From NCBI RefSeq assembly GCF_001552075.1, contig NZ_BCQM01000008.1, positions 1-64,000 of the forward strand: a stretch of DNA of 64,000 nt, in the 5' to 3' direction. A model generated the notes under the pieces. It was not told the origin of the DNA. It saw only the letters and a program-made list of their open reading frames with translations, and did not search any database. How positions within the stretch are numbered: the stretch's first letter is position 1; the number at the start of each line of letters is the position of its first letter. The stretch comes from Arthrobacter luteolus NBRC 107841. Lineage in GTDB: Bacteria; Actinomycetota; Actinomycetes; Actinomycetales; Micrococcaceae. The translations under genes and the position numbers were made by a program. Shown in pieces: positions 1 to 64,000 of this stretch.

Positions 1-20
1 GCGCAGAAAGCAAATAAACC

Positions 21-905
21 ATGGTCTACACACTCGGCCTCGACGTCGCGGCCCTGGACGCCATCGACACCCACGTCCACATTGAAGTGGACGACCACGG
101 ACACAACGCGCTCCCGCAGGAACTCGTTGACGCTGCCTCCAAGCACTTCAAGACCGACGGCCCCCGCCCCGGACTGGACGAAATCGCCGCGTACTACCGC
201 GAGCGGAAAACCGCCGCCGTCGTCTTCACCGTGGATGCGTCCAAGTCCCTGGGCCATCCGCCGAACTCCAGCGAGGAAATCGCGGAGGGCGCGGCCCGCA
301 ACAATGACGTGCTGATCCCCTTCGGCTCCGTGGACCCCACCTCCGGAACCGACGCGCTGGCCCGGGCCAAGGTCCTCGCCGGTGACTACGGGGTGCGCGG
401 CTTCAAGTTCCACCCCACGGTGCAGAACTTCGACCCCAGCGACCGCGCGTTCTATCCACTCTGGGCCCTGCTCCAGGACCTGGGCGTCCCGGCCCTGTTC
501 CACACCGGGCAGACCGGCATCGGATCCGGCCTGCCCGGCGGCTTCGGCCTGAAACTGGGGCTCTCCAACCCGATCCTGCTCGACGCCGTCGCCGCGGACT
601 TCCCCGAGCTGCAGATCATCATGGCCCACCCATCGGTGCCCTGGCAGGACGAAGCCATTGCCGTGGCGACGCACAAGTCCAACGTATGGATCGACCTCTC
701 CGGCTGGTCGCCGAAGTACTTCCCGGCCAACCTGGTGCGCCATGCCAACTCCCTGCTCCAGGACAAGGTGCTCTTCGGCTCCGACTACCCGCTGATCACG
801 CCGGACCGCTGGCGCCGGGACTTCGATGCGCTGGAGATCAAGGACGCGGTGCGGCCTAAGATCCTCAAGGAAAACGCCGTGCGGCTGCTGGGACTGGGCT
901 CATGA
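21..905 (+). CDS. Amidohydrolase family metal-dependent hydrolase
   Basis: Predicted cytosolic TIM-barrel enzyme of the amidohydrolase-2 family (hydrolases and decarboxylases). The first strand carries Asp-Thr-His-Val-His (residues 16-20), the HxH metal pair of the superfamily. Phe-His-Thr-Gly near residue 160 offers another ligand, and Phe-Gly-Ser-Asp-Tyr near residue 254 the catalytic Asp. At 294 residues it is full length. The substrate cannot be read from sequence; relatives include aminocarboxymuconate-semialdehyde decarboxylase and oxalomesaconate-type enzymes. Its stop overlaps the next start by four bases (ATGA), so it is coupled to the acyl-CoA dehydrogenase and probably shares its pathway. 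Earlier operon members may lie left of the window. Confidence 0.85.
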   Translation: MVYTLGLDVAALDAIDTHVHIEVDDHGHNALPQELVDAASKHFKTDGPRPGLDEIAAYYRERKTAAVVFTVDASKSLGHPPNSSEEIAEGAARNNDVLIPFGSVDPTSGTDALARAKVLAGDYGVRGFKFHPTVQNFDPSDRAFYPLWALLQDLGVPALFHTGQTGIGSGLPGGFGLKLGLSNPILLDAVAADFPELQIIMAHPSVPWQDEAIAVATHKSNVWIDLSGWSPKYFPANLVRHANSLLQDKVLFGSDYPLITPDRWRRDFDALEIKDAVRPKILKENAVRLLGLGS

Positions 906-2104
906 GCGCCAGCGACGGCACGCTGGACGCGGCAGCGTTCTACCCTTCCGACCGCTACGGCTACTCCGAACTCCTGAGCAGCGCCGAACTCGGGGCGCTG
1001 GGCCGGCTGCGGACCGTGCTGGATAAGCAAGTCAGCCCGCTGCTGGGAGAGTACTGGGAAGCCGGTGAATTCCCGTACCAGATCCGCCAGCCGCTGGTGG
1101 ACCTGAACCTCATGGCACCCGAGGGCGCAACCGACAGCCAGGGACGCACTTCCGGGCTGTACACCGGCTTCCGGAACTTTGAGCTGGCCCGCACGGATGC
1201 ATCCGTGGCCACGTTCTACAACGCCCAGTCCGGCCTGTTCCGCACCACCGTCTTGGAAGGCGGCAGCCCCGAACAGGCGGCGGACCTGGATCCCAAGATC
1301 CGCTCCTTCGAGTACACCGGCGTCTTCGCGCTCACCGAACCGGACCACGGCTCGGATATTGCCGGCGGCCTGGAAACCTCCGCCCGGCGCGACGGCGGCG
1401 ACTGGATTATCGACGGCGCCAAGCGCTGGATCGGCGGGGCGTTCACCGCTGACGTGCTGGCCGTCTTCGCCCGGGACGAAGCCGATGGCCAGGTCAAGGC
1501 CTTCCTGGTCCCGCGCGAAACCCCCGGCGTCTCGATGAGTAAAATCCTGCGCAAAACCTCGCTGCGGATGATGCAGAACGCGGACATTGAACTCCGTGCC
1601 GTCCGGGTGCCCGATTCCGCCCGGCTGACCAACATCAACTCGTTCAAGGACGTTGCGGCGCTGATGCGGCGGTTGCGCTCCGACGTCGCGTGGATCGCCA
1701 CCGGGCTGCAGGCCGGCGCCTACGAGGCTGCCCTGCGCTACACCCTGGAACGGCAGCAGTTCGGCCGGCCACTGGCCTCCTTCCAGCTCACCCAGCAGAA
1801 GCTGGCCACCATGGCCGCCAACGTCACGGCCTCCCTGGGCATGGTGGTCCGACTGACCCAGCGCCAGGAAGCGGGCATCTTCCGGGACGAGGACTCAGCC
1901 ATGGCCAAGATGTTCACCTGCACCGCGATGCGCCAGACCGTCGCGCTGGCCCGCGAAGTGGTGGGCGGCAACGGCATCACCCTGGACACCGACGTCGCGC
2001 GTTTCCATGCCGATGCTGAAGCGGTCTACTCCTACGAGGGCACGCATGACATCAACGCCCTGATCCTGGGCCGCGCCCTGACCGGGACGGGCGCCTTCCG
2101 CTGA
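902..2104 (+). CDS. Acyl-CoA dehydrogenase, glutaryl-CoA dehydrogenase-like
   Basis: FAD-dependent acyl-CoA dehydrogenase (400 residues) that would form an enoyl-CoA and pass electrons to ETF. The order is an N-terminal helical domain, a beta domain with Leu-Thr-Glu-Pro-Asp-His-Gly-Ser (144-151), and a C-terminal helical domain. The probable catalytic base is Glu379 in Tyr-Glu-Gly-Thr-His-Asp-Ile. That motif with the following Leu-Ile-Leu-Gly-Arg-Ala resembles the glutaryl-CoA dehydrogenase branch. Coupling to the amidohydrolase suggests a dicarboxylic or aromatic acid route, but that is inference. A plain short- or medium-chain acyl-CoA dehydrogenase is less likely. Confidence 0.9.
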   Translation: MSASDGTLDAAAFYPSDRYGYSELLSSAELGALGRLRTVLDKQVSPLLGEYWEAGEFPYQIRQPLVDLNLMAPEGATDSQGRTSGLYTGFRNFELARTDASVATFYNAQSGLFRTTVLEGGSPEQAADLDPKIRSFEYTGVFALTEPDHGSDIAGGLETSARRDGGDWIIDGAKRWIGGAFTADVLAVFARDEADGQVKAFLVPRETPGVSMSKILRKTSLRMMQNADIELRAVRVPDSARLTNINSFKDVAALMRRLRSDVAWIATGLQAGAYEAALRYTLERQQFGRPLASFQLTQQKLATMAANVTASLGMVVRLTQRQEAGIFRDEDSAMAKMFTCTAMRQTVALAREVVGGNGITLDTDVARFHADAEAVYSYEGTHDINALILGRALTGTGAFR

Positions 2105-2118
2105 TAGGGTCGGCGGCC

Positions 2119-3597
2119 ATGGAGAAGAATCTCGCGGATTTCCTGGCCAGCTTCAACACGGCCGTCGACCTGGCGCAGCAGCAGCGGTTCCAGTCCCCGG
2201 ACCGGGAGCGGCTGCGGGATGCGATCAGCCGTTACCTGGGACGTCCCGCCATGGACGTGCCGATCGTGACCGAGACAATCCCCTTCCACCGCTTCGCGGA
2301 CCTGGATATTGCCCTGGAACGGCTGGGCGCTGCGGACCCGGAAAACGCGCTGATCGGGATGGGCGGCGGCCAGCAGCGACGGCACCTGACCCTCTCCGAT
2401 GTGGTGCAGGAGGAGGGCTACAGCAACGTTCCGGTGGGCCAGCCCGACTTCGCCAACGTTGCCATCGGCCCCGATTCCAGCCGCGAAGCCCTCGCCCTGG
2501 GTATCCGGCTTTTCCGCCACGGCGGGGTTCCCGTTGCTGTGATGCAGCGCAGCAGGGATCCGCAGACCGGCAGCCCGGACGCGAGCATCGCCGTGATGGC
2601 AGCGGAGCGTCCCGCGGCGGCCGCCGTGCTGGCAGCTATCCAGGACGACCTGCGGACCAACAGCGTCCTGCGCGGACAGGTGGTGTCGCTTGGTTTTGAC
2701 CCCTATGGCCAAAACGGCGCCGGCGTTACGTTCCTGCCCCGCCCCCGGCTTCCCCGCAGCGAAGTGATCCTGCCCGACGGTGTGCTGGAACGGGTCCGCA
2801 GCCACGTCCTCGGCATCGCAGGGCACAGGGGCAGGTTGAAGGCCGCCGGGCAGCACCTCAAACGCGGGGTGCTGCTCTACGGGCCGCCCGGCACGGGGAA
2901 AACGCACACCGTCCGGCACCTGCTCAGCGAGAGCCCGGGAACGACGGCGGTGCTCCTCTCCGGCGGTTCCCTCGCCGCCGTCTCCCACGCCGCGAAACTC
3001 GCGCGGGCCATGTCCCCGTCCCTGGTGGTGCTGGAGGATATTGACCTGATCGCCGAGGACCGGAGCATGGGCCACGGACCGCAGCCGCTGCTCTTCGAAG
3101 TCCTCGATGCCCTGGACGGTCTCGACGCCGATGCGGACATCGCGTTCATCATGACCACCAACCGGGTGGATGTCCTGGAACGGGCCCTGGCCCAGCGGCC
3201 CGGCCGCGTGGACCTAGCCGTTGAAATTCCGCTGCCGGATGCAGCCGACCGCGCCCGGCTGCTGGAACTGTACGCACCCTCCGGCACCTTCTCTCCCGCC
3301 GCGCTGGCACAGGTGGCGGAACAAGCCGAGGGGGCAACCGCGTCGTTCGCCCGGGAACTGGTGCGCCGTGCCGTGCTGGCAGCAGCGGAAGCGGGGGAGG
3401 ACCCCGCCGACGGGCACCTGCTCGGTGCGGCCGAGAGCCTCTCGGGACAGCGGGAAGCGCTCACCCGCAGCCTGCTGGGCGCCGGGCCGGATACGGACGG
3501 CGCGGAGCCCGCAGAGTCCGATGTTGCAGGCGGTTTCGCCGCAGGACCGCGCGCCGGTTTCGGCTGGTCTCCACTGCCGTCCGGGGGCCTGGACTAG
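2119..3597 (+). CDS. AAA family ATPase
   Basis: Single AAA+ module in the C-terminal half of a 492-residue protein. Walker A is Gly-Pro-Pro-Gly-Thr-Gly-Lys-Thr (255-262), Walker B is Val-Val-Leu-Glu-Asp-Ile-Asp near 304, sensor 1 is Met-Thr-Thr-Asn, and an arginine-finger segment reads Gln-Arg-Pro-Gly-Arg-Val-Asp. The N-terminal 220 residues have no recognised motif and probably bind substrate. The C-terminal tail is low complexity. The fold resembles the CDC48/FtsH/spastin-like ATPases, so a remodelling or chaperone role is likely; the substrate is unknown. It lies just downstream of the dehydrogenase pair and 42 bases upstream of the sigma gene, with no evidence of a shared function. Confidence 0.85.
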   Translation: MEKNLADFLASFNTAVDLAQQQRFQSPDRERLRDAISRYLGRPAMDVPIVTETIPFHRFADLDIALERLGAADPENALIGMGGGQQRRHLTLSDVVQEEGYSNVPVGQPDFANVAIGPDSSREALALGIRLFRHGGVPVAVMQRSRDPQTGSPDASIAVMAAERPAAAAVLAAIQDDLRTNSVLRGQVVSLGFDPYGQNGAGVTFLPRPRLPRSEVILPDGVLERVRSHVLGIAGHRGRLKAAGQHLKRGVLLYGPPGTGKTHTVRHLLSESPGTTAVLLSGGSLAAVSHAAKLARAMSPSLVVLEDIDLIAEDRSMGHGPQPLLFEVLDALDGLDADADIAFIMTTNRVDVLERALAQRPGRVDLAVEIPLPDAADRARLLELYAPSGTFSPAALAQVAEQAEGATASFARELVRRAVLAAAEAGEDPADGHLLGAAESLSGQREALTRSLLGAGPDTDGAEPAESDVAGGFAAGPRAGFGWSPLPSGGLD

Positions 3598-3639
3598 GCC
3601 GGGACCTCACAAAACCCACCCGCCGCGCGTCTACAGTAT

Positions 3640-4119
3640 GTGGAAGTGAAACCGTTCGAAGTGATCGTCAGGGAACACGGCGCCGCCGTGCTGCGGGTCT
3701 GCCGTGCCGTGCTGGGCCCGGACGACGCCGAAGACGCCTGGTCGGAGACGTTCCTCGCGGCCCTGCGCGCTTACCCGGAGCTGCCGGCCGGAGCCAACGT
3801 CCAGGCCTGGCTGGTCACGATTGCCAAGCGCAAGGCCATTGACGTGCACCGCGCCGCGGCCCGCCGCCCGGTGCTGGTGCCCGAACTCCCCGAGCCCGAA
3901 CAACGACCCGGACCCGGTCCCGGTGAGCATGACGGGCTGTGGGCCGCGCTGCGGTCCCTGCCTCAGCGCCAACGGGAGGCACTGGCCTACCACCACCTCG
4001 CCGGGCTGCCTTTCGCCGAGGTAGCCGTGCTGCTGGGGGGAACCGAAGCAGCCGTTCGCCGCTCTGCCGCGGACGGCATGAAGAAGCTGAGAACCATGGA
4101 TGGAGAGGACCTCCGATGA
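3640..4119 (+). CDS. ECF-like RNA polymerase sigma factor
   Basis: Short two-domain sigma-70 protein. Region 2 covers about residues 5-70 (aspartate-rich Gly-Pro-Asp-Asp-Ala-Glu-Asp-Ala-Trp helix, then Ala-Trp-Leu-Val-Thr-Ile-Ala-Lys-Arg-Lys-Ala). Region 4 covers about 105-155 (Leu-Pro-Gln-Arg-Gln-Arg-Glu-Ala, then the helix-turn-helix). It is the first gene of a tightly overlapping operon with ogt, alkB and alkA, so it is the likely regulator of alkylation repair. No anti-sigma gene is adjacent. The GTG at 3640 has no Shine-Dalgarno; a TACAGT box eight bases before a second GTG (3646) could give a leaderless mRNA starting two codons later. Confidence 0.88.
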   Translation: MEVKPFEVIVREHGAAVLRVCRAVLGPDDAEDAWSETFLAALRAYPELPAGANVQAWLVTIAKRKAIDVHRAAARRPVLVPELPEPEQRPGPGPGEHDGLWAALRSLPQRQREALAYHHLAGLPFAEVAVLLGGTEAAVRRSAADGMKKLRTMDGEDLR

Positions 4120-4739
4120 CCCCGTCTACGGACACCGTGCTGGAAGCCGGACTGAACTCCGCCCTGACCGCCGGCGAAGACCAAGCCCTCGACCGGCTGC
4201 ATGCCCGGCTCACCGCCGGTGCGCAGGAGCAGGATCTGCTCGACCTTGCCTACACCGTGGTCAATACCCCCATTGGTGAGCTGCTGCTCGCCGCCACCCC
4301 CGCCGGCCTGGCCCGTGTGGCCTTCGGCAGGGAAGGCCACGACGCCGTCCTCGCCGACCTGTCCCTGCGGATCAGCCCGCGGATCCTGGAAGCTCCGGAC
4401 CGGCTGGCCGAACCGGTCCGCCAGCTGGGCGAGTACTTCGCCGGCACCCGGCAGGTGTTCGACCTTCCCCTGGACCTACGGCTGGCCACCGGCTTCCGCC
4501 GCACCGTCGTCGAGCACCTCTCCGAAATCACTTACGGATCCACCGCCAGCTACGCGGCCCTCGCCGCCCTGGCAGGGAACCCCGGAGCGGTCCGCGCCGC
4601 CGGAACTGCCTGCGCCCGCAACCCGCTGCCCGTGGTGGTGCCCTGCCACCGGGTAGTCCGCTCGGACGGGACCATCGGCAACTACCTCGGCGGCAGCGAC
4701 GTAAAGCGGACCCTGCTCGCAATGGAAGCCGCCGCATGA
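4116..4739 (+). CDS. ogt: Methylated-DNA--protein-cysteine S-methyltransferase
   Basis: Suicide DNA repair protein that transfers the alkyl group from O6-alkylguanine to its own cysteine. The active site is Pro-Cys-His-Arg-Val-Val-Arg with Cys177; the Ala-Val-Arg-Ala-Ala-Gly segment precedes it. The catalytic domain starts near residue 44, so about 43 residues of helical extension (rich in Ala, Leu, Asp, Arg) lie in front. I chose ATG 4116 because it overlaps the sigma stop and follows GAGAGGACC; the open frame runs further upstream inside the sigma gene without a better start. The position directly behind a sigma gene suggests the extension could contact the sigma factor, which is speculation. 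Confidence 0.93.
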   Translation: MTPSTDTVLEAGLNSALTAGEDQALDRLHARLTAGAQEQDLLDLAYTVVNTPIGELLLAATPAGLARVAFGREGHDAVLADLSLRISPRILEAPDRLAEPVRQLGEYFAGTRQVFDLPLDLRLATGFRRTVVEHLSEITYGSTASYAALAALAGNPGAVRAAGTACARNPLPVVVPCHRVVRSDGTIGNYLGGSDVKRTLLAMEAAA

Positions 4740-5422
4740 CCGGACAGCTTTTCGCGCGGGAACGTTCCGCTCCGTCCGCCGGCGCCGTCCATGTTCCCGA
4801 CTGGCTGGATACCGCCGCGCAGCGAAGCGTCGTGGAGGCCTGCCGGGCCTGGGCAGTCGGACCCGTGCCGATGCGCTCCGCCGTCCTGCCCGGCGGGCAC
4901 AAAATGTCGGTGCAGACGGTCTGCCTGGGCTGGCACTGGCAGCCCTACAAGTACACGCGCACAGCCGACGACGCCGGCGGCGGCCGGGTGGCGGACGTCC
5001 CGGACTGGCTGATTCAGCTGGGCCGCGACGCGCTCCGTGCCGCCTACTTCGCGGAGGAGCAGGCCGGCTACGACCCGGAGGTCTTTGACCCGGCGGACTA
5101 CACGCCTGACACGGCGCTGATCAACTACTACGCCGACGGCGCGCACATGGGCATGCACCAGGACAAGGACGAGAAATCCAGCGCCCCGGTGGTCTCGCTC
5201 AGCATCGGAGACAGCTGTATATTCCGATTCGGGAATACACAAACCCGCACCAAGCCCTATACCGATCTTGAACTGCTTTCCGGCGACCTCTTCGTGTTCG
5301 GCGGCCCGTCACGTTTCGCGTACCACGGCGTACCCAAGACGCTGCCCGGCACAGCGGACCCGGAGACCGGACTGTCCCACGGCCGGATCAACATCACCCT
5401 GCGCATGACCGGACTGGAATGA
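4736..5422 (+). CDS. alkB: Alpha-ketoglutarate-dependent DNA dioxygenase AlkB
   Basis: Fe(II)/2-oxoglutarate dioxygenase that oxidatively removes 1-methyladenine and 3-methylcytosine from DNA. The iron triad is His141-x-Asp143 (in Met-His-Gln-Asp-Lys-Asp-Glu) and His197 (Tyr-His-Gly-Val). The 2-oxoglutarate and substrate arginines are Arg217 and Arg223 in Gly-Arg-Ile-Asn-Ile-Thr-Leu-Arg, with the same six-residue spacing as in E. coli AlkB. At 228 residues it is full length. The start overlaps the ogt stop by four bases and its stop overlaps the alkA start by four, so the repair enzymes are translated as one coupled unit. Confidence 0.95.
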   Translation: MTGQLFARERSAPSAGAVHVPDWLDTAAQRSVVEACRAWAVGPVPMRSAVLPGGHKMSVQTVCLGWHWQPYKYTRTADDAGGGRVADVPDWLIQLGRDALRAAYFAEEQAGYDPEVFDPADYTPDTALINYYADGAHMGMHQDKDEKSSAPVVSLSIGDSCIFRFGNTQTRTKPYTDLELLSGDLFVFGGPSRFAYHGVPKTLPGTADPETGLSHGRINITLRMTGLE

Positions 5423-6381
5423 GCGGCCCGGGTAGGCAGGCAGAGGGGCTGAGCCTTCCTGGGGTTCCGGCGGCGCAGCCAGCGGGGGAGGAACCGTCAG
5501 GCCGGACCCTCCAGCTGGAAACCAGCGGGCCGTTCCCCTGGCAGCCACTGGTGCGCAGCCTGGCCGCGCACGCAGTTCCCGGGCTTGAGGCCGTGGAAAG
5601 CACCGCCGCAGGCGCCGCCCTGACCCGGCTGCTGCCGACCCCGGAGGGTCCGGTGCTGGCCAGGGTGGAGTTTGGCTCAGCGGAGGGAGTGATCGTGCGT
5701 TTCGACGGCGGCGGCTCCGCAGGTGATCCCGCGAGCCGTGCCCTGGTCCGCCGCTGGCTGGACCTGGACGCGGACACCTCCGCGGTGGACGGCTTTTTGG
5801 CGTCCTTCCCGCGCCTGGCCCCACTGGTGGCCCGGCACCCCGGCCTGCGGATTCCCGGCGCCGTGAATCCGTTCGAGACCGCAGTGCTGACCGTCCTGGG
5901 GCAGCAGGTCTCCCTCGCTGCTGCCAGGACCTTTGGCGCCCGGCTGGTTTCCGCGTACGGAACACCCGGGCCCGGCGGGTACCGGATGTTCCCGCAGGCC
6001 GCTGTGCTGGCAGCGGTTTCAGCGGAGGAGCTGCAGGCCGCCGTCCGCATCACCGGCGCCAGGGCCCGGACCATCCAGGCCCTGGCTGGTGCCGCCGCGG
6101 ACGGCCTCGACCTGGGGAACGGTCCGCCCGCTGCGCTGCTGGCGCTGCCGGGCATCGGCCCCTGGACCGCCGACTATCTGGCCGTCCGGGCCGGCGGGGA
6201 CCGGGATGCGTTTGTTCCCGGCGACCTCATCCTGCGGCGCGCCCTTGGCGTGGCAGCGGCCCGCGAAGCGGAAGCCCTGGCTGAACCCTGGCGGCCCTGG
6301 CGGGCCTATGCCCTCTTCCACCTCTGGACATCCCACGCGTACGACGGCGCTCCGCTGCCACCGGCGCAGCCCGGATCCTAA
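5419..6381 (+). CDS. alkA: DNA-3-methyladenine glycosylase II (AlkA)
   Basis: Base-excision glycosylase of the HhH-GPD superfamily that removes 3-methyladenine and related alkylated bases. It has an N-terminal AlkA_N-type beta domain (about 30-135), then the helical core with Gln-Gln-Val-Ser (162-165), the helix-hairpin-helix Leu-Pro-Gly-Ile-Gly-Pro-Trp-Thr-Ala (243-251) and the catalytic aspartate, probably Asp269 in Val-Pro-Gly-Asp-Leu. At 320 residues it is longer than E. coli AlkA owing to a Pro/Gly-rich N-terminus, and it lacks the Ada domain fused to AlkA in some actinobacteria. Last gene of the repair operon; its end overlaps the convergent DUF1304 gene by four bases. Confidence 0.93.
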   Translation: MSGPGRQAEGLSLPGVPAAQPAGEEPSGRTLQLETSGPFPWQPLVRSLAAHAVPGLEAVESTAAGAALTRLLPTPEGPVLARVEFGSAEGVIVRFDGGGSAGDPASRALVRRWLDLDADTSAVDGFLASFPRLAPLVARHPGLRIPGAVNPFETAVLTVLGQQVSLAAARTFGARLVSAYGTPGPGGYRMFPQAAVLAAVSAEELQAAVRITGARARTIQALAGAAADGLDLGNGPPAALLALPGIGPWTADYLAVRAGGDRDAFVPGDLILRRALGVAAAREAEALAEPWRPWRAYALFHLWTSHAYDGAPLPPAQPGS

Positions 6382-6761
6382 GACCCCATCAGTGTCAGCA
6401 GCAGGGCGAGCAGGGCGGGGATTCCGCGGATCAGGGCGATCCGTCCCAGGGGCCATTTCCCGGCCAGCAGCACCACCGACGCAAGAGCCATGCAGGCAGT
6501 GGAAAAGCTCATGAGGGTCAGCCCCGCCACCGGATTGCTCACGCCGAGCAGCAGCACACCCAGGACGGCGCCAACGCCGAGGAACAAGTTGTAAAAACCC
6601 TGGGTGTAGGCCAGCGGCTGCGTTGCCTCGGCGTCCTGCGGGGACGTGATTCCATAGGCTTCCATGGTTTCGGCCGCGGTCCAGCGCAGTGACTCGAGCG
6701 CAAAGAAGTAGAAGTGGACGGCGGCGGCAACCAGAGTGAATACGGTGGCGGCAATCAGCAC
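6378..6761 (-). CDS. DUF1304-type small membrane protein
   Basis: Small integral membrane protein with four predicted hydrophobic helices. It shows the DUF1304 pattern: Phe-Tyr-Phe-Phe-Ala-Leu-Glu near the start, Tyr-Thr-Gln-Gly-Phe-Tyr-Asn-Leu-Phe-Leu in the middle, and Ile-Arg-Gly-Ile-Pro-Ala at the last helix. The family's function is unknown. I prefer the GTG at 6761, preceded by GAGGGG seven bases away, which gives 127 residues, the usual family size. An ATG at 6809 would add 16 hydrophilic residues and has no clear ribosome site. Confidence 0.8.
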   Translation of the reverse strand: MLIAATVFTLVAAAVHFYFFALESLRWTAAETMEAYGITSPQDAEATQPLAYTQGFYNLFLGVGAVLGVLLLGVSNPVAGLTLMSFSTACMALASVVLLAGKWPLGRIALIRGIPALLALLLTLMGS

Positions 6762-7002
6762 TGCAACCCCCTCGGGGCTGGGACACTGGCGGACCGGACA
6801 TTGCGGCATACGTTCTGCAGCTGTGGTCTGCGGTGCCGATCATCCTCCCATCCTGCAACCGGAGAGCCAAGGGCAGCGGGCACTCCCAGTTGGCGGTGAA
6901 GACTAATCGGCGGCTAGCCTTGAAGTTGCGAGGGGAAGCGCAGTGCACATTGCGCTGCCACCCGGACGCCCGATGCCATTTCCCCCAAAGGAGCCCACCA
7001 AC

Positions 7003-8118
7003 GTGCGCACTTCCCGTCCGCTTCGTACCCTGGCAGCCGCAGCCGCCGCAGTGCTTGCGCTCTCAGCCTGCGGCTCCGACTATCCGTTGGGTGAGGAACA
7101 GCGGAAGGCGGCGGAGAACAGCACCTCCACTCTCGCCGGCATCATCTCCGGCTCCGGCTCGACGGCACAGGGGCCGGCCATGGATGCCTGGATCGGCGGC
7201 TTCCGGGTGCTGCATCCCAAGGCCCAGGTGCAGTACTCCCCGGACGGCTCGGGCGCAGGGCGCAACGCGCTGCTCGCCGGTGCCGTGCAATTCGCCGGCT
7301 CGGACGCGTTCCTGCAGGACGAGGAACTCGGCGAAGCGCGCGAGGTGTGCGGGCCCGACGGCGCGCTGGACATTCCTGCCTACATTTCCCCCATCGCGGT
7401 GGCCTTCAACCTGCCGGGCATCGAGTCCCTGAATATGGATGCCGGCACCATCGCCAAGCTGTTCCGCGGCGAGATCGAGTTCTGGAACGATCCCGTGATT
7501 GCCGCGCAGAACCCGGGCGTGGAGCTGCCGCAGACGCGGATCACCGCCGTCAGCCGCGCGGATGATTCCGGTACCACCGAAAACTTCACCGAATACCTGC
7601 ACGAGGCCGCCCCGGAGGAATGGCCGAATGATCCCTCCGGCTCCTGGCCCGGCGGCCTGGGCGGAGAAAACGCGCAGGGCAGCGCCGGTGTGATCAGCAC
7701 CGTGACCCGCACCGAAGGCGCTGTTGCCTACTCGGACGACTCCGTCGTCGACGATTCCCTGGGAACCGTAAACCTGAAGGTGGGTGAGGAGTACGTGCCG
7801 ATCAGCGCCGAGGGAGCCTCGATCGCGGTCGAGCAGGCCACCCGCGTCCAGGACCGCGGCGAACATGACATCGCCCTGCATCTGGACCGCACCACCACCG
7901 CGCCCGGCGCCTACCCGCTGGTTCTGATCTCCTACCAGATTTTCTGCAGCAGCTACGAAGATGCTGACACCACGGAGCTCGTGAAGACGTTCGGACAGTA
8001 TGTGGTGAGCGAGGAAGGCCAGCAGGCCTCCGCCGAAGCCGCCAAGAGTGCGCCGATTCCGGACAGCCTGGCTGTGCAGGCCCGCGCTGCCATCGAGAGC
8101 ATCACCGTCCGCCCGTAG
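7003..8118 (+). CDS. pstS: Phosphate ABC transporter substrate-binding lipoprotein PstS
   Basis: Periplasmic-type phosphate-binding lipoprotein. The signal peptide has a twin-Arg/Pro start, an Ala-rich core and a Leu-Ser-Ala-Cys lipobox (lipidated Cys near residue 23). The mature part shows the PstS motifs Gly-Ser-Gly-Ser-Thr (phosphate loop), Pro-Asp-Gly-Ser-Gly-Ala-Gly-Arg and Ser-Arg-Ala-Asp-Asp-Ser-Gly-Thr-Thr. I place the start at the GTG preceded by AAAGGAG at nine bases; the upstream in-frame extension lacks a site and would spoil the signal peptide. No pstC, pstA or pstB is adjacent, so within this window it is an orphan. Confidence 0.92.
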   Translation: MRTSRPLRTLAAAAAAVLALSACGSDYPLGEEQRKAAENSTSTLAGIISGSGSTAQGPAMDAWIGGFRVLHPKAQVQYSPDGSGAGRNALLAGAVQFAGSDAFLQDEELGEAREVCGPDGALDIPAYISPIAVAFNLPGIESLNMDAGTIAKLFRGEIEFWNDPVIAAQNPGVELPQTRITAVSRADDSGTTENFTEYLHEAAPEEWPNDPSGSWPGGLGGENAQGSAGVISTVTRTEGAVAYSDDSVVDDSLGTVNLKVGEEYVPISAEGASIAVEQATRVQDRGEHDIALHLDRTTTAPGAYPLVLISYQIFCSSYEDADTTELVKTFGQYVVSEEGQQASAEAAKSAPIPDSLAVQARAAIESITVRP

Positions 8119-8216
8119 GCCGAAGCGGGTCCGTCCGGGATGGTCTTTAGTGCCCCCCTTGCGCCCCTGAGGGGCCGGTGGCACGGTGGACCTACCGCGA
8201 AGGAAAGGGGGCTGCC

Positions 8217-8417
8217 GTGCAACCTATCAGGATCGAACGGTGGTGGCCGTATCTGGACACCACGGCCAAGCAATGGCTTCGGGAGAACCTCCGCCACGAC
8301 GGTATTCCGGCGAAAATCCAGGACCGGATTGCCGAAGCCGGCGGGCCGGTTATCGACCCGATCCTCGGTGTTGGGGATTGGGACTTCATCGAAACGCAGT
8401 CAGAGCTGGTGGACTAG
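8217..8417 (+). CDS. Small hypothetical protein
   Basis: A 66-residue soluble protein I do not recognise. It begins Met-Gln-Pro-Ile-Arg-Ile-Glu-Arg-Trp-Trp-Pro-Tyr-Leu and contains a helical Thr-Ala-Lys-Gln-Trp-Leu-Arg-Glu-Asn stretch and an acidic end. The GTG start is preceded by GGAAAGGGGG, a very strong ribosome site, which supports real translation. It follows pstS by about 100 bases and its stop overlaps the convergent membrane-protein gene by four bases. Function unknown. Confidence 0.6.
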   Translation: MQPIRIERWWPYLDTTAKQWLRENLRHDGIPAKIQDRIAEAGGPVIDPILGVGDWDFIETQSELVD

Positions 8418-8851
8418 CCGCCGCGCCCCGCGCGGCGCACCCTGCTGATCAGGGTGGCCGCGGCGAACGCGGCAGTAAGCTCCAGAACGGTCAGCAGCAG
8501 CATGGCGGAGGCATGTCCGTCCCGGCCTGCCGGGACCACCGCAGCCGCTGCTTCATGCCCCGCATGCACCGGACTGCCGCCAAGCAGCAGGACCGCGTGC
8601 AGCACCGCCATGGCAAGGGCTGCGGACATCATGGTCCGGGCAGCCCGCACCCCGGTCTGCCGCCACAGCCCCGCAGCGCAGGGAAGGCAAACCGCGGCCA
8701 TAACCACCATGCCGGCGCCAAGTGCCCAGCCGTGCCCCGGCGCCAGCCACAGGTGGGCCAGGGCACCCAGCATGCCAACCGCAGCGCAGGCCCGGGCGTG
8801 CACGCGATGCCGCGTGCCCGGGCCTGCGCCGGTGACCGCACTGTCCACCAT
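8414..8851 (-). CDS. Hypothetical membrane protein coupled to amine oxidase
   Basis: A 145-residue protein with about four hydrophobic helices (residues 22-38, 43-60, 70-92, 112-135), separated by segments rich in His, Cys and Met: His-Leu-Trp-Leu-Ala-Pro-Gly-His, Cys-Leu-Pro-Cys, and Val-His-Ala-Gly-His-Glu. I do not recognise a named family. Its ATG starts nine bases after the copper amine oxidase stop, with AGGGCG between them, so the two are co-transcribed. The His/Cys/Met pattern would suit copper handling for the oxidase, but that is inference from context and composition only. Confidence 0.7.
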   Translation of the reverse strand: MVDSAVTGAGPGTRHRVHARACAAVGMLGALAHLWLAPGHGWALGAGMVVMAAVCLPCAAGLWRQTGVRAARTMMSAALAMAVLHAVLLLGGSPVHAGHEAAAAVVPAGRDGHASAMLLLTVLELTAAFAAATLISRVRRAGRGG

Positions 8852-8860
8852 GGACGCGCC

Positions 8861-10795
8861 CTAGCTGTGGCAGTGGCCACCGGCGGCCGGGGTGCTGGCC
8901 GGCACGTCCAGCACCGGGCTGCGGTCGAAGAACCCGTCCGGACGGAGCTTGAACCCGGCGGTGTCCACCGGCATGATCGGCCAGTCCTCTATCCGCGGGT
9001 AGTGCGTCAACCCGAACGTGTGCCAGAGGACAATATGCTCGCCGTCGATGCTGCGGTCCTGGGCCGTGTACGCGGGGAGGCCGGCTCCGCCGGAGTGCTG
9101 GTTCACGAAGTCGCCGGTGGGATAGCGCTCCTCCTCGGCATACCGGGTCACCCACAGGTCCTTGGTGGCGAAGGCCGCCCGCTTGGCCACTGAGGACCCG
9201 GGATCGGCCAGGAGCATCGGCTGGCCCTCGGAGATCAGCTTGTATGCCACGGGTTCCCCGAGCCGGTTCAGCGATTCCGGGTTGGAGATGTGCCAGGTGC
9301 GCCCGACGGCGGGATCGGCACGGCGGATGGCCTCGGATTCACGGGCCAGTAGGGTGCGCTTGCGGGTAAAGGCGTTGCCGCGTTCGTTGCCCGGGCCCAT
9401 GGGAACCCGGACCGCGTCCTCTTCCTCCACCCGGTTGGTTGTCCCGTCCAGGGCCATTTCCAGCCGCGCGCCGAAGAGGTGCTGGTGGAAGGGGGCGCCC
9501 AGGCCGGGAGCGAGCTCCGAAGCGTAGGGGTAGTCCTTGCCGGGATACGCGCTGGTGAAGACGATGCCGGTGGCTTTCGCTTCGAATTCGATGGTGCCGT
9601 CGAGGTAGAGGTACCAGTAAAACCCGTAGTCGTAGTTGCCGATCGTGGTGAAGAAGGAGATCACCAGGCGCCGGTTGCGCCGGGTGTAGTTGATGCCGGT
9701 CCACAGGTCCGAGTGCTTGGCCAGGATGGACCAGTCTTCCTCGTGCATGCAGATGCCGTTGCGGATGGTGCGCGGATTCCCGAAGCCGTCCGCAATCACC
9801 GGGCTGAGGTAGGTGATTTCACCCAGGCAGTCGCAGCCCAGCTCCAGGGAGTTGGCATACTGCCCCACCAGATACTCACCGGTGTCGAAGTAGTTCTGCC
9901 AGGAGCGCACCGGTGCCGGGTCGCCGTACGGCACAACCATCTCGGCGATGGACGCACGGTTGATGATGGAGCGCCTGCGGCCGCCGTCCTGGAATGCCAG
10001 ATTGTGCAGCACCACCCCTTCGCGGGCATCGAAACCGATGTCCACGCTCCACTTTTCCCATTCCACATGGTTACCGCCGGTGACGGTGAAGGAGGGTCCC
10101 TCCGGCTGGGTGATTTCGATCGGCTTCTGCGTGGTGCGCAGTTCCCCGGTCAGCTCCGGATCGGTGTAGTTGCCGTGCTCCTCGGGAACCGGCATAACGC
10201 CGAAGTCCAGGACCTGGTCCACGGAGCGGTTCACGATGTCGACGTAGCCCACCAGGCCGTCGATCGGGTGCGCCCAGGCGCTGTCTTCGGGGAAGTTCTG
10301 CAGGAAAGCGAGTCCGCGCAGGATCCGGCGGCCCTTCTCTTCGGGGTATTCGAAGACCCCGGCGGAGAGCGGCGCCACCCGGACCTTCGCCACGTCGAGC
10401 CCCCGGCGCTCCAGTGCGGCCAGCCAGTCCGGGTCCGCCGCGAGGATCTGTTCCACCACCTCGAACTCTTCCTCCAGCACCGGCAATTCGCCGGTGGCCG
10501 AGGTATCCAGTTCCACCGAGGTCAGAACCGCCCCCTGGGTCAGGGAAACCGTGACGTCCCGGGGCGCGGCACCGGCGGTGTCGAGAAGGAAGGCGCGGAA
10601 GCGGCGGTCTGCGGCGGGGGCCGCTGCCGCTGTGTCCGGGCTGGTGCTGCGCTGCGGATCCAGCAGGCCCAGGTAGGCGAACCGGGTGCTCCCGGACGCG
10701 AGGCCGGCGTCTTCCAGGAGGCGGCGCACCTCCTGGATCTCCTCTGCCGTGGCCAGGGCATAGGCGGATGCGGTCTCGGTGGGGATCGTACTCAT
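8861..10795 (-). CDS. Copper-containing primary-amine oxidase
   Basis: Oxidises primary amines to aldehyde, ammonia and hydrogen peroxide using copper and a self-generated topaquinone. The topaquinone precursor is Tyr388 in Asn-Tyr-Asp-Tyr; the catalytic base is Asp304 in Tyr-Phe-Asp-Thr-Gly-Glu-Tyr; two copper ligands are His437 and His439 (His-Gln-His). The spacings equal those of the A. globiformis phenylethylamine oxidase (298, 382, 431, 433), so this is a close homologue of 644 residues. The third His is probably in Leu-Thr-His-Tyr-Pro. The tail ends His-Cys-His-Ser. AGGAG precedes the ATG. It is divergent from a TetR gene across a 134-base promoter region. Relatives act on phenylethylamine, tyramine or histamine; the exact substrate is not readable. 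Confidence 0.96.
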
Positions 10796-10815
10796 GCTGC
10801 TCCTCGGCGTCGTTT

Positions 10816-10833
10816 TTCTATGACTGTAGAGAA
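10816..10833. promoter_or_regulatory. Imperfect dyad between amine oxidase and TetR genes
   Basis: TTCTATGAC followed by TGTAGAGAA forms an 18-base imperfect inverted repeat in the divergent promoter region. Its size and place fit an operator for the adjacent TetR-type regulator. Confidence 0.4.
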
Positions 10834-10929
10834 TAGCGGGAAGTAAGCTGGGTCACAAGGGTTTGGCTGGGCCGTATTGTTTGAGCCCGCCCGGGCCCGG
10901 CGGATACGGACAAAATGGGGGATCACCGG

Positions 10930-11547
10930 GTGCCAAAAGTTGTTGACCATGACCAGCGCCGGGTTGAACTGGTGCAGGCGACCTGGCGGATTATTGCCCG
11001 GGAGGGAATCGACCGCGCCACGATGCGCGGTATCGCTGCCGAAGCCGGGTTCGCGAATGGAGCGTTGAAGCCGTATTTTCCGGCGAAGTCCGAACTCCTG
11101 ACCTACGCGTTCGGCTATGTATTTGATCAGACCAATGCCCGCATCGCGGAGGCTGTCGGGGGACTGCGGGGGATGGCGGCGCTGCGCGCGTTCGGACTGG
11201 AAGTCCTGCCGCTGGATGATGAGCGCCTGGATGAGGCCCGGATTGTCATCCCGTTCTGGCAGGCGGCCGCCCATGACGCGGAGAAGGCCCGGATCCACGC
11301 CCGGTCGATGGAGCAGTGGAGGCGGACACTGGAAAAGCACGTGGGAGAGGCATTATCCGGCGATGCCCGGCGGCAGGCGGACCGGGTGCAGGCGGCCGGC
11401 GCGCTGCTGAATTACCTGCTGGGCGCCCAGGTTGCCGCCGTCCTGCTGCCCGCCGGCAGCTCGCCGCTCGAGCTGACTGCACAGCTGGATGGCTGGCTTG
11501 CCTCGCTCGGCGCCGCTCCCGCCCCGGGTGCGGGGCGGGAGCCGTAA
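10930..11547 (+). CDS. TetR family transcriptional regulator
   Basis: DNA-binding repressor of the TetR/AcrR class. The helix-turn-helix lies in Ile-Asp-Arg-Ala-Thr-Met-Arg-Gly-Ile-Ala-Ala-Glu-Ala-Gly-Phe then Gly-Ala-Leu-Lys-Pro-Tyr-Phe (about residues 26-50). The C-terminal ligand domain resembles the BetI-like subgroup. I prefer the GTG at 10930 (Met-Pro-Lys-Val-Val-Asp-His-Asp, a typical beginning for this subgroup) with GGGGGA eight bases upstream; an ATG at 10915 would add five residues. It is divergent from the amine oxidase and convergent with the permease, so it probably controls amine uptake or oxidation. Confidence 0.88.
   Translation: MPKVVDHDQRRVELVQATWRIIAREGIDRATMRGIAAEAGFANGALKPYFPAKSELLTYAFGYVFDQTNARIAEAVGGLRGMAALRAFGLEVLPLDDERLDEARIVIPFWQAAAHDAEKARIHARSMEQWRRTLEKHVGEALSGDARRQADRVQAAGALLNYLLGAQVAAVLLPAGSSPLELTAQLDGWLASLGAAPAPGAGREP
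11515..11542. terminator. Perfect 12-bp stem at TetR 3' end
   Basis: GCTCCCGCCCCG, a GGTG loop and CGGGGCGGGAGC form a perfect 12-bp hairpin inside the last codons of the TetR gene, between convergent TetR and permease genes. There is no T-run on either side, so termination is likely but not certain. Confidence 0.5.
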
Positions 11548-11554
11548 TGGGTTC

Positions 11555-12964
11555 CTAGGCCTTGGGTGTGAGGACGGCTGGTTCCTCAGCGGCCGCCGTG
11601 CCCGCCCGGGACGGCAGGGCCGCGCCTGCGGCAAACACGATAACGAGGGTGGCTCCCCAGACGATTGCCGCAACGCTGCCGCCCACGAGCAGCGGGAGGT
11701 TCCAGATCGAGAGCGCCAGGACCAGCAGCAGGCCGATGCCTCCCAGCACTGCTGCCGCGGTGACCAGTCCGGACGGTGCCTGGCCGGCTGACTTCCGGGC
11801 GCGTGAACCGAAGGCCACCACAGCGAAGCTGGTCAGGGCCATCATCACGATGACGCCGATGGCACCGGCTCCCGAGTACCACGTGTAGATCTGTTGAACC
11901 GGGTCCAGCTGCGCCAGCGCTGATACGACGACGACGGCAGATGTCACTGCGCTGACCCACAGTGATGCGCGGGACGGGGCATGGTGCCTGTGGTGCACCT
12001 GGGCCAGGCTTCCGGGCAGTACGCCCCGCTGGCCGAGGGTAAACAGGTACCGGGTCACAATGTTGTGGAACGCCAGCATGCAGGCGAACATGCTCGTGAC
12101 CACCAGCACCTGGACTATGTCGGCCATGATGGGGGCGACCACCTGCCCGGCCAGGCCGATCACCACCTGGTCCGGGTTCTCGCTGGAAGCGCTCACCGCA
12201 TTGCCCTCGCCGAGTCCGCTGATTACCAGCCAGGAGGAAAGAGCGTACAGGGCGCCGATCGAGAGGACGGCAATGTAGGTCGCGCGCGGAATGGTGCGTT
12301 CCGGATTGCGGGCTTCATTGCGGAAAACCGCAGTCGCTTCGAAGCCGAAGAAACCCAGGAAGACAAACAGCACGCCCAGCCCCGGAGCGCCCGACATCGC
12401 TTCCACCGGGCTAAACGGAGTGGATGTCAGTTCCCGCCCGGAAAAAAGCACACCGAGATCAATGGCCAGCACGGCGACGACTTCCAGTACCAGGACAATG
12501 CCGAGGACCTTTGCTGAAAGATTGATATCCCGGTATCCGAGGAATCCGACCAGGACCAGCATCACTGCCGAGATTAGCCACCACGGCAGTTCCATTCCTG
12601 TCCAGAGCTGGATCAGGTTACCTGCCTGCACGCCGAGATAGCAGGTCATGGAAACAGTCAGCAGCACGTAGGCAAACAGGGCTATTGCAGCCGTGCCGAG
12701 GCCCGCCCGGCGGCCGAGTCCGCGGTCCACGTAGGAGTAAAAGGCGCCGGCGTCCGGCACATGCGGCGTCATCCAGGAGAATCCGACCGAGAACAGCAAC
12801 AGGATGAGCATTGCTGTCAGAGCCATCAGCGGCACGGCGATTGAGCCCGAAACGGTAATAATGATGGGGAAATTCGCCGCGACTACGGTGATCGGAGCGG
12901 CCGCTGCGATCACCATTAAGACGATGCCGGGCACCCCAAGCCGGCGGTTCAGAGTGGTTTCCAA
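11555..12964 (-). CDS. APC family amino acid/amine permease
   Basis: Integral membrane transporter (469 residues, about 12 helices) of the amino acid-polyamine-organocation superfamily. The N-terminus Gly-Val-Pro-Gly-Ile-Val-Leu-Met-Val-Ile-Ala-Ala-Ala-Ala-Pro is the typical unwound first helix, and Phe-Phe-Gly-Phe-Glu-Ala in helix 6 is the other hallmark. It starts at TTG with AAGGA five bases upstream. It lies in the amine-oxidase region, convergent with the TetR gene, so uptake of an amine or amino acid is likely. It is a paralogue of the permease at 14721-16226. Confidence 0.88.
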   Translation of the reverse strand: METTLNRRLGVPGIVLMVIAAAAPITVVAANFPIIITVSGSIAVPLMALTAMLILLLFSVGFSWMTPHVPDAGAFYSYVDRGLGRRAGLGTAAIALFAYVLLTVSMTCYLGVQAGNLIQLWTGMELPWWLISAVMLVLVGFLGYRDINLSAKVLGIVLVLEVVAVLAIDLGVLFSGRELTSTPFSPVEAMSGAPGLGVLFVFLGFFGFEATAVFRNEARNPERTIPRATYIAVLSIGALYALSSWLVISGLGEGNAVSASSENPDQVVIGLAGQVVAPIMADIVQVLVVTSMFACMLAFHNIVTRYLFTLGQRGVLPGSLAQVHHRHHAPSRASLWVSAVTSAVVVVSALAQLDPVQQIYTWYSGAGAIGVIVMMALTSFAVVAFGSRARKSAGQAPSGLVTAAAVLGGIGLLLVLALSIWNLPLLVGGSVAAIVWGATLVIVFAAGAALPSRAGTAAAEEPAVLTPKA

Positions 12965-13216
12965 AACGTTCCTTACTTCCTACGGGGTGAATGGACGCAC
13001 TTGCCTCGCCGAAGCGCACTCTTGCACCGCTGAACAGCCTTACTGGTGAGCAACAAGAATGCCGTCAGCTCACGGCTGATAATAGTCAATTCCGGATGCC
13101 GGCCCTTAATGCCGGTGTCACATCTCTTCGTTCGTGACGTTCCGATTCAGCGTGCTTTTGAAACCGCCGGGGATAGCGGGAGCCGGCATTAGCGTCAAAG
13201 GATGCGCTGTCCGGGC
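12965..13216. other. Intergenic leader of permease with repeated ATGCCGG motifs
   Basis: About 250 bases with no credible gene. It holds two direct ATGCCGG copies (13097-13103, 13109-13115), which also form CCGGC-N7-GCCGG, an inverted copy at 13183-13189, and GTCAC-N12-GTGAC (13117-13138). These are upstream of the minus-strand permease and may be its regulatory sites. No clear -35/-10 pair stands out. Confidence 0.4.
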
Positions 13217-13255
13217 AAAAAAATAGTCCCGAGCCGGCTAATGCCGGTTCAGGAC
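13217..13255 (-). terminator. Rho-independent terminator of tRNA-fMet
   Basis: On the minus strand a stem of about 13 pairs (GTCC...GCCGGCTCGGGAC with an ATTA loop and wobble pairs) is followed at once by TATTTTTTT. It sits just beyond the tRNA 3' end in the direction of its transcription. Confidence 0.85.
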
Positions 13256-13266
13256 CATTTTCATAG

Positions 13267-13343
13267 TGGTTGCGGGGGCAAGATTTGAACTTGCGACCTC
13301 TGGGTTATGAGCCCAGCGAGCTACCGAACTGCTCCACCCCGCG
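13267..13343 (-). tRNA. Initiator tRNA-Met (CAT)
   Basis: A 77-base tRNA including an encoded CCA. The acceptor strands CGCGGGG and CCCCGCA leave the first position (C1 opposite A72) unpaired, and the anticodon stem has three consecutive G-C pairs around the CAT anticodon (GGG-CTCATAA-CCC). Both are hallmarks of the initiator tRNA. The T-loop is TTCAAAT. A rho-independent terminator follows. Confidence 0.95.
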
Positions 13344-13531
13344 TCGTATTTAGAACTCTACAGTACCCCTGCCGGAGCTGCTAATCACGTGGTTCCGGTC
13401 ACAATTCGCGCCGTCTGCAGGTGTTCATCGATCGGTGAAGGTTGTTCGACGCGGGGAGAAAAATAATGACTTTCCGGTTCCGGTGGCGTAGATTCAGGCT
13501 CGTGTGACGCACCTTACTTCGAGGGAGAAGC

Positions 13532-14569
13532 ATGAGTCCTGCAGCCGCCGCCCCGGCTCCCGGTACGGACACGGAACCTGCCGGCCTGCCTCCGGGCGAC
13601 AAGGTTCCGGCTGGCCCGCCAGTTTCCGCCCCGGGCCCGGATACCTCCGAAGCGGCCAGCTTCGCGGAATGGCGGACGCTGGTCTCCGATTCCTTTGTCC
13701 CGCTTGAGGCCACCCCTGTGCATCCCGGCATCCCCCGTTTCGCCGGCAGGCTCACCGGCCGGCGCCTGCGCGAGCTGGCGATCGTCCAGATTGACGCCAT
13801 GGCGCACCGGGTTGAACGCACCCCCGGGCTGATCAGCGGCGGCGGAGAAGGGTTCTACAAGCTCAGCCTGCAGATGTCCGGGTGCGGGGTGCTGGTGCAG
13901 GGCGGCCGGGAAGCAGTCCTGGAGGCGGGTGACCTCGCGATTTATGACACCGGGCAGCCCTACACGCTCAGCTTCGAGGAGGATTTCACCACCCTGGTCC
14001 TGATGTTTCCCAAACAGCTGCTGGGCCTTTCCGCCGAGGATATGGCTGAGCTGACCGCCGTCCGCCTGGGCGGCGGGCACCGGCTGGGCCGCGCCGTCGT
14101 GCCGTTCCTGACCCAGATTGCCGGGATGCTGCCGGACCTGGACGGTCCGATCGGCCACCGGCTGGCCCTGAATACCGTGGACCTGCTCTCCACCCTGCTG
14201 GCCGATGAGGCGTACGCCCGCCCAGGCGCGGACAGCGGGGGCCATGAACGGCTGCTCCGCCGCGTCCAGCACTTCATTGACGGCCAGCTCGCCAACCCCG
14301 AACTCTCGCCCGGTTACATTGCCGCGGCCCACTTCATGTCCACGCGGAGCCTGCACAAACTCTTCGAGGATTCGGGCACCACGGTGGCTGCCTGGATCCG
14401 CGGACGGCGACTGGAAGGCGCCCGGCGGGACCTCGCCGACCCGCTGCAGGCCGACATTCCCGTCGGAGCGATCGGCACCCGCTGGGGGCTGCCGGATCCG
14501 GCGCACTTCAGCCGGGTGTTCCGCGCCGCCTATGGACTCTCTCCCTCGGCCTACCGCCTGCGCCGCTGA
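13532..14569 (+). CDS. AraC family regulator, FeaR-like
   Basis: Transcription factor of 345 residues with a Pro/Ala-rich N-terminal tail (1-45), an AraC_binding_2-type sensory domain (about 50-220, including Tyr-Asp-Thr-Gly-Gln-Pro-Tyr and Phe-Pro-Lys) and a C-terminal double helix-turn-helix (about 240-343, ending Phe-Ser-Arg-Val-Phe-Arg-Ala-Ala-Tyr-Gly-Leu-Ser-Pro). This architecture is shared with FeaR, which in E. coli activates the tyramine oxidase and phenylacetaldehyde dehydrogenase genes. Here it precedes permease, aldehyde dehydrogenase and GMC genes, so it is the probable activator. GAGGGAGAAG precedes the ATG. Confidence 0.92.
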   Translation: MSPAAAAPAPGTDTEPAGLPPGDKVPAGPPVSAPGPDTSEAASFAEWRTLVSDSFVPLEATPVHPGIPRFAGRLTGRRLRELAIVQIDAMAHRVERTPGLISGGGEGFYKLSLQMSGCGVLVQGGREAVLEAGDLAIYDTGQPYTLSFEEDFTTLVLMFPKQLLGLSAEDMAELTAVRLGGGHRLGRAVVPFLTQIAGMLPDLDGPIGHRLALNTVDLLSTLLADEAYARPGADSGGHERLLRRVQHFIDGQLANPELSPGYIAAAHFMSTRSLHKLFEDSGTTVAAWIRGRRLEGARRDLADPLQADIPVGAIGTRWGLPDPAHFSRVFRAAYGLSPSAYRLRR

Positions 14570-14633
14570 ACCCGGCCGGGAAAGCAGCACTGCACGGTTC
14601 GTCAACAACTGCTCGCGCAAAGCCAAGCACCGG

Positions 14634-14655
14634 CACTGTGTTCCAGGACACAGTG
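14634..14655. promoter_or_regulatory. Perfect inverted repeat upstream of permease
   Basis: CACTGTGT-TCCAGG-ACACAGTG is a perfect 8-6-8 inverted repeat between the AraC gene and the permease, 66 bases before the permease start. It is a candidate operator; the lack of a following T-run argues against a terminator. Confidence 0.5.
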
Positions 14656-14720
14656 GGAAGGCACCCCGTCCGGTCCCGTGTCCGTCCCACGGATTCCGGC
14701 CCCGAATCTTGGAGGCTCAC

Positions 14721-16226
14721 GTGTCACTGACCCAGCAGAGCAGTCAGCGCGCAGCGCTTGGGAGCCGCCGGCTCGGCGTTCCCGCCCTGGTTTTTATGAT
14801 CATCGCTGCGTCCGCGCCGCTGACAGTCGTAGCCGGGGGCGTCACCAGCAACTACGCCGTGACCGGGCTGCTGGGCATCCCGCTGTCCTTCGTCATCCTG
14901 GGAGCGGTGCTGGTGCTGTTCTCGGTCGGTTACTCCGCCATGAGCCAGCACGTGCACAACGCCGGAGCGTTCTACGCCTACATTTCCCGCGGACTCGGCA
15001 AGCCCGCCGGGGTGGGCGCCGCCGTCGTCGCCCTGATTGCCTACAACGCCATGCAGATCGGCATTTACGGCCTCTTCGGCTTTGCCCTGTCCTCCTTCGT
15101 GGGCGGAGCCACCGGGGCGGACGTGCCGTGGTGGCTGTGCGCCGGCGCCGGCTGGATCGTGGTGGCCCTGCTTGGAATCAACAAGGTGGACCTCTCGGCG
15201 AAGGTGCTGGGCGTGCTGGTCGTCCTCGAGTTCCTGATCGTGGTGGTCTATGACGTCCTCGCGCTCAACGTTGCGCCGGAAGGACTCAGCGGCCAGTCGC
15301 TGGAACCCGGCAGCCTCTTCGCTGCCGGCGTCGGCGCGGCGCTGGCCTTCAGCATTGCGGCGTTTATGGGCTTTGAATCCGGAGCGATCTACAACGAAGA
15401 GGTCAAAGACCCGCGCAGCACTGCCCGCCGCGCCACCTTCATCGCCATCCTCATCATCGCCTGCTTCTATGCGTTCTCCGCCTGGGCCATGGCCGTGGGC
15501 GAGGGCGACAGCCAGGTGGTGGCACGCTCCGCCGAGTTCGGTCCGGACCTGATCTTCGTCTTCCTGGGCGAACACGCGCCGGGATGGTTCGTGGACCTGG
15601 CCAACCTGCTCTTCATCACCAGCCTGCTGGCCGCCCTGGTGGCTTTCCACAATGTGGTGGCCCGCTACTTCTTCTCGCTCGGCCGTGAAGGGGTGCTGCC
15701 CGCCGCACTGTCGCGGACCAATCCCCGCAGCCAGGCACCGGTGGCCGGTTCCCTGGCCCAGTCCGCTCTGGCCCTGGTCCTGCTGGGCGTGTTCGCCGCC
15801 GCCGGAACCGGCCACGAGTACGGTCCGCTCTTCCCGGTCCTGACCATGTTCACCTGGCTCACCAACCTGGGTGCGTTCGGGCTGGTGCTGCTGATGGCCC
15901 TGACGTCCTTCGCCGTGGTCGGCTATTTCCGCCGCAGTCCGCACGGACACGGAACCTGGACGCGGACGGTTGCCCCGGCTGCCGCCGGCCTCGCGCTGAC
16001 CGTGCTGTGGCTGCTGATCGTCGTGAACTTCGACGTCCTCATCGGCCTGGAGGAAGCAAGCGTCCTCGGCTGGCTGCTGCCGGCGATCGGCGTGCTTCCT
16101 GGCCTGGCCGGCATTGCCTGGGCGCTGTGGCTCCGCTCGGCCCACCCGGCGGTCTACGCCGGAATCGGCGGCGCGGACTCCGTCCCCGAGCCTGCCGACA
16201 CCGCAGCTGCCGGAAACCGGCCCTGA
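14721..16226 (+). CDS. APC family amino acid/amine permease
   Basis: Membrane transporter (501 residues, about 12 helices) of the APC superfamily. It opens Gly-Val-Pro-Ala-Leu-Val-Phe-Met-Ile-Ile-Ala-Ala-Ser-Ala-Pro-Leu-Thr-Val-Val-Ala-Gly-Gly and carries Ala-Phe-Met-Gly-Phe-Glu-Ser-Gly-Ala in helix 6. I chose GTG 14721 because TTGGAGG lies six bases upstream; the open frame extends far upstream but through non-coding-like sequence. It heads a likely operon with aldehyde dehydrogenase (38 bases later) and GMC oxidoreductase, so it probably imports the amine or alcohol these enzymes oxidise. Confidence 0.9.
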   Translation: MSLTQQSSQRAALGSRRLGVPALVFMIIAASAPLTVVAGGVTSNYAVTGLLGIPLSFVILGAVLVLFSVGYSAMSQHVHNAGAFYAYISRGLGKPAGVGAAVVALIAYNAMQIGIYGLFGFALSSFVGGATGADVPWWLCAGAGWIVVALLGINKVDLSAKVLGVLVVLEFLIVVVYDVLALNVAPEGLSGQSLEPGSLFAAGVGAALAFSIAAFMGFESGAIYNEEVKDPRSTARRATFIAILIIACFYAFSAWAMAVGEGDSQVVARSAEFGPDLIFVFLGEHAPGWFVDLANLLFITSLLAALVAFHNVVARYFFSLGREGVLPAALSRTNPRSQAPVAGSLAQSALALVLLGVFAAAGTGHEYGPLFPVLTMFTWLTNLGAFGLVLLMALTSFAVVGYFRRSPHGHGTWTRTVAPAAAGLALTVLWLLIVVNFDVLIGLEEASVLGWLLPAIGVLPGLAGIAWALWLRSAHPAVYAGIGGADSVPEPADTAAAGNRP

Positions 16227-16263
16227 CACTTTCCCGTCCACCCCTTCAAAAAAGGAGCAGTAC

Positions 16264-17688
16264 ATGCAGACCCCCGTGACCCTCATCAGCTTTCAGGACC
16301 TGCTGGCCGCGATTAAGGCGCCCGGTGATTCCCGGGACATCCTGGACCCGGCTACCGGCGAGGTGGTGGCCGGCGCCCCGGTGCATACCACCGCTGATCT
16401 GGAGGCCGCGGTCGCCGCTGCTTCCGCCGCTCAGCCGGCGTGGGCCGGTCTGGGCCATGCCGAGCGGTCCGCGTACCTGAACCAGGCCGCTGACGCGGTT
16501 GAGGCCGCTGCCGAAGGCCTGGCCGAGCTGCTCTCTCGTGAGCAGGGCAAACCCCTGAACGGGCCCAACGCCCGTTTCGAGGTCGGGGCGTGCGCGTCCT
16601 GGCTGCGGGCCACGGCGTCGTTCGAGCTCGAGCCCGAGGTGCTGGTGGACGACGGCGGCGGCCGCGCCGAACTGCATTACCGGCCCCTGGGTGTGGTGGG
16701 AGCGATCGGCCCGTGGAACTGGCCGATGATGATCAGCATCTGGCAGCTCGCCCCGTCGCTGCGGATGGGCAACACCGTGGTGATGAAGCCTTCGGAATAC
16801 ACGCCGCTGTCCGTGCTGGCCCTGGCCGCGGTCCTGAACCAGGTCCTGCCGGCAGATGTGCTGCACGTGGTTTCCGGTGGCCGGGACGTGGGTGAGGCCC
16901 TGTCTGCGCATCCGGGGATCGCGAAGGTCATGTTCACCGGTTCCACTGCCACGGGTAAGGCGATCATCCGGTCCTCCGCGGACACGGTGAAGCGCCTGAC
17001 CCTGGAACTGGGCGGGAACGATGCCGGTATTGTGCTGCCCGATGCTGATCCGGCCGCGATTGCCGAGGACCTGTTCTGGGGTGCGTTCATCAATACCGGG
17101 CAGACCTGCGCGGCGTTGAAGCGGCTGTATGTGCATGAGGATATTTACGACGGTGTGGTTGATGCGCTGGCCGGTGTCGCGGCGGCGATGCCGATGGGTG
17201 TGGGCCTGGACGAGGCCAATGTGCTGGGTCCGCTGCAGAACAAGGCGCAGTTCCAGATCGTTGCTGACCTGGTGCAGGCGGCGAAGGATGCCGGGGCGCG
17301 GATTGTGACCGGCGGGAACCCGGTGGATAACCAGCCGGGGTATTTCTATCCGGCGACCGTGGTGGCGGATATTGCGAATGATAATCCGCTGGTGGCGCAG
17401 GAGCAGTTCGGTCCGGCGCTGCCGATCATCAAGTACTCCACCGTGGATGAGGCGGTGGCGATGGCTAACGGCCTGGATGTGGGGCTCGGCGCGTCGGTGT
17501 GGTCTGCGGATAAGGACGCGGCGCTGGCCGTGGCTGCCCGGATCGAGGCCGGCACGGTCTGGATCAACAAGCACGGGAACGTGGACCCGCGGCTGCCGTT
17601 CGGTGGTGCCAAGCAATCCGGCTACGGCCTGGAGTTCGGCGTCGAAGGCCTCAAGCAGCTCGGCGCCCCGCAGGTTCTCAGCTACTAA
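16264..17688 (+). CDS. NAD-dependent aldehyde dehydrogenase
   Basis: Oxidises an aldehyde to the acid with NAD(P). Family motifs: Pro-Trp-Asn-Trp-Pro (150-154), Phe-Thr-Gly-Ser-Thr (NAD loop), general base Glu248 in Leu-Glu-Leu-Gly-Gly, and nucleophile Cys282 in Asn-Thr-Gly-Gln-Thr-Cys. At 474 residues it is full length. ATG 16264 follows AAAAAAGGAG. It probably removes the aldehyde made by the amine oxidase or the GMC enzyme. Codon choice from about 16,860 to 17,560 is richer in GCG, GAT, GGT and ATT than the flanks, a hint of a different history for that segment. Confidence 0.95.
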   Translation: MQTPVTLISFQDLLAAIKAPGDSRDILDPATGEVVAGAPVHTTADLEAAVAAASAAQPAWAGLGHAERSAYLNQAADAVEAAAEGLAELLSREQGKPLNGPNARFEVGACASWLRATASFELEPEVLVDDGGGRAELHYRPLGVVGAIGPWNWPMMISIWQLAPSLRMGNTVVMKPSEYTPLSVLALAAVLNQVLPADVLHVVSGGRDVGEALSAHPGIAKVMFTGSTATGKAIIRSSADTVKRLTLELGGNDAGIVLPDADPAAIAEDLFWGAFINTGQTCAALKRLYVHEDIYDGVVDALAGVAAAMPMGVGLDEANVLGPLQNKAQFQIVADLVQAAKDAGARIVTGGNPVDNQPGYFYPATVVADIANDNPLVAQEQFGPALPIIKYSTVDEAVAMANGLDVGLGASVWSADKDAALAVAARIEAGTVWINKHGNVDPRLPFGGAKQSGYGLEFGVEGLKQLGAPQVLSY

Positions 17689-17718
17689 TCCACCTCCATA
17701 GATCGAAAGGCCTGAGCA

Positions 17719-19254
17719 ATGAAGCTTCCGGTTGAAACCCCCTACCTGGTCATTGGAGCCGGCTCTGCCGGCAACGTCGTCGCCCGCCGCCTGCTCGATG
17801 CCGGCAAACAGGTCCTGGTCCTGGAAGCCGGGGACCAGGACACCAACCCGGACATCGCGCACCTCAACACCCTCGGCGCCCTATGGCACAGCCCGCAGGA
17901 CTGGAACTACTACACCACCGAGCAGGCCGGCGCCTCCGGGCGGCGCATGCATCTGCCCCGCGGCAAGGTGATGGGCGGCTCGCACGCCCTTAATGCCTCC
18001 ATCTGGGTGCGCGGGGACCGCTGGGATTACGATTCCTGGGCCGAGGCCGGCTGCGGTGGCTGGTCCTGGGACGAGGTGCTTCCGGTCTTCAAGGCCATCG
18101 AAGACTACGACGGCGGTGCCTCCGACACGCGTGGCACCGGCGGACTGCTCGATGTGGTGCAGGACTTCCCGCGCAACCCGGTCCAGGAGGACATGCTGGC
18201 CGGAGCGCAGGAAATCGGCCTGCCGCTGAACCCGGACTACAACTCCGGCAGCGTCGAAGGTGTTTCCCGGATGCAGCTCAACGTCCGGGACGGCAAACGG
18301 TTCAATACCTGGCACGCCTATCTCAAGCCGGTCATGGACCATCCGAACCTCACCCTGCTCACCGGCGCCCACGTGCGCCGGCTGCTCCTCGAGGACGGCA
18401 CCGTCGCCGGCGTCGAATTCGAGTACGAGGGTGCTCTGCGCAGCGTCCGGGCCGCTGAAACCATCCTGTGTGCCGGGGCCATCAACTCAGCCGAACTGCT
18501 GCTGCGCTCCGGCATCGGGCCGGCCGCGGAACTGGAGGCAGCCGGCGTCGAACCGGTCCTGGACCTGCCCGGCGTGGGCAAGAACCTGCAGGACCACCTG
18601 CTTGCCCCCGTGGTCTTCTCCTCCGGATCGCGGCCGGTGCCGGACGGCGAGGTGGCACCGGCGGAGGTGCACCTGTTCTGGAAGTCCCGGCCGGAGCTGC
18701 CGGTGCCGGACACCCAGCCCATTTTCTTCTCCGTGCCGATGTACTCGCAGGACTACGCGATGGGGGAGATGACGGGCCCGGCGAACGGCTTCTCGATGCT
18801 GGGCGGCCTGGTCCGTCCGGCTAGCCGCGGCGAAATCACCCTGACCGGCCCCTCGCCGGAAGACCCGCTGCGGATCGATCTGGGCGCACTGAGTGAGCAG
18901 GCGGACGTCGATGCCCTGGTCGCCAGTGTGCGGCAGTGCCGGGAAATCGGCCGGTCGGAGGCACTTTCCGGCTGGGAGCCCAAGGAACTGCATCCCGGCC
19001 CGGCCGTCTCGGACAGCGATGAGGACCTGGCCAAATACGTCCGCGACTCCGTGGTGACCTACCACCACCAGGTGGGGACCTGCCGGATGGGCACTGACGA
19101 TCTGGCCGTGGTGAACCCGGCGGACCTCCGCGTACACGGGCTGGCGGGGATCCGGATCGCCGATGCCTCGGTCATGCCGATGGTTACCACCGGCAACACC
19201 AACGCCCCCACGGTGATGATCGCCGAGCGGGCCGCGGGAATGATCACCGGCTAG
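17719..19254 (+). CDS. GMC family FAD oxidoreductase (choline/alcohol dehydrogenase-like)
   Basis: Flavoprotein of 511 residues that oxidises an alcohol to an aldehyde. The FAD-binding Rossmann motif is Gly-Ala-Gly-Ser-Ala-Gly near residue 12, followed by Leu-Val-Leu-Glu-Ala-Gly-Asp. GMC signature 1 is in Leu-Pro-Arg-Gly-Lys-Val-Met-Gly-Gly-Ser (about 80) and signature 2 in Gly-Ala-Ile-Asn-Ser-Ala-Glu-Leu-Leu. The catalytic His region is Tyr-His-His-Gln-Val-Gly-Thr-Cys-Arg-Met-Gly near 450, and the C-terminal Thr-Gly-Asn-Thr-Asn-Ala-Pro-Thr holds the second active-site residue. Close kin are choline dehydrogenases and long-chain alcohol oxidases. It follows the aldehyde dehydrogenase by 30 bases; the substrate is unknown. 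Confidence 0.92.
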   Translation: MKLPVETPYLVIGAGSAGNVVARRLLDAGKQVLVLEAGDQDTNPDIAHLNTLGALWHSPQDWNYYTTEQAGASGRRMHLPRGKVMGGSHALNASIWVRGDRWDYDSWAEAGCGGWSWDEVLPVFKAIEDYDGGASDTRGTGGLLDVVQDFPRNPVQEDMLAGAQEIGLPLNPDYNSGSVEGVSRMQLNVRDGKRFNTWHAYLKPVMDHPNLTLLTGAHVRRLLLEDGTVAGVEFEYEGALRSVRAAETILCAGAINSAELLLRSGIGPAAELEAAGVEPVLDLPGVGKNLQDHLLAPVVFSSGSRPVPDGEVAPAEVHLFWKSRPELPVPDTQPIFFSVPMYSQDYAMGEMTGPANGFSMLGGLVRPASRGEITLTGPSPEDPLRIDLGALSEQADVDALVASVRQCREIGRSEALSGWEPKELHPGPAVSDSDEDLAKYVRDSVVTYHHQVGTCRMGTDDLAVVNPADLRVHGLAGIRIADASVMPMVTTGNTNAPTVMIAERAAGMITG

Positions 19255-19280
19255 CTGTCCTGAGGGCTAGCTGTCCTGAG
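19251..19280. repeat. 16-bp tandem duplication at GMC stop codon
   Basis: CTAGCTGTCCTGAG occurs at 19251-19264 and again at 19267-19280 (period 16). The first copy contains the GMC stop codon, so the duplication arose at the very 3' end of that gene. Confidence 0.9.
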
Positions 19281-19316
19281 ACTGAGACTGAGACTGAGAC
19301 TGAGACTGAGACTGAG
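19277..19316. repeat. TGAGAC hexanucleotide microsatellite
   Basis: Six perfect TGAGAC copies plus a partial TGAG, directly continuing the preceding 16-bp duplication. It lies in the convergent gap between the GMC and VOC genes and codes for nothing credible. Confidence 0.95.
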
Positions 19317-19361
19317 GCAAACAGCTAACCGGCGGATCCGGCCGGCGCGCTTACTGCGCGC

Positions 19362-19772
19362 TTACTGCGCGCTGGCCGGATCCATCCACATAAATTCCCA
19401 GATATGCCCGTCCGGATCGGTGCAGGAGCCTGAATACATACCGGGCATCATGTCCCGGGCGGGGGAGTAGATGGCCCCGCCGCCGGGCTCGACCTTCGCC
19501 AGCAGGGCGTCGACCTCGGCGCGGCTGCCGCAGCTGATGCCGTTGATGACCGCCTTGCTGGACGCATCCGTATGGACCGCATCGCCGTCGGCCAAAAAGC
19601 TCTGAAAGAAGCTCTTTTCCAGGAGCATCACTACGATCGCATCCGAGATGACGACGGCGGTGGCCCGCTCGTCACTGAACAGATCATTCTTCTCGAAACC
19701 GAGTCCCAGGTAGAAGTTGGTGGACGCGGCCAGATCACTGACCGGCAGGTTGGGGAAAATCATGCGTTCCAT
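19362..19772 (-). CDS. VOC family protein (glyoxalase/bleomycin-resistance fold)
   Basis: A 136-residue single-domain VOC protein: Phe-Pro-Asn-Leu-Pro-Val-Ser-Asp-Leu-Ala-Ala-Ser-Thr-Asn-Phe-Tyr-Leu-Gly-Leu-Gly-Phe near the start and Asp-Pro-Asp-Gly-His-Ile-Trp-Glu-Phe-Met-Trp-Met near the end, the paired beta-alpha-beta modules of the fold. The function could be glyoxalase-like, dioxygenase-like or resistance; it is not readable. I chose the ATG at 19772 (Met-Glu-Arg-Met-Ile-Phe) with GGGAG six bases upstream; longer frames are unsupported. Next to its stop an 11-bp unit (GCGCGCTTACT) is duplicated, so a second copy of the stop region follows the real one. Confidence 0.88.
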   Translation of the reverse strand: MERMIFPNLPVSDLAASTNFYLGLGFEKNDLFSDERATAVVISDAIVVMLLEKSFFQSFLADGDAVHTDASSKAVINGISCGSRAEVDALLAKVEPGGGAIYSPARDMMPGMYSGSCTDPDGHIWEFMWMDPASAQ

Positions 19773-19903
19773 GGCTGCTCCCATGCAGGTGGACGGCGTG
19801 TGTATGGCCCCAAATCTAGCGGCGCAGACTCCCGGGTCAAGGCCCTTGCGGCGGGAGCACTGAACTGGCAGCCGGAAGTTGGCTATCATTGGAGACAGCC
19901 ACG

Positions 19904-19946
19904 CACTGTCCGGCCGCTACGCCGGATACCGGCACGACTGGACAGC
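19904..19946 (+). promoter_or_regulatory. Structured 5' leader of cation antiporter gene
   Basis: TCCGGC-CGCTAC-GCCGGA (19909-19926) is a perfect hairpin. Its first bases also belong to CTGTCC (19906-19911), which can pair with GGACAG (19940-19945). The two pairings exclude each other, a pattern seen in regulatory leaders, about 80-120 bases before the antiporter start. It does not match a riboswitch class I know. Confidence 0.3.
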
Positions 19947-20023
19947 AGCCGCGAACTTGATGGGCGGGACGACCCGCTCTTTTCCTTTGATACGGGGACG
20001 GCCCCGTTGAACAGGACGCCGCT

Positions 20024-21187
20024 GTGAGCCATCCTCCTCTCCGCTCCATCATCACCCCCGCCGCCATCCTCCGCATCGTGCTGGGGTGGGGAACGTTCCT
20101 TGGCCTGGTTGCCGCCGGGCCCCTGCTCGAACCGCCGGTTCCGGCTCCGGTGCTGATCACCGCACTCACTGTCATTGTCGGCGTTATCCTGGTCTGCGCC
20201 TTCGGTGTGGTCCACGAGGCCGAGCACCTCGCCCGCCGGCTCGGCGACCCCTACGGTTCGCTGGTCCTGACCCTGTCGATCGTGATGATCGAAGTCATCC
20301 TGATCGCGGCCGTGATGCTCGGCCCGGGTGAGCACGCCACCATCGCCCGCGACTCCGTGATGGCCGTGTCCATGATCATCCTGAACGCCGTCATCGGCCT
20401 GTCCCTGCTTGTGGGAGGGCTCAGGCATGGGGGCATGCGGCACAACCGCACCGGCACCTCGGCTTATCTGTCCCTGCTGGTTGTCCTGTCCGCGCTGGCG
20501 CTGGCCCTGCCCGCCCTCATCGGCACCGGGGGGTCCTACACCACCGGGCAGGAAATTCCGATCATCGTGCTGACCCTGTCCCTCTATGTGTTCTTCCTGT
20601 TCCGGCAGATGGGCCGGCAGGCCGCGGACTTCCGGGAAGTCCCAGCCGCACCGGATCAGGCCCCGGCGGCAGGCGAAAAGCGCTCCGTGGACGATAGCGC
20701 CCGCCCCCGAGTCACACAGGTCATCGCCAGGCACCGGACCGAACTGGTGCTGCGCGTTGCCGTGCTGCTGGTGACGGTCCTGCCCATTGTGCTGCTCTCT
20801 CATGACATGGCCGCACTGCTGGACGACGGGCTGGAGCGGGTCGGAGCGCCAGCCGCGCTGGCAGGGATCCTGATCGCGATGATTGTCTTCCTGCCCGAAT
20901 CGATCACGTCCGTCCGGGCCGCGCTGAAGGGCGAGGTCCAGCGGGTCAGCAACCTGTGCCACGGGGCCCTCGTCTCAACGGTCGGCCTGACGATTCCGGC
21001 GGTCCTGATCATCGGCGCCCTGACCGGCCAGACCGTTGTGCTGGGCGAATCACCCGCCAACCTGCTGCTGCTGGGCGTGAGCCTGCTGTTGTCCATTACC
21101 ACCTTCGCGGCGAAGCGGACCACGGCCATGCACGGGGCAGCGCACCTGGCGGTGTTCGGCGTCTACGCTTTGGTGGTCTTCGCCTAG
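20024..21187 (+). CDS. ChaA-type calcium/cation:proton antiporter
   Basis: Membrane protein (387 residues, about 11 helices) of the Ca2+:cation antiporter family. The two acidic alpha repeats are visible: His-Glu-Ala-Glu-His-Leu-Ala followed by Met-Ile-Glu-Val-Ile-Leu-Ile-Ala in the first half, and Leu-Pro-Glu-Ser-Ile-Thr-Ser-Val-Arg-Ala-Ala-Leu in the second. A charged cytoplasmic loop (about residues 200-235) separates the halves. It would export Ca2+ (or Na+/K+) in exchange for protons. It starts at GTG with AGGAC upstream, behind a leader that can form alternative hairpins. Confidence 0.88.
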   Translation: MSHPPLRSIITPAAILRIVLGWGTFLGLVAAGPLLEPPVPAPVLITALTVIVGVILVCAFGVVHEAEHLARRLGDPYGSLVLTLSIVMIEVILIAAVMLGPGEHATIARDSVMAVSMIILNAVIGLSLLVGGLRHGGMRHNRTGTSAYLSLLVVLSALALALPALIGTGGSYTTGQEIPIIVLTLSLYVFFLFRQMGRQAADFREVPAAPDQAPAAGEKRSVDDSARPRVTQVIARHRTELVLRVAVLLVTVLPIVLLSHDMAALLDDGLERVGAPAALAGILIAMIVFLPESITSVRAALKGEVQRVSNLCHGALVSTVGLTIPAVLIIGALTGQTVVLGESPANLLLLGVSLLLSITTFAAKRTTAMHGAAHLAVFGVYALVVFA

Positions 21188-21200
21188 CCGGGGGCGGAGG

Positions 21201-21836
21201 TCAGCTGTGCGGCAGGACCGCGTGGCCCTCATCGCAGAGCAGGTGGTACCAGCTGTCCGCCAGCACCTCGATCGCGTGTTCACGGTTGGGTTCGAGCTTG
21301 CGGCGGGTCCACAGGGTGGCCACGTAATCCAGCTGCGTGAAGGCGAGGGTCCCGCGGATATGGTGGGTTTCTTCGGAAAAACGGCCGGCCTGCTGCATAC
21401 CGCGCACCAGGTCGGAGATGACTTCTTCATGCCAGGCTTCCACCATGGCCCGGACCTCCGGGTCCACGGCCGCCGCTTCGTCGAGAACATCGAGGTACGG
21501 CCGGAACACCGGCCACAGGGCAGCGCGGGATTCGAGCCAGGACAGGATGCCGGAGAGCTCCCCGGCCCGCACCGCGTCAACCAGTTCGACGGCGGTGGAC
21601 GTGCTGTCGGGAGCGCTGGCTCGGTCGAGGACCGCGTTCACGCGTGACATGAAGTCCCGCATCAGGTCGGTGCGGGAAGGGTAATACGCGTAGAAAGTCA
21701 CCCGGGTGGTCCCCGCCGCCCCCGCGATTTCATCGATGGTGGTGGCCGCGTAGCCCTTGGCAGTAAAGAGCTCCAGGGCGCGTTCAACGATCGTGTCCCG
21801 CGTGAGTTGTTTCTGGGCTTCTCGCAGCGACGACAT
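21201..21836 (-). CDS. TetR family transcriptional regulator of the P450 operon
   Basis: A 211-residue TetR/AcrR repressor. The helix-turn-helix is Tyr-Ala-Ala-Thr-Thr-Ile-Asp-Glu-Ile-Ala-Gly-Ala-Ala-Gly then Val-Thr-Phe-Tyr-Ala-Tyr-Tyr (about residues 28-52). The C-terminal domain carries aromatic residues suited to a hydrophobic ligand. It begins 41 bases after the ferredoxin-reductase gene on the same strand, so it is the last gene of the MFS-P450-ferredoxin-reductase arm. It is therefore the best candidate to bind the paired dyads at 26335-26414, although no direct link is visible. Confidence 0.9.
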   Translation of the reverse strand: MSSLREAQKQLTRDTIVERALELFTAKGYAATTIDEIAGAAGTTRVTFYAYYPSRTDLMRDFMSRVNAVLDRASAPDSTSTAVELVDAVRAGELSGILSWLESRAALWPVFRPYLDVLDEAAAVDPEVRAMVEAWHEEVISDLVRGMQQAGRFSEETHHIRGTLAFTQLDYVATLWTRRKLEPNREHAIEVLADSWYHLLCDEGHAVLPHS

Positions 21837-21877
21837 GGGACAACCCTAACCTGACATTGGTGGTGCGGCTGCCCGGA

Positions 21878-23053
21878 TTACACGCGGGCAGCCGGGCGGA
21901 GCGCGGCCGGTCCGCCGTCCGCGAGCCGGCGCAGCCTGGGGACCGGAATCCGGTAGTTAACGGCGGCGGCGGTGCCGGAACCCTCCGGGTTTTCCCAGCG
22001 GAGCAGCTGCGCATCTTCCGAACTGCCGGATTCGCTGAATACCGGGTCACCCATAGCCGGGGTGGGCCCGATAACCTTCAGCGCCAACCCGAATCCTTCC
22101 GTCCAGAAGTATGGCTGGAACGCCAGTTCCGGGGCGGCATCCCCGTGCAGGAGCCCCAGCGCCGCTGCCTTGGCCTGTTCGATCGCGCTGGTCCAGAGCG
22201 GAACACGGGCCATGCCCTGAGGGGTGGGGAACCAGGCAACGTCCCCGGCGGCGGCGATTTCCGGGCGGACGCGTCCGCGGGAATCCGCGTGCAGCTCTCC
22301 GCCGGCGGTCAGCAGGCCGGTCCCGGCCAGCCAGCCGGTGTTCGGCTGATCGCCAATGGCAGAGACAACCAGGTCTGCCTCCAGTCCGGTGCCGTCGGCC
22401 AGGAGCACCCGGGCCGCACCGCCGGACTCAGCCAGCTGTGCCCTCCCGCCGAGGACCAGGCGCAGGCCGCGCCGTTCCGCCGCAGCGGTGAAGAGTCCTG
22501 ACAGGTGTCCGCCCAGCTGGCGGGAGAGCGGGGGAGCGTCGGACACCAGGGTGACGTCGCAACCGGCGGCCAGGCATCCCGAAGCCACCTCCATGCCGAG
22601 TGCGCCGCCGCCGACCACCACCACCGAGGGCCGTCCGGCAACCCGTTCCTTCAATGCCACCGCGTCTTCGATGGTGCGCAGCGTGAGTTCCGGTGGCCCG
22701 CCGTTATGCCCGGGAGCCAGTCTCCTGGCGCTCGATCCCGAGGCGATGACCAGCCCGTCGTACGGCAGGTCCGTGCCGTCGTCGAGCCGTACGATCCGGG
22801 CGCCGGGGTCCAGGCCGGCGGCGCTGACGCCAAGGATTTCGGCGGCCCCGTGGGACGGCGCGGGCAGCTCATGGGCGGTGAGCTGGTCATCGCCGTGCAG
22901 CAGGGCTTTGGACAGTGCCGGGCGGCTGTAGGGCTGGTGGCGTTCGGCGCCCACTACGGTAAGTTCACCGTCGAAACCGGCAGCCCGCAGGGTATCGCAG
23001 GCGGTCAGGCCCGCGATGCCGTTGCCGGCGACGACGATCCTCCGCAGCGTCAT
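21878..23053 (-). CDS. NAD(P)H-ferredoxin reductase, FAD-dependent
   Basis: Flavoprotein of 391 residues that passes electrons from NAD(P)H to the adjacent ferredoxin. The FAD Rossmann motif is Val-Val-Ala-Gly-Asn-Gly-Ile-Ala-Gly-Leu (about 7-16), where Ala-Gly-Asn-Gly-Ile-Ala-Gly replaces the usual Gly-x-Gly-x-x-Gly. The NAD(P) motif is Val-Val-Val-Gly-Gly-Gly-Ala-Leu-Gly-Met-Glu near 146, and Ala-Ala-Gly-Asp-Val-Ala near 268 is the second FAD contact. It resembles rhodocoxin and putidaredoxin reductases. Its start overlaps the ferredoxin stop by four bases, so both are coupled and serve the P450. Confidence 0.93.
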   Translation of the reverse strand: MTLRRIVVAGNGIAGLTACDTLRAAGFDGELTVVGAERHQPYSRPALSKALLHGDDQLTAHELPAPSHGAAEILGVSAAGLDPGARIVRLDDGTDLPYDGLVIASGSSARRLAPGHNGGPPELTLRTIEDAVALKERVAGRPSVVVVGGGALGMEVASGCLAAGCDVTLVSDAPPLSRQLGGHLSGLFTAAAERRGLRLVLGGRAQLAESGGAARVLLADGTGLEADLVVSAIGDQPNTGWLAGTGLLTAGGELHADSRGRVRPEIAAAGDVAWFPTPQGMARVPLWTSAIEQAKAAALGLLHGDAAPELAFQPYFWTEGFGLALKVIGPTPAMGDPVFSESGSSEDAQLLRWENPEGSGTAAAVNYRIPVPRLRRLADGGPAALRPAARV

Positions 23054-23241
23054 GAGGCCAGCCGGAGCGCGGCCACGGGGCAGACCCGGACGGCGGCCTT
23101 CGCGGCTGCAGCATCCGGGCCGTCCACCTCCGGGACATCGATGATGAGCTCACCGTCATCGTCGAGGTGCATGAGCTCCGGTGCCGCCTCTTCGCAGAGG
23201 CCGTGGCCCTCGCAGCGGGGCCGGTCGAGTTCGATCCTCAT
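23050..23241 (-). CDS. 3Fe-4S-type ferredoxin of the P450 system
   Basis: A 63-residue ferredoxin. Cysteines occur in Arg-Cys-Glu-Gly-His-Gly-Leu-Cys-Glu-Glu and in Arg-Val-Cys-Pro-Val-Ala-Ala-Leu. This three-cysteine layout, with the central position of a 4Fe-4S motif replaced, is typical of the 3Fe-4S ferredoxins that serve actinobacterial class I P450s. It overlaps the P450 stop and the reductase start by four bases each, which fixes its role as the P450 electron carrier. Confidence 0.95.
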   Translation of the reverse strand: MRIELDRPRCEGHGLCEEAAPELMHLDDDGELIIDVPEVDGPDAAAAKAAVRVCPVAALRLAS

Positions 23242-24410
23242 GCGGCCACCACCTTGACCACCGGCAGTTCCTCGAAGCTGCGGGTGATATTGCTGGGTAC
23301 CGTAACCTCGGTTCCGGTCTGGATTTCCTTGATGTGCCGGGCCAGGGCGGCGATCACGGCCTGGCCTTCGAGCCGGGCCAGGCCCTGGCCTGCGCAGCCG
23401 TGGGGGCCGTAGCCGAAGGACAGGTGATCCACCGGATTGCGGGTGACGTCAAACGTGCCGGCGTCGTCGTAATGGCGCGGATCGTGGTTCCCGGCGCCGA
23501 AAAGAATGCCCAGCTGCGCACCGGCCGGGATGAGCGTGCCGTCGACTTCGACGTCGCGGGTGGCGGTGCGTCCCCACACATGGATCGGCGGCCAGAAGCG
23601 CAGCACTTCAGCAAACGCTGAGGGCACCAGCTCCGGGTTCTGCCGCAGCAGCTCCAGCTGCTCCGGATGGCGGCCGAACAGGGCCACGGCATTGCCGATC
23701 GAAGCGATCGTGGTGTCCACACCGGCGCCAAGGTACTGGTGGATGATGTGCCCGGCGGATCCCTCGGGGATGTCGCCGCGGGCCTCGGCTTCGAAGATTC
23801 CGCGGCCAATCGAGCCGGGCGTCAGGTCCTCGGCAGTGACTGACGCGCACCAGCCGTAGAGCTCCCCGGCAATCGGAAAGTTCTCCTGGGTGCGCTGGTT
23901 CAGCGGGCCCAGCACCTGCATGGCGGCCTGGCCCCAGCGAAGCATGTTGTCCTTGACCTGGCCGTTAAAACCGATCAGATCCGCCACGATTTCGAGCGGG
24001 AAGGCCCGTGCCAGATCGTCGATCGCCTCAAAGCTGCCGCGTGCTGCGAGTTCGGACACCAGTTTGTCCGCTTTCTCGTCGATGACCACCTTGAGCCCGC
24101 GGAGGGCCCGGGGTGTGAGGTTTTCGGACAGGGCGGCCCGCAGCTGTGTGTGCCGGGGCGGATCGGAGGCCAGGGAAGTGCCCTGCAGGGCTTCGTTCAC
24201 CATCGGATTGAAGCCCAGGGAGGTGGAGGAGAATGTCTCCGGGTCCCCCAGGGCATCCCGGATCAGGTCGTAGCGCGTGAGGACGTACAGGTCGTTCTTC
24301 GGCAGGTAGACAACACCGGCCTGCTCCCGCAGCGCAGTGTAGGTGGGAAAGGGATCGACCAGGACGGCGTCATCCCAAATGTCGATATCTGATTCAGCGC
24401 GTGCAGTCAC
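23238..24410 (-). CDS. Cytochrome P450 monooxygenase
   Basis: Soluble class I P450 (390 residues). The heme thiolate is Cys339 in Phe-Gly-Tyr-Gly-Pro-His-Gly-Cys-Ala-Gly; the I-helix oxygen-activation motif is Ala-Gly-Val-Asp-Thr-Thr; the K-helix ExxR is Glu-Val-Leu-Arg. Redox partners follow directly. Arg-Thr-Ala-Thr-Arg-Asp-Val-Glu and Gly-Ala-Gly-Asn-His-Asp-Pro-Arg recall the CYP199/CYP101-like branch acting on small aromatic acids or terpenoids; this is an impression, not a classification. With two hydrolases of the phosphotriesterase family and an FAD monooxygenase in the divergent arm, it probably initiates breakdown of a small organic compound. Confidence 0.95.
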   Translation of the reverse strand: MTARAESDIDIWDDAVLVDPFPTYTALREQAGVVYLPKNDLYVLTRYDLIRDALGDPETFSSTSLGFNPMVNEALQGTSLASDPPRHTQLRAALSENLTPRALRGLKVVIDEKADKLVSELAARGSFEAIDDLARAFPLEIVADLIGFNGQVKDNMLRWGQAAMQVLGPLNQRTQENFPIAGELYGWCASVTAEDLTPGSIGRGIFEAEARGDIPEGSAGHIIHQYLGAGVDTTIASIGNAVALFGRHPEQLELLRQNPELVPSAFAEVLRFWPPIHVWGRTATRDVEVDGTLIPAGAQLGILFGAGNHDPRHYDDAGTFDVTRNPVDHLSFGYGPHGCAGQGLARLEGQAVIAALARHIKEIQTGTEVTVPSNITRSFEELPVVKVVAA

Positions 24411-24487
24411 GGAGGCCTCCTGTTGGGCAAAGGATGGAGAAAGGTAATGGGCGGTTGTGGATCGGTGCAGCCGGAAGCCGGTGCGGG

Positions 24488-26212
24488 TCAGTCAAGGGCA
24501 GGCACCGAATCGGCGGGGGCAGCTTCCGTGGCCTGGGCCGCGGGGGCCGAGGAAGAACGTCCCGGGACAAAAAGGGTCAGGAACGCGGACACCGTGGCCG
24601 TGATTCCGGCCACCAGATAGACGGTCTGGAACCCCTGTCCGAGCGATGAGCCGGCCGCACCCTGGATGCCGGGCTGGGCAGCGTTCAGCGCCTGGACCAT
24701 ACCGTCCACGGCGGTCTGCGGCGCGCCGGAGGCCAGTGCCTGGCCGGTGAATCCGGCAATGATGTCCGGCCAGCCGGAGAGGAAGGCCAGCGGCGGAATC
24801 TGGGCGAGACCAGCGGCGGCTTCCGCCGGGAGTCCCGCCCCGCCCAAGAGCCCGGCCAGGGGCGCGGCAAAGAGGGATGCGCCAACGCTGAAGGCGATAG
24901 CCGAGCCGACAATCGGGCCCAGCGCGAAGCCGAGGTCACGCAGCAGGTTGGTGGTGGCCGATGCCATGCCGATCTCCTGCGGCTGCACCGTATTGATCGC
25001 CACCGCGGTCACGGAACCAACGGTCAGGGCGAATCCGGTGCCCAGAAGCGCCAGCGGCGGGATGAAAGCGGTCCAGGGGGTGCCGCCAAAGGCTTCGGGG
25101 GTTCCGAGGGAGAAGGTGGAGAGCCAGTAGCCTGCAGCGGCCATCAAAGCGAAGCCGGAGGTCAGGACCCAGCGCGGGGCTACATGGTGGATCAGCCAGC
25201 CCACCACGGGAATGAAGATGAAGGCCGGGCCCTGGATGAAGACAAAAAGCACGCCGACCTTCCACGTCTCGGTCAGGGCCAGCCCGCCGACAGCGACTGA
25301 GGTGCTGAAGCAGACAGCCAGGAAAGCAAACATGCCGGTGACGGCCACGATTCCGGTGATCGAGTACGCGCGGTTCTTGAACAGCGAGAGATGGATCAGC
25401 GGCTGCGGTGTCCGTGATTCGATGAGAATGAACAGGGCAATCAGGACGGCGCCGGTGAGGTAACCGGCGATGACGACCGGAGCGCCGAAACCGGAGTCGA
25501 CGGCGGTGACGGTGGCAAAGAGCACGGCGATCAGGCCCAGTGCCAGCGTGGCCTGGCCCGGGAGGTCCAGTTTCCGTCCCTGCGGTGCAGCGGAATCCTT
25601 GGCCCGCACTGCCACGATGAGCAGCAGGACGGCCAGCCCGGCCGCGGCGTAATAGGCAACGCGCCAGCCGCTGAAGACATTGGCAGCGCCCGGCTCGGCA
25701 CCGGGAATCGTGAAGATCTGGGCGGTGAGCCCGGCCAGCACGGGGGAGATGACCGCGCCCAGGGAGAGGAACCCGGCCCAGGTGGCGATCACGCGGGCAC
25801 GGGCACGGGGATCGGGCGTGATGGCAGCGATCATGGACAGCGAGATGGGGAAGAGGATGCCGGCACCGATACCGCCGATGGCCTGCGCGGCGATCATGAC
25901 CCCGGTTGCCGGGGCGAGGGCGGCGAGAACGGAACCGGCAATGCTGAGCACCGCACCGGCGCACAGCAGCTTCTTGCGCCCGAACAGGTCTCCCAGGACT
26001 CCCCAGCTGAGCTCGAACACCACCACGCCAACCATAAAAACGCCGGCAATCCAGGTCAGTCCGGCTCCGGAGGTGTGAAACTCTGCGGCGAAAGTGCCGT
26101 TGAGAGCTCCGGGGAGGGCGTTGGTCATCTGGGCGAGGGTGACGGCGCCGTATGCGGCCAGGAACGTGGCCCGTGCCGAACCTGCCCCCGTCTTTGTGCT
26201 GATCTGGCTCAT
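24488..26212 (-). CDS. MFS transporter, 14-helix DHA2-type
   Basis: Major facilitator protein of 574 residues with about 14 helices. The loop motif Gly-Asp-Leu-Phe-Gly-Arg-Lys-Lys-Leu-Leu between helices 2 and 3 and a motif-C-like Gly-Pro segment are visible. The C-terminal tail is Ala/Ser/Pro-rich. DHA2 members usually export drugs by proton antiport; here uptake or efflux of the P450 substrate is likely. I chose the ATG at 26212, with AAAGGAG eight bases upstream, over longer frames. First gene of the minus arm of the catabolic island; its promoter overlaps the dyad at 26335-26350. Confidence 0.9.
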   Translation of the reverse strand: MSQISTKTGAGSARATFLAAYGAVTLAQMTNALPGALNGTFAAEFHTSGAGLTWIAGVFMVGVVVFELSWGVLGDLFGRKKLLCAGAVLSIAGSVLAALAPATGVMIAAQAIGGIGAGILFPISLSMIAAITPDPRARARVIATWAGFLSLGAVISPVLAGLTAQIFTIPGAEPGAANVFSGWRVAYYAAAGLAVLLLIVAVRAKDSAAPQGRKLDLPGQATLALGLIAVLFATVTAVDSGFGAPVVIAGYLTGAVLIALFILIESRTPQPLIHLSLFKNRAYSITGIVAVTGMFAFLAVCFSTSVAVGGLALTETWKVGVLFVFIQGPAFIFIPVVGWLIHHVAPRWVLTSGFALMAAAGYWLSTFSLGTPEAFGGTPWTAFIPPLALLGTGFALTVGSVTAVAINTVQPQEIGMASATTNLLRDLGFALGPIVGSAIAFSVGASLFAAPLAGLLGGAGLPAEAAAGLAQIPPLAFLSGWPDIIAGFTGQALASGAPQTAVDGMVQALNAAQPGIQGAAGSSLGQGFQTVYLVAGITATVSAFLTLFVPGRSSSAPAAQATEAAPADSVPALD

Positions 26213-26334
26213 CGGTGAAAACTCCTTTGTTTCCGCGTGACCTGCGAACTGGGGTGGGCTGGTGGCTTGCACCGGGAGGGATTGAGTGAACGCCCGGGAG
26301 GTGATTGGCGTCACAGCACACAGTGTGGGTCACC

Positions 26335-26350
26335 CTTTACATCGTGTCAA
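26335..26350 (-). promoter_or_regulatory. Operator-like dyad overlapping -35 of MFS-P450 operon
   Basis: CTTTACA-TCG-TGTCAA. Read on the minus strand it contains TTGACA (26350-26345), followed at 17 bases by CACACT, a plausible promoter for the MFS-P450 arm. It matches the second dyad 63 bases away apart from mirrored half-sites. A perfect palindrome CACACAGTGTG (26318-26328) lies between it and the gene. Confidence 0.6.
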
Positions 26351-26397
26351 TAGCACCAACAGTGCGTCTGCGTAACAAACGGGACGCAAAGAGTTTT

Positions 26398-26414
26398 CTT
26401 GACATCGTGTAAAG
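26398..26414 (+). promoter_or_regulatory. Operator-like dyad overlapping -35 of phosphotriesterase operon
   Basis: CTTGACA-TCG-TGTAAAG. It contains a consensus -35 TTGACA (26399-26404), with GAGGAT (26423-26428) 18 bases later as a possible -10. Its centre is 63 bases, six helical turns, from the first dyad, so one dimeric repressor could occupy both on the same DNA face. Confidence 0.65.
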
Positions 26415-26502
26415 GAAACTGTGAGGATAGCCACACCGCAGCGGAAATATGGCCCTGGTCACAAACCCCGCATCCGTATCCAAGCTTCAAAGGAGAGGCC
26501 CC

Positions 26503-27522
26503 GTGAGCCACTTCGCAGGCGGAGACGCCAGCAGCACATCCACCACTTCCGCAGGAGGCGGGACGGTAAACACCGTCCTGGGCCCCGTTCCCGCCGGCGA
26601 GCTGGGGGTTACCTCGATCCACGAAGCCCTGCTCTCAGTCGTTCCGGGTGCCGAATATGCGCCGGAGATCAGCATGGACCGTGCGGAAATCTTCGAACTC
26701 CTTGCCGGCAAACTCCGCGAGTTCGGCCGGCAGGGCGGACAAACCATCGTGGACAGCACCGGCATGTTCCACGGCCGGGACCTGCGCCTGTACGAGGCGC
26801 TGTCCAAGTCCACGGGCATCCACATCATCGCCTCCACCGGCATGGGCCCGGAGGAAATGCTGGGCGGATACTTCCTGACTCCGCAGACCAACCCGCCCAC
26901 CCCGTGGCCGGCGGAGAAATTCGCGGACCTTTTCACTAAGGAAGTAACGGAGGGCATGGTCATACCGCGCCTCGAACGGCGCGCCGCCGCAGGGCTGGTG
27001 GCCACCGCCGCGGACCGCAGCGGCATCACCCCTACTGAGGAGAGCCTGTTCCGGGGCGCAGCCCGGACCGCGCTCGCCACCGGGATCCCGGTGTCAGTGC
27101 GGTTCGGAGCAGATGCGGTGCGGGACCTCGACGTCGTCCTGGACGAGAAGCTCCCGGCGGACCGTGTGGTCGTGGGCGGCCTGGACCGGAAGGACGCCGC
27201 CGGTGCCGGTGCCGCTCTGGAAATCGCCCGCCGCGGCGCCTACGTGGGGATCGACCACGTTGGCCTGAACGACGACGACGCCTACCTCGACGATTCCGCG
27301 CGGGCCAACCTGGTGCTCGAACTCGTGGCAGCAGGCCACAGGGACCGGATCCTGCTCTCTTCCAACGCCATTGGTGTGGCCAAGGGCCAGCCGGATTACG
27401 ACCTGCCCTTCGGCTACGTCCTGACCAGCTTTGTCCCGTTCCTGCAGTCAAAGGGCCTGTCTGCCGAGGATGCCCGGTGCATCCTCTCGGATAACCCCCA
27501 GGCCCTGCTGTCTGTGCGCTAG
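26503..27522 (+). CDS. Phosphotriesterase-family protein lacking metal ligands
   Basis: A 339-residue TIM-barrel protein of the phosphotriesterase/Php family; it shares Asn-Thr-Val-Leu-Gly-Pro-Val-Pro at the N-terminus and Cys-Ile-Leu-Ser-Asp-Asn-Pro at the end. Five of six binuclear-metal ligands are replaced: the His-x-His pair is His40-Glu-Ala42, the bridging Lys is Ala167, the Thr-His site is Val-Arg200, the Gly-His-x-Asp site is Gly-Gly226-Leu-Asp, and the final Asp is Asn288. It is probably a non-catalytic paralogue or has a different chemistry. The GTG start follows AAGGAGAGG. First gene of the plus arm; the intact paralogue starts 44 bases downstream. Confidence 0.88.
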   Translation: MSHFAGGDASSTSTTSAGGGTVNTVLGPVPAGELGVTSIHEALLSVVPGAEYAPEISMDRAEIFELLAGKLREFGRQGGQTIVDSTGMFHGRDLRLYEALSKSTGIHIIASTGMGPEEMLGGYFLTPQTNPPTPWPAEKFADLFTKEVTEGMVIPRLERRAAAGLVATAADRSGITPTEESLFRGAARTALATGIPVSVRFGADAVRDLDVVLDEKLPADRVVVGGLDRKDAAGAGAALEIARRGAYVGIDHVGLNDDDAYLDDSARANLVLELVAAGHRDRILLSSNAIGVAKGQPDYDLPFGYVLTSFVPFLQSKGLSAEDARCILSDNPQALLSVR

Positions 27523-27565
27523 CCGCGCCGGCGTTCAGATTTCTCCTATTTATCGAGGTGTTGGT

Positions 27566-28519
27566 TTGTCGAAGGTAAACACAGTTTTGGGAACCGTCCC
27601 GGCCGAAGAGCTGGGCATCGTGGCCATCCACGAGCACATCGGCTACGGCATGCCGGGCAGTGAGCTGGATGCAAAGTGGTGGAAGACGCCGGAGGAGCGC
27701 TACGGGGAAACGGTGCCGAAACTGCGCCGGTTCCACGACCACGGCGGCGGCACGTTCGTTGATGCCACCGGCATCTGCAACGGCCGCGACGTGGATTACT
27801 ACAAGTCCCTCTCCGCAAAGACCGGCGTCCACATCATTGCCTGCACCGGGTTCGTCGGCGGCGACACCGCCCTGCCGCACTTCGCCCGGGCCTCCGTGGA
27901 TTACCTGGCCAAGGTCTTCATCCACGAGATCACCGTAGGCATCGGCAACACCGGCAGCAGGGCCGGCGTCATCAAAGTCGGCGTGAGCCGCGGAGGGCGC
28001 ATGACCGAGCTGGATAAGCGCATTTACCGCGCAGCCGCCCGCGCCGCCGTCGTCACCGGCGTTCCGATCCTCACCCACCTGGCCATCGATCCGCAGCCGG
28101 CGATCGAGATCTTCGACCAGGAAGGCCTGCCGCTGGACCGGGTGCTCTTCGGGCACGCCGACGACGGGCTGAACGCCCCCAACACCCCCAGCGAATGGAT
28201 CATGGGCCAGGGCGGCCGGATCGGCTTCGACACTTTCGGCTATGAGACCGAGCTGCCGGATCCGCCGTTCTGGGCCCGCCCCCGCGCCGAACGCCTGAAC
28301 CACTTCCTGGACCTGGTGGAGAAAGGCCATCTCGGCCGGCTGCTCGCCTCGGCTGACGCCAACTGCAGCCCGCTGGGCTGGCCGGGGGTTAAGGGCCACA
28401 CAGTCAACTACATCTTCGAAGACCTCATCCCCGATCTGCGGGCAGCGGGCTTCGACGAAGCGTCCATCAACACCCTTTTCGTCGACAACCCCGCCGATTT
28501 CCTCTCCCTCCACGCCTAG
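27566..28519 (+). CDS. Phosphotriesterase-family metal hydrolase (lactonase-like)
   Basis: A 317-residue binuclear-metal TIM-barrel hydrolase with all six ligands: His22-x-His24 (His-Glu-His), carbamylated Lys137 (Val-Ile-Lys-Val), His171 (Leu-Thr-His-Leu), His197 (Gly-His-Ala-Asp) and Asp264 (Ser-Ala-Asp-Ala). Family members hydrolyse lactones, phosphotriesters or related esters; a lactone intermediate is plausible beside P450 and FAD monooxygenases. It starts at TTG 27566 with GAGGTG seven bases upstream. It has no upstream Met that would fit the paralogue's N-terminus better. Confidence 0.9.
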   Translation: MSKVNTVLGTVPAEELGIVAIHEHIGYGMPGSELDAKWWKTPEERYGETVPKLRRFHDHGGGTFVDATGICNGRDVDYYKSLSAKTGVHIIACTGFVGGDTALPHFARASVDYLAKVFIHEITVGIGNTGSRAGVIKVGVSRGGRMTELDKRIYRAAARAAVVTGVPILTHLAIDPQPAIEIFDQEGLPLDRVLFGHADDGLNAPNTPSEWIMGQGGRIGFDTFGYETELPDPPFWARPRAERLNHFLDLVEKGHLGRLLASADANCSPLGWPGVKGHTVNYIFEDLIPDLRAAGFDEASINTLFVDNPADFLSLHA

Positions 28520-28580
28520 CCCACCTCCTCAACTTTCGACGGCGCAGCGACGCGTCCGTCCCAGAGAAAGCGACCCAGCC

Positions 28581-29702
28581 ATGAAGATTTCCGAGATCAA
28601 AGACCTGCAGATCGCCATTATCGGCGGCGGGTACGGCGGCGCGGCCGCTGCCATCGCGCTGCGGAACATCGGCGCCGAAAACGTCCATGTCTACGAGCAG
28701 GCCCCGGCCCTGGGGCAGGTTGGCGCCGGTATCGGCCTTCGCCCGATCACGGTTGAGCTGTTCCGCAGGTGGGGAATCTTCGAGAAAATCGCGGCGGTGA
28801 GCTCGCCGAGTGACTACCTGGAGATCCTCAGTGCCGACGGGAAGCATGTGCTGGCGCAGGAAATCTGGCCCCAGCTCAACGATTTCGCGCAGCCGAACCA
28901 TACGCGCATCATCCACCGCGGAGACTTCATTGACGCCCTGCTCGGCGTCCTGCCGGCGGAAATGGTGCACCTCGACCACAAGTTCTCCGGCATCGAGGAC
29001 CTGGGGGAAAAGGCCAGGGTCACGTTCGAAAACGGCGCCACCGTCACCGCGGACCTGGTCATCGGGGCTGACGGTATCCGCTCCCTGGTCCGCAAGGAAC
29101 TCTTCTCCGACCAGGAACCCGTCTTCGCCGGTGAGCACGCCTACCGTGCGGTGATCTCCCTGGACGATGCCTTTGGCCTCGCCGCGGACGACAACAACCC
29201 GCGTTTCTACATGGGCGAAAACGGCACGATCGCCTACAACCTGCCCCTGCGCCACCGCGGCGAGGTCTCCTATGACATCACCGCACCCTCGCAGGACGGC
29301 TCCTGGGCACCGGAAATCACCAACGACTACCTGGTCTCCCTGCTGGAAGGCTTTGACCCGCGGATCGTGGACATCGCCCGCAACCTGGACCTCAGCACGG
29401 TCACCAGCCGCTCAGTGTTCGATATCGACCCGGTCGAAAACTGGCACACGGACAGCGTGGCACTGCTCGGCGACGCCGCACACGCCATGCTGCACCACCA
29501 GGGCCAGGGTGCGAACTCGGCGATCCTGGACGCCGGCGGCCTCTCCGATGCCCTGCTGGAAGCCGCCTCGGTCAAGGAAGCGCTGGCGCTGTACCAGGCC
29601 ACGCGCAAGCCGGTCACCGATGAACTGCAGCGCCTCTCCCGGCTGGGCTGGAACGCCAACGCCGTCGAATCGGCGTTCCCCGAGCAGGCCGCAGCCAAGT
29701 AA
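28581..29702 (+). CDS. FAD-dependent monooxygenase (salicylate hydroxylase-like)
   Basis: A 373-residue class A flavoprotein monooxygenase. The FAD motif is Ile-Ile-Gly-Gly-Gly-Tyr-Gly-Gly-Ala (about 13-21), the NAD(P)H/FAD DG motif is Ile-Gly-Ala-Asp-Gly-Ile-Arg-Ser near 160, and the GD motif is Leu-Leu-Gly-Asp-Ala-Ala-His-Ala-Met near 298. The Gly-Gln-Gly-Ala-Asn that follows is typical. Relatives hydroxylate aromatic rings such as salicylate or 6-hydroxynicotinate. Third gene of the plus arm, 61 bases after the intact phosphotriesterase homologue. Confidence 0.92.
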   Translation: MKISEIKDLQIAIIGGGYGGAAAAIALRNIGAENVHVYEQAPALGQVGAGIGLRPITVELFRRWGIFEKIAAVSSPSDYLEILSADGKHVLAQEIWPQLNDFAQPNHTRIIHRGDFIDALLGVLPAEMVHLDHKFSGIEDLGEKARVTFENGATVTADLVIGADGIRSLVRKELFSDQEPVFAGEHAYRAVISLDDAFGLAADDNNPRFYMGENGTIAYNLPLRHRGEVSYDITAPSQDGSWAPEITNDYLVSLLEGFDPRIVDIARNLDLSTVTSRSVFDIDPVENWHTDSVALLGDAAHAMLHHQGQGANSAILDAGGLSDALLEAASVKEALALYQATRKPVTDELQRLSRLGWNANAVESAFPEQAAAK

Positions 29703-29714
29703 CGAAGGTCAGAA

Positions 29715-30644
29715 ATGCCAATTCATCCCGAAATAGCCAAGCTCCTCGCCACCCTTCCGGCACCGCCACCGGGTCCGCTTAACCCGGACGCCATGCGTGC
29801 CGGCGAAGCCGCCCAGGTTCCGCCGCTGGAAGACCGCCTGCCGCTGCACGCCGTGGAAGACACGGTCGCCTCGACTCCCTCCGGTGAGGTTCCGGTCCGG
29901 ATCTACACCCCGGAGGCCGCCGAATCCTACGGCGTGCTGGTCTACTTCCACGGAGGGGCGTTTTTCCTCGGGAGCCTGGACACCCATGACCACGTGGCCC
30001 GGGCGCTCGCGGTGGAAAGCGGCTGGAAAGTCATTTCCGTGGGCTACCGGCTGGCCCCGGAGGCTGCTTTCCCGGCGGGCCTGGAGGACTGCTACGCCGT
30101 CGTGACATGGGCGGCGGAGCAGGGCGAAACGCTGAAATGGGACGGGGTGAACCTCGCCGTGGCCGGCGACAGTTCCGGCGGCACGTTCGCTGCCGCCGTC
30201 GCCGCGATGGCCAAGGACAGCGGTTTCGATGCGATCTCACACCAGATCCTCTTCTATCCGTCGCTGGACCTGGATTTCGACGTCGAACGCTATGCCTCGA
30301 TGCGGGAGAACGCGGTGGGATACGGCCTGGAAACCGCGGGACTCAAGCCGTTCAACGCGTTCTACCTGAACAGCGGCGCCGACCCTGCTGATCCGCTGGT
30401 GTCACCGATCAAGCGCAAGGATCTCGCCGGCCTGCCGCCGGCGCTGGTCATCACCGCGGAGTTCGATCCGCTGCGCGACGAGGGTGAGCTGTACGCGCAG
30501 CGCCTGCGCGCCGCGGGCACCGCGGCAGTCCTGAGCCGCTACGCCGGGGCCAACCACGGATTCGTGGCGAACTTCTCCTGGATCCCGGAGTTTTACGGTG
30601 CGTTCGCCGAGGCAGGGAAGTTCCTGCGCCAGAGCGAATCCTGA
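29715..30644 (+). CDS. Alpha/beta hydrolase, hormone-sensitive-lipase type
   Basis: Carboxylesterase of 309 residues. The oxyanion-hole motif is His-Gly-Gly-Ala-Phe-Phe (HGGG type, about residue 85), the nucleophile elbow is Gly-Asp-Ser-Ser-Gly-Gly near 155, the acid lies in Ala-Glu-Phe-Asp-Pro-Leu-Arg-Asp, and the catalytic His in Ala-Asn-His-Gly-Phe near 285. It is full length for the HSL family. It starts 12 bases after the monooxygenase stop, and its own stop shares a base with the next start (TGATG). It probably cleaves an ester in the pathway. Confidence 0.93.
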   Translation: MPIHPEIAKLLATLPAPPPGPLNPDAMRAGEAAQVPPLEDRLPLHAVEDTVASTPSGEVPVRIYTPEAAESYGVLVYFHGGAFFLGSLDTHDHVARALAVESGWKVISVGYRLAPEAAFPAGLEDCYAVVTWAAEQGETLKWDGVNLAVAGDSSGGTFAAAVAAMAKDSGFDAISHQILFYPSLDLDFDVERYASMRENAVGYGLETAGLKPFNAFYLNSGADPADPLVSPIKRKDLAGLPPALVITAEFDPLRDEGELYAQRLRAAGTAAVLSRYAGANHGFVANFSWIPEFYGAFAEAGKFLRQSES

Positions 30645-31576
30645 TGCCCGCCGCCATCCATCCGCTGGTTTCGCCCTGGGGCCGGTTCGGGCTGTACAGC
30701 TACTTCATCGACGCACCGGAACCAGCGATTGTGGACACCGGCATTGCCTCCTCCCCGGCTGAAGGTCTGCTGCCTGCCCTGAAGGCGCTTGGCCGCAGCA
30801 TCGAGGAGGTCCGCTGGATCCTGCTCACGCACGGGCACATCGACCACCTCGGCGGGGCCCGGGCGCTCCATGAGCTCACCGGCGGCAAAGCCCAAGTCGT
30901 AATCCATGAAGCCGATGCTCCGCTGCTGCGCTCCCGGCAGGCCCACGTGGACGAATACCTGCACGGCCGCAGCCGCTACCTGAACGCGCCCGGCGGCGCG
31001 GAACAGCAGGCCGAAACCGCCGGCGCGGTCATTTCTGGCGAGATGGAACCGGACGTCCTGCTCCGGGGCGGGGAAACGCTGTCCCTCGGCGGGGACGTGC
31101 GCATCTCGGTGCACAGCGTGCCGGGGCACACCCCTGGCTCCGTCGCCTATGAGCTGGACGGTGCGGTGTTTGTGGGTGATGCCGTGCAGATCCACGGTGC
31201 CGCCAACCGGTTCCCCGGCTACACCGACCCGGACGCCTACCGCAGAAGCCTCGAGTACCTGCGGGACGTCCTCCGGCCGCGGCACCTGTACCTGGGCCAC
31301 CCGTACCGCGGAGCGGACGGTGAGCCGAACGGCGTCGAACTCGATGCTGCGCAGGCACACCGCGCGCTCCAGGAGAGCCTGGAGCTCGAGGGCCGCATCC
31401 GGGCCAGCGCCGGCCGGGCGCTGCGTGCCGGGCTCCAGGAGTCGGAGTCGGCATATTCACCGTTCGCACCGGTGGCCGCCGATCTTGGCTACAGCTCCGA
31501 CCCCACGCTGGAACCGTCACCGTTTTTTACGACACTCGACGGCTACCGCACGCTGTTCAACCAGAAGCCTGCCTAA
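30644..31576 (+). CDS. Metallo-beta-lactamase-fold hydrolase
   Basis: A 310-residue MBL-fold enzyme. The zinc motif Thr-His-Gly-His-Ile-Asp-His-Leu-Gly-Gly (about 64-73) gives HxHxDH, His-Thr-Pro-Gly-Ser supplies the fourth His region near 164, and Val-Phe-Val-Gly-Asp-Ala near 181 the bridging Asp. A C-terminal extension of about 90 residues follows the usual domain. Relatives include lactonases, glyoxalase II and thioesterases. Translationally coupled to the preceding esterase (TGATG), so it is part of the same catabolic operon; the substrate is unknown. Confidence 0.9.
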   Translation: MPAAIHPLVSPWGRFGLYSYFIDAPEPAIVDTGIASSPAEGLLPALKALGRSIEEVRWILLTHGHIDHLGGARALHELTGGKAQVVIHEADAPLLRSRQAHVDEYLHGRSRYLNAPGGAEQQAETAGAVISGEMEPDVLLRGGETLSLGGDVRISVHSVPGHTPGSVAYELDGAVFVGDAVQIHGAANRFPGYTDPDAYRRSLEYLRDVLRPRHLYLGHPYRGADGEPNGVELDAAQAHRALQESLELEGRIRASAGRALRAGLQESESAYSPFAPVAADLGYSSDPTLEPSPFFTTLDGYRTLFNQKPA

Positions 31577-31591
31577 AGGAGCACCCCCAGG

Positions 31592-33322
31592 ATGATGCCC
31601 AGTTACCAGAGGATCAATGCCGGCGGAATGCCGATCGCCGTGCAGAAGGACCTGCGGGTGCCGATGCGCGACGGCGTCGAACTCGCCGCGGATGCCTACC
31701 AGGGCACCGCTGACAAACCGCGCCCGGCGCTGGTCGCGCTCAGCCCGTACGGCAAGGAGCTGCAGGCAATGGCACTGACCATGCCGCCGCAGCGCCGTCC
31801 CAGCCCCATGTGGGACGGCTGCATCGAGGCCGGGGACATTGCCCGGATCGTTCAGGAGGACTACGTCCACGTCATCGGCGACCTCCGCGGTTCCGGGGAC
31901 TCCGGCGGCGAGCACATCGGCAACTACAACGCCGGCGGGGTTTCGCTCGGCCAGGACGCGTATGACTTCATCGAATGGGTCGCCGCGCAGCCCTGGTACG
32001 ACGGCAACGTGGGGATGGTCGGGATTTCCTACTTCGGCTCCATGCAGGTGCTCGCCGCCGCCGAACGCCCGCCGCACCTGAAAGCCATCTTCGTTTCCGG
32101 CGGCCACTACGATCTCTACGAGACCACGTACCACGGCGGAGTGATGTGGTTTATGCCCCGCGCCGCCCGCGAAGGCCGCGGCGGAGACTCCGGCTGGGCG
32201 TTCACGGACCGGGTGAAGTCCCGGATGGTGGAAAAATACTCACCGGAAGAGCTGAAGAAGCTGGTCGCCGAGCGCCTGGCGGATCCCGACGTCGCCGCCT
32301 GGCCCAACCTGGTGCACGTGCTGAACTACCCCACGAACCACGAGGCCTGGTTCGACATCGTGATGAACGACCTCGACGGCGACTGGTACGAGGAACGCAA
32401 TCCGGTCACCCTGGCGCCGAACATCGACATTCCGGTCTGGCTGCAGCTGGACCAGGGCCGCGGCTGGACGCTGGACGGCACGGTGGAGCTGTACAACACG
32501 CTGAAGGGGCCGAAGAAGCTGGACATCGGCCCCTACCCGCCCATGCAGTCCCGCCCCTTCATCGAAGAGCACGACAAGATGTTCCGCTGGTACGACTACT
32601 GGATCAAGGGCATCGACAACGGGGTGATGGACGAACCCGCCGTCAGCGTCTTTGTGGAGGGATCCCGCGAGGTGGTTACCGCGGCTGCCTGGCCGCCCAA
32701 GGATGTGGAGTACAAACCGCTGTACCTGCGCACCCGCCGCAAGCTCACCTCCGAACCCGAGCTGATGGGCACGGAGTACGCTGCCCCGGACGGTTTCTAC
32801 CAGGCACCGCTGACCGTCACGGACAAGGTGGAGATCCTGGACTGGTCCACCGATGTGTTCGAGGAGCCCACGGAAATGATCGGCACCGGGGCAGCGCACC
32901 TGTTCGTGGAGATCGACCAGCCGGACACCAATCTCATTCTGCGGCTCTGGGATGCGGCGCCGAACGGCAAGCGGCAGCTGATCACCACCGGGTACCTCAA
33001 GGCCTCGCACCGCGAACTCGACGAGGAACGGACCACCGAGGGCAACCCATACCACCCGCACACCCGTTCCATCCCGGTCGAGCCGGGGAAGATCGAGGAG
33101 TACGTGGTGCGGCTCTATCCATTCGCGAACACGTTCCTGCCCGGCCACAAGCTGGTCGCGGAGCTCTCCAACAATGAGCCGCTAGCTGACGAGCACAACG
33201 CGCTGCTGCCTCCGGATGCCTTCCACCTGCCGGTGGGCCGTCCGGTGACGCACAAGATCTACCGCGACGCCGAACATCTGTCCCGGCTGGTGCTGCCGTA
33301 CACGCTGCCCACCCCGGGCTAA
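31592..33322 (+). CDS. CocE/NonD family hydrolase
   Basis: A 576-residue serine hydrolase of the X-Pro dipeptidyl-peptidase/cocaine-esterase family. The catalytic domain has Gly-Ile-Ser-Tyr-Phe-Gly-Ser (nucleophile Ser near residue 149); Asp-Leu-Arg-Gly-Ser-Gly-Asp-Ser is the preceding family motif. The C-terminal 200 residues form the jelly-roll domain typical of CocE (Thr-Gly-Tyr-Leu-Lys-Ala-Ser-His-Arg). It starts after AAAGGAG, at the first of two adjacent ATGs. Last gene of the plus arm; it ends two bases from the convergent FMN reductase. It probably cleaves an ester or amide. Confidence 0.92.
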   Translation: MMPSYQRINAGGMPIAVQKDLRVPMRDGVELAADAYQGTADKPRPALVALSPYGKELQAMALTMPPQRRPSPMWDGCIEAGDIARIVQEDYVHVIGDLRGSGDSGGEHIGNYNAGGVSLGQDAYDFIEWVAAQPWYDGNVGMVGISYFGSMQVLAAAERPPHLKAIFVSGGHYDLYETTYHGGVMWFMPRAAREGRGGDSGWAFTDRVKSRMVEKYSPEELKKLVAERLADPDVAAWPNLVHVLNYPTNHEAWFDIVMNDLDGDWYEERNPVTLAPNIDIPVWLQLDQGRGWTLDGTVELYNTLKGPKKLDIGPYPPMQSRPFIEEHDKMFRWYDYWIKGIDNGVMDEPAVSVFVEGSREVVTAAAWPPKDVEYKPLYLRTRRKLTSEPELMGTEYAAPDGFYQAPLTVTDKVEILDWSTDVFEEPTEMIGTGAAHLFVEIDQPDTNLILRLWDAAPNGKRQLITTGYLKASHRELDEERTTEGNPYHPHTRSIPVEPGKIEEYVVRLYPFANTFLPGHKLVAELSNNEPLADEHNALLPPDAFHLPVGRPVTHKIYRDAEHLSRLVLPYTLPTPG

Positions 33323-33324
33323 CC

Positions 33325-33894
33325 TCACTGCCGGTCGGTCAGGACCTCCAGGAAATCCTCGTCGACCCTGCGCAGCTGCGGCAGTACCGGGCGCAGGGTC
33401 GCTTCCGGAGCGGTCAGCTGCCAGCCTTCGTCGACGTCGTCGTCGGTGATCACCGCCGCCACGTGGCTCTCGAGCACGGTCATGTGGAGGCCGTGCAGGA
33501 CAGTGATCAGCTGCTGGGCGCCTTTGGTTCCTCCGCGGGTTCCGTAGGTCAGGACGCTTGCCGGCTTGTCCCGCCACTCCACGTATAAGTAGTCCAGGGC
33601 GTTCTTCAGCACGGCCGGGTAACCCCAGTTGTACTGCGGAAAGACAAAGAAGAACCCGTTAAACTCACGGACCAGCCGACTCCACCGGCGGGTGTGCTCG
33701 TGCTGATAGTCCTGCAGCGCGGGTTTGAGTGGTTCATCGAGCAGCGGCAGGTCCACGTCCGCCAGGTCCAGCAGCTCGTACTGAAGCGGGCTGCCGGACT
33801 GCAGTCCGGCCTGCGCCCAGGCGGCCACCACCGGGCAGATCCGGGCCGGCCGCGTGCTGCCCACAACGACGGCGATTCGGCTGGGAACCTGCAT
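33325..33894 (-). CDS. NADPH-dependent FMN reductase family protein
   Basis: A 189-residue flavodoxin-fold oxidoreductase. The phosphate loop is Val-Gly-Ser-Thr-Arg-Pro-Ala-Arg (about 11-18), and Phe-Pro-Gln-Tyr-Asn-Trp-Gly-Tyr-Pro-Ala-Val-Leu-Lys-Asn-Ala-Leu-Asp (about 85-101) is the family's flavin and dimer motif. Gly-Thr-Arg-Gly-Gly follows near 118. It would reduce FMN, quinones or azo/nitro compounds with NADPH. It is convergent with the CocE gene and 62 bases downstream of the TetR gene on the same strand, so it may be co-transcribed with that TetR. Confidence 0.9.
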   Translation of the reverse strand: MQVPSRIAVVVGSTRPARICPVVAAWAQAGLQSGSPLQYELLDLADVDLPLLDEPLKPALQDYQHEHTRRWSRLVREFNGFFFVFPQYNWGYPAVLKNALDYLYVEWRDKPASVLTYGTRGGTKGAQQLITVLHGLHMTVLESHVAAVITDDDVDEGWQLTAPEATLRPVLPQLRRVDEDFLEVLTDRQ

Positions 33895-33956
33895 GGGACA
33901 CCTCCCGGAACAGCGGCTGGTTCCGGAACCAATTGTCCCGCACCAGGGCCGTGAAA

Positions 33957-34538
33957 CTAGGGGGTCTGGTAAGCCCCGGCCGCTGCCCGGGCCAATCGGC
34001 GGCCGGTGTCGATGGGGTCAGCCGGTGAACCCCGCAGGAAAGCGGCCAGCGTACCGGTATACGCCAGCAGCACTTCATCGGCCAGGCTGCCCGCCTGCGG
34101 GCCGGCGACCGGTTCGGAAAGGTGCCGGAGCCGATCGGTCAGCAGGGTGGTGTCAGCAGCCAGCACCTCGCCGATTTCTCCGGCTGCGTCGGGCAGTTCC
34201 GTGGCAGCGGCAAGGAAGGCACACCACCGGGCCGCCTGGCCGGGTCTAGCCCGGTAGGCTGCCAGGGCGTCGAACACGGCCAGCAGCCGGCCCGTGTCAT
34301 CCCGGGCCGCAATGATGTGCTGGTCCCAGACCGCTCTCCATTCCGCCAGCCGCTGGCGGAGCGTCTCGGCAACCAGCCCGTCCTTGCTGCCGAACTGCGC
34401 GTACAGCGTCGCCGCGGAAACATCCGCCTGGCGCAGCAGCTCATCCACCGGCGTCGCCCGGATGCCCCGGTCAAAGAACACCCGGTCGGCAGCCTGGAGC
34501 AGCCTGTTGCGGGCGGATGGTCGCTGGACGGTGGTCAT
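33957..34538 (-). CDS. TetR/AcrR family transcriptional regulator
   Basis: A 193-residue repressor. The helix-turn-helix lies in Ile-Arg-Ala-Thr-Pro-Val-Asp-Glu-Leu-Leu-Arg-Gln-Ala-Asp-Val-Ser-Ala-Ala-Thr-Leu-then Tyr-Ala-Gln-Phe (about 26-50). It is divergent from a YbfB/YjiJ-type MFS gene across 89 bases that contain two AACGA-type dyads; it most likely represses both itself and the exporter. Confidence 0.9.
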   Translation of the reverse strand: MTTVQRPSARNRLLQAADRVFFDRGIRATPVDELLRQADVSAATLYAQFGSKDGLVAETLRQRLAEWRAVWDQHIIAARDDTGRLLAVFDALAAYRARPGQAARWCAFLAAATELPDAAGEIGEVLAADTTLLTDRLRHLSEPVAGPQAGSLADEVLLAYTGTLAAFLRGSPADPIDTGRRLARAAAGAYQTP

Positions 34539-34563
34539 CTTCCCACTGTAGCCACACCTCGAA

Positions 34564-34601
34564 CAGAACGATAGTTCTGGTCTAGCGTAACGAGCGTTCT
34601 T
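34564..34601. promoter_or_regulatory. Two TetR-type operators between tetR and MFS genes
   Basis: CAGAAC-GATA-GTTCTG (34564-34579) is a perfect 6-4-6 palindrome. A weaker copy, TAACGAGCGTTCTT (34588-34601), repeats it 22 bases further on, about two helical turns. They sit between the divergent start codons, where a TetR repressor normally binds. Confidence 0.7.
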
Positions 34602-34627
34602 GTTTTTGGATTCTGCGGAGGTGAAAC

Positions 34628-35785
34628 ATGCGGCCCCTGGTTATCAGCGGCATGGTTTTGATTGCGGCCACCTATGGGCTGGCACGGTTCGGTTTCGGCT
34701 TCTTCCTGCCGCGCTTTACCGAAGCCTTCCAGCTGGCGCCGTCCGTCTCCGGGGCGATCCAGGCCGGAAGCTTCCTGTCCTACTGCGTCACTGCCGCTGC
34801 TGCGGCGCGCCTGGGCGCCCGGCCGCGCCTCGTCGTCGCCTGCGCCGGTGCCACAGCGGCCCTCGGATCAGCGGGAGTTGCTGCCGCACCAAATGCCGGG
34901 GTCCTGGCCGCCGGTGTGGTGATTGCCGGGGCCGGAGCAGGTTTCGCTACCCCCGGACTGGTCAGGCTGATCGAGCGCAACATCGCTGCCGAACGGCAGG
35001 AAAGCGCGCAGACAATCGTGAACGCCGGAACCGGGGCGGGAATCGTGGCAGCCGGCGTCCTGCTGATCCTCACGTCGGGGCAGTGGCGGCTGGGCTGGGC
35101 CGGGATCGCCGTCCTCTCCGCCCTTTCAGCCGCCGCCGTCCTCCGTTCCGACCGGTCTTCTTCCGGACCGGCCGCGGGAGACTCAGGGACAGCCGATTCG
35201 CCGCCGCTGCGGCTTGGCCTCCTGGCTGCGCTGGCCAAGCCGCTGGCCGCGGCCCTCCTCGCCGGTGCCTCCAGCGCTGCCGTCTGGACTTTTGGCCGCA
35301 CCATCATCGCCGGTTCGGGCACCGGCACGCAGATGTACTCCGTCACAGCGTGGATGGTTTTGGGAGCGTTCGGCGTACTGGGTGCTTTCGCGGGCAGGCT
35401 GGTCCAGGCCGCCAGCCTGCGAACAGCATGGGCCGGGACGGTGCTGGCGATGGCCGCCGCGACCTTCCTCCTGGGTATGGCGCCGGGGGCTCCGGTGGCC
35501 GCTTATGCCGCAGCCGCACTCTTCGGCGGAGGCTATACCGCGATGAGCGGTGTCCTCATCGTCTGGGCGGTCCGCGCTGTCCCGGACCAGGCCTCCGCCG
35601 GCACGGTGGTCCTGTTCATCGCCCTCGCCGCCGGACAGGCAGCCGGCTCAGCGGTACTGGGAGCCCTGTTCCGGGAGGATGCTCCGGCGCTGGTCTTCAC
35701 CGCCGCCGCCGTCGTCGGCATCCTGGCCGTGCTGCCCGCTGTGTGGTCCCGGCAGAAGACGCCGCGGCGCTTGTACGCTGGCTGA
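34628..35785 (+). CDS. MFS transporter, YbfB/YjiJ-like
   Basis: A 385-residue, 12-helix major facilitator protein. It opens Met-Arg-Pro-Leu-Val-Ile-Ser-Gly-Met-Val-Leu and has Tyr-Gly-Leu-Ala-Arg-Phe-Gly-Phe-Gly in the first helix, a pattern typical of the YbfB/YjiJ group, plus the usual Gly-Ala-Arg-Pro-Arg loop. Substrate unknown; the divergent TetR with dyads in between suggests an inducible efflux pump. GGAGG lies six bases before the ATG. Confidence 0.88.
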   Translation: MRPLVISGMVLIAATYGLARFGFGFFLPRFTEAFQLAPSVSGAIQAGSFLSYCVTAAAAARLGARPRLVVACAGATAALGSAGVAAAPNAGVLAAGVVIAGAGAGFATPGLVRLIERNIAAERQESAQTIVNAGTGAGIVAAGVLLILTSGQWRLGWAGIAVLSALSAAAVLRSDRSSSGPAAGDSGTADSPPLRLGLLAALAKPLAAALLAGASSAAVWTFGRTIIAGSGTGTQMYSVTAWMVLGAFGVLGAFAGRLVQAASLRTAWAGTVLAMAAATFLLGMAPGAPVAAYAAAALFGGGYTAMSGVLIVWAVRAVPDQASAGTVVLFIALAAGQAAGSAVLGALFREDAPALVFTAAAVVGILAVLPAVWSRQKTPRRLYAG

Positions 35786-35796
35786 AACCTGTTAGG

Positions 35797-35838
35797 CGGG
35801 AGCCGGAGCGGGAGCGGGAGCGGGAGCCGGAGCCGGAA
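35797..35838. repeat. Hexanucleotide repeat CSGGAG
   Basis: Seven tandem hexamers (CGGGAG or CCGGAG, last one CCGGAA) start 11 bases after the MFS stop. It is purine-rich on the plus strand and lies outside any credible gene. Confidence 0.85.
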
Positions 35839-35847
35839 TTCCGGGGA

Positions 35848-35880
35848 GCCCGGAGAGACTCCCGGGCACCTCCGTTTTGT
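35848..35880 (+). terminator. Probable terminator after MFS gene
   Basis: GCCCGGAG-AGA-CTCCCGGGC forms an eight-pair stem with one bulge. A short TTTT occurs seven bases after the stem, so it is a weaker intrinsic terminator. Confidence 0.5.
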
Positions 35881-35954
35881 CCGGTGGACCGTGTCCCCCT
35901 ACCGTGGTTCCGTAGGTGCGCGCCGTCGTCCTGCGGAAAGGACGCCGGATCCAC

Positions 35955-37181
35955 ATGGGGAACAGTACTGCCGTGGTGGCGGCGCCGGAGCGGACGAAGG
36001 CACCGGATGCACCAGCCGGCAAGGCCGGGCTGGTTCTGCTGGCCGTCTGCATTGTGCTGATCGGCTTGAATCTCCGCACGGTCTTTTCCAGCTTCTCCGC
36101 GATCCTGCCGGAGATCACCGCGGCATCAGGGATTCCTGCCAGCTTGGTGACGGTCCTGACCACCGGCCCGGTGCTGTTGCTTGGGCTTGCTGCCCCGGCC
36201 GCACCGCCGCTGGCCCGCCGGTTCGGCACCGAACGGACGATCCTGGCAGCGATGCTGCTGCTGACCGCGGGTTTGGCTGTGCGCGGAGCCGGAGATTTCG
36301 TGGCGATGACCGCCGGAACCATCGCGGCGGGAGCGGGGATCGGCGTCGTAAATGTCCTGCTGCCCACCCTCGTGAAGCGCGACTTCCAGCACCGGCTGGG
36401 CCTGATGAGCGGCTTGTACACCGGTGCCATCTGCGCCGCTGCCGCACTCGGCGCCGGGCTGACGCACCCGCTGCTGGAGGCCACCGGCTCCTGGCAGGCA
36501 GCCCTGGGATTCTGGGCGCTGCCGGCCGCCGCCGTCGTCCTGCTGTTCGCCCCGCTGGCCCTGCGGCGCCGCCCCAGCGGCAGTGACCGGCAGGCAGCCG
36601 CCGGTCCGCCGGTCTGGCGCTCGCCGCTGGCCTGGCAGATCACCGGTTTTATGGCCCTGCAGGCCATGATGTCCTTCAGCGTTTTCGCCTGGCTGGCACC
36701 GATCCTGCGTGACCGGGGGATCGACGGCGGCACGGCCGGTTACGTTGTGGCCGGCTCGATCGTGGTGCAGGTCCTGGGATCCTTCCTCGCTCCGCCGCTG
36801 GCCGCGCGGCTGCGCAGCCAGAGCTGGCTGAATGCCGTGATCGCGCTGCTGACCGGCACCGGATTCGCCCTGGTGATCCTCGGCCCGCTGGAGCTGGTGT
36901 GGCTCTGGGCCGTCCTGCTCGGTGTTGGGCAGGGCAGCCTGACCGCGCTCGCGCTGACCATGATTGTGCTGCGCACCCGTGACGCAGGAACCGCGGCACG
37001 GGTGTCGGGCATGATGCAGTGCGTGGGTTACGGCGTGGGATCTTCCGGCACCCTGCTGGTGGGTGTCCTGCACACCGCCACCGGATCCTTCACCCCGGCC
37101 GCGCTCATGTTCCTGATCATCGGCGCCGCTGCTGCCGTGATGGGCAGCCTGTCCGGACGCCGCCGTTTTGTGGGCGGATAA
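35955..37181 (+). CDS. MFS transporter, CynX/NimT-like
   Basis: A 408-residue, 12-helix transporter. Leu-Ile-Gly-Leu-Asn-Leu-Arg-Thr-Val-Phe-Ser-Ser-Phe in helix 1 and Arg-Asp-Phe-Gln-His-Arg-Leu-Gly-Leu-Met-Ser-Gly-Leu-Tyr-Thr in helix 5 are hallmarks of the CynX/NimT branch (cyanate and 2-nitroimidazole transporters). The substrate is not readable. I chose the ATG at 35955 (Met-Gly-Asn-Ser), preceded by GGAAAGGAC at about 13 bases; a GTG at 35916 lacks any site. It stands alone between a repeat-terminator region and the convergent SMP-30 gene. Confidence 0.88.
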   Translation: MGNSTAVVAAPERTKAPDAPAGKAGLVLLAVCIVLIGLNLRTVFSSFSAILPEITAASGIPASLVTVLTTGPVLLLGLAAPAAPPLARRFGTERTILAAMLLLTAGLAVRGAGDFVAMTAGTIAAGAGIGVVNVLLPTLVKRDFQHRLGLMSGLYTGAICAAAALGAGLTHPLLEATGSWQAALGFWALPAAAVVLLFAPLALRRRPSGSDRQAAAGPPVWRSPLAWQITGFMALQAMMSFSVFAWLAPILRDRGIDGGTAGYVVAGSIVVQVLGSFLAPPLAARLRSQSWLNAVIALLTGTGFALVILGPLELVWLWAVLLGVGQGSLTALALTMIVLRTRDAGTAARVSGMMQCVGYGVGSSGTLLVGVLHTATGSFTPAALMFLIIGAAAAVMGSLSGRRRFVGG

Positions 37182-37213
37182 GCCGTTTCCGCATCCGGGG
37201 CAGTGCCGGGCTG

Positions 37214-38053
37214 TTAGCGCCCCAGACCGGCAGCCACGCGTGAGAACGGCGCCGCGATGGTGCAGCCGTCGAGCGGGCCGGGGGCGGAAAGGCCCGTTGC
37301 TGCGCTGGTGACGATAACCCGCGGATCCGGTCCGTCCGTCAGGAGGACGCTGGTTGGCTGGGCCACCGGCAGGGCCAGCGAAGCCAGCAGTGAGGCATCG
37401 GCGGCATAGACGTCCAGGCGGGCTGCGCCCCAAACCGCATTCCAGATCCGGCCCAGTCCGTCAACATGCATTCCGTCGGGTGATCCACCCGTTGTCTGCG
37501 CAAAGGGCACTGTGTCCGCGGGATCCGACAGCGTGGAGCGCAGGATCCGGCCCGCTGCCGAATCGGCGATGAGCATGCCCAGCCCATCCGGCAGGAAAAC
37601 CGGACCGTTGGGGATATCGATGCCGGCCAGCATTTTCACCGCACCGCCGCCTGCTGGATCCCAGCGCCAGAGCGCGCCGTCCGGTTCGGAGCCGTTATGC
37701 ACCATCGTGCCGAACCAGAAAGAACCGTCCGGTGCCAGCGCGCCGTCGTTCACGCGGTAGCGGGCCGGATCGAGTCCGGTGTCTGCCAGCGGAACGTCCG
37801 TGCCGTCATTCAGAAGCACGACGACGCCGGTTCCGGCAGCAGCAATAAGGCGGCCGGTGCCGTCCTCCTCGGCCAGGCCAAGGGGCGTGCCGAGCTTGTG
37901 TGTGCGGCGGGGAAACGCCGGGCTGCCGGGCGTCCAGGCGTACATTTCCCCCTTCAGCAGATCAACCCACCGGATCCCGTCCGGGGTGCGGCGCAGTCCT
38001 TCTCCCAGCTCGTGGCGGTGGGCGCTGATCCGGGTCCATGCCTCTGTGCTCAT
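37214..38053 (-). CDS. SMP-30/gluconolactonase-family protein
   Basis: A 279-residue six-bladed beta-propeller lactonase. Leu-Gly-Glu-Gly (17-20) supplies the first metal Glu, Tyr-Arg-Val-Asn-Asp-Gly-Ala (substrate and metal Asn-Asp) lies near 115, Asp-Ile-Pro-Asn-Gly-Pro near 158 holds the next metal Asn, and Gly-Ser-Pro-Asp-Gly-Met near 204 holds the metal Asp. All four metal positions are therefore present. It hydrolyses a sugar-acid or related lactone. No sugar pathway genes are adjacent, so the substrate is open. Confidence 0.92.
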   Translation of the reverse strand: MSTEAWTRISAHRHELGEGLRRTPDGIRWVDLLKGEMYAWTPGSPAFPRRTHKLGTPLGLAEEDGTGRLIAAAGTGVVVLLNDGTDVPLADTGLDPARYRVNDGALAPDGSFWFGTMVHNGSEPDGALWRWDPAGGGAVKMLAGIDIPNGPVFLPDGLGMLIADSAAGRILRSTLSDPADTVPFAQTTGGSPDGMHVDGLGRIWNAVWGAARLDVYAADASLLASLALPVAQPTSVLLTDGPDPRVIVTSAATGLSAPGPLDGCTIAAPFSRVAAGLGR

Positions 38054-38162
38054 GCCGTGCCTTCCTGCGGTAGCCCCTAAGGCTAGCCGGTCCCCGCCAT
38101 GCGGCAGCGGATGTTATTCTCATCACTGCGAAGGCGGGCACGATCGTTGCTATCAACCTGGC

Positions 38163-38192
38163 ATTTTCCCGTGGCGGAAAGACCGCCGGGAT
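38163..38192 (+). promoter_or_regulatory. Hairpin in 5' region of deaminase gene
   Basis: TCCC-(GT)-GGCGG, loop AAAGA, CCGCC-GGGA folds into a nine-pair stem with a two-base bulge, about 25 bases upstream of the deaminase start. No T-run follows. It may be a leader structure; it does not match a purine riboswitch core. Confidence 0.3.
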
Positions 38193-38214
38193 TCTGATCG
38201 AGGGGGAAGTTCCC

Positions 38215-38685
38215 ATGACCACAGATGCCGCTTACCTGGAACGGGCCATTGAACTGGCCACCAGCAACGTCGCCGGCAACGGCGGACCGTTCGGAGCAGT
38301 GATCGTCGCCGCGGACGGGCAGGCCTTTGACGGGGTTAACCGCGTCACTGCCAACAACGATCCGACAGCGCACGCCGAAGTCACCGCGATCCGCAACGCC
38401 TGCGCCGCCCTGGAAACGTTCGATCTCTCCGGAGCCGTGCTGTACACCAGCTGCGAACCCTGCCCCATGTGCCTGGCCTCGGCACTGTGGGCTCGCGTGG
38501 ACCGGGTGGTGTTCGCCGCGGACCGGCACGACGCCGCCAGGGCCGGGTTCGACGACGCCGTCTTCTACGAGTACTTCGAAACCCCGCTGGAGGAGCGTTC
38601 CATGCCGGTGACCCAGATTCCCGGGCAGACCCGCAACGATCCTTTCGACGCCTGGAACGCTGCCGCTGACCGGACCGAGTATTAA
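38215..38685 (+). CDS. Nucleoside/guanine deaminase, cytidine-deaminase fold
   Basis: A 156-residue zinc deaminase. The zinc site is His-Ala-Glu-Val (His and proton-shuttling Glu, about 59-61) and Pro-Cys-Pro-Met-Cys (about 83-87), the tRNA-adenosine/guanine deaminase version. The C-terminal Phe-Tyr-Glu-Tyr-Phe-Glu-Thr-Pro and following residues resemble guanine deaminase GuaD of Bacillus rather than TadA. It would deaminate guanine or a related purine. GAGGGGG lies about eight bases before the ATG. It is divergent from the SMP-30 gene. Confidence 0.9.
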   Translation: MTTDAAYLERAIELATSNVAGNGGPFGAVIVAADGQAFDGVNRVTANNDPTAHAEVTAIRNACAALETFDLSGAVLYTSCEPCPMCLASALWARVDRVVFAADRHDAARAGFDDAVFYEYFETPLEERSMPVTQIPGQTRNDPFDAWNAAADRTEY

Positions 38686-38743
38686 ACCCGGCCCGGTTTT
38701 CCGCTAGGCGAGAACCGGTTGCGGTAAAAAACAGCCCCGGCGG

Positions 38744-39991
38744 ATGCATGTCAAAATGGAAGGGATGACTTCCCCTAACATTCCCCCAGCTGCCCTGAGC
38801 GTGCCCGGCAACAAGCCGCAGGTGCGCCCCGCAACCGAAGGCTGGGAGCAGGCCAAGGAGCCCGACGGCCGCCCCCTGCTGCAGTTCAAGTCGCCGCGTG
38901 TGTCCCAGCCGCCGGAACACCTGGCGGACCTGACGCTTGCCCAGCGCCAGGAGAAGCTGAAGTCCCTGGGCCTGCCCGCGTTCCGGGCCAAGCAGCTCTC
39001 GGTGCATTACTTCCAGCACTACACCACCGATCCGGAGAAGATGAGCGACCTCCCGAAGGAGCGCCGCGACGAGCTGGTGAAGGAAATGTTCCCGACCCTG
39101 CTCACCGAGGTGAAGCGGCTGACCACGGACAAGGGCGACACCATCAAGTTCCTCTGGCGCCTGTTCGACGGCTCGCTCGTCGAGTCGGTGCTGATGCGCT
39201 ACCCGGGCCGCATCACCCTGTGCGTCTCCAGCCAGTGCGGCTGCGGCATGAACTGCCCGTTCTGCGCCACCGGCCAGGCCGGGCTGACCCGCAACATGTC
39301 CGCCGCGGAGATCCTGGACCAGATTGTCCAGGCCAACCGGGTCATCGCCGAGGGCGGACTGGGCGGCAAGCGCCGCGACGGCGGGCACGACGCCGAGCGC
39401 GTCACCAACATCGTCTTTATGGGCATGGGTGAACCGCTGGCGAACTACAAGCGGGTGATGAACGCCGTCCACCGGATGGCTGCGGAAGCTCCCGAAGGCC
39501 TGGGCATGAGCGCCCGGAACATCACTGTCTCCACCGTGGGCCTGGTGCCGGCGATCAAGAAGCTCGCCGAGGAGAACATCCCGGTCACCTTCGCGCTGAG
39601 CCTGCACGCTCCGGATGATGAACTGCGTGATGAGCTGATCCCGGTCAACAGCCGCTGGAAAGTGGATGAGGCCCTCGACGCCGCGTACAACTACTACCGG
39701 GTCACCGGACGCCGTGTCTCGATCGAGTACGCCCTGATCAAGGACATGAACGACCACGCGTGGCGCGCCGATCTGCTGGCCAAGAAGCTGAACTCCCGCG
39801 GCCGCGGCTGGGTCCACGTGAACCCGATTCCGCTGAACCCGACGCCGGGCTCCATCTGGACCTCCCCGGAGCCGGAGGTGATCCAGGAGTTCATTGACCA
39901 CCTGCTCGACGCCGGGATTCCCACCACGGTGCGCGATACCCGCGGCAAGGAGATCGACGGCGCCTGCGGCCAGCTGGCAGCGGCGGACTAA
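38744..39991 (+). CDS. rlmN: 23S rRNA (adenine-2503-C2) methyltransferase RlmN
   Basis: Radical-SAM enzyme that methylates C2 of A2503 in 23S rRNA and also A37 of some tRNAs. The cluster motif is Cys167-Gly-Met-Asn-Cys171-Pro-Phe-Cys174 (CxxxCxxC), preceded by Ser-Ser-Gln-Cys-Gly. Val-Phe-Met-Gly-Met-Gly-Glu-Pro and Ala-Leu-Ser-Leu-His-Ala are the other family blocks. Length is 415 residues, with a variable 50-residue N-terminus. The start is uncertain: ATGs at 38744, 38756 and 38765 are all in frame and none has an ideally spaced site. Convergent with purB across a long stem-loop. Confidence 0.96.
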   Translation: MHVKMEGMTSPNIPPAALSVPGNKPQVRPATEGWEQAKEPDGRPLLQFKSPRVSQPPEHLADLTLAQRQEKLKSLGLPAFRAKQLSVHYFQHYTTDPEKMSDLPKERRDELVKEMFPTLLTEVKRLTTDKGDTIKFLWRLFDGSLVESVLMRYPGRITLCVSSQCGCGMNCPFCATGQAGLTRNMSAAEILDQIVQANRVIAEGGLGGKRRDGGHDAERVTNIVFMGMGEPLANYKRVMNAVHRMAAEAPEGLGMSARNITVSTVGLVPAIKKLAEENIPVTFALSLHAPDDELRDELIPVNSRWKVDEALDAAYNYYRVTGRRVSIEYALIKDMNDHAWRADLLAKKLNSRGRGWVHVNPIPLNPTPGSIWTSPEPEVIQEFIDHLLDAGIPTTVRDTRGKEIDGACGQLAAAD

Positions 39992-40007
39992 CGCCTGGCT
40001 TAAACGA

Positions 40008-40052
40008 ACGACGGCGGGAGGCCGGGTGATAAACCCGGCGCCCCGCCGTCGT
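40008..40052. terminator. Long bidirectional stem-loop between rlmN and purB
   Basis: ACGACGGCGGG and CCCGCCGTCGT form an 11-bp outer stem around an inner GCCGGGT/ACCCGGC hairpin. TTAA...CG flanks on both sides extend the symmetry. No strong T-run, but its place between convergent genes fits a shared terminator. Confidence 0.8.
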
Positions 40053-40063
40053 GCGTTAAAGCT

Positions 40064-41488
40064 CTACTTCTTCAGGTGATCCACCAGTGCATCGGCGATA
40101 CCCGTGTAGCTGGCCGGCGTCAGTGCGAGCAGACGCGCCTCGGCCTCGGCCGGCAGGCCCAGCCCGGAGACGAATTCCTTCATGCGGTCGGCGTCCACCC
40201 GGTTGCCGCGGGTGAGCTCCTTGAGCCGTTCGTAGGGGTTTTCCATGCCCGGGGCGCCGGCAATGGCCTCGGCGCGCATCACCATCTGGATGGCTTCGCC
40301 GAGCACCTCCCAGTTGGTGTCCAGGTCCGCAGCCAGGACGTCCTCCGCGACGTTCAGCCGCTCCAGGCCCTTGGCTACGTTGGAGATCGCCAGCAGTGAG
40401 TGGCCGAAGGCGACGCCGATGTTCCGCTGCGAGGAGGAGTCGGTGAGGTCGCGCTGCCAGCGGGAGGTGACCAGGGTGGATGCCAGGGTGTCCAGCAGGC
40501 CGTTGGAGATCTCCAGGTTGGCTTCGGCGTTTTCGAAGCGGATCGGGTTGACCTTGTGCGGCATCGTGGAGGACCCGGTGGCGCCGGCCACGGGAACCTG
40601 TGCGAAGTAGCCGATGGAGATGTAGCTCCAGACATCGGTGCAGAAGTTGTGCAGGATGCGGTTGAAGCGGGCCATGTCAGCGTAGAGCTCGGCCTGCCAG
40701 TCGTGGGATTCGATCTGCGTGGTGAGCGGGTTCCAGGTCAGGCCGAGGCCTTCGATGAACGTTTTTGCGACCTGCTGCCAGTCGGCACCGGGAACGGAGG
40801 CGTAGTGCGCGGCGTAGGTGCCCGTGGCGCCGTTGATCTTGCCGAGGAACTCGGTGGCGGCGACGCGGTCCAGCTGGCGGGTCAGGCGGTGGACCGTAAC
40901 GGCCAGTTCCTTGCCCAGCGTAGTGGGGGTGGCGGGCTGGCCGTGGGTGCGGGAGAGCATCGGCACCGAACGGGTGTCCTCCGCCATGGCGGCGATCTGA
41001 GCGGCCATCTTCCGGGCCGCGGGCAGCCAGACGTTCTCCACGGCACCCTTGATACCCAGGGCATAGGAGAGGTTGTTGATGTCCTCGGACGTGCAGCCGA
41101 AGTGCACCAGGGGTGTGAGGTCCTCGATCCCGATGGCGGCCAGCCGGCGGCCGATGAAGTACTCCACAGCCTTCACATCGTGGACGGTTACCTGCTCGAT
41201 CTCCGCCAGCTCATTCACGGAGTTTCCGTCGAAGCCGGAGACGATGTCCCGCAGCGCGGCCTGCTGTTCCGCTGAGAGCGGCGAGGTGCCCGGAAGGACG
41301 GAGTTCGAGGTCAGGTGGATCAGCCACTCGACCTCCACATGGGTGCGGTCCCGGTTCAGGGCAGCTTCGGAGAGGTAGTCCACCAGCGGGGCGGTTGCGG
41401 AACGGTAGCGCCCGTCCAGCGGGCCCAGCGCAATCGCTGGAGTCACGGAGGCAAGGGGGACGCGGGATGCTGAAGCAGAATCGGCCAT
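40064..41488 (-). CDS. purB: Adenylosuccinate lyase
   Basis: Catalyses two purine steps: SAICAR to AICAR and adenylosuccinate to AMP. The fumarase/aspartase signature is Gly-Ser-Ser-Thr-Met-Pro-His-Lys-Val-Asn-Pro (about 290-300), with the catalytic Ser in the mobile loop. Thr-Ser-Glu-Asp-Ile-Asn-Asn near 133 and Arg-Thr-His-Gly-Gln near 176 are the other two conserved regions. At 474 residues it belongs to the longer E. coli-like class. No other purine genes are adjacent. The upstream 187 bases hold no other gene. Confidence 0.97.
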   Translation of the reverse strand: MADSASASRVPLASVTPAIALGPLDGRYRSATAPLVDYLSEAALNRDRTHVEVEWLIHLTSNSVLPGTSPLSAEQQAALRDIVSGFDGNSVNELAEIEQVTVHDVKAVEYFIGRRLAAIGIEDLTPLVHFGCTSEDINNLSYALGIKGAVENVWLPAARKMAAQIAAMAEDTRSVPMLSRTHGQPATPTTLGKELAVTVHRLTRQLDRVAATEFLGKINGATGTYAAHYASVPGADWQQVAKTFIEGLGLTWNPLTTQIESHDWQAELYADMARFNRILHNFCTDVWSYISIGYFAQVPVAGATGSSTMPHKVNPIRFENAEANLEISNGLLDTLASTLVTSRWQRDLTDSSSQRNIGVAFGHSLLAISNVAKGLERLNVAEDVLAADLDTNWEVLGEAIQMVMRAEAIAGAPGMENPYERLKELTRGNRVDADRMKEFVSGLGLPAEAEARLLALTPASYTGIADALVDHLKK

Positions 41489-41675
41489 GGGGCAATTCTT
41501 TCATGTCCTGCGTGACGTCCGGCTCTGTGACTTCCGGCGGCACTTCTCCTGCACAGTGGGGGAGCAGCGGGGGGTGTCCCCAATCTGCAGAAATGGGGGC
41601 GCTGCGGCCCGATTCAAGCCGTACTTTTGTTCGCGGAAGCGCATGGCAAGCAGCTTATGAAAGGCGGAACAGCCG

Positions 41676-41954
41676 GTGACACTGCCACTTGAGGAGGGGT
41701 ACGCACGGGACCTGGCCGAGAACGCCGGACGGGCGGCCCAGGCACTGGAGGCGCACGCGGGGGAAATCCGCAGGCTGCAGGATGAGTGCAGCCAGTTCGA
41801 CCTCCAGCGCTGGCGTTCCGGGGCCGGGCAGCGGTTCCTGGAGCGCCTGCAGGACATCATCCGGGACCTGTCCGTGTGTGGCGAGGCGCTGGCACTGGCC
41901 GCAGCGGCCCGCCGCGAGCTGGCCCGCACGCCGCAGGACAGGGCCTGGGGCTAG
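41676..41954 (+). CDS. WXG100-like small helical protein
   Basis: A 92-residue all-helical protein with an Arg-Trp-Arg-Ser-Gly-Ala-Gly turn in the middle (about residues 45-51), in the position of the Trp-x-Gly turn of WXG100/ESX proteins. Heptad-like helices flank it. WXG100 proteins are exported by type VII systems, usually as dimers. The match is structural and weak; no ESX ATPase lies in the window. GTG start with AAAGGCGGA upstream. It ends two bases before the next gene, whose N-terminus is also helical, so the two products may pair. Confidence 0.6.
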   Translation: MTLPLEEGYARDLAENAGRAAQALEAHAGEIRRLQDECSQFDLQRWRSGAGQRFLERLQDIIRDLSVCGEALALAAAARRELARTPQDRAWG

Positions 41955-41956
41955 AA

Positions 41957-43291
41957 ATGTCACCCACCTGCCCGGTACCGGGGCCCGGGTATACGGTCGC
42001 CGGAGGGCCCGGCAGCATCCTCGTGGAGTATGACGCCTTGGAGGAGCTGGCCGTCGCGCTGGAGTACGCCGCCGGGCAGATGAGCGTCTTGGCGGATGAC
42101 TTCCGGCGCATCCAGGGGGAAGAGCACGCGCTGATGTGGCTGCAGCCGCCTTCGGCTGCCACAACGGCCCTGGACGAACTCTCCCGGGCCGTGTTTCATC
42201 TGTCCCGGTGCCGGGAGGCTGCCCTGGACAGTGCTGCGGATCTGCGGACTGCCGCAGCCCGCTACCGCGATGCAGAGGGCCGGTCAGAACGGATGAACCG
42301 GGGGGCTGGGCTGATTCCGGCCTTCGCCCTGCTGTGGCTTGGCCGCGGAGCGGGGGGCTTTCCGGAGCGGGCGGTGGTCGAGCGCCTTCCGCTGCGGTTC
42401 ATCGATGCGGGGATCCTGACGCTTGCTGTGGCTGCCGCCTCACCGGGGAGCCACGGGCTGCGCCCCATCACGGTGGAAAAGTCCCCGCAGTCAGGAGCCA
42501 GGATTCCGGTGGACGGCAGTGCGGCAGGCCTCCTGAACCGCAGCGCCGTGCTCCTGGAGGAGAACGATCCGGGCGTTATCGAGGTCCTGCGCATTGACCG
42601 CAGCGGCGGCCCGGTATTTGTGGTTACCCTGCCCGGGACGCAGCCCGGCGGACGTACGGCCGGAGCCAACCCCTTCGACAATTTCGGCAATGCTGAAGGC
42701 CGGGTCCATCAAAGCAGATACATCGCGGCGGCAGTGGCAGAAGCACTGCGGCAGGCGCAGGCCGGGGCAGGGGACGCCGTCATCCTGGTGGGCTACAGCC
42801 AGGGCGGAATCCATGCAGCAAATGCCGCAGGGCAGCTGGAAACCGAGCTGGGAGTTGAAGTCCGCTATGTCCTGACCGCCGGCGCCCCGGCGGGAGACGC
42901 CGAGATGCCGTCCGGCACGCAGGTACTGCACCTGGAACACCAGCAGGATTGGGTCGCCGGGGTGGACGGCACCTCTAACCCGGATACACCAAACCGCACG
43001 ACGATGACCCTCACCGACCCCGTGCCGGGCACCCCGGGCGAGACCGGCGGGCTGGGGCCGGCCCACAAGCTGCCGGTCTATCTCAACGGAGCCGCTTCCG
43101 CCGATGCCAGCTCTGATCCGTCTCTTCGGGCATCGCTGGAAGGGGTGAGCGCAGTGGTGGGAGCCGGGAGCATCGCAACCCGGGAGCTGTACCGGTTCAC
43201 CCGGACACCAACGCGGCCCACGGTAAAGCCGGTCCCCCGCGGGCTGCCGCCCCTGCCGCGTCCGCCGGGACCGCAGCGGCCGCAGCAGTAA
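41957..43291 (+). CDS. Helical-domain fused lipase-like alpha/beta hydrolase
   Basis: A 444-residue protein. Residues 20-110 are a helical bundle resembling WXG100/PPE-type domains, with no signal peptide. Residues 125-150 are hydrophobic. From about 150 an alpha/beta hydrolase fold follows with Val-Gly-Tyr-Ser-Gln-Gly-Gly (nucleophile Ser near 280) and Leu-Gly-Pro-Ala-His-Lys-Leu-Pro as a likely His position. The tail is Pro-rich. The arrangement recalls mycobacterial PE/PPE lipases and suggests a type VII-secreted or surface esterase. It begins two bases after the WXG100-like gene. Substrate unknown. Confidence 0.7.
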   Translation: MSPTCPVPGPGYTVAGGPGSILVEYDALEELAVALEYAAGQMSVLADDFRRIQGEEHALMWLQPPSAATTALDELSRAVFHLSRCREAALDSAADLRTAAARYRDAEGRSERMNRGAGLIPAFALLWLGRGAGGFPERAVVERLPLRFIDAGILTLAVAAASPGSHGLRPITVEKSPQSGARIPVDGSAAGLLNRSAVLLEENDPGVIEVLRIDRSGGPVFVVTLPGTQPGGRTAGANPFDNFGNAEGRVHQSRYIAAAVAEALRQAQAGAGDAVILVGYSQGGIHAANAAGQLETELGVEVRYVLTAGAPAGDAEMPSGTQVLHLEHQQDWVAGVDGTSNPDTPNRTTMTLTDPVPGTPGETGGLGPAHKLPVYLNGAASADASSDPSLRASLEGVSAVVGAGSIATRELYRFTRTPTRPTVKPVPRGLPPLPRPPGPQRPQQ

Positions 43292-43310
43292 AAGCGGGTG
43301 CTTCCCGGAA

Positions 43311-43709
43311 TTATCTCCGGGCGCCCGTCAGGGAACCCACAACCATCGAGATGAGGCTGATAATGATCGAGCCCAGGATGGCGGTCCAGAAGAAGGAATC
43401 CACCTCAAAGTGGACCGGCGTGAAACTGGTCAGCCACGCGGTGAGCATCAGCATGGCTGCATTGATGATGATCGTGAACAGGCCCAGCGTCAGAATGGTC
43501 AACGGCAGTGCCAGCAAGCGGACGATCGGACGGACAAAAGCGTTGACCACGCCGAAGATCAGGCCGATAAAGAGATACGCCAGCACCAGGTCCAGAGTGG
43601 AGTTGCCGGTCGCGGAAGCCCCTTCTTCACCCAGCGTGATGCCGGGGAGGATCCAGCTGGCCGCCCAGAGGGCCAGGGCATTGATGATTATACGAAGCAG
43701 CAGGCGCAT
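43311..43709 (-). CDS. Small membrane protein, phage-holin-4 family type
   Basis: A 132-residue protein with four hydrophobic helices, starting Met-Arg-Leu-Leu-Leu-Arg-Ile-Ile-Ile-Asn-Ala-Leu-Ala. Asn-Ala-Phe-Val-Arg-Pro-Ile-Val-Arg-Leu-Leu-Ala-Leu-Pro-Leu-Thr is the family core. Despite the family name, such proteins are widespread chromosomal membrane proteins and are not evidence for a prophage. A much longer upstream frame overlaps the aminotransferase antisense and is not credible; the ATG at 43709 fits the family's N-terminus. Confidence 0.85.
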   Translation of the reverse strand: MRLLLRIIINALALWAASWILPGITLGEEGASATGNSTLDLVLAYLFIGLIFGVVNAFVRPIVRLLALPLTILTLGLFTIIINAAMLMLTAWLTSFTPVHFEVDSFFWTAILGSIIISLISMVVGSLTGARR

Positions 43710-43811
43710 GGCCCAATGCTGGCACAGGGAAGCCCGGTTCCCAAGACACTGCCGTTCGCAGCTGTGGACTATGTCACACGGGGGTGCCGGAATCAGGCTT
43801 AGTGTTAAGTC

Positions 43812-44951
43812 ATGACCACTACCGAGAATGACATCAACGCTGCTGGAATTCCGGCGCCTGGAATCCGTCCGCGTCCGGTTGTCGACCGGCTGCCGCGATA
43901 TGCCGCCGGCAAGCCGCCGGCCGCGATTGAAGGGCTGCAGAGCTACAAACTTTCGTCCAACGAAAACCCGTTCCCGCCGCTCCCGTCCGTACTGGAGGCC
44001 ATCAGCGCGCACCCGAACGTGAACCGCTACCCGGATCCGCTGTCCACGGCACTCCGGATGGAGCTTGCTGCGTTCCTGGACGTTCCTGCCGAGGACATCG
44101 TGACCGGCGGCGGAAGCCTCGGCGCCCTGAACCAGCTGCTCGCCACCTTCGCGGGACAGAATGAGGACGGCGTTGCTGATGAAGTGATCTACCCGTGGCG
44201 CTCCTTCGAGGCGTATCCCATCAGCGTCGGACTCGCCGGTGCCCGCGATGTCCAGGTACCCCTCCGGGCAGACGGCAGCCACGACCTCGACGCGATGGCC
44301 GCCGCCGTCACCGACCGCACCAAGATGGTGCTCCTCTGCACGCCGAACAATCCCACCGGCCCGGTCCTGGCCAGGGACGAGGTGGAGGCCTTCCTCACCA
44401 AGGTTCCGGAAGACGTGATCGTGGTGATCGACGAGGCCTACGAAGACTTCGTCCGGGATCCCGACGCCGTGGACGGCGTCGACGTATACCGCCGCCATTC
44501 GAACGTGGTGGTCCTGCGGACGTTCTCCAAGGGGGCAGGCCTTGCCGGGCTCCGGGTCGGCTACTCCATCTCGCACCCGCACCTGACCCAGTACCTGCGG
44601 GTCGCGGCGGTGCCGTTTGCTGTTTCGCAGATCGCCGAACAAGCCGCAATCGCTTCCCTGCGCCATCACGATGAAATTGTGGAAAGAATACAAGAACTGG
44701 TGGCTGAGCGGACACGCGTCGTGACCGGCCTCAGGGACCTCGGCTGGGAAATCCCACAGGCTGAAGGCAACTTCGTCTGGCTCAACCTGGGGGAGGATAC
44801 CCCCGAGTTCGCGGCGCTGGCGGAGCAGCAGGCCCTCTCGGTGCGTGCATTCGGCACCGAGGGTATCCGGGTCTCGATCGGAGAAGCCGAAGCGAACACC
44901 CGTTTCCTCGCTCTATGTGCGACCTATACAAAAGGTCCCCGGCTTTCCTAG
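43812..44951 (+). CDS. hisC: Histidinol-phosphate/aromatic aminotransferase
   Basis: PLP-dependent class II aminotransferase of 379 residues. Lys in Arg-Thr-Phe-Ser-Lys-Gly-Ala-Gly-Leu-Ala-Gly-Leu-Arg (about 233-245) binds PLP, Asn-Asn-Pro-Thr-Gly is near 176, and the N-terminal Lys-Leu-Ser-Ser-Asn-Glu-Asn-Pro is typical of HisC/Pat. It lies away from the his operon and directly before the 2-oxo-acid dehydrogenase genes, so it may equally be the aromatic aminotransferase Pat. No Shine-Dalgarno is visible; TAGTGT (43800-43805) six bases upstream of the ATG suggests a leaderless mRNA. Confidence 0.85.
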   Translation: MTTTENDINAAGIPAPGIRPRPVVDRLPRYAAGKPPAAIEGLQSYKLSSNENPFPPLPSVLEAISAHPNVNRYPDPLSTALRMELAAFLDVPAEDIVTGGGSLGALNQLLATFAGQNEDGVADEVIYPWRSFEAYPISVGLAGARDVQVPLRADGSHDLDAMAAAVTDRTKMVLLCTPNNPTGPVLARDEVEAFLTKVPEDVIVVIDEAYEDFVRDPDAVDGVDVYRRHSNVVVLRTFSKGAGLAGLRVGYSISHPHLTQYLRVAAVPFAVSQIAEQAAIASLRHHDEIVERIQELVAERTRVVTGLRDLGWEIPQAEGNFVWLNLGEDTPEFAALAEQQALSVRAFGTEGIRVSIGEAEANTRFLALCATYTKGPRLS

Positions 44952-45093
44952 CGTGTCTTAAGTGCTTGTGTGATCCCTGCCCTCGTTAGGCTGTGTGGAG
45001 TAACTTCCACGTATATGTCTTGTCAGGTACTTATTCCTGCGCAGGTATATTTCTAGCGGGGCAGGGTCGCAAACCCGCCCGGCGAGGAGAGGT

Positions 45094-46302
45094 ATGGCCT
45101 TGGAACAACTGCCCGCCAGCGAATTCGATTCGGCGGAGCTGGACGATTCCCTCATGCGCGCTGCCGGCAGCCCGCCGGACGGAATGGTCCAGCTGCTGTC
45201 ACCGGACGGCGTCCGTACCGGCCATGAGCTCTACGGACGGTACGCCGAAGACATCGACGGCGAGGCGCTGCGTTCCTTCTACCGGGATATGTTCCTGATC
45301 CGCCGCTTTGACACCGAGGCCACTGCGCTCCAGCGCCAGGGTGAACTGGTGATGTGGGTTCCACTGACCGGCCAGGAAGGCGCCCAGATTGGCTCCGGCC
45401 GCGCCCTGGCAGCGCAGGACTACGTGTTCCCCACCTACCGGGAACACGGAGTCGCGCTGACCCGCGGCCTTGAGCTGTCCCACCTCCTGAGGCGGTTCCG
45501 CGGCATCTCCCATGGCGGATGGGACCCGCGGGAAGCCAATTTCCACCTCTACACCCTGGTGCTCGCGGCTCAGGTGCCGCACGCCGTCGGCTACGCCATG
45601 GGTATGGCACGGGACCAGAAACTGGATCCGTCGCAGCCCGCCGGAGCAACCGTGGCCTACTTCGGCGACGGTGCCAGTTCCGAGGGAGACGTCCACGAGT
45701 CGATGGTCTTCGCCGCGTCCTACGACGCCCCGGTGGTCTTCTTCTGCCAGAACAACCACTGGGCCATCTCGGTGCCGACCGAAGTCCAGTCCCGCATCCC
45801 ACTGGCCAACCGGGCCCAGGGATACGGGTTCCCGGGTATCCGGGTGGACGGCAACGACGTCCTGGCCGTGCACGCCGTCACCAGGTGGGCACTCGAACAC
45901 GCACGCGCCGGCAAGGGCCCGGTGCTGATCGAGGCCTTTACCTACCGCATGAGCGCGCACACCACCGCAGACGACCCCACCAAATACCGGGTCTCCGCCG
46001 ACGAGGAAGCGTGGATCGGGCGCGATCCGCTGAGCCGGCTGGAAAAGCACCTGCGTGCCAGCGGAGCCGCGGACGAGGCGTACTTCGCTGCCCTGGCAGC
46101 CGAGGGCGACGAACTGGCAGCCAAGCTGCGGGCCGACGTGCAGGCCATGGAACCGCCGGCGTTTGAGGAGTCGTTTGCGGGTGTCTACGCGGAACCTCAT
46201 GCGCTGATCAATGAGGAACGGGCCTTCCACAGGTCCTACGAAGCCGGCTTTGCCGATACGGAACACATCACGGAAGACAACGCGAAGGAGGCCGGCGCAT
46301 GA
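45094..46302 (+). CDS. pdhA: 2-oxo-acid dehydrogenase E1 alpha subunit
   Basis: Alpha subunit (402 residues) of the thiamin-diphosphate E1 component, acting on pyruvate or branched-chain 2-oxo acids. The ThDP/Mg motif is Gly-Asp-Gly-Ala-Ser-Ser-Glu-Gly-Asp (about 191-199) with Gln-Asn-Asn-His-Trp-Ala-Ile-Ser following. Tyr-Arg-Met-Ser-Ala-His-Thr-Thr-Ala-Asp-Asp is the phosphorylation-loop region. The substrate class is not decided by motifs; many actinobacterial homologues are branched-chain dehydrogenases. GGAGAGG precedes the ATG. It overlaps the beta-subunit gene by four bases. Confidence 0.9.
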   Translation: MALEQLPASEFDSAELDDSLMRAAGSPPDGMVQLLSPDGVRTGHELYGRYAEDIDGEALRSFYRDMFLIRRFDTEATALQRQGELVMWVPLTGQEGAQIGSGRALAAQDYVFPTYREHGVALTRGLELSHLLRRFRGISHGGWDPREANFHLYTLVLAAQVPHAVGYAMGMARDQKLDPSQPAGATVAYFGDGASSEGDVHESMVFAASYDAPVVFFCQNNHWAISVPTEVQSRIPLANRAQGYGFPGIRVDGNDVLAVHAVTRWALEHARAGKGPVLIEAFTYRMSAHTTADDPTKYRVSADEEAWIGRDPLSRLEKHLRASGAADEAYFAALAAEGDELAAKLRADVQAMEPPAFEESFAGVYAEPHALINEERAFHRSYEAGFADTEHITEDNAKEAGA

Positions 46303-47279
46303 GCACCATGACCATGACCATGGCCAAGGCCATCAACGCGGGTCTGCGGGCGGGCCTCGCCAACAACCCCAAGGCACTGCTGATGGGTGAGGATATTGGC
46401 TCCCTCGGCGGGGTATACCGGGTCACCGAGGGGCTCAAGGCGGAATTCGGCGCTGACCGGGTGGTGGACACCCCGCTGGCGGAATCCGGCATTATCGGCA
46501 CGGCGATCGGCCTGGCGCTGCGCGGCTACCGGCCGGTCTGCGAAATCCAGTTCGACGGATTCGTGTTCCCCGGGTTCAACCAGATCACCACCCAGCTGGC
46601 CAAGATGTACTCCCGCAGCGACGGCGCGCTCAGCGCTCCCGTCGTCATCCGCATCCCGTACGGAGGCGGAATCGGCTCGATCGAGCATCACTCCGAGTCC
46701 CCGGAAGCCCTGTTCGCTCACACGGCCGGGCTGCGCATCCTCACGCCCTCCAGCCCCCAGGACGGCTACTGGATGATCCAGCAGGCCATGCAGGGCAAGG
46801 ACCCGGTCATCGTCTTCGAACCCAAGCGCCGCTACTGGCTCAAGGGCGAAGTGGACACCACTGCGCCGTCGGGCGACCCGTACACGGCCCAGATTCTGCG
46901 GGAGGGGACGGACGCCACCATCGTCGCCTACGGACCCCTGGTGCCGGTGGCCCTGGCGGCCGCGAACGCTGCCGAGGAAGACGGACGCAGCATCGAAGTC
47001 ATCGATCTGCGCTCCATCTCGCCGATCGACTTCGACACCGTCACAGAATCCGTGCGCCGCACCGGGCGGCTTATTGTGACGCACGAAGCCCCGACTTTCG
47101 GCGGGATCGGCGGAGAAATCGCGGCACGCATCACGGAGCGGGCCTTCCTGCACCTGGAAGCCCCAGTCATCCGCGTAGGCGGCTTCCACATGCCCTACCC
47201 GGTGGCCGCCGTCGAGGAGCACTACCTGCCGAACATCGACCGGCTGATGGACGCCCTCGACACCGCGTTCTCCTACTAG
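46299..47279 (+). CDS. 2-oxo-acid dehydrogenase E1 beta subunit
   Basis: Beta subunit (326 residues) of the same E1 component. [10 protein letters not shown] (about 29-38) holds the glutamate that activates the ThDP aminopyrimidine. Asp-Thr-Pro-Leu-Ala-Glu-Ser-Gly-Ile near 59 and Arg-Ile-Pro-Tyr-Gly-Gly-Gly-Ile near 121 are typical. The ATGA overlap with the alpha gene ensures equal synthesis. The E2 gene begins about 60 bases downstream. Confidence 0.93.
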
Positions 47280-47341
47280 CCAGCCGGCCCCTGACATCCT
47301 CCATCCCGCCGGTGCGCCGGCCAACGCCAGATCGAGATTCC

Positions 47342-48829
47342 ATGACTGAGAAAACGTTCAACCTGCCCGACGTCGGCGAGGGACTCACTGAAGCCGAGAT
47401 CGTCCAGTGGAAGGTCAAGGAAGGCGACACCGTCGCGATCAATGACGTGATCGTGGAAATCGAGACGGCTAAGTCCCTGGTGGAACTGCCGTCCCCGTTC
47501 GCCGGGACTGTCACCGGCCTCCTCGTGCAGGAGGGACAGACCGTGGACGTCGGCACCCCGATTTTCCAGGTCTCCTCCGGCGCACCGGCAGAGTCAGCGG
47601 CCAAGCCCCCGGCCCCCGCAGCACCGGCGGCAGCTCCGGCAGGCAATGACAGCCCGCCGTCGTCCTCCCTCACCGGCAGCGGCCCCAAGGCGGACGCCGT
47701 CACGCGCCGTCCCCGGCGCGCGGGCGTCCCAGCTCCGGCCCAGGATGCACAGGCGGCCCCGCAGGCGGCCCCTGAGGCCGCGCCGGCGTCCCCGGAGTCG
47801 GCATCCCCGGAGTCGGCATCCCCGGCGGTCTCCGCCGGCACGGCCGCCACCGGGGCGTCCGAAACCCAGCAGCCGGCCCGCCAGGATCCGCGGACCCAGG
47901 CCGTCGCCACAGCCGGAGCAGCCGTCCAAGACCGCCTCAACCAGCTGCTCCAGCGCGTCCTCGCGAAGCCGCCGGTCCGCAAGGCGGCGAAGGACCTCGG
48001 GATCAACCTGGCAGACGTTCCGGCCACCGGAGCCGGGGGAGAGGTCACCAAGCAGGACTTGATCAGCTACCAGGCCCAGCGCGAGTCGGAACAGGACTCG
48101 GCAGATACCTTCTGGTCACCCGCCACAAAACCGCAGGAACGCAGGATCGAGCGCATCCCGGTCAAGGGCGTCCGCAAGGCCACAGCGAAAGCAATGGTGG
48201 ACAGCGCCTTCACCGCCCCGCATGTGAGCATCTTCGTGGACGTGGATGCCTCCCGGACCATGGAGTTCGTCAAGCGGCTGAAGGTCTCGCGGGACTTTGA
48301 GGGCATCAAGGTCTCCCCGCTGCTGATCCTGGCCAAGGCCGTAATCTGGGCCGCGGCCCGCAACCCCTCCGTCAACGCCACCTGGGCGGAGGACGAGATC
48401 CATGTAAAGCACTTCATGAACCTCGGCATTGCGGCGGCTACCCCGCGGGGCCTGATGGTTCCGAACATCAAGGACGCCCAGGACCTCTCACTGAAGGAAC
48501 TGGCCATCGCGCTGAACAACCTCGCAACCACGGCCAGGGCGGGCAAAACCCCGCCGGCCGACATGCGCGGTGGAACGCTGACGATCACCAACATCGGCGC
48601 CCTGGGCATCGACACCGGTACTCCGATCATCAACCCCGGAGAGGTCGCGATCGTCGCCTTCGGCACCATCAAGCAGAAGCCCTGGGTGCTCGACGGCGAG
48701 GTCATCCCGCGCTGGATCACCACCCTGGGCGGTTCATTCGACCACCGGGTAGTGGACGGGGACCTGTCCGCCCGCTTTATGGCCGACGTCGCTGCCATCC
48801 TGGAGGAACCTGCCCTGCTGCTGGACTAG
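47342..48829 (+). CDS. Dihydrolipoamide acyltransferase E2 component
   Basis: A 495-residue acyltransferase core. Residues 3-78 form one lipoyl domain with the lipoylated Lys in Glu-Ile-Glu-Thr-Ala-Lys-Ser. An Ala/Pro/Ser-rich linker follows (about 80-195, including a short Pro-Glu-Ser-Ala-Ser repeat). A peripheral-subunit-binding domain lies near 200-240 ([12 protein letters not shown]), and the catalytic domain ends in His-Arg-Val-Val-Asp-Gly. A single lipoyl domain is more typical of branched-chain complexes. No E3 (lpd) gene is in the window. The start is the ATG of Met-Thr-Glu-Lys-Thr; a longer frame adds only ten odd residues. Confidence 0.93.
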
Positions 48830-48859
48830 GCTCGAGGGCAAGGCAACGATCGGAGCAGC

Positions 48860-49066
48860 ATGGCAATGAACCCAGGACCCGGCGGCAGCGGCGGCGGACC
48901 CAAGATTGACTGGAAGCGGACGCTGTGGATCCTCGTGGGCGCCTTCATCGTCTCCAGCCTGCTGATTATCCTTTTCCCTGGCCTCGGCACGCTCTGGCGC
49001 CTGGCCATCATGGCACTGCTCTTTGTGCTCGTGGTGCCCCTGGTGGACAAGCGGCGCCGGAAATAG
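48860..49066 (+). CDS. Small membrane protein
   Basis: A 68-residue protein with a Gly-rich N-terminus, two hydrophobic helices (about 23-43 and 46-62) and a basic Lys-Arg-Arg-Arg-Lys end. No family recognised. It follows the E2 gene by 30 bases with a GGAGCAGC stretch before the ATG, so it is probably co-transcribed with the dehydrogenase genes. Confidence 0.6.
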   Translation: MAMNPGPGGSGGGPKIDWKRTLWILVGAFIVSSLLIILFPGLGTLWRLAIMALLFVLVVPLVDKRRRK

Positions 49067-49096
49067 CAGGCCTGCCGCCCCGGGGAGAGCTTCGGG

Positions 49097-50389
49097 CTAG
49101 GCGGCCGGGCCCGCAACGGCCCGGCGGATCACCGGAGCGAGCCGGCGGACGCCCTCGGCGATGTCCTCGGGTGACACCGCGCTGAAGGCCAGCCGCAGCT
49201 GGGAGCTCGGGGCATCACCCGGGGTGAAGGCGGCCCCGGGGATGAAGACCACCCCGGCGTCGATGGCTTCGGTCAGCAGCGGATACGTGTCGGTGCCGTC
49301 GGGCAGGCTTACCCAGATGAAGAAGCCGCCGTCCGGTACCGTCCAGGTCACGCCGTCGGGCATGTGATCGCCGAGTGCGTTGAGCATGGCGGTGCAGCGT
49401 TCGGCGTAGAAAGTCCGTGAGGCCTCCACACGCCCCATCCAGTCGAAGTCCCGAAGGTACGCTGCGGTAATCATCTGCGTCAGGGGCGAGGGGCAGAGCA
49501 CCACGGCCTCGCAGGCCAGGTAGAAGCGGCGGAACAGATGCTTGGGCACCAGCGCCCAGCCCAGCCGGAGGCCCGGCGCGAAAATCTTGGAGAAGGAACC
49601 GAGGTACAGCACGTCCTCGGGGTTCGCGGCACGGAGCGGAACCAGCGGTTCCCCGTCGAAGCGCAGCAGCCCGTAGGGGTTGTCTTCGAGCACCAGGATG
49701 TTGTTCTCCCGGCAGATGCGGACGACGGCGTCCCGGCGCTCCGCGGAGAGGGTGATCCCGCTGGGATTGTTGAAGCTGGGGATGGTGTAGAGGAACTTGA
49801 TCCGTTTCCCGGCTTCCCGGAGGGCCTGGATCCGTTCTTCGAGCGCCGATGGGATGAGCCCGTCGGAGTCCATGGAGACCGGCTGCAGGTCCACTTCGTA
49901 GGCCTCAAAGGCATTCAGTGCGCCCACGTAGGTCGGATCCTCACAGAGCACCACGTCGCCGGGATTGCAGAACACCTTGGCGGCCACGTCCTGTGCGGAC
50001 TGGGAACCGGTGGTGATGACGATGTCTGCCGGGTCAGCGTCCATGATCCCTTCGGCAGCCATGACCTCGCAGGCCAGTTCCCGCAGCTCCTGCAGGCCCT
50101 GGCCCGGACCGTACTGAAGGGCGGCCAGGCCGTGATTGCGGATGATGTCCGCGGACACATCGGCCAGCTGGTCCAGGGGGAGCGACTGGAGGTAGGGGCT
50201 TCCTCCTGCCAGGGAAATCAGGCCCGGCTGGATCGAAATGTCGAAAACATCCCGGACAGCCGACTGCTTGATGTGGAAGGCCCGGTCTGAGAGCAGCTCA
50301 TGGTGCCGGTGGGCGGAATCGGTGGCCCGGTCCAGGGCCACCTGTGCTTCCGGGGTCAGCGAAGATCCCGTGGTTTCCTCGAAAGTCAT
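49097..50389 (-). CDS. PLP-dependent aminotransferase, class I/II (MocR/LysN-like)
   Basis: A 430-residue fold-type I aminotransferase without a DNA-binding domain. The PLP Lys is in Gly-Ser-Phe-Ser-Lys-Ile-Phe-Ala-Pro-Gly-Leu-Arg (about 272). Gln-Tyr-Gly-Pro-Gly-Gln-Gly near 92, Pro-Ser-Phe-Asn-Asn-Pro-Ser-Gly near 202 and Glu-Asp-Asn-Pro-Tyr near 235 match the 2-aminoadipate/valine-pyruvate aminotransferase branch. The amino acid substrate is open. It begins 45 bases after the LuxR-type regulator on the same strand, with an inverted repeat across its start codon, so it may be regulated with that gene. Confidence 0.92.
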   Translation of the reverse strand: MTFEETTGSSLTPEAQVALDRATDSAHRHHELLSDRAFHIKQSAVRDVFDISIQPGLISLAGGSPYLQSLPLDQLADVSADIIRNHGLAALQYGPGQGLQELRELACEVMAAEGIMDADPADIVITTGSQSAQDVAAKVFCNPGDVVLCEDPTYVGALNAFEAYEVDLQPVSMDSDGLIPSALEERIQALREAGKRIKFLYTIPSFNNPSGITLSAERRDAVVRICRENNILVLEDNPYGLLRFDGEPLVPLRAANPEDVLYLGSFSKIFAPGLRLGWALVPKHLFRRFYLACEAVVLCPSPLTQMITAAYLRDFDWMGRVEASRTFYAERCTAMLNALGDHMPDGVTWTVPDGGFFIWVSLPDGTDTYPLLTEAIDAGVVFIPGAAFTPGDAPSSQLRLAFSAVSPEDIAEGVRRLAPVIRRAVAGPAA

Positions 50390-50404
50390 GCCACATCATG
50401 GCAT
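50388..50404. promoter_or_regulatory. Inverted repeat at aminotransferase start
   Basis: ATGCCA-CATCA-TGGCAT, a perfect 6-5-6 inverted repeat overlapping the minus-strand start codon. The same hexamer occurs in the repeat at the start of the neighbouring regulator. Confidence 0.5.
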
Positions 50405-50434
50405 CGGAGTTGACTGGGAAGCAACACGTGTTTT

Positions 50435-51520
50435 CTAGATCCAGCCGGCTTTATGCGCCTTCACGCCGGCTTGGAACCGGCTTTCGGCCTTCAGTTCCTC
50501 GAGCATCCAGGCGATATGGCGCCGGCAGGTCCGCACACTGATTCCCACCCGGCGGGCGATCACTTCGTCGGAGTGCCCTGAGGCCAGTCCTGCCAGGACC
50601 GACCGCTGGGTGCTGTTGAGCCCGGCCTTGCCCGGATCTTCGTCGAGGAAGGGTTCCGCGAGGCTCCAGGCGAACTCGAAGAGCATGGCGAACAAACCGA
50701 TCAGGTTCGGGTCGCGGATGACCAGGCCCGCACGGTCATAGCTGTGCAGCTGCCGGGCCACCACCGCCACCTTGTCATCGAAAATCAGGGTGCGGAGGGG
50801 GACATAGGGCAAGGTCCGGAACTCGCCGCCGGCACCGCTGATCATTTCCACGGCCTTGCGGGTGGGCACATGGTCCCGGGTGCTGGCGTGATAGAGCGTC
50901 TGCCGCCGGACGCCGGCGCGAAGCAGGTCCAGGTCCTTCTGGACGCTTTCCTCTTGGAAGTCCGCGTTGGAGCCGTGCCCGGGCCGGGCGATCAGCACCC
51001 GGTCGGATGCCGAGCGGCCGTACTCGATGAGGACGCGCTGCACCTGCTCCGGATCTTCCAGCACTTCAACGGAGGCATCGGCCGCCGCCTGCTTTCTGGC
51101 TTCGGTAAAGGTGGGCACCAGGCTGGCCAGCTCCCGGCGTTTGGCACCAATGCGGGAGCGCAGTTCCAGCATGGCGCGTTCATCCGGGTCCACGAGTTCC
51201 GCGAGTGCGACGTCGGGGGACACCGCTGTGTAGATGGGAGCGTCCGTTCCTTCCGCAAAGAGCAGGCAGCGGGCGCGGAGCTCATCGACTGCCTGGTCGA
51301 TGGAACGCGTGGTGTACCCCAGGGCGTCCGAGGCTTCGGCCGGGGTCCAGCCAGGGTGGGCGACCGCATAGCGGTAGACCTCAACCGACACCTGATCAAG
51401 CACCTTATCCTCCTCAAGCCGCGGTGTACGGGCCGTTGCATCTGTCAGCGCCGGCGGGTTGCCATCCCAGCAAGGGCAAAGCGTTCCCGGGTCGAAATTG
51501 GAACCCGGAGAAAATGACAT
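50435..51520 (-). CDS. LuxR-type regulator with TrmB-like N-terminus
   Basis: A 361-residue transcription factor. A winged-helix-like segment lies at about 40-95 (Val-Tyr-Arg-Tyr-Ala-Val-Ala-His-Pro-Gly-Trp-Thr-Pro-Ala-Glu-Ala-Ser-Asp-Ala-Leu then Ala-Val-Asp-Glu-Leu), a central alpha/beta sensory region at 100-290 and a C-terminal LuxR helix-turn-helix at 300-361 (Leu-Ala-Gly-Leu-Ala-Ser-Gly-His-Ser-Asp-Glu-Val-Ile-Ala-Arg-Arg-Val-Gly-Ile-Ser). No receiver or autoinducer domain is seen, so it is an orphan LuxR. It is divergent from the 17-codon peptide gene and its probable modifying protein; it is the likely switch of that locus. The exact start may lie a few codons later. Confidence 0.85.
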   Translation of the reverse strand: MSFSPGSNFDPGTLCPCWDGNPPALTDATARTPRLEEDKVLDQVSVEVYRYAVAHPGWTPAEASDALGYTTRSIDQAVDELRARCLLFAEGTDAPIYTAVSPDVALAELVDPDERAMLELRSRIGAKRRELASLVPTFTEARKQAAADASVEVLEDPEQVQRVLIEYGRSASDRVLIARPGHGSNADFQEESVQKDLDLLRAGVRRQTLYHASTRDHVPTRKAVEMISGAGGEFRTLPYVPLRTLIFDDKVAVVARQLHSYDRAGLVIRDPNLIGLFAMLFEFAWSLAEPFLDEDPGKAGLNSTQRSVLAGLASGHSDEVIARRVGISVRTCRRHIAWMLEELKAESRFQAGVKAHKAGWI

Positions 51521-51536
51521 GGCATGTTAATGCCAT
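51519..51536. promoter_or_regulatory. Palindrome at regulator start codon
   Basis: ATGGCAT-GTTA-ATGCCAT, a perfect 7-4-7 palindrome touching the minus-strand start codon. It is a candidate autoregulatory operator in the 243-base divergent region shared with the peptide gene. Confidence 0.55.
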
Positions 51537-51723
51537 TCTCCACTGAATTCCCCAGTTTGGGCACCTAAGTCTGTGAAATCCGTGCTTTCCAGCGTGTCGC
51601 CGAGCTCCTGCGAACAGGTTACAAGACGGTTACGGGCATCAACCGGCCATGACAGGAAGCTGAAATTGGGAAGTGTGGACATGCCCTCTCGGGGCGGGGG
51701 AAGCTTTCGGAGTCAAACACGAC

Positions 51724-51741
51724 CGGCTGTGCAACCAGCCG
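51724..51741. promoter_or_regulatory. Dyad upstream of peptide gene
   Basis: CGGCTG-TGCAAC-CAGCCG, a perfect 6-6-6 inverted repeat ending eight bases before the ribosome-binding site of the 17-codon gene. It could be an operator or an RNA hairpin controlling translation. Confidence 0.45.
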
Positions 51742-51763
51742 AACTAAAAGAGGGGATACGACC

Positions 51764-51817
51764 ATGGAGAAAGTTACAGGATCGACGGTTTCCATCAAGA
51801 GCTGGGAATGGTTCTGA
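51764..51817 (+). CDS. 17-residue peptide gene, candidate RiPP precursor or pheromone
   Basis: Encodes MEKVTGSTVSIKSWEWF, then TGA. AGAGGGGA lies eight bases before the ATG, a strong ribosome site. The peptide has five Ser/Thr residues in positions 5-13 (possible substrates of dehydration chemistry) and an aromatic Ser-Trp-Glu-Trp-Phe end. It lies between a divergent LuxR-type regulator and a gene for a LanB-elimination-domain-like protein 97 bases downstream. CCCC/GGGG repeats in the gap can form a weak hairpin that would favour peptide over enzyme. Too short for usual gene callers. That it is a precursor or signal is inference. Confidence 0.6.
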   Translation: MEKVTGSTVSIKSWEWF

Positions 51818-51914
51818 TTTAGTCCCCTCGCCTTGGGGGAAGAACCAACCAGCAGCACACATATAGACCCGCCCCAGCGGTGGTAACCAGCTTTGAACCC
51901 GGAGGAAGATCGCC

Positions 51915-52874
51915 ATGAGCCAGCTAACAGCAGTTCGAAACGCCTCGCGAACTAATGCAAGCACTCACTGGTGGACGCTTTCTATCTACACCGGCGGCTT
52001 CGATGTAGCGGACGGCATCATTGGAGAACTGGTTACCCCGCTGGCGGCGCAGGCGCAGCTTTGGGGAGCGCAGCGTTGGTTTTACACCCGCTGCTCCGAA
52101 CCCTCAAACGCCCACGTGAGGATTAAGATCCTTGCGCCGCATGAAACCCTGGAGCGGCTGCAGTCGCTTCTCGGTGCGCTGCAGGAACAGGCAAGCGGTG
52201 TCATCGGGCACCTGAGCGTGACGCATGCTTTTGGAGATCCGGCCTGCGACCGGCTTGGTCCGGGCGGCGCTGAGCAGCAGGACCCGCGGGTGGAGGCCGA
52301 TCTCGCCAAATATGGCGGTGTAGACGGACTGGCCCTGGCCGAAGAAGTTTTTGAACTCTCCTCTGACCTGGGTACCTGGGCAACGGCCCGCTTCCCCAAG
52401 GTTCAGAACAGGTGGGCGCTGGGCTCACTGCTTCTTTTCGATTCGGCCCGCAGCATGATGAAGGGTCCGCGCGCCTCCAGCTGGCCGGACCGGCGGCGGC
52501 TTTCCTGGGATTACTACTGGGACAGCCATCTGCGCAGCTGCACCGCAGGCTTCGGTCCCCGCGCCGCGAGCGTCCGTCAGGCAATGACGGTCCAGGTCAG
52601 TGCCAAGGTCATGCCTACGCACCGCCTGATGGCAGCCACGGCCGCTGAATCCGCGGTTGAGAACTGGCGACGCCGCTGGTTCCGCACCATGGACACCTAT
52701 CTTTACCGGGCAGACAAGGCCCGCGTCAGCCGCAGCGCCCAGCACCTCACCGTTTACCAGGCGCACATGCTGCTGAACCGGCTTGGCCTGTCCCTCCGCG
52801 AAGAGGCTGCCATGGGCCTCTACGCGAGGACCTGGAGCACAGAGCGCGAAGCCCTGCTCCTGGACAAGCACTAG
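51915..52874 (+). CDS. Stand-alone thiopeptide-type/LanB elimination-domain-like protein
   Basis: A 319-residue protein with the family blocks of the thiopeptide-type bacteriocin biosynthesis domain (SpaB_C): His-Trp-Trp-Thr-Leu-Ser-Ile-Tyr (18-25), Arg-Trp-Phe-Tyr-Thr-Arg then Ala-His-Val-Arg69-Ile-Lys71, Lys-Tyr-Gly-Gly-Val-Asp-Gly-Leu-Ala-Leu-Ala-Glu-Glu-Val-Phe near 130, and Ala-His284-Met-Leu-Leu-Asn-Arg-Leu-Gly-Leu. In lantibiotic dehydratases this domain eliminates glutamate from glutamylated Ser/Thr; in thiopeptides relatives do elimination or pyridine formation. The essential His is kept, but the second Arg of the usual Arg-x-Arg is Lys. No glutamylation-domain partner is present. 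GGAGGAAG precedes the ATG. Likely acts on the 17-residue peptide. Confidence 0.75.
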   Translation: MSQLTAVRNASRTNASTHWWTLSIYTGGFDVADGIIGELVTPLAAQAQLWGAQRWFYTRCSEPSNAHVRIKILAPHETLERLQSLLGALQEQASGVIGHLSVTHAFGDPACDRLGPGGAEQQDPRVEADLAKYGGVDGLALAEEVFELSSDLGTWATARFPKVQNRWALGSLLLFDSARSMMKGPRASSWPDRRRLSWDYYWDSHLRSCTAGFGPRAASVRQAMTVQVSAKVMPTHRLMAATAAESAVENWRRRWFRTMDTYLYRADKARVSRSAQHLTVYQAHMLLNRLGLSLREEAAMGLYARTWSTEREALLLDKH

Positions 52875-52901
52875 CCGATCCGGACGGTCCGGGGGAACAT
52901 C

Positions 52902-53117
52902 TTGCAGAAGAAAGAGGTCGTTGCTGTGGCACAACGGAATGAACTGGTTCTGGCCGCGGACCAAAAAGATCTGGGAGCCGTCCTGGGATGCAGCGAAGAC
53001 ACGATCGAAGACATGCGCGACATGGGGTACGTCGAGTCGCGTGGAGAGCTCTGGAGTGTCGGGCCGGCGCGTGACTATCTGAGGGATGCGGCTTGGGCAG
53101 ACGGTCTCTGGGACTGA
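52902..53117 (+). CDS. Small helix-turn-helix-like protein of the peptide locus
   Basis: Up to 71 residues. Lys-Asp-Leu-Gly-Ala-Val-Leu-Gly-Cys-Ser-Glu-Asp-Thr-Ile-Glu-Asp-Met-Arg reads like a helix-turn-helix, followed by Gly-Tyr-Val-Glu-Ser-Arg-Gly-Glu-Leu-Trp-Ser-Val, a possible wing. No named family. The TTG at 52902 has GGGGGAA close upstream; a GTG at 52926 with AAAGAGG would give 63 residues. It starts 27 bases after the LanB-like gene and precedes a strong terminator, so it is the last gene of that transcript. It may assist recognition or regulation. Confidence 0.55.
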   Translation: MQKKEVVAVAQRNELVLAADQKDLGAVLGCSEDTIEDMRDMGYVESRGELWSVGPARDYLRDAAWADGLWD

Positions 53118-53206
53118 ACTGCACCACACAAACGTCCGCCGAATCGGGACGGTTCCACTGCGGGAGCCAATGACGAAGCGGCGGCGAGGGGTATGACACC
53201 CCACAA

Positions 53207-53258
53207 GGACGGATCTGCCTGTGTCCCCCCTGCAGGCGGATCCGTCCTTTATGTTTTT
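53207..53258 (+). terminator. Rho-independent terminator of the peptide locus
   Basis: GGACGGATCTGCCTG pairs with CAGGCGGATCCGTCC (14 of 15 pairs canonical, one T-G), followed by TTTATGTTTTT. A smaller GGGGT-ATGAC-ACCCC hairpin lies just upstream (53187-53201). Confidence 0.9.
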
Positions 53259-53355
53259 CTCTCCCCAGTTGTTCAGTAGCCTTACTAATTTTGTATAGGG
53301 TAGTTGTGGGGCGGCGCCGTGCGCCGCTGCAATGTTCGACGAGATGGAGGCTTTC

Positions 53356-55578
53356 ATGGCTGATCAGAGCACTTCCGCAAACGGACTGCCCATTCCCGGT
53401 GCACCGGCTCCCCAGGCCCCGGGCCTGGCGGAACCGGTCGAGCCGCATGAACCCCTGCCCCCCAAGCCCGATCAGGACGGGCCGGAGACGGTTTCCCCCA
53501 CGGGGGTACCGACGGGAGCTCCGAAGACCGCGAATGCGCAGTCCGGCCGTTACCTGACCACCGCACAGGGTGCCAGGCTGCAGGATACCGACCATTCCTT
53601 GAAGGCCGGCCCGCGCGGGCCGGTGCTGCTGCAGGACCATCACCTGCGGGAGAAAATCACCCACTTCGACCACGAGCGGATCCCCGAGCGGGTGGTCCAC
53701 GCCCGCGGGGCAGCCGCGCACGGTGTCTTCACCGCCAACGGGGCGGCAGAGGGAATCACCCGCGCCGGGTTCCTCGCCAAAAACGCCCAGACGCCGGTCT
53801 TCGTCCGTTTCTCCACGGTCCTCGGCTCACGGGGATCCTCCGATACGGTCCGTGATACGCGCGGGTTCGCCACGAAGTTCTATACGGACGAGGGCACCTT
53901 CGACCTGGTCGGCAACAACATCCCGGTGTTCTTCATCCAGGACGCGATCAAGTTCCCCGATGTAATTCACGCCGGCAAACCGCACCCGGACCGGGAGATC
54001 CCCCAGGCCCAGAGCGCCCATGACACCTTCTGGGACTTCGTTTCGCTGCACACCGAGGCGCAGCACCACACGATGTGGAACATGTCCGACCGGGGTATCC
54101 CGCGTTCCTACCGGACCATGGAAGGGTTCGGCGTCCACACCTTCCGCATGCTCAACGCCAAGGGTGAAACGTCCCTGGTGAAGTTCCACTGGAAGCCCCG
54201 GCTGGGTGTGCACTCGCTGGTCTGGGAAGAAGCCCAGATCATCAACGGCATGGATCCCGACTTCCACCGCCGGGACCTGGCGGATGCCATTGAATCCGGC
54301 GCCTACCCGGAGTGGGACCTTGGGGTCCAGGTCTTCCCGGACACGGAAGAGGAGATGTTCGAGGGCATCGACCTCCTGGACCCGACCAAGATTGTTCCGG
54401 AGGAGCTGGCCCCGGTGCAGATTATCGGCACCATGACCCTGAACCGGAACACCACCAACTACTTCGCCGAAACCGAGCAGGTCGCCTTCCACCCCGGTCA
54501 CCTGGTCCCCGGCATCGACGTGACGAATGACCCGCTGTTGCAGGGCCGGCTGTTCTCCTACATCGATACGCAGCTGACGCGCCTGGGGGGACCGAACTTC
54601 CACCAGATCCCGATCAACCGCCCGCACGCCCCGGTGAATGACATGCTCAGGGACGGCTTCCACCAGGATGCCGTGCACAGCGGGGTGGCGCCGTACCGGC
54701 CCAATTCTCTGGACGGCGGGTGCCCCTTCCTGGCGGGTGCGGACATGGGGGCCTTTATCGATGTCCCCGTTCCGGTGGCGGAATCGCGGAAGGTTCGGCA
54801 AAGCCCGGCCAGCTTTGAAGACCACTACAGCCAGCCGCGGCAGTTCTTCCGCTCGCTGACGCCGGTGGAGCAGGACCATTTGATTCAGGCCTACACCTTT
54901 GAGCTGGGCAAGTGCTACGAGGAGAACATCCGCATCCGCCAGCTGCAGGAGCTGGCGAACATCGACGAGCGGCTCTGTGCTGAAGTGGCTGCCGGTCTGG
55001 GTCTGCCCGCGCCGGCGCCGGCCGTGACCGTGGAAGACGCTGATCCGAGCCCGGCCCTTAGCCAGGTCGGTAAATCATGGCCCGTCGCCGGCCGCATCAT
55101 CGGCATCCTGGCGGACGACACCACCGACCTCGCCGCGTTGGAGCAGATACGCGCAGCGATTGATGCTGCGGATATGGTTCCCCTGATCATCGCGCCGCGC
55201 GGCGGAAAGCTGGGGGGCCAGGTGCCGGCCCAGCGGACCTACCTCACGGCCCGTTCCACCGAGTTCGACGCCGTGATCGTCGCCGGTGCAGGCGAACATG
55301 GCGCTGATGACGCGGACAGCCTTGATGCCAAGGCCGGAAACCCGGCGGGACATCCCGCCATTGATCCCCGCGTCGCGATCCTCCTCACCGAGGCCTACCG
55401 GCATTCCAAGGCGCTGGCGGCCTGGGGCCCGGGTGCAGCGGTGCTGGCGGCCTCGGGTATTCCGGGAGACGCCCCGGGCATCATTTCAGCCTCTCCCGCG
55501 CAGATCGTCCCGGCACTGACGGAGCTGCTGGCGCAGCACCGGGTATGGGAGCGCTTCCCGGCGGCGCCCAGCGCCTAA
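53356..55578 (+). CDS. katE: Large-subunit catalase (KatE/HPII type)
   Basis: Monofunctional heme catalase of 740 residues. The catalytic His region is Phe-Asp-His-Glu-Arg-Ile-Pro-Glu-Arg-Val-Val-His-Ala-Arg-Gly; the distal Asn is in Leu-Val-Gly-Asn-Asn-Ile-Pro-Val-Phe-Phe-Ile-Gln-Asp; the proximal heme Tyr is in Arg-Leu-Phe-Ser-Tyr-Ile-Asp-Thr-Gln. The C-terminal 150 residues form the flavodoxin/DJ-1-like domain found only in large catalases. The N-terminal 60 residues are Pro-rich. I chose ATG 53356, five bases after GGAGG, over an ATG 24 bases upstream. It could remove peroxide made by the amine and GMC oxidases, though it is not co-transcribed with them. Confidence 0.95.
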   Translation: MADQSTSANGLPIPGAPAPQAPGLAEPVEPHEPLPPKPDQDGPETVSPTGVPTGAPKTANAQSGRYLTTAQGARLQDTDHSLKAGPRGPVLLQDHHLREKITHFDHERIPERVVHARGAAAHGVFTANGAAEGITRAGFLAKNAQTPVFVRFSTVLGSRGSSDTVRDTRGFATKFYTDEGTFDLVGNNIPVFFIQDAIKFPDVIHAGKPHPDREIPQAQSAHDTFWDFVSLHTEAQHHTMWNMSDRGIPRSYRTMEGFGVHTFRMLNAKGETSLVKFHWKPRLGVHSLVWEEAQIINGMDPDFHRRDLADAIESGAYPEWDLGVQVFPDTEEEMFEGIDLLDPTKIVPEELAPVQIIGTMTLNRNTTNYFAETEQVAFHPGHLVPGIDVTNDPLLQGRLFSYIDTQLTRLGGPNFHQIPINRPHAPVNDMLRDGFHQDAVHSGVAPYRPNSLDGGCPFLAGADMGAFIDVPVPVAESRKVRQSPASFEDHYSQPRQFFRSLTPVEQDHLIQAYTFELGKCYEENIRIRQLQELANIDERLCAEVAAGLGLPAPAPAVTVEDADPSPALSQVGKSWPVAGRIIGILADDTTDLAALEQIRAAIDAADMVPLIIAPRGGKLGGQVPAQRTYLTARSTEFDAVIVAGAGEHGADDADSLDAKAGNPAGHPAIDPRVAILLTEAYRHSKALAAWGPGAAVLAASGIPGDAPGIISASPAQIVPALTELLAQHRVWERFPAAPSA

Positions 55579-55609
55579 CCGGACTGCCATCGGACCTGGC
55601 AGCACCAAC

Positions 55610-55648
55610 GGCGGGCCCGGAGCGGAGGAATCCTGCTCCGGACCCGCC
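55610..55648. terminator. Stem-loop terminator after catalase
   Basis: GGCGGG-C-CCGGAGC and GCTCCGG-A-CCCGCC form a 13-pair stem with one mismatch. It lies between the convergent catalase and winged-helix genes; a short TTT follows on the plus strand. The next 120 bases hold nothing recognisable. Confidence 0.75.
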
Positions 55649-55770
55649 GCTGGTTTCAAAGCAAACGGCCAGCCTTCAATGGAAAACGTCCAGCTCCAAG
55701 GGAAGCTCCAAAGGAAGACGGCCACCGTGGACAGGCAGCCAGCGGCGCCGGTGCCCGGGCCGCCCGGTTG

Positions 55771-56199
55771 CTAGGCGGGGTTCCGTTCCTGCGGCGGGGC
55801 GGGGTGCTCCATCGCCTTGATGAGGACCAGCAGCGCCTGCCGCAGGTCGTCCGTCTCCGGCTTGCCCTCACAGGTTTGCTTCCTCAGCGCAAGGTCATCC
55901 AGGATTTGCTGCCCAGCCCCGCTCCTGGACCACATCTGCTGCGGGGACGGGTCGGCATATCCGGCGGCGTCCAGGGCAGCCAGGCCGGCGGCTGCGTTGC
56001 CCGCCGTCAGGCCCGCCTTTTCGGCAACCTCGGCCACCGGAACTCCGCCTGTGGAGAGCGCCCTCAGGGCGGCGAGGGAATCTTCCGTCAGTGACAAACC
56101 GGCCAAATAGTGGATTCTGGCCTGTCCTGACAGGTGGGCGGCAGCACCCAGCAGCAGGTGCAGGTTACCGGCCGCAGGCACGGGCTGATCAGCGCCCAA
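55771..56199 (-). CDS. Winged-helix-like hypothetical protein
   Basis: A 142-residue protein. After a hydrophobic helix come Leu-Thr-Glu-Asp-Ser-Leu-Ala-Ala-Leu-Arg-Ala-Leu-Ser and Val-Ala-Glu-Val-Ala-Glu-Lys-Ala-Gly-Leu-Thr then Ala-Gly-Leu-Ala-Ala-Leu-Asp-Ala-Ala-Gly-Tyr (about 40-90), which read as a MarR-type winged helix. Function unknown. I propose the TTG at 56199: it overlaps the zinc-ribbon stop by eleven bases and has AGGGTGG upstream. The longer frame starting at 56319 would lie wholly over the zinc-ribbon gene and begins with Pro/Arg-rich sequence. Confidence 0.65.
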   Translation of the reverse strand: MGADQPVPAAGNLHLLLGAAAHLSGQARIHYLAGLSLTEDSLAALRALSTGGVPVAEVAEKAGLTAGNAAAGLAALDAAGYADPSPQQMWSRSGAGQQILDDLALRKQTCEGKPETDDLRQALLVLIKAMEHPAPPQERNPA

Positions 56200-56380
56200 T
56201 GCGCCACCCTGGGGGAGTCCAGCCGGCTGGAACTTCGTGGCCTGCGAAGGTCTCGCAGGCCGAACAGGTGTAGCTGACCACACCGGGACCGCCGTCGGAC
56301 GGGGCCGTGTAGTACTCATAGATCAAATAATCGTCGACGCCGCAGTCATGGCACTGCGGCAAATGCGCCGGAAGGCCCAT
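56189..56380 (-). CDS. Small zinc-ribbon-like protein
   Basis: A 63-residue protein with two cysteine pairs, Cys-His-Asp-Cys-Gly (10-13) and Tyr-Thr-Cys-Ser-Ala-Cys-Glu (38-41), 25 residues apart, a zinc-ribbon arrangement. Between them is Tyr-Leu-Ile-Tyr-Glu-Tyr-Tyr. CGGAG precedes the ATG. It overlaps the winged-helix gene, so both are translated together. It is divergent from the GAF-ANTAR gene. No function is known. Confidence 0.7.
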   Translation of the reverse strand: MGLPAHLPQCHDCGVDDYLIYEYYTAPSDGGPGVVSYTCSACETFAGHEVPAGWTPPGWRIGR

Positions 56381-56504
56381 TTATAACTCCGTAAGGTATC
56401 CAGAAGCCATGGCCGCGTCTTGACCGTATCCCGATATCGTAGTATCTAACCTCGGACACGACAATCGGGGAACTCAGTGCGGGCACAGGGCGGGGAAATA
56501 AAAC

Positions 56505-57242
56505 ATGGATGACCTCAGGTCCGGGACGGCGACGGCGGCCCGGCTGCAGGATCTGCTGGTGCACCACGAAGACGTTCTGGAGTTCCTCCAGCATCTGGCC
56601 CGCCTGAGCGCATCCTCGCTGTCCTCCAAGGGGATGGTGTACTGCGGCATCACCCTGCAGCGCTCCCGCGAACTCAGCTTCACCGTCGCGAGCAGCGACA
56701 GTACTGCGCTGGAGATGGACGAAATGCAGTACGCCTTTGACGACGGACCCTGCCTGCACGCACTCCGCGTCCACGAACCCGTCCATGTCCCCGACACTTC
56801 CCTCGACGAGCGGTGGCCGCAGTACCTGCAGCACGTCGTGGCCCAGGGCGTGAACACGATGTACGCCGTGCCGCTCGACCTTGAGGGGCACTCACGGGCC
56901 GCCCTGAACCTCTATTCCCGCTCCGCCGGGGTGTTCGACGAGGAGTTCCAGCGCGTAGCCCGGACCTACGCGGCCGAAGCATCCCTGGCACTGCGGCTGG
57001 CCGTGCGGATGTCCCAGCGTGCCACCACGGTCGAAGACCTGCAGGCGGTGCTGCAGTCCCGGACCGACATAGACCTGGCAGTCGGCATCATCATGGGGCA
57101 GAACCGCTGCACCCAGCGCGAAGCGTTCGAGACGCTGAAACGGGCTTCAAACAGCCGCAACCTCAAGCTCAAGGTCCTGGCCGGTGAGCTGGTGGCCCGG
57201 CTGAACGGCGCTCCATCCGAAACCCACTTCCAGCCCTCATGA
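56505..57242 (+). CDS. GAF and ANTAR domain regulator
   Basis: A 245-residue cytosolic sensor and RNA-binding antiterminator. A GAF domain covers about 20-165 (Phe-Asp-Asp-Gly-Pro-Cys-Leu-His-Ala-Leu is its actinobacterial signature) and an ANTAR domain covers about 175-235 (Leu-Gln-Ser-Arg-Thr-Asp-Ile-Asp-Leu-Ala-Val-Gly-Ile-Ile-Met, then Ala-Phe-Glu-Thr-Leu-Lys-Arg-Ala-Ser). ANTAR domains bind paired hexaloop hairpins in leader RNAs. Its target is unknown. The stop overlaps the oxidoreductase start by four bases, an unusual coupling of regulator and metabolic enzyme. Confidence 0.95.
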   Translation: MDDLRSGTATAARLQDLLVHHEDVLEFLQHLARLSASSLSSKGMVYCGITLQRSRELSFTVASSDSTALEMDEMQYAFDDGPCLHALRVHEPVHVPDTSLDERWPQYLQHVVAQGVNTMYAVPLDLEGHSRAALNLYSRSAGVFDEEFQRVARTYAAEASLALRLAVRMSQRATTVEDLQAVLQSRTDIDLAVGIIMGQNRCTQREAFETLKRASNSRNLKLKVLAGELVARLNGAPSETHFQPS

Positions 57243-58285
57243 CCGGCGGCCTGGAGCAAGCCTTGCCCATCCGCACGGCCCTGTTTGGTTTCGGGCTGGG
57301 CGGCAGGGTGTTTCATGCCCCGCTGATCGGGCAGGACCCGCAGTACTCACTGGACGTGATCGTCACCGCCGATCCCGCACGCGCAGCCGCCGCAGCGGCT
57401 GCCTACCCGGCCGCCGCCGTCGTGCCTTCCGCCGAAGCGGCCCTGGAACGCGCAGGCAGCCTGGACCTCGCCGTCATCAGTACCCCGCCGGGCACCCACG
57501 CACCGCTGGCCCGGGCTGCCCTGGGAGCGGGGCTCAGTGTTGTGGTGGATAAACCCTTTGCGCACACCCCGGACGCCGCCGCGGGCCTCATCGAACAGGC
57601 CGCAGCCGCCGGGAAGACACTGACGGTGTTCCAAAACCGCCGCTGGGACGGGGATTTCCTCACCCTGCGCGGAATCCTGAACCGCGGCGAACTGGGAACC
57701 GTGACCCGCTTCGAGTCCCGGATGGAGAGCTATAAACCCGCCGTCAGCAAACCCTGGAAGATTGCCTCTCCAGCGGCCGACGGCGGCGGGATCCTCTTCG
57801 ATCTGGGCCCGCACCTGATCGACCAGGCGCTGGCGCTTTTCGGGCCGGCCGAGCCGGTGTACGCCGAAATTTCCGCACGGCGCGGCGACGGGGGACCGGA
57901 CGACGACGTTTTTGCCGTCCTGCAGCATGCTTCGGGCGTGCAGACACATTTGTGGATGAACTCGCTCGCCCCTCAGTCCGGAGAGCGTTTCCGGGTGACC
58001 GGGTCCGGGGCGTCCTGGGTCAAGCGCGGGACGGATCCCCAGGAAGAGCAGCTCGATGCCGGGCTGCTGCCCGGAGAGCCCGGCTACGGGGCCGAGGAAC
58101 CGGCACAGTGGGGATTGCTGGGGCGGGACGGGTCCGCCGTGCGCGTGCCCACCGAGCCGGGACGCTACCAGGATTTCTACGCCGGTCTCGCCGGCGCCCT
58201 CCTGCGGGGGGATGCGGTACCGGTGGATCCGGCGGACTCGCTGTGCGGGTTGGAAATCATACGCCTGCTCCACGCCGGCCTGTAA
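57239..58285 (+). CDS. Gfo/Idh/MocA family oxidoreductase
   Basis: NAD(P)-dependent dehydrogenase of 348 residues. The N-terminal Rossmann fold has Leu-Phe-Gly-Phe-Gly-Leu-Gly-Gly-Arg (about 14-22) and Val-Val-Asp-Lys-Pro-Phe-Ala near 101, the variant of the usual Glu-Lys-Pro motif. The C-terminal domain contains Asp-Leu-Gly-Pro-His-Leu-Ile-Asp-Gln (about 183-191), the active-site His/Asp region. Family members act on sugars, inositols and sugar alcohols. It is translationally coupled to the GAF-ANTAR gene and followed after 85 bases by an MFS gene. Confidence 0.92.
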   Translation: MTGGLEQALPIRTALFGFGLGGRVFHAPLIGQDPQYSLDVIVTADPARAAAAAAAYPAAAVVPSAEAALERAGSLDLAVISTPPGTHAPLARAALGAGLSVVVDKPFAHTPDAAAGLIEQAAAAGKTLTVFQNRRWDGDFLTLRGILNRGELGTVTRFESRMESYKPAVSKPWKIASPAADGGGILFDLGPHLIDQALALFGPAEPVYAEISARRGDGGPDDDVFAVLQHASGVQTHLWMNSLAPQSGERFRVTGSGASWVKRGTDPQEEQLDAGLLPGEPGYGAEEPAQWGLLGRDGSAVRVPTEPGRYQDFYAGLAGALLRGDAVPVDPADSLCGLEIIRLLHAGL

Positions 58286-58370
58286 ATCCGCGGGCGGGCC
58301 GGGCGTAACCAGCCGCCGCCGACGCGACCCAAATCACGGTGTGGCGCTCGTCTCCCCTAGCATTTTAGGA

Positions 58371-59699
58371 ATGCACCTCAAAGACCGGATCGAAGATTCC
58401 ACCCTGAGCCGGCGGCAAGTCGGAATCATTGCAATTTGTACAGCTCTCTACATGATCGACGGTTTCGACGTCCTGGTCATGGCCTTCAGTGCAGCGGATG
58501 TCTCCAAGGAATGGGACCTCAACGGCGCCCAGCTCGGTTTCCTCCTCAGCGCGGCCCTGGTCGGCATGGCGGTCGGATCGATCTTCGTTTCCACCATCGC
58601 CGACGTGATCGGCCGGCAGAAAACACTGCTGCTCGGCGTCTGCGTCGTGGCCCTGGGCATGCTCGGTTCGGTCTTTGCCCCGTCCTACGAAGTGCTGCTG
58701 ATCCTGCGTCTGGCCACCGGTGTCGCCATTGGCACACTGCAGGCCACCATTAACGTATTCGCCTCGGAGTTCTCCAACGCCAAGCGCCGGTCCACCGCGC
58801 TCGCCATCGTGAGCATCGGCCAGCCGATCGGCGGTGTCCTGGGCGGCCTGGTCACCGGTGTGCTGATCACTTCCTTCGGCTGGCGCTCGGCATTCGTCTT
58901 CGGCACCGTGGCGACCCTCATCATGATCCCGCTGGTCCTGAAGGTCCTGCCGGAATCGATCGACTACCTGGCGGTGCGCCGCCCCGCCAACGCGCTGGAA
59001 CGCATTAACAAGACCCTGCGCAGCATCGGCCAGGAACCGGTCAGCGAACTGCCCGAGCCGGCCCCGCGCAGCGAAAAGTCCCGCTTCGCCGACGTCCTCA
59101 CCGGCAGGAACGCGCGCCGGACCATCCTGCTCTCGCTGGCCTACTTCATCCTGATGGCAAGCTTCTACTTCGCGAACTCCTGGACGCCGAAGCTGATCAC
59201 CGCGAGCGGCTTCACCGCGCAGGACGGAATCACCGCCGGTGTGCTGTTCAGCGTCGGTGCCATCGCCGGCGCCGTCGTCCTGGGCGTCTTCGGTGCGCGC
59301 TATGAGATGCGCAAGGTCCTGGCGGTGTTCTTCGTCGTCGGTGCCGCCACCTTCGTGGCTTTCGCAAACTCCACCGAGGGTTCCCTGCCGCTGGCCCTCT
59401 TCGCGGCGGCCCTGGTCGGCTTCGGCTCCAACGCCCCGATTGCCGGCATGCTCGCCATCAGCCCCACGTACTACGACTCGGATGTCCGCGGCACCGCCCT
59501 GGGCCTGGTCATCGGCATGGGCCGGGTCGGCGCCATCGTTTCCCCGATCTTGGCCGGCACCCTGATCGACGGCGGCTGGACTCCGGGAGATCTGTACTTC
59601 TTGTTCGTGATTCCGATGGGCCTCGGTGCCGTCGTCATTTCGATGCTCGGCGCACCCGTGCTGCGCGGTGCCGCAGCCAAAATCCCGGCAGCCCACTAG
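58371..59699 (+). CDS. MFS transporter, aromatic-acid/sugar symporter type
   Basis: A 442-residue, 12-helix transporter. Ala-Leu-Tyr-Met-Ile-Asp-Gly-Phe-Asp-Val-Leu in helix 1 and Ala-Asp-Val-Ile-Gly-Arg-Gln-Lys in the 2-3 loop match the AAHS/sugar-porter-like branch, in which the helix-1 Asp is needed for proton-coupled uptake of aromatic acids. No Shine-Dalgarno spacing is right, but TAGCAT (58358-58363) lies seven bases before the ATG, which fits a leaderless transcript. An upstream frame without a site was ignored. A strong bidirectional terminator follows. Confidence 0.88.
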   Translation: MHLKDRIEDSTLSRRQVGIIAICTALYMIDGFDVLVMAFSAADVSKEWDLNGAQLGFLLSAALVGMAVGSIFVSTIADVIGRQKTLLLGVCVVALGMLGSVFAPSYEVLLILRLATGVAIGTLQATINVFASEFSNAKRRSTALAIVSIGQPIGGVLGGLVTGVLITSFGWRSAFVFGTVATLIMIPLVLKVLPESIDYLAVRRPANALERINKTLRSIGQEPVSELPEPAPRSEKSRFADVLTGRNARRTILLSLAYFILMASFYFANSWTPKLITASGFTAQDGITAGVLFSVGAIAGAVVLGVFGARYEMRKVLAVFFVVGAATFVAFANSTEGSLPLALFAAALVGFGSNAPIAGMLAISPTYYDSDVRGTALGLVIGMGRVGAIVSPILAGTLIDGGWTPGDLYFLFVIPMGLGAVVISMLGAPVLRGAAAKIPAAH

Positions 59700-59713
59700 A
59701 CACCCTGGCCAAC

Positions 59714-59752
59714 GGAAGAGGCCGGCAGCCCGAGGGGCTGCCGGCCTCTTCC
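59714..59752. terminator. Perfect 18-bp stem terminator between MFS and ald
   Basis: GGAAGAGGCCGGCAGCCC, loop GAG, GGGCTGCCGGCCTCTTCC: an 18-bp perfect stem between convergent genes. The arms' ends supply short T-rich stretches in both directions. Confidence 0.9.
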
Positions 59753-59774
59753 TGCATTGCGGAGACCCGCGGGG

Positions 59775-60893
59775 TCAGCGAGCCACCAGCTCCGTCCAGC
59801 TTCCGGCCAGTTCCAGGCCGTGGGCTTCGGACACCGAGTGGTGGGCCACCCTGCCGCCGGCGACGTTCAGTCCGCGGGCCAGGGCCGGACTGGCGTCGAA
59901 GGCCTCCCGGACGCCCTTGTCCGCCAGGGCGACGGCGTACGGCAGTGTCACGTTGGTCAGCGCGTACGTGGAGGTGTTCGGCACAGCGCCGGGCATGTTG
60001 GCCACGCAGTAAAACAGGGAACCGTGCACCCGGAACGTCGGGTCCTCGTGGGTGGTGGGCCGGCTGTCCTCGAAACACCCGCCCTGGTCCACGGCAATGT
60101 CCACCAGGACGCTGCCGGGCTTCATCCGGGCGACCATGGCATTGGTAACCAGCTTCGGGGCGCGGGCACCCGGAATCAGCACCGATCCGATCACCAGGTC
60201 AGCATCCAGCAGCGCGCGTTCGATTTCGAAGGCATTGGATGCCACTGTCTTGATCCGCCCGGCGTACTGGGCGTCGAGCTCCCGGAGCCGGTTGATGTTG
60301 ATGTCCAGCACGGTGACATCTGCGTGTGCGCCGACGGCGATGGCCGTGGCATTGGTGCCGGCAACGCCGGCGCCCAGCACCACCACTTTCGCCGGGCGCA
60401 CTCCGGGAACGCCGCCCAGCAGCAGGCCGGGCCCGCCGGCCGGTGCCATCATGGACTGTGCGCCCACCTGCACCGCCAGGCGCCCGGCTACTTCGGACAT
60501 CGGTGCCAGCAGCGGCAGTGCACGGCCTTCCTGAACGGTTTCGTAGGCGATCGCGGTCACCTTGGCATCCAGCAGGGCCCTGGTGAGTTCCGGTTCAGCG
60601 GCGAGATGCAGATAAGTGAAGAGAACCAGGCCCGGGCGGAAGTACCCGAACTCGGCGGCGACCGGTTCCTTGACCTTGAGAATCAGGTCCGACCGGTTCC
60701 AGACTGCGTCTGCGGCAGGGACAACCTCGGCCCCCGAAGCCTTATATTCCGTGTCGGTAATATTCGACCCGGCTCCCGCTCCGGCCTCAATCAGGACGGT
60801 ATGGCCGCGCGACGAAAGCTCATGCACGCCGGATGCGGTGATGGCCACCCGGAACTCGTTGTTCTTGATCTCCTTGGGGATACCGATAATCAC
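59775..60893 (-). CDS. ald: Alanine dehydrogenase
   Basis: Converts L-alanine and NAD to pyruvate, ammonia and NADH, and the reverse. The N-terminus Met-Ile-Ile-Gly-Ile-Pro-Lys-Glu-Ile-Lys-Asn-Asn-Glu is the family signature. Lys74 in Leu-Ile-Leu-Lys-Val-Lys-Glu-Pro and His in Phe-Thr-Tyr-Leu-His-Leu-Ala (near 96) are the expected active-site residues. Val-Leu-Gly-Ala-Gly-Val-Ala-Gly-Thr-Asn-Ala near 172 is the NAD motif. At 372 residues it is full length. It is convergent with the MFS gene; 48 bases separate its start from the helix-turn-helix gene. Confidence 0.97.
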   Translation of the reverse strand: MIIGIPKEIKNNEFRVAITASGVHELSSRGHTVLIEAGAGAGSNITDTEYKASGAEVVPAADAVWNRSDLILKVKEPVAAEFGYFRPGLVLFTYLHLAAEPELTRALLDAKVTAIAYETVQEGRALPLLAPMSEVAGRLAVQVGAQSMMAPAGGPGLLLGGVPGVRPAKVVVLGAGVAGTNATAIAVGAHADVTVLDININRLRELDAQYAGRIKTVASNAFEIERALLDADLVIGSVLIPGARAPKLVTNAMVARMKPGSVLVDIAVDQGGCFEDSRPTTHEDPTFRVHGSLFYCVANMPGAVPNTSTYALTNVTLPYAVALADKGVREAFDASPALARGLNVAGGRVAHHSVSEAHGLELAGSWTELVAR

Positions 60894-60941
60894 GTTTTAG
60901 CTCCGGTTCTTCAGGGCGGAAAAAACAAACAGGTAAGGCAG

Positions 60942-61376
60942 CTACTTCTCCTGGCCGGCGGCCTTCGCCGCACTGGCGGCACGCTGCGCCTGCAGCCAGG
61001 ATTCGACGTCGGACATTCGGATACGCCGGTGGGTTCCACGGTATTCCACCGGGATCACACCGGCGTCGGTCAGGTTCCGAAGGTAGGTATGGGAGATGCC
61101 GGCGGCGGATGCCGCCTGCGACGTTGTCAGCAGCGGATCGTGGCTCGCGGCCTCCGCCGCTGCGGGAGCAGCAACGGAGGAGACGCTCACGGACGCGCCG
61201 GAGCCCAGCCGGCCGAGCAGGTCCAGGACCGCGTCCCGGGCCGCAGGCGGAAGGCGCAGGGCTGTGCCGTCCACGAAAACAGTAACGTCACCGGCGGAGA
61301 GTGCCCGGGCCAGCATCTTGGCGTCCTTGCCGGGAAGTGCCTGGGTGGTCGTGGTGCTTTGGCTCATGGACATCAT
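60942..61376 (-). CDS. Helix-turn-helix protein, excisionase/BldC-like
   Basis: A protein of about 144 residues. The C-terminal half holds Leu-Leu-Thr-Thr-Ser-Gln-Ala-Ala-Ser-Ala-Ala-Gly-Ile-Ser-His-Thr-Tyr-Leu-Arg-Asn-Leu then Gly-Thr-His-Arg-Arg-Ile-Arg-Met-Ser-Asp-Val, the winged HTH of the MerR/excisionase (HTH_17) type. The N-terminal half is an acidic-hydrophobic domain of the kind seen in antitoxins, but no toxin gene is adjacent. It lies upstream of ald on the same strand and may regulate it. The start is uncertain among ATGs at 61376, 61373 and 61367; none has a clear site. Confidence 0.75.
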   Translation of the reverse strand: MMSMSQSTTTTQALPGKDAKMLARALSAGDVTVFVDGTALRLPPAARDAVLDLLGRLGSGASVSVSSVAAPAAAEAASHDPLLTTSQAASAAGISHTYLRNLTDAGVIPVEYRGTHRRIRMSDVESWLQAQRAASAAKAAGQEK

Positions 61377-61539
61377 CTTGCCAAATGGGAGGGCCGGGTA
61401 ACACGAACCGGGGCTCCAACCCCGTGCGCGTCGGACCGGAACGGCTTGGCGGCTTGCCGTCTCCGTGCTGGAATGGCAGCAGCATCGACCCACCCGGCCG
61501 CCAACGGCCGGGCCCAGCCACGGATTCAAAGGGGAACCC

Positions 61540-62655
61540 ATGAGCAGCCGAACCATCCGCGGGGCCGTCCTGGAACGCACCGGCGCCGAACCGCCGTATG
61601 CCCACTCACGGCCGCTCACGGTCTGCGACCTGCAACTGGACCCGCCGGGCCCGGGCGAGGTGCTCGTCAGGATCGAAGCCGCAGGTATCTGCCATTCGGA
61701 TTTGTCAGTGGTTAATGGCAGCCGGGTCCGGCCGGTGCCGATGCTGCTGGGGCATGAGGCCGCCGGCCGGATCGAAGAAACCGGACCCGGGGTGCCGGGC
61801 CTGGAGCCGGGCCAGCGGGTGGTGATGGCCTTCCTGCCCCGCTGCGGTGAGTGCGCCGCGTGCCGCACGGACGGGCGGATGCCCTGCACTCCGGGCACCG
61901 CCGCGAACAACGCGGGCACCCTGCTGGGCGGCGCGCAGCGCCTGCACCGGGACGGTGAACCCGTGCGGCACCATCTGGGGGTGTCCGGCTTCGCAACCCA
62001 CGCCGTCGTTCATTACCGTTCCGTAGTTGCGGTTGACGACGACGTTCCGCCGGCAGTTGCCGCCCTGCTGGGCTGCGCGGTGCTCACCGGGGGAGGGGCA
62101 GTGCTCAACGTTGCCCGTCCGGGGCCAGGCGATGACGTTGCCGTCGTTGGACTGGGTGGAGTGGGGATGGCGGCCCTGCTGGCGGCACGGTCGCTGGAGG
62201 TGCGCAGCGTGGTGGGCATTGACGCGCTGGAGGAGAAGCTGAAGCGGGCCCTTGACCTGGGTGCGGACGCTGCCTATTCCCCGGAGCAGGCGCTCGAGGC
62301 CGGAATCCGGCCGCACCTGGTGGTCGAGGCGGCCGGGCATCCCCGGGCCTTTGAAACCGCCGTCCAACTCACCGCGCCGGGCGGAACCACTGTCACTGTT
62401 GGGTTGCCGGCGCCGGACCAGCGGGCCGAAATCGCGCCGCTCACGCTCACCGCGGAAGCCCGGACGATCATCGGCAGCTATCTGGGATCGGCGGTGCCCG
62501 TGCGGGACATTCCGGTTTACGCGGAGCTGTGGCGGCAGGGAAAGCTGCCGGTCCAGGAGTTGGTCTCCGCCGAAGTGGGGCTTCAGGACATTAACCAGGC
62601 GATGGATACCCTGGCGGACGGACGGGCCGTCCGCCAGGTAATCCTGTTCGACTGA
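61540..62655 (+). CDS. Zinc-dependent alcohol dehydrogenase
   Basis: Medium-chain dehydrogenase/reductase of 371 residues. Catalytic zinc ligands are Cys in Gly-Ile-Cys-His-Ser-Asp (about 50) and His-Glu in Leu-Gly-His-Glu-Ala-Ala-Gly (about 73). Structural zinc cysteines are in Cys-Gly-Glu-Cys-Ala-Ala-Cys then Met-Pro-Cys (about 103-117). The cofactor motif is Gly-Leu-Gly-Gly-Val-Gly near 195. The layout resembles class III-like or mycothiol/aryl-alcohol dehydrogenases; the substrate is open. I chose the ATG preceded by AAAGGGGAA; an upstream in-frame ATG lacks a site. It is divergent from the helix-turn-helix gene. Confidence 0.93.
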   Translation: MSSRTIRGAVLERTGAEPPYAHSRPLTVCDLQLDPPGPGEVLVRIEAAGICHSDLSVVNGSRVRPVPMLLGHEAAGRIEETGPGVPGLEPGQRVVMAFLPRCGECAACRTDGRMPCTPGTAANNAGTLLGGAQRLHRDGEPVRHHLGVSGFATHAVVHYRSVVAVDDDVPPAVAALLGCAVLTGGGAVLNVARPGPGDDVAVVGLGGVGMAALLAARSLEVRSVVGIDALEEKLKRALDLGADAAYSPEQALEAGIRPHLVVEAAGHPRAFETAVQLTAPGGTTVTVGLPAPDQRAEIAPLTLTAEARTIIGSYLGSAVPVRDIPVYAELWRQGKLPVQELVSAEVGLQDINQAMDTLADGRAVRQVILFD

Positions 62656-62672
62656 GGAATTCGACTAAGGAA

Positions 62673-64000
62673 CTAGTCCACCAGCTCGTAGGCGGGAAGG
62701 GTGAGGAAGTCCGGGTAGTCCGGGGCGAGGCTGATCCGGCCAATCAGTTCGCTGGCCGGGGCGTAGAAGCGGTTGAATTTCTCCTCATCCACTTCAGAGC
62801 GCAGCCGCTCGGTTTCCTCCGCCAGGAGCCGCGTGACCAGTTCCTCGGTCACGGTTTCCCCGGTGTCTTCGAGCACCACGCCGTTGCGGACCTGCTGCCA
62901 GACCTGGGAGCGGGAGATTTCCGCTGTGGCGGCGTCTTCCATGAGGTTGTGGATCGCCACTGCGCCATTGCCCGAAAGCCAGACCGCGGTGTAGGCGACG
63001 GCGACGTACAGGTTGGAGCGCAGCCCGGCTTCGGTGATGGAGCCCTGGGCGGTGGTGACGTTGAGCAGGTCCTTCGCGGTGACGGAGACGTCCTCCCGAA
63101 GCCGGTCCACCTGGTTCGGCTTGTCGCCGAGGATGGAATCGAAGACCTCACGGCAGGTGGCGACCATGTCCGGGTGGGCAACCCAGGAGCCGTCGAAGCC
63201 GTCGTTGGCTTCCCGGGTCTTGTCCGCAGTGACCTTCTCGAACGCCTTCGCCGTGATTTCCGGTTCGCGGCGGTTCGGGATGAACGCGGCCATCCCGCCC
63301 ATGGCGAAGGCTCCGCGCCGGTGGCAGGTCTTGACCAGCAGTTCGGTGTAGGCGCGCATAAACGGTGCGGTCATGGCGACGTCGGCCCGGTCCGGCAGCA
63401 GGAAGTCCTTGCCGGCGTCCCGGAAGACCTTGATGATGCTGAAAAGGTAATCCCAGCGCCCGGCGTTAAGGCCGGAGGCATGGTCCCGCAGTTCGTAGAG
63501 GATTTCCTCCATCTCGAAGGCGGCCGGGATGGTTTCGATGAGGACGGTGGCCCGCACCGAACCCTGCGGGATGCCCACGTAGTCCTGTGCGAACACGAAA
63601 ACGTCGTTCCAGAGCCGGGCTTCCAGATGGCTTTCCATCTTGGGCAGGTAGTAGTAGGGCCCCTGGCCGTTTTCCAGGAGCTGCTTGGCGTTGTGGAAGA
63701 AGTGCAGGCCGAAGTCGACCAGGGCTCCCACGGCCCGTTCGCCGTCGATCAGCACGTGCTTTTCCGGCAGGTGCCAGCCGCGCGGGCGCATCACGACGAC
63801 GGCGAGGGGCGCGTCGGTGCGCAGCGCGTATTCCTTGCCCTCGGGGGAGGTGAAGGACAGCTCACCGCGTGCGGCCTGGTACAGGTTGTACTCCGCGTCC
63901 ACCACGTTGTGCCAGGTGGGAGTGGAAGCATCTTCCAGGTCGGCCAGCCAGACCTTGGCCCCCGAGTTCAGCGCGTTGATTGCCATCTTCGCGGGGGACG
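62673..64000 (-). CDS. aceB: Malate synthase A (5' end beyond window)
   Basis: Glyoxylate-shunt enzyme joining glyoxylate and acetyl-CoA to malate. The visible C-terminal part of about 442 residues includes Asp-Leu-Glu-Asp-Ala (substrate loop), Val-Met-Arg-Pro-Arg-Gly-Trp-His-Leu, Thr-Val-Leu-Ile-Glu-Thr (the Mg-binding Glu) and Gly-Arg-Trp-Asp-Tyr (Mg-binding Asp). Complete malate synthase A has about 530-540 residues, so roughly the first 90-100 lie beyond the right edge; an internal ATG at 63986 is not the real start. It is convergent with the alcohol dehydrogenase. No isocitrate lyase gene is visible here. Confidence 0.95.

Follow-up and report, generated by a model that had tools for sequence, protein, structure and literature searches.

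Between positions 50435 and 53249 of the stretch of Arthrobacter luteolus NBRC 107841 DNA that we analysed (positions 1 to 64,000 of NZ_BCQM01000008.1, hereafter the window) lies a locus that looks like an undescribed peptide-signalling system. We lean towards reading it, on sequence grounds, as a peptide-signalling operon found in one set of Micrococcaceae genera, in which the tiny gene pep1 would encode the signal, a divergent regulator would be its receptor, and a stand-alone SpaB_C protein would have been repurposed. This reading draws on gene content, conservation, domain architectures and the lack of a match for the usual partner enzymes, all of which are observed. Every part of the locus described in the original prediction was located where it had been placed, including the strong terminator:

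50435..51403, minus strand: regulator gene (322 aa), probable GTG start at 51403, SD AGGAGG
51519..51536, no strand: probable operator 1, inverted repeat ATGGCAT-GTTA-ATGCCAT (related box, regular expression)
51648..51658, no strand: probable operator 2, CATGACAGGAA (half-site of the CATG[AT]C[AC][GT] type)
51764..51817, plus strand: pep1, 17 codons, MEKVTGSTVSIKSWEWF, with a W-[DE]-W motif (conservation and codon-level pattern)
51870..51884, plus strand: small hairpin CGCCCCAGCGGTGGT, preceding the SpaB_C start
51915..52874, plus strand: stand-alone SpaB_C / Lant_dehydr_C protein, 319 aa (profile and predicted fold)
52926..53117, plus strand: pep2, 63-aa peptide with the conserved C-terminal tail Y-x-R-D-A-A-W-A-D-x-x-W-x
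53205..53249, plus strand: intrinsic terminator with a 19-pair stem (sequence)

A search of the full-text literature by titles and abstract openings, with most subscription papers and bioRxiv outside its coverage, recognised no earlier description of the locus, and the papers that contain its short letter strings were unrelated, judged by title. A sequence similar to the CGCCCCAGCGGTGGT hairpin was seen by eye in two genera.

The tiny gene pep1 and a second small peptide

The proposed 17-codon gene with a ribosome site held up well. AGAGGGG precedes the pep1 ATG, and a neighbourhood survey of SpaB_C homologues for a short Trp-x-Trp ORF found one with the motif [WY][DEG]W upstream of the SpaB_C gene in 29/29 genus genomes examined and at 53/53 orthologous loci elsewhere in the family. 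The total of 82/82 orthologous Micrococcaceae loci compares with 53/3000 stretches of 469 nt taken at random from the window, some of which overlap pep1 itself, and with 1/60 SpaB_C paralogues. Because the ORFs were chosen by this motif, their fixed Trp residues are so by construction. The same does not apply to the Lys that lies three residues before the start of the first-Trp-to-stop stretch in all 29 genus peptides, nor to the Lys that follows WP in 71/71 pep1 repeats, both Lys codons being used in each case, nor to the synonymous variation, which takes in all four Pro codons and both Asp codons. Judged by this conservation, pep1 is a real conserved short peptide gene.

The form of the peptide differs between the window's genus and its relatives. 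Within the genus pep1 is a leaderless peptide of 7-17 aa, and in 11/29 genomes it reads MKSWDWF; if real, this gene of seven codons would be a remarkably short conserved protein-coding gene. The locus is also carried by Arthrobacter citreus DSM 20133, with a peptide of the KSWEWF type, by A. koreensis DSM 16760 and by A. agilis UMCV2, with SWDWPK. By a home-made signal rule, a signal-like core is present at 52/53 non-genus loci and 0/29 genus loci. The signal-like precursors outside the genus are about 44-93 aa long; non-genus peptides carry one to six copies of the motif (e.g., SWDWPK), and tandem repeats occur in about half of the orthologues with a signal-like start. No Ser/Thr or Cys is invariant in the WxW motif. 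At the Haematomicrobium locus (L078) there is a YDW ORF without a signal, the regulator is only 33% identical, and pep2 is missing.

The gene downstream of the SpaB_C gene had been taken for a small HTH-like protein. Profile searches gave no HTH family match, nor any family match above cut-off, and we instead regard it as a second small peptide, pep2, whose Trp-rich C-terminal tail recurs at 80/82 orthologous loci (tblastn alone recovers it in 39/49). Since pep2 was selected by D-x-x-W near the stop or by [RK]DAxW, those letters cannot be counted as evidence in their own right; the rule made no demand on the last W, on the A that follows W or on most of the remaining tail. The tail contains no conserved Ser/Thr or Cys, and the front of the peptide is quite different in some lineages.

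The SpaB_C protein and what it may do

The 319-aa protein belongs to the SpaB_C family, as had been proposed: it matches PF14028 with 69.9 bits (curated cut-off 24.4), its TIGR03891 (thiopep_ocin) score of 45.8 bits is just below the curated cut-off of 48.45, and its predicted fold, that of LanB elimination domains and pyridine synthases, agrees. R786 and E823 of NisB have roles in elimination. The role of H961 is taken from PMC4341554. We mapped the elimination residues R784, R786, E823 and H961 (NisB numbering) onto the family by an alignment of our own. The H961 equivalent is His in 74/76 peptide-linked SpaB_C proteins versus 13/60 paralogues, 36 of which have Arg or Gln there, while the R786 equivalent is Arg in 34/76 and the E823 equivalent Glu in 15/76 peptide-linked proteins. 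By this alignment, then, the H961 equivalent is the only elimination residue that is well kept in the peptide-linked proteins; the split-LanB comparators keep the equivalents of R786, E823 and H961 in 4/4 cases. Four other residues (M239, S272, R273 and A275) are fixed in 60/60 paralogues and in 74-76 of the 76 peptide-linked proteins.

The paralogues, numbering as many as five additional full-length copies in a genome, lack pep1. Operator half-sites are not enriched at them, with 5/60 observed against about 5 expected from the 28 half-sites that the two strands of the window contain, and a shared regulon was rejected at this background rate; without pep1 and without half-site enrichment, the paralogues do not look like one regulon. 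Two further candidates were discarded. A pep1-like ORF upstream of the genome's second SpaB_C gene (C5:278730-279524) is only the end of the neighbouring gene, which reads WGW by chance, and 'SFWG'/'SWG' ORFs upstream of many paralogues were rejected by eye because the stretch can be read in other frames too and resembles a ribosome site.

None of the usual partners of such a protein was matched in the window's genome. The glutamylation partner that had been suggested to lie outside the locus was searched for without result: PF04738 (LanB-N, glutamylation) has 0 matches there and none in two close relatives. All four positive-control genomes match at E<=0.001, but only two score above the curated cut-off, which means that the search could overlook a partner that has diverged strongly. 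PF05147 (LanC) likewise has no match in the genome (3/4 other genomes match), nor has PF02624 (YcaO; 3/3 other genomes match). The arrangement recalls the split LanB enzymes, among them that of goadsporin, in which GodG is the stand-alone SpaB_C elimination partner. Relatives at four loci (L172, L174, L065 and L066) adjoin the N-terminal part of a LanB, as PF04738 matches in G785, G577, G033 and G050 show, and the protein described here probably has its origin in the elimination half of such a split enzyme. It differs from a split LanB in that its genome has no glutamylation or LanC match and its catalytic Arg/Glu set is eroded. The locus likewise departs from a class I lanthipeptide cluster, with no PF04738 or LanC match, elimination residues only partly kept and no invariant Ser/Thr/Cys, and, again for want of a PF04738 match, from the PEARL scaffold-peptide system, where a small LanB is a homologue of the glutamylation domain.

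Elimination of glutamylated Ser/Thr by the SpaB_C protein is in keeping with its family membership, yet we find this very improbable given the empty PF04738 searches (with the sensitivity indicated by the controls), the lack of an invariant Ser/Thr in the motif and the R786 and E823 equivalents that are not kept. RiPP biosynthesis has more to recommend it. Here the SpaB_C protein would modify pep2, as a leader followed by the conserved core YLRDAAWADxxW, or pep1, in the manner of the stand-alone TbtD/PbtD-type enzymes of thiopeptide making, and the regulator would merely control the cluster. The predicted structure has the fold and size of TbtD, PbtD and TsrL, the H961 equivalent sets the peptide-linked proteins apart from the paralogues, and pep2 joins a conserved tail to a variable front. 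This explanation, which is compatible with signalling, is possible but doubtful: unlike thiopeptide loci with their pyridine synthases, the genome has no YcaO match, LanC and LanB-N are also without a match, neither the WxW motif nor the pep2 tail holds a conserved Ser/Thr or Cys, the Arg and Glu of elimination are not retained, and the genes next to the locus encode an aminotransferase and a catalase, with neither protease nor transporter among them.

Alternatively, the SpaB_C protein could be a non-catalytic peptide-binding protein that serves the Trp peptide as carrier, receptor or chaperone, with the paralogues as further such binders. The elimination residues are eroded, most of all in the paralogues, and the four other fixed residues are shared by both groups; we consider it unlikely since retention of the H961 equivalent in 74/76 peptide-linked proteins suggests retained chemistry in them, and it too would be compatible with a signalling operon. 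For pep1 itself, the extreme shortness of the ORF, its two Trp codons ahead of the operon and the hairpins around it bring to mind a leader peptide that attenuates the operon through its tryptophan codons, but this is scarcely credible when most non-genus orthologues have a signal-like start, half of these have tandem repeats, P and K are kept as well as W, and an Rfam scan of 50000-53600 gave no match above the gathering score. Our preference, rather than Ser/Thr dehydration, is for a peptide-pheromone operon whose SpaB_C protein has been repurposed.

The divergent regulator and a signalling reading

The regulator had been described as a divergent LuxR-type protein. Its LuxR/GerE HTH stands (29.8 bits against a cut-off of 23.5, and matched in 29/29 orthologues scanned), as does its orientation; a TrmB/PLD-like part has to be added and the start revised. 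Regulator_TrmB matches 12 of the 29 orthologues, no TPR family is among their Pfam matches, and fold comparison of the predicted structure retrieves TrmBL2, TrmB, the PLD family and LuxR-type HTHs. As modelled, the regulator is a TrmB-like winged helix followed by a long helix, a PLD/TrmB-sensor-like domain and a LuxR/GerE HTH; archaeal TrmB and TrmBL2 differ in lacking the additional C-terminal HTH and the paired peptide gene. The start is probably GTG 51403 (322 aa) and not ATG 51520 (361 aa), because AGGAGG lies upstream of the former, the model leaves residues 1-38 of the 361-aa version disordered, and several orthologues are called at 322 aa. The divergent regulator adjoins the operon at 48/48 orthologous loci of one set, the 5 other non-genus loci and 24/29 genus loci; in the remaining five genus genomes it lies 8.7-11.7 kb away, in one case with an internal stop.

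Two inverted-repeat or half-site boxes between the genes are, by their sequence, probably operators. A box related to operator 1 (by regular expression) is present at 63/82 orthologous loci, and the operator 2-type half-site occurs within 700 nt upstream at 72/82, a count that may include operator 1.

In the signalling operon that we favour, expression of pep1 would yield a short signal with the W-[D/E]-W motif. In genera other than the window's, a precursor that looks signal-peptide-bearing would carry it in as many as six tandem copies, and these relatives seem to export it; in the window's genus it would come from the leaderless gene of 7-17 residues, and the signal peptide found at 0/29 genus loci is, as regards secretion there, a point against our reading. 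The five genus genomes with a distant regulator, the Haematomicrobium locus and the paralogues that lack pep1 and half-site enrichment also weigh against it. After uptake, the mature peptide would be bound inside the cell by the TrmB/PLD-LuxR protein, the likely receptor and regulator, which would act at the two operator-like boxes, and within the operon the SpaB_C protein would act on pep1 or pep2, either by binding or by a modification other than Ser/Thr dehydration. The original idea that the divergent regulator senses a small peptide remains a sensible reading, towards which the tandem-repeat precursors of the sister genera shift the weight; the sensing itself we infer.

As described in PMC10075063, RRNPP systems pair a small propeptide gene with an adjacent 250-500-aa cytosolic regulator, and the propeptides SHP and PrgQ lack a Sec signal and are exported via PptAB. 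The locus resembles these Bacillota systems (Rap-Phr, ComR-ComS, Rgg-SHP) in its small propeptide gene and divergent 322-aa regulator, adjacent in the window but not in 5/29 genus genomes. The propeptides of most pep1 relatives outside the genus may likewise be of Sec type, to judge by our home-made rule, which those of the genus do not satisfy. The RRNPP propeptide range of 10-100 aa covers the peptides outside the genus, whereas those of the genus fall in part below it. The locus differs in its receptor (TPR in RRNPP, a TrmB/PLD-like sensor with a LuxR HTH here), its occurrence in Actinomycetota, and its extra SpaB_C gene and second peptide. In Actinobacteria, signals are described as typically small enzyme-made molecules, and peptides as the rule in Bacillota (PMC10075063). 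If true, our reading would provide an Actinobacterial system of peptide and cytosolic regulator with a sensor fold unlike TPR receptors, a case of an antibiotic-maturation domain repurposed, and a form of density signalling in Arthrobacter, perhaps also Streptomyces, that synthetic peptides of about six residues could test directly.

Related regulators in other Actinobacteria

More tentatively, the locus may belong to a widespread unrecognised class of Actinobacterial pheromones, in which TrmB/PLD-LuxR receptors would be divergent to secreted, often tandem-repeated acidic-x-x-Trp peptides. The Arthrobacter version would be reduced to genes of as few as seven codons, with a SpaB_C protein of LanB origin and a second Trp peptide brought in; the outcome would be either novel peptide chemistry or a relay based on peptide binding. 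Among related regulator loci outside the family, divergent Trp-ended signal-like ORFs were found at 11/29 and 8/28, compared with 6.7% and 6.6% of points placed at random. A looser rule, Trp near the C-terminus, was matched at 16/29 regulator loci versus 6/29 control windows, which were taken from RiPP-rich contigs, and 1/16 stretches of the window, and is weak on its own. With the rule [DE]x(1,2)W, which was fixed after inspecting these loci and then rerun on both sets together (the same 57 loci), a divergent signal-like ORF was found at 22/57 loci versus 97/6000 random points (1.6%), and nothing at the other 35. For the signalling reading of the window's locus this pairing is an independent lead, although one of the 22 matches, at L283, looks spurious. 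Some of the ORFs of this type that face related regulators carry 2-7 repeats.

Layout of the operon and its two peptide genes

All parts of the operon were re-located in the window at the coordinates of the original prediction, in the following order:

Minus strand, first gene: regulator, a divergent TrmB/PLD-like protein with a LuxR/GerE HTH
51764-51817, between regulator and SpaB_C: pep1, a 17-codon gene with a W-[DE]-W motif
51915-52874, between pep1 and pep2: SpaB_C, a stand-alone 319-residue LanB elimination-domain homologue
52926-53117, last gene before the terminator: pep2, encoding a 63-residue peptide
53205-53249, after pep2: terminator

The probable start codon of the regulator is GTG 51403: AGGAGG precedes it, several orthologues are annotated at the resulting 322 residues, and the predicted model shows residues 1-38 of the longer, 361-residue reading as disordered.

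An ORF satisfying a loose [WY][DEG]W rule lies upstream of SpaB_C in all 82 orthologous loci (85 matching genomes minus three with a LanB N-terminal neighbour), and the same rule is satisfied by 53 of 3000 segments of 469 nt drawn at random from the window and by 1 of 60 upstream regions of SpaB_C paralogues. Within the window's genus there are 13 distinct pep1 peptides, ranging from MKSWDWF (11 genomes) to MEKVTGSTVSIKSWEWF; by a home-made rule for which at least one possible start sufficed, a signal-like core is found in none of the 29 genus loci and in 52 of the 53 loci outside the genus. Of these 53, 23 carry a single copy of the motif and another 23 carry two; five have three copies, one has four and one has six, as in ASWDWPK pairs or AVAGVWDWPQQ repeats. 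Because the ORFs were selected by motif, the fixed Trp cannot be counted as evidence. What can be counted is the presence of the ORF itself, the Lys that follows WP in 71/71 repeats, the occurrence of all four Pro codons, and the Lys of all 29 genus peptides, both Lys codons being used in each set. Together these features point to selection on pep1 at the peptide level and away from a Trp attenuator.

In 51680-51914 and its orthologues, hairpins are seen downstream of pep1, and in two genera a CGCCCCAGCGG element lies upstream of SpaB_C; GGGGAAGCTTTCGGAGTC, 5' of pep1, looks nearly invariant among the genus loci displayed.

The pep2 tail is present in 80 of the 82 loci and was not found in L078 and L137. 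Its R, D, W, A and final W are identical in 80/80, the search rule having already included the D and first W, and its Y and A-A are almost invariant; the front part is unconserved in some lineages. Profile matches gave no family above the cut-off for pep2, and its earlier description as a small HTH-like protein is not retained.

SpaB_C: partner enzymes, residues and paralogues

A single-protein search matched 37 of 99 genomes, among them 29/29 examined genomes of the window's genus, with one to seven matches per genome when fragments are counted and at most six full-length copies as read from the match list. The profile search matched 85 of 395 Micrococcaceae genomes in 8 of 32 genera (E<=1e-60) and 9 of 394 class genomes (E<=1e-8), two of the nine from the family. 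Carriers by name include A. citreus, A. koreensis, A. gandavensis, A. agilis and A. crystallopoietes. Five strong matches lie outside the family; in the three whose surroundings were printed (L172, L174, L176), a long LanB-like gene is visible by eye just 5' of SpaB_C, and PF04738, the LanB glutamylation domain, matches nearby in two (G785, G577).

The suggestion that a glutamylation partner is encoded elsewhere in the genome found no support: a profile search gave no PF04738 match in any of three genus genomes, the window's among them. All four control genomes expected to hold PF04738 matched at E<=0.001, only two of them over the cut-off, so a strongly diverged partner could escape this search. 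LanC and YcaO likewise gave no match in the window's genome; 3/4 and 3/3 other genomes, respectively, give one.

Elimination residues were mapped by alignment with four split-LanB-type partners. The positions of R786 and E823 (NisB numbering), residues with roles in LanB elimination, are Arg in 34 and Glu in 15 of 76 peptide-linked proteins. The position of H961, whose mutation in NisB leaves no dehydration according to an excerpt of PMC4341554, is His in 74 of the 76 and in 13 of 60 paralogues. All three are retained in 4/4 comparators. The kept His suggests that SpaB_C may retain chemistry; the loss of Arg and Glu, together with the lack of an invariant Ser/Thr in the peptides, speaks against glutamate elimination.

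Paralogues, which lack an adjoining WxW ORF, are expanded in the genus, where a genome can carry as many as six full-length copies (L034-L093; G018, G015, G019, G004 and others), some of them clustered (e.g. G018 C1:440-452 kb). A GAF-ANTAR gene (Pfam) lies directly 3' of SpaB_C in both inspected groups (L034:2580-3311, L044:2417-3148), and a further one is in the window at 56505-57239. The SpaB_C frame is broken into two, through either decay or a sequencing error, in L070 (G005) and L033 (G014). L226 (WNZI01000025.1), titled Vibrio cholerae strain 35D, holds this Arthrobacter locus at 63% identity to the window protein and is probably mislabelled or contaminated.

The regulator family and a candidate signalling operon

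The regulator family occurs in 141 of 296 class genomes (E<=1e-15). Its best loci outside Micrococcaceae have nearby small signal-like ORFs with Trp motifs, some repeated:

Repeated Trp motifs near regulators outside the family
L261: DSGW[DN], five copies
L264: DVGW[GS], seven copies
L250: DTGWG, three copies
L304, L305: EPSWE, three copies

A divergent signal-like ORF is found in 26 of 57 regulator loci and one with [DE]x(1,2)W in 22 of 57, by a single rule fixed after viewing those 57 loci; 6000 positions drawn at random from them gave 622 and 97, respectively. Because the rule was set post hoc and the L283 match looks spurious, the apparent pairing of related regulators with divergent signal-like Trp-peptide ORFs is a strong lead rather than proof.

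From sequence, the parts fit a candidate peptide-signalling operon, in which pep1 would be the signal gene, the regulator its sensor-regulator, with candidate boxes between the two genes, and SpaB_C and pep2 two accessory genes. The predicted mode of working, a peptide with a sensor-regulator, resembles RRNPP signalling, but the Arthrobacter system fails the TPR criterion given in an excerpt of PMC10075063 and is therefore not filed there. The excerpted text of PMC9659744, which surveys the luxR-type genes of Arthrobacter UMCV2, makes no mention of the peptide described here or of a lantibiotic or thiopeptide gene. In G001, G007, G011, G014 and G021 the regulator lies ~9-12 kb from the operon.
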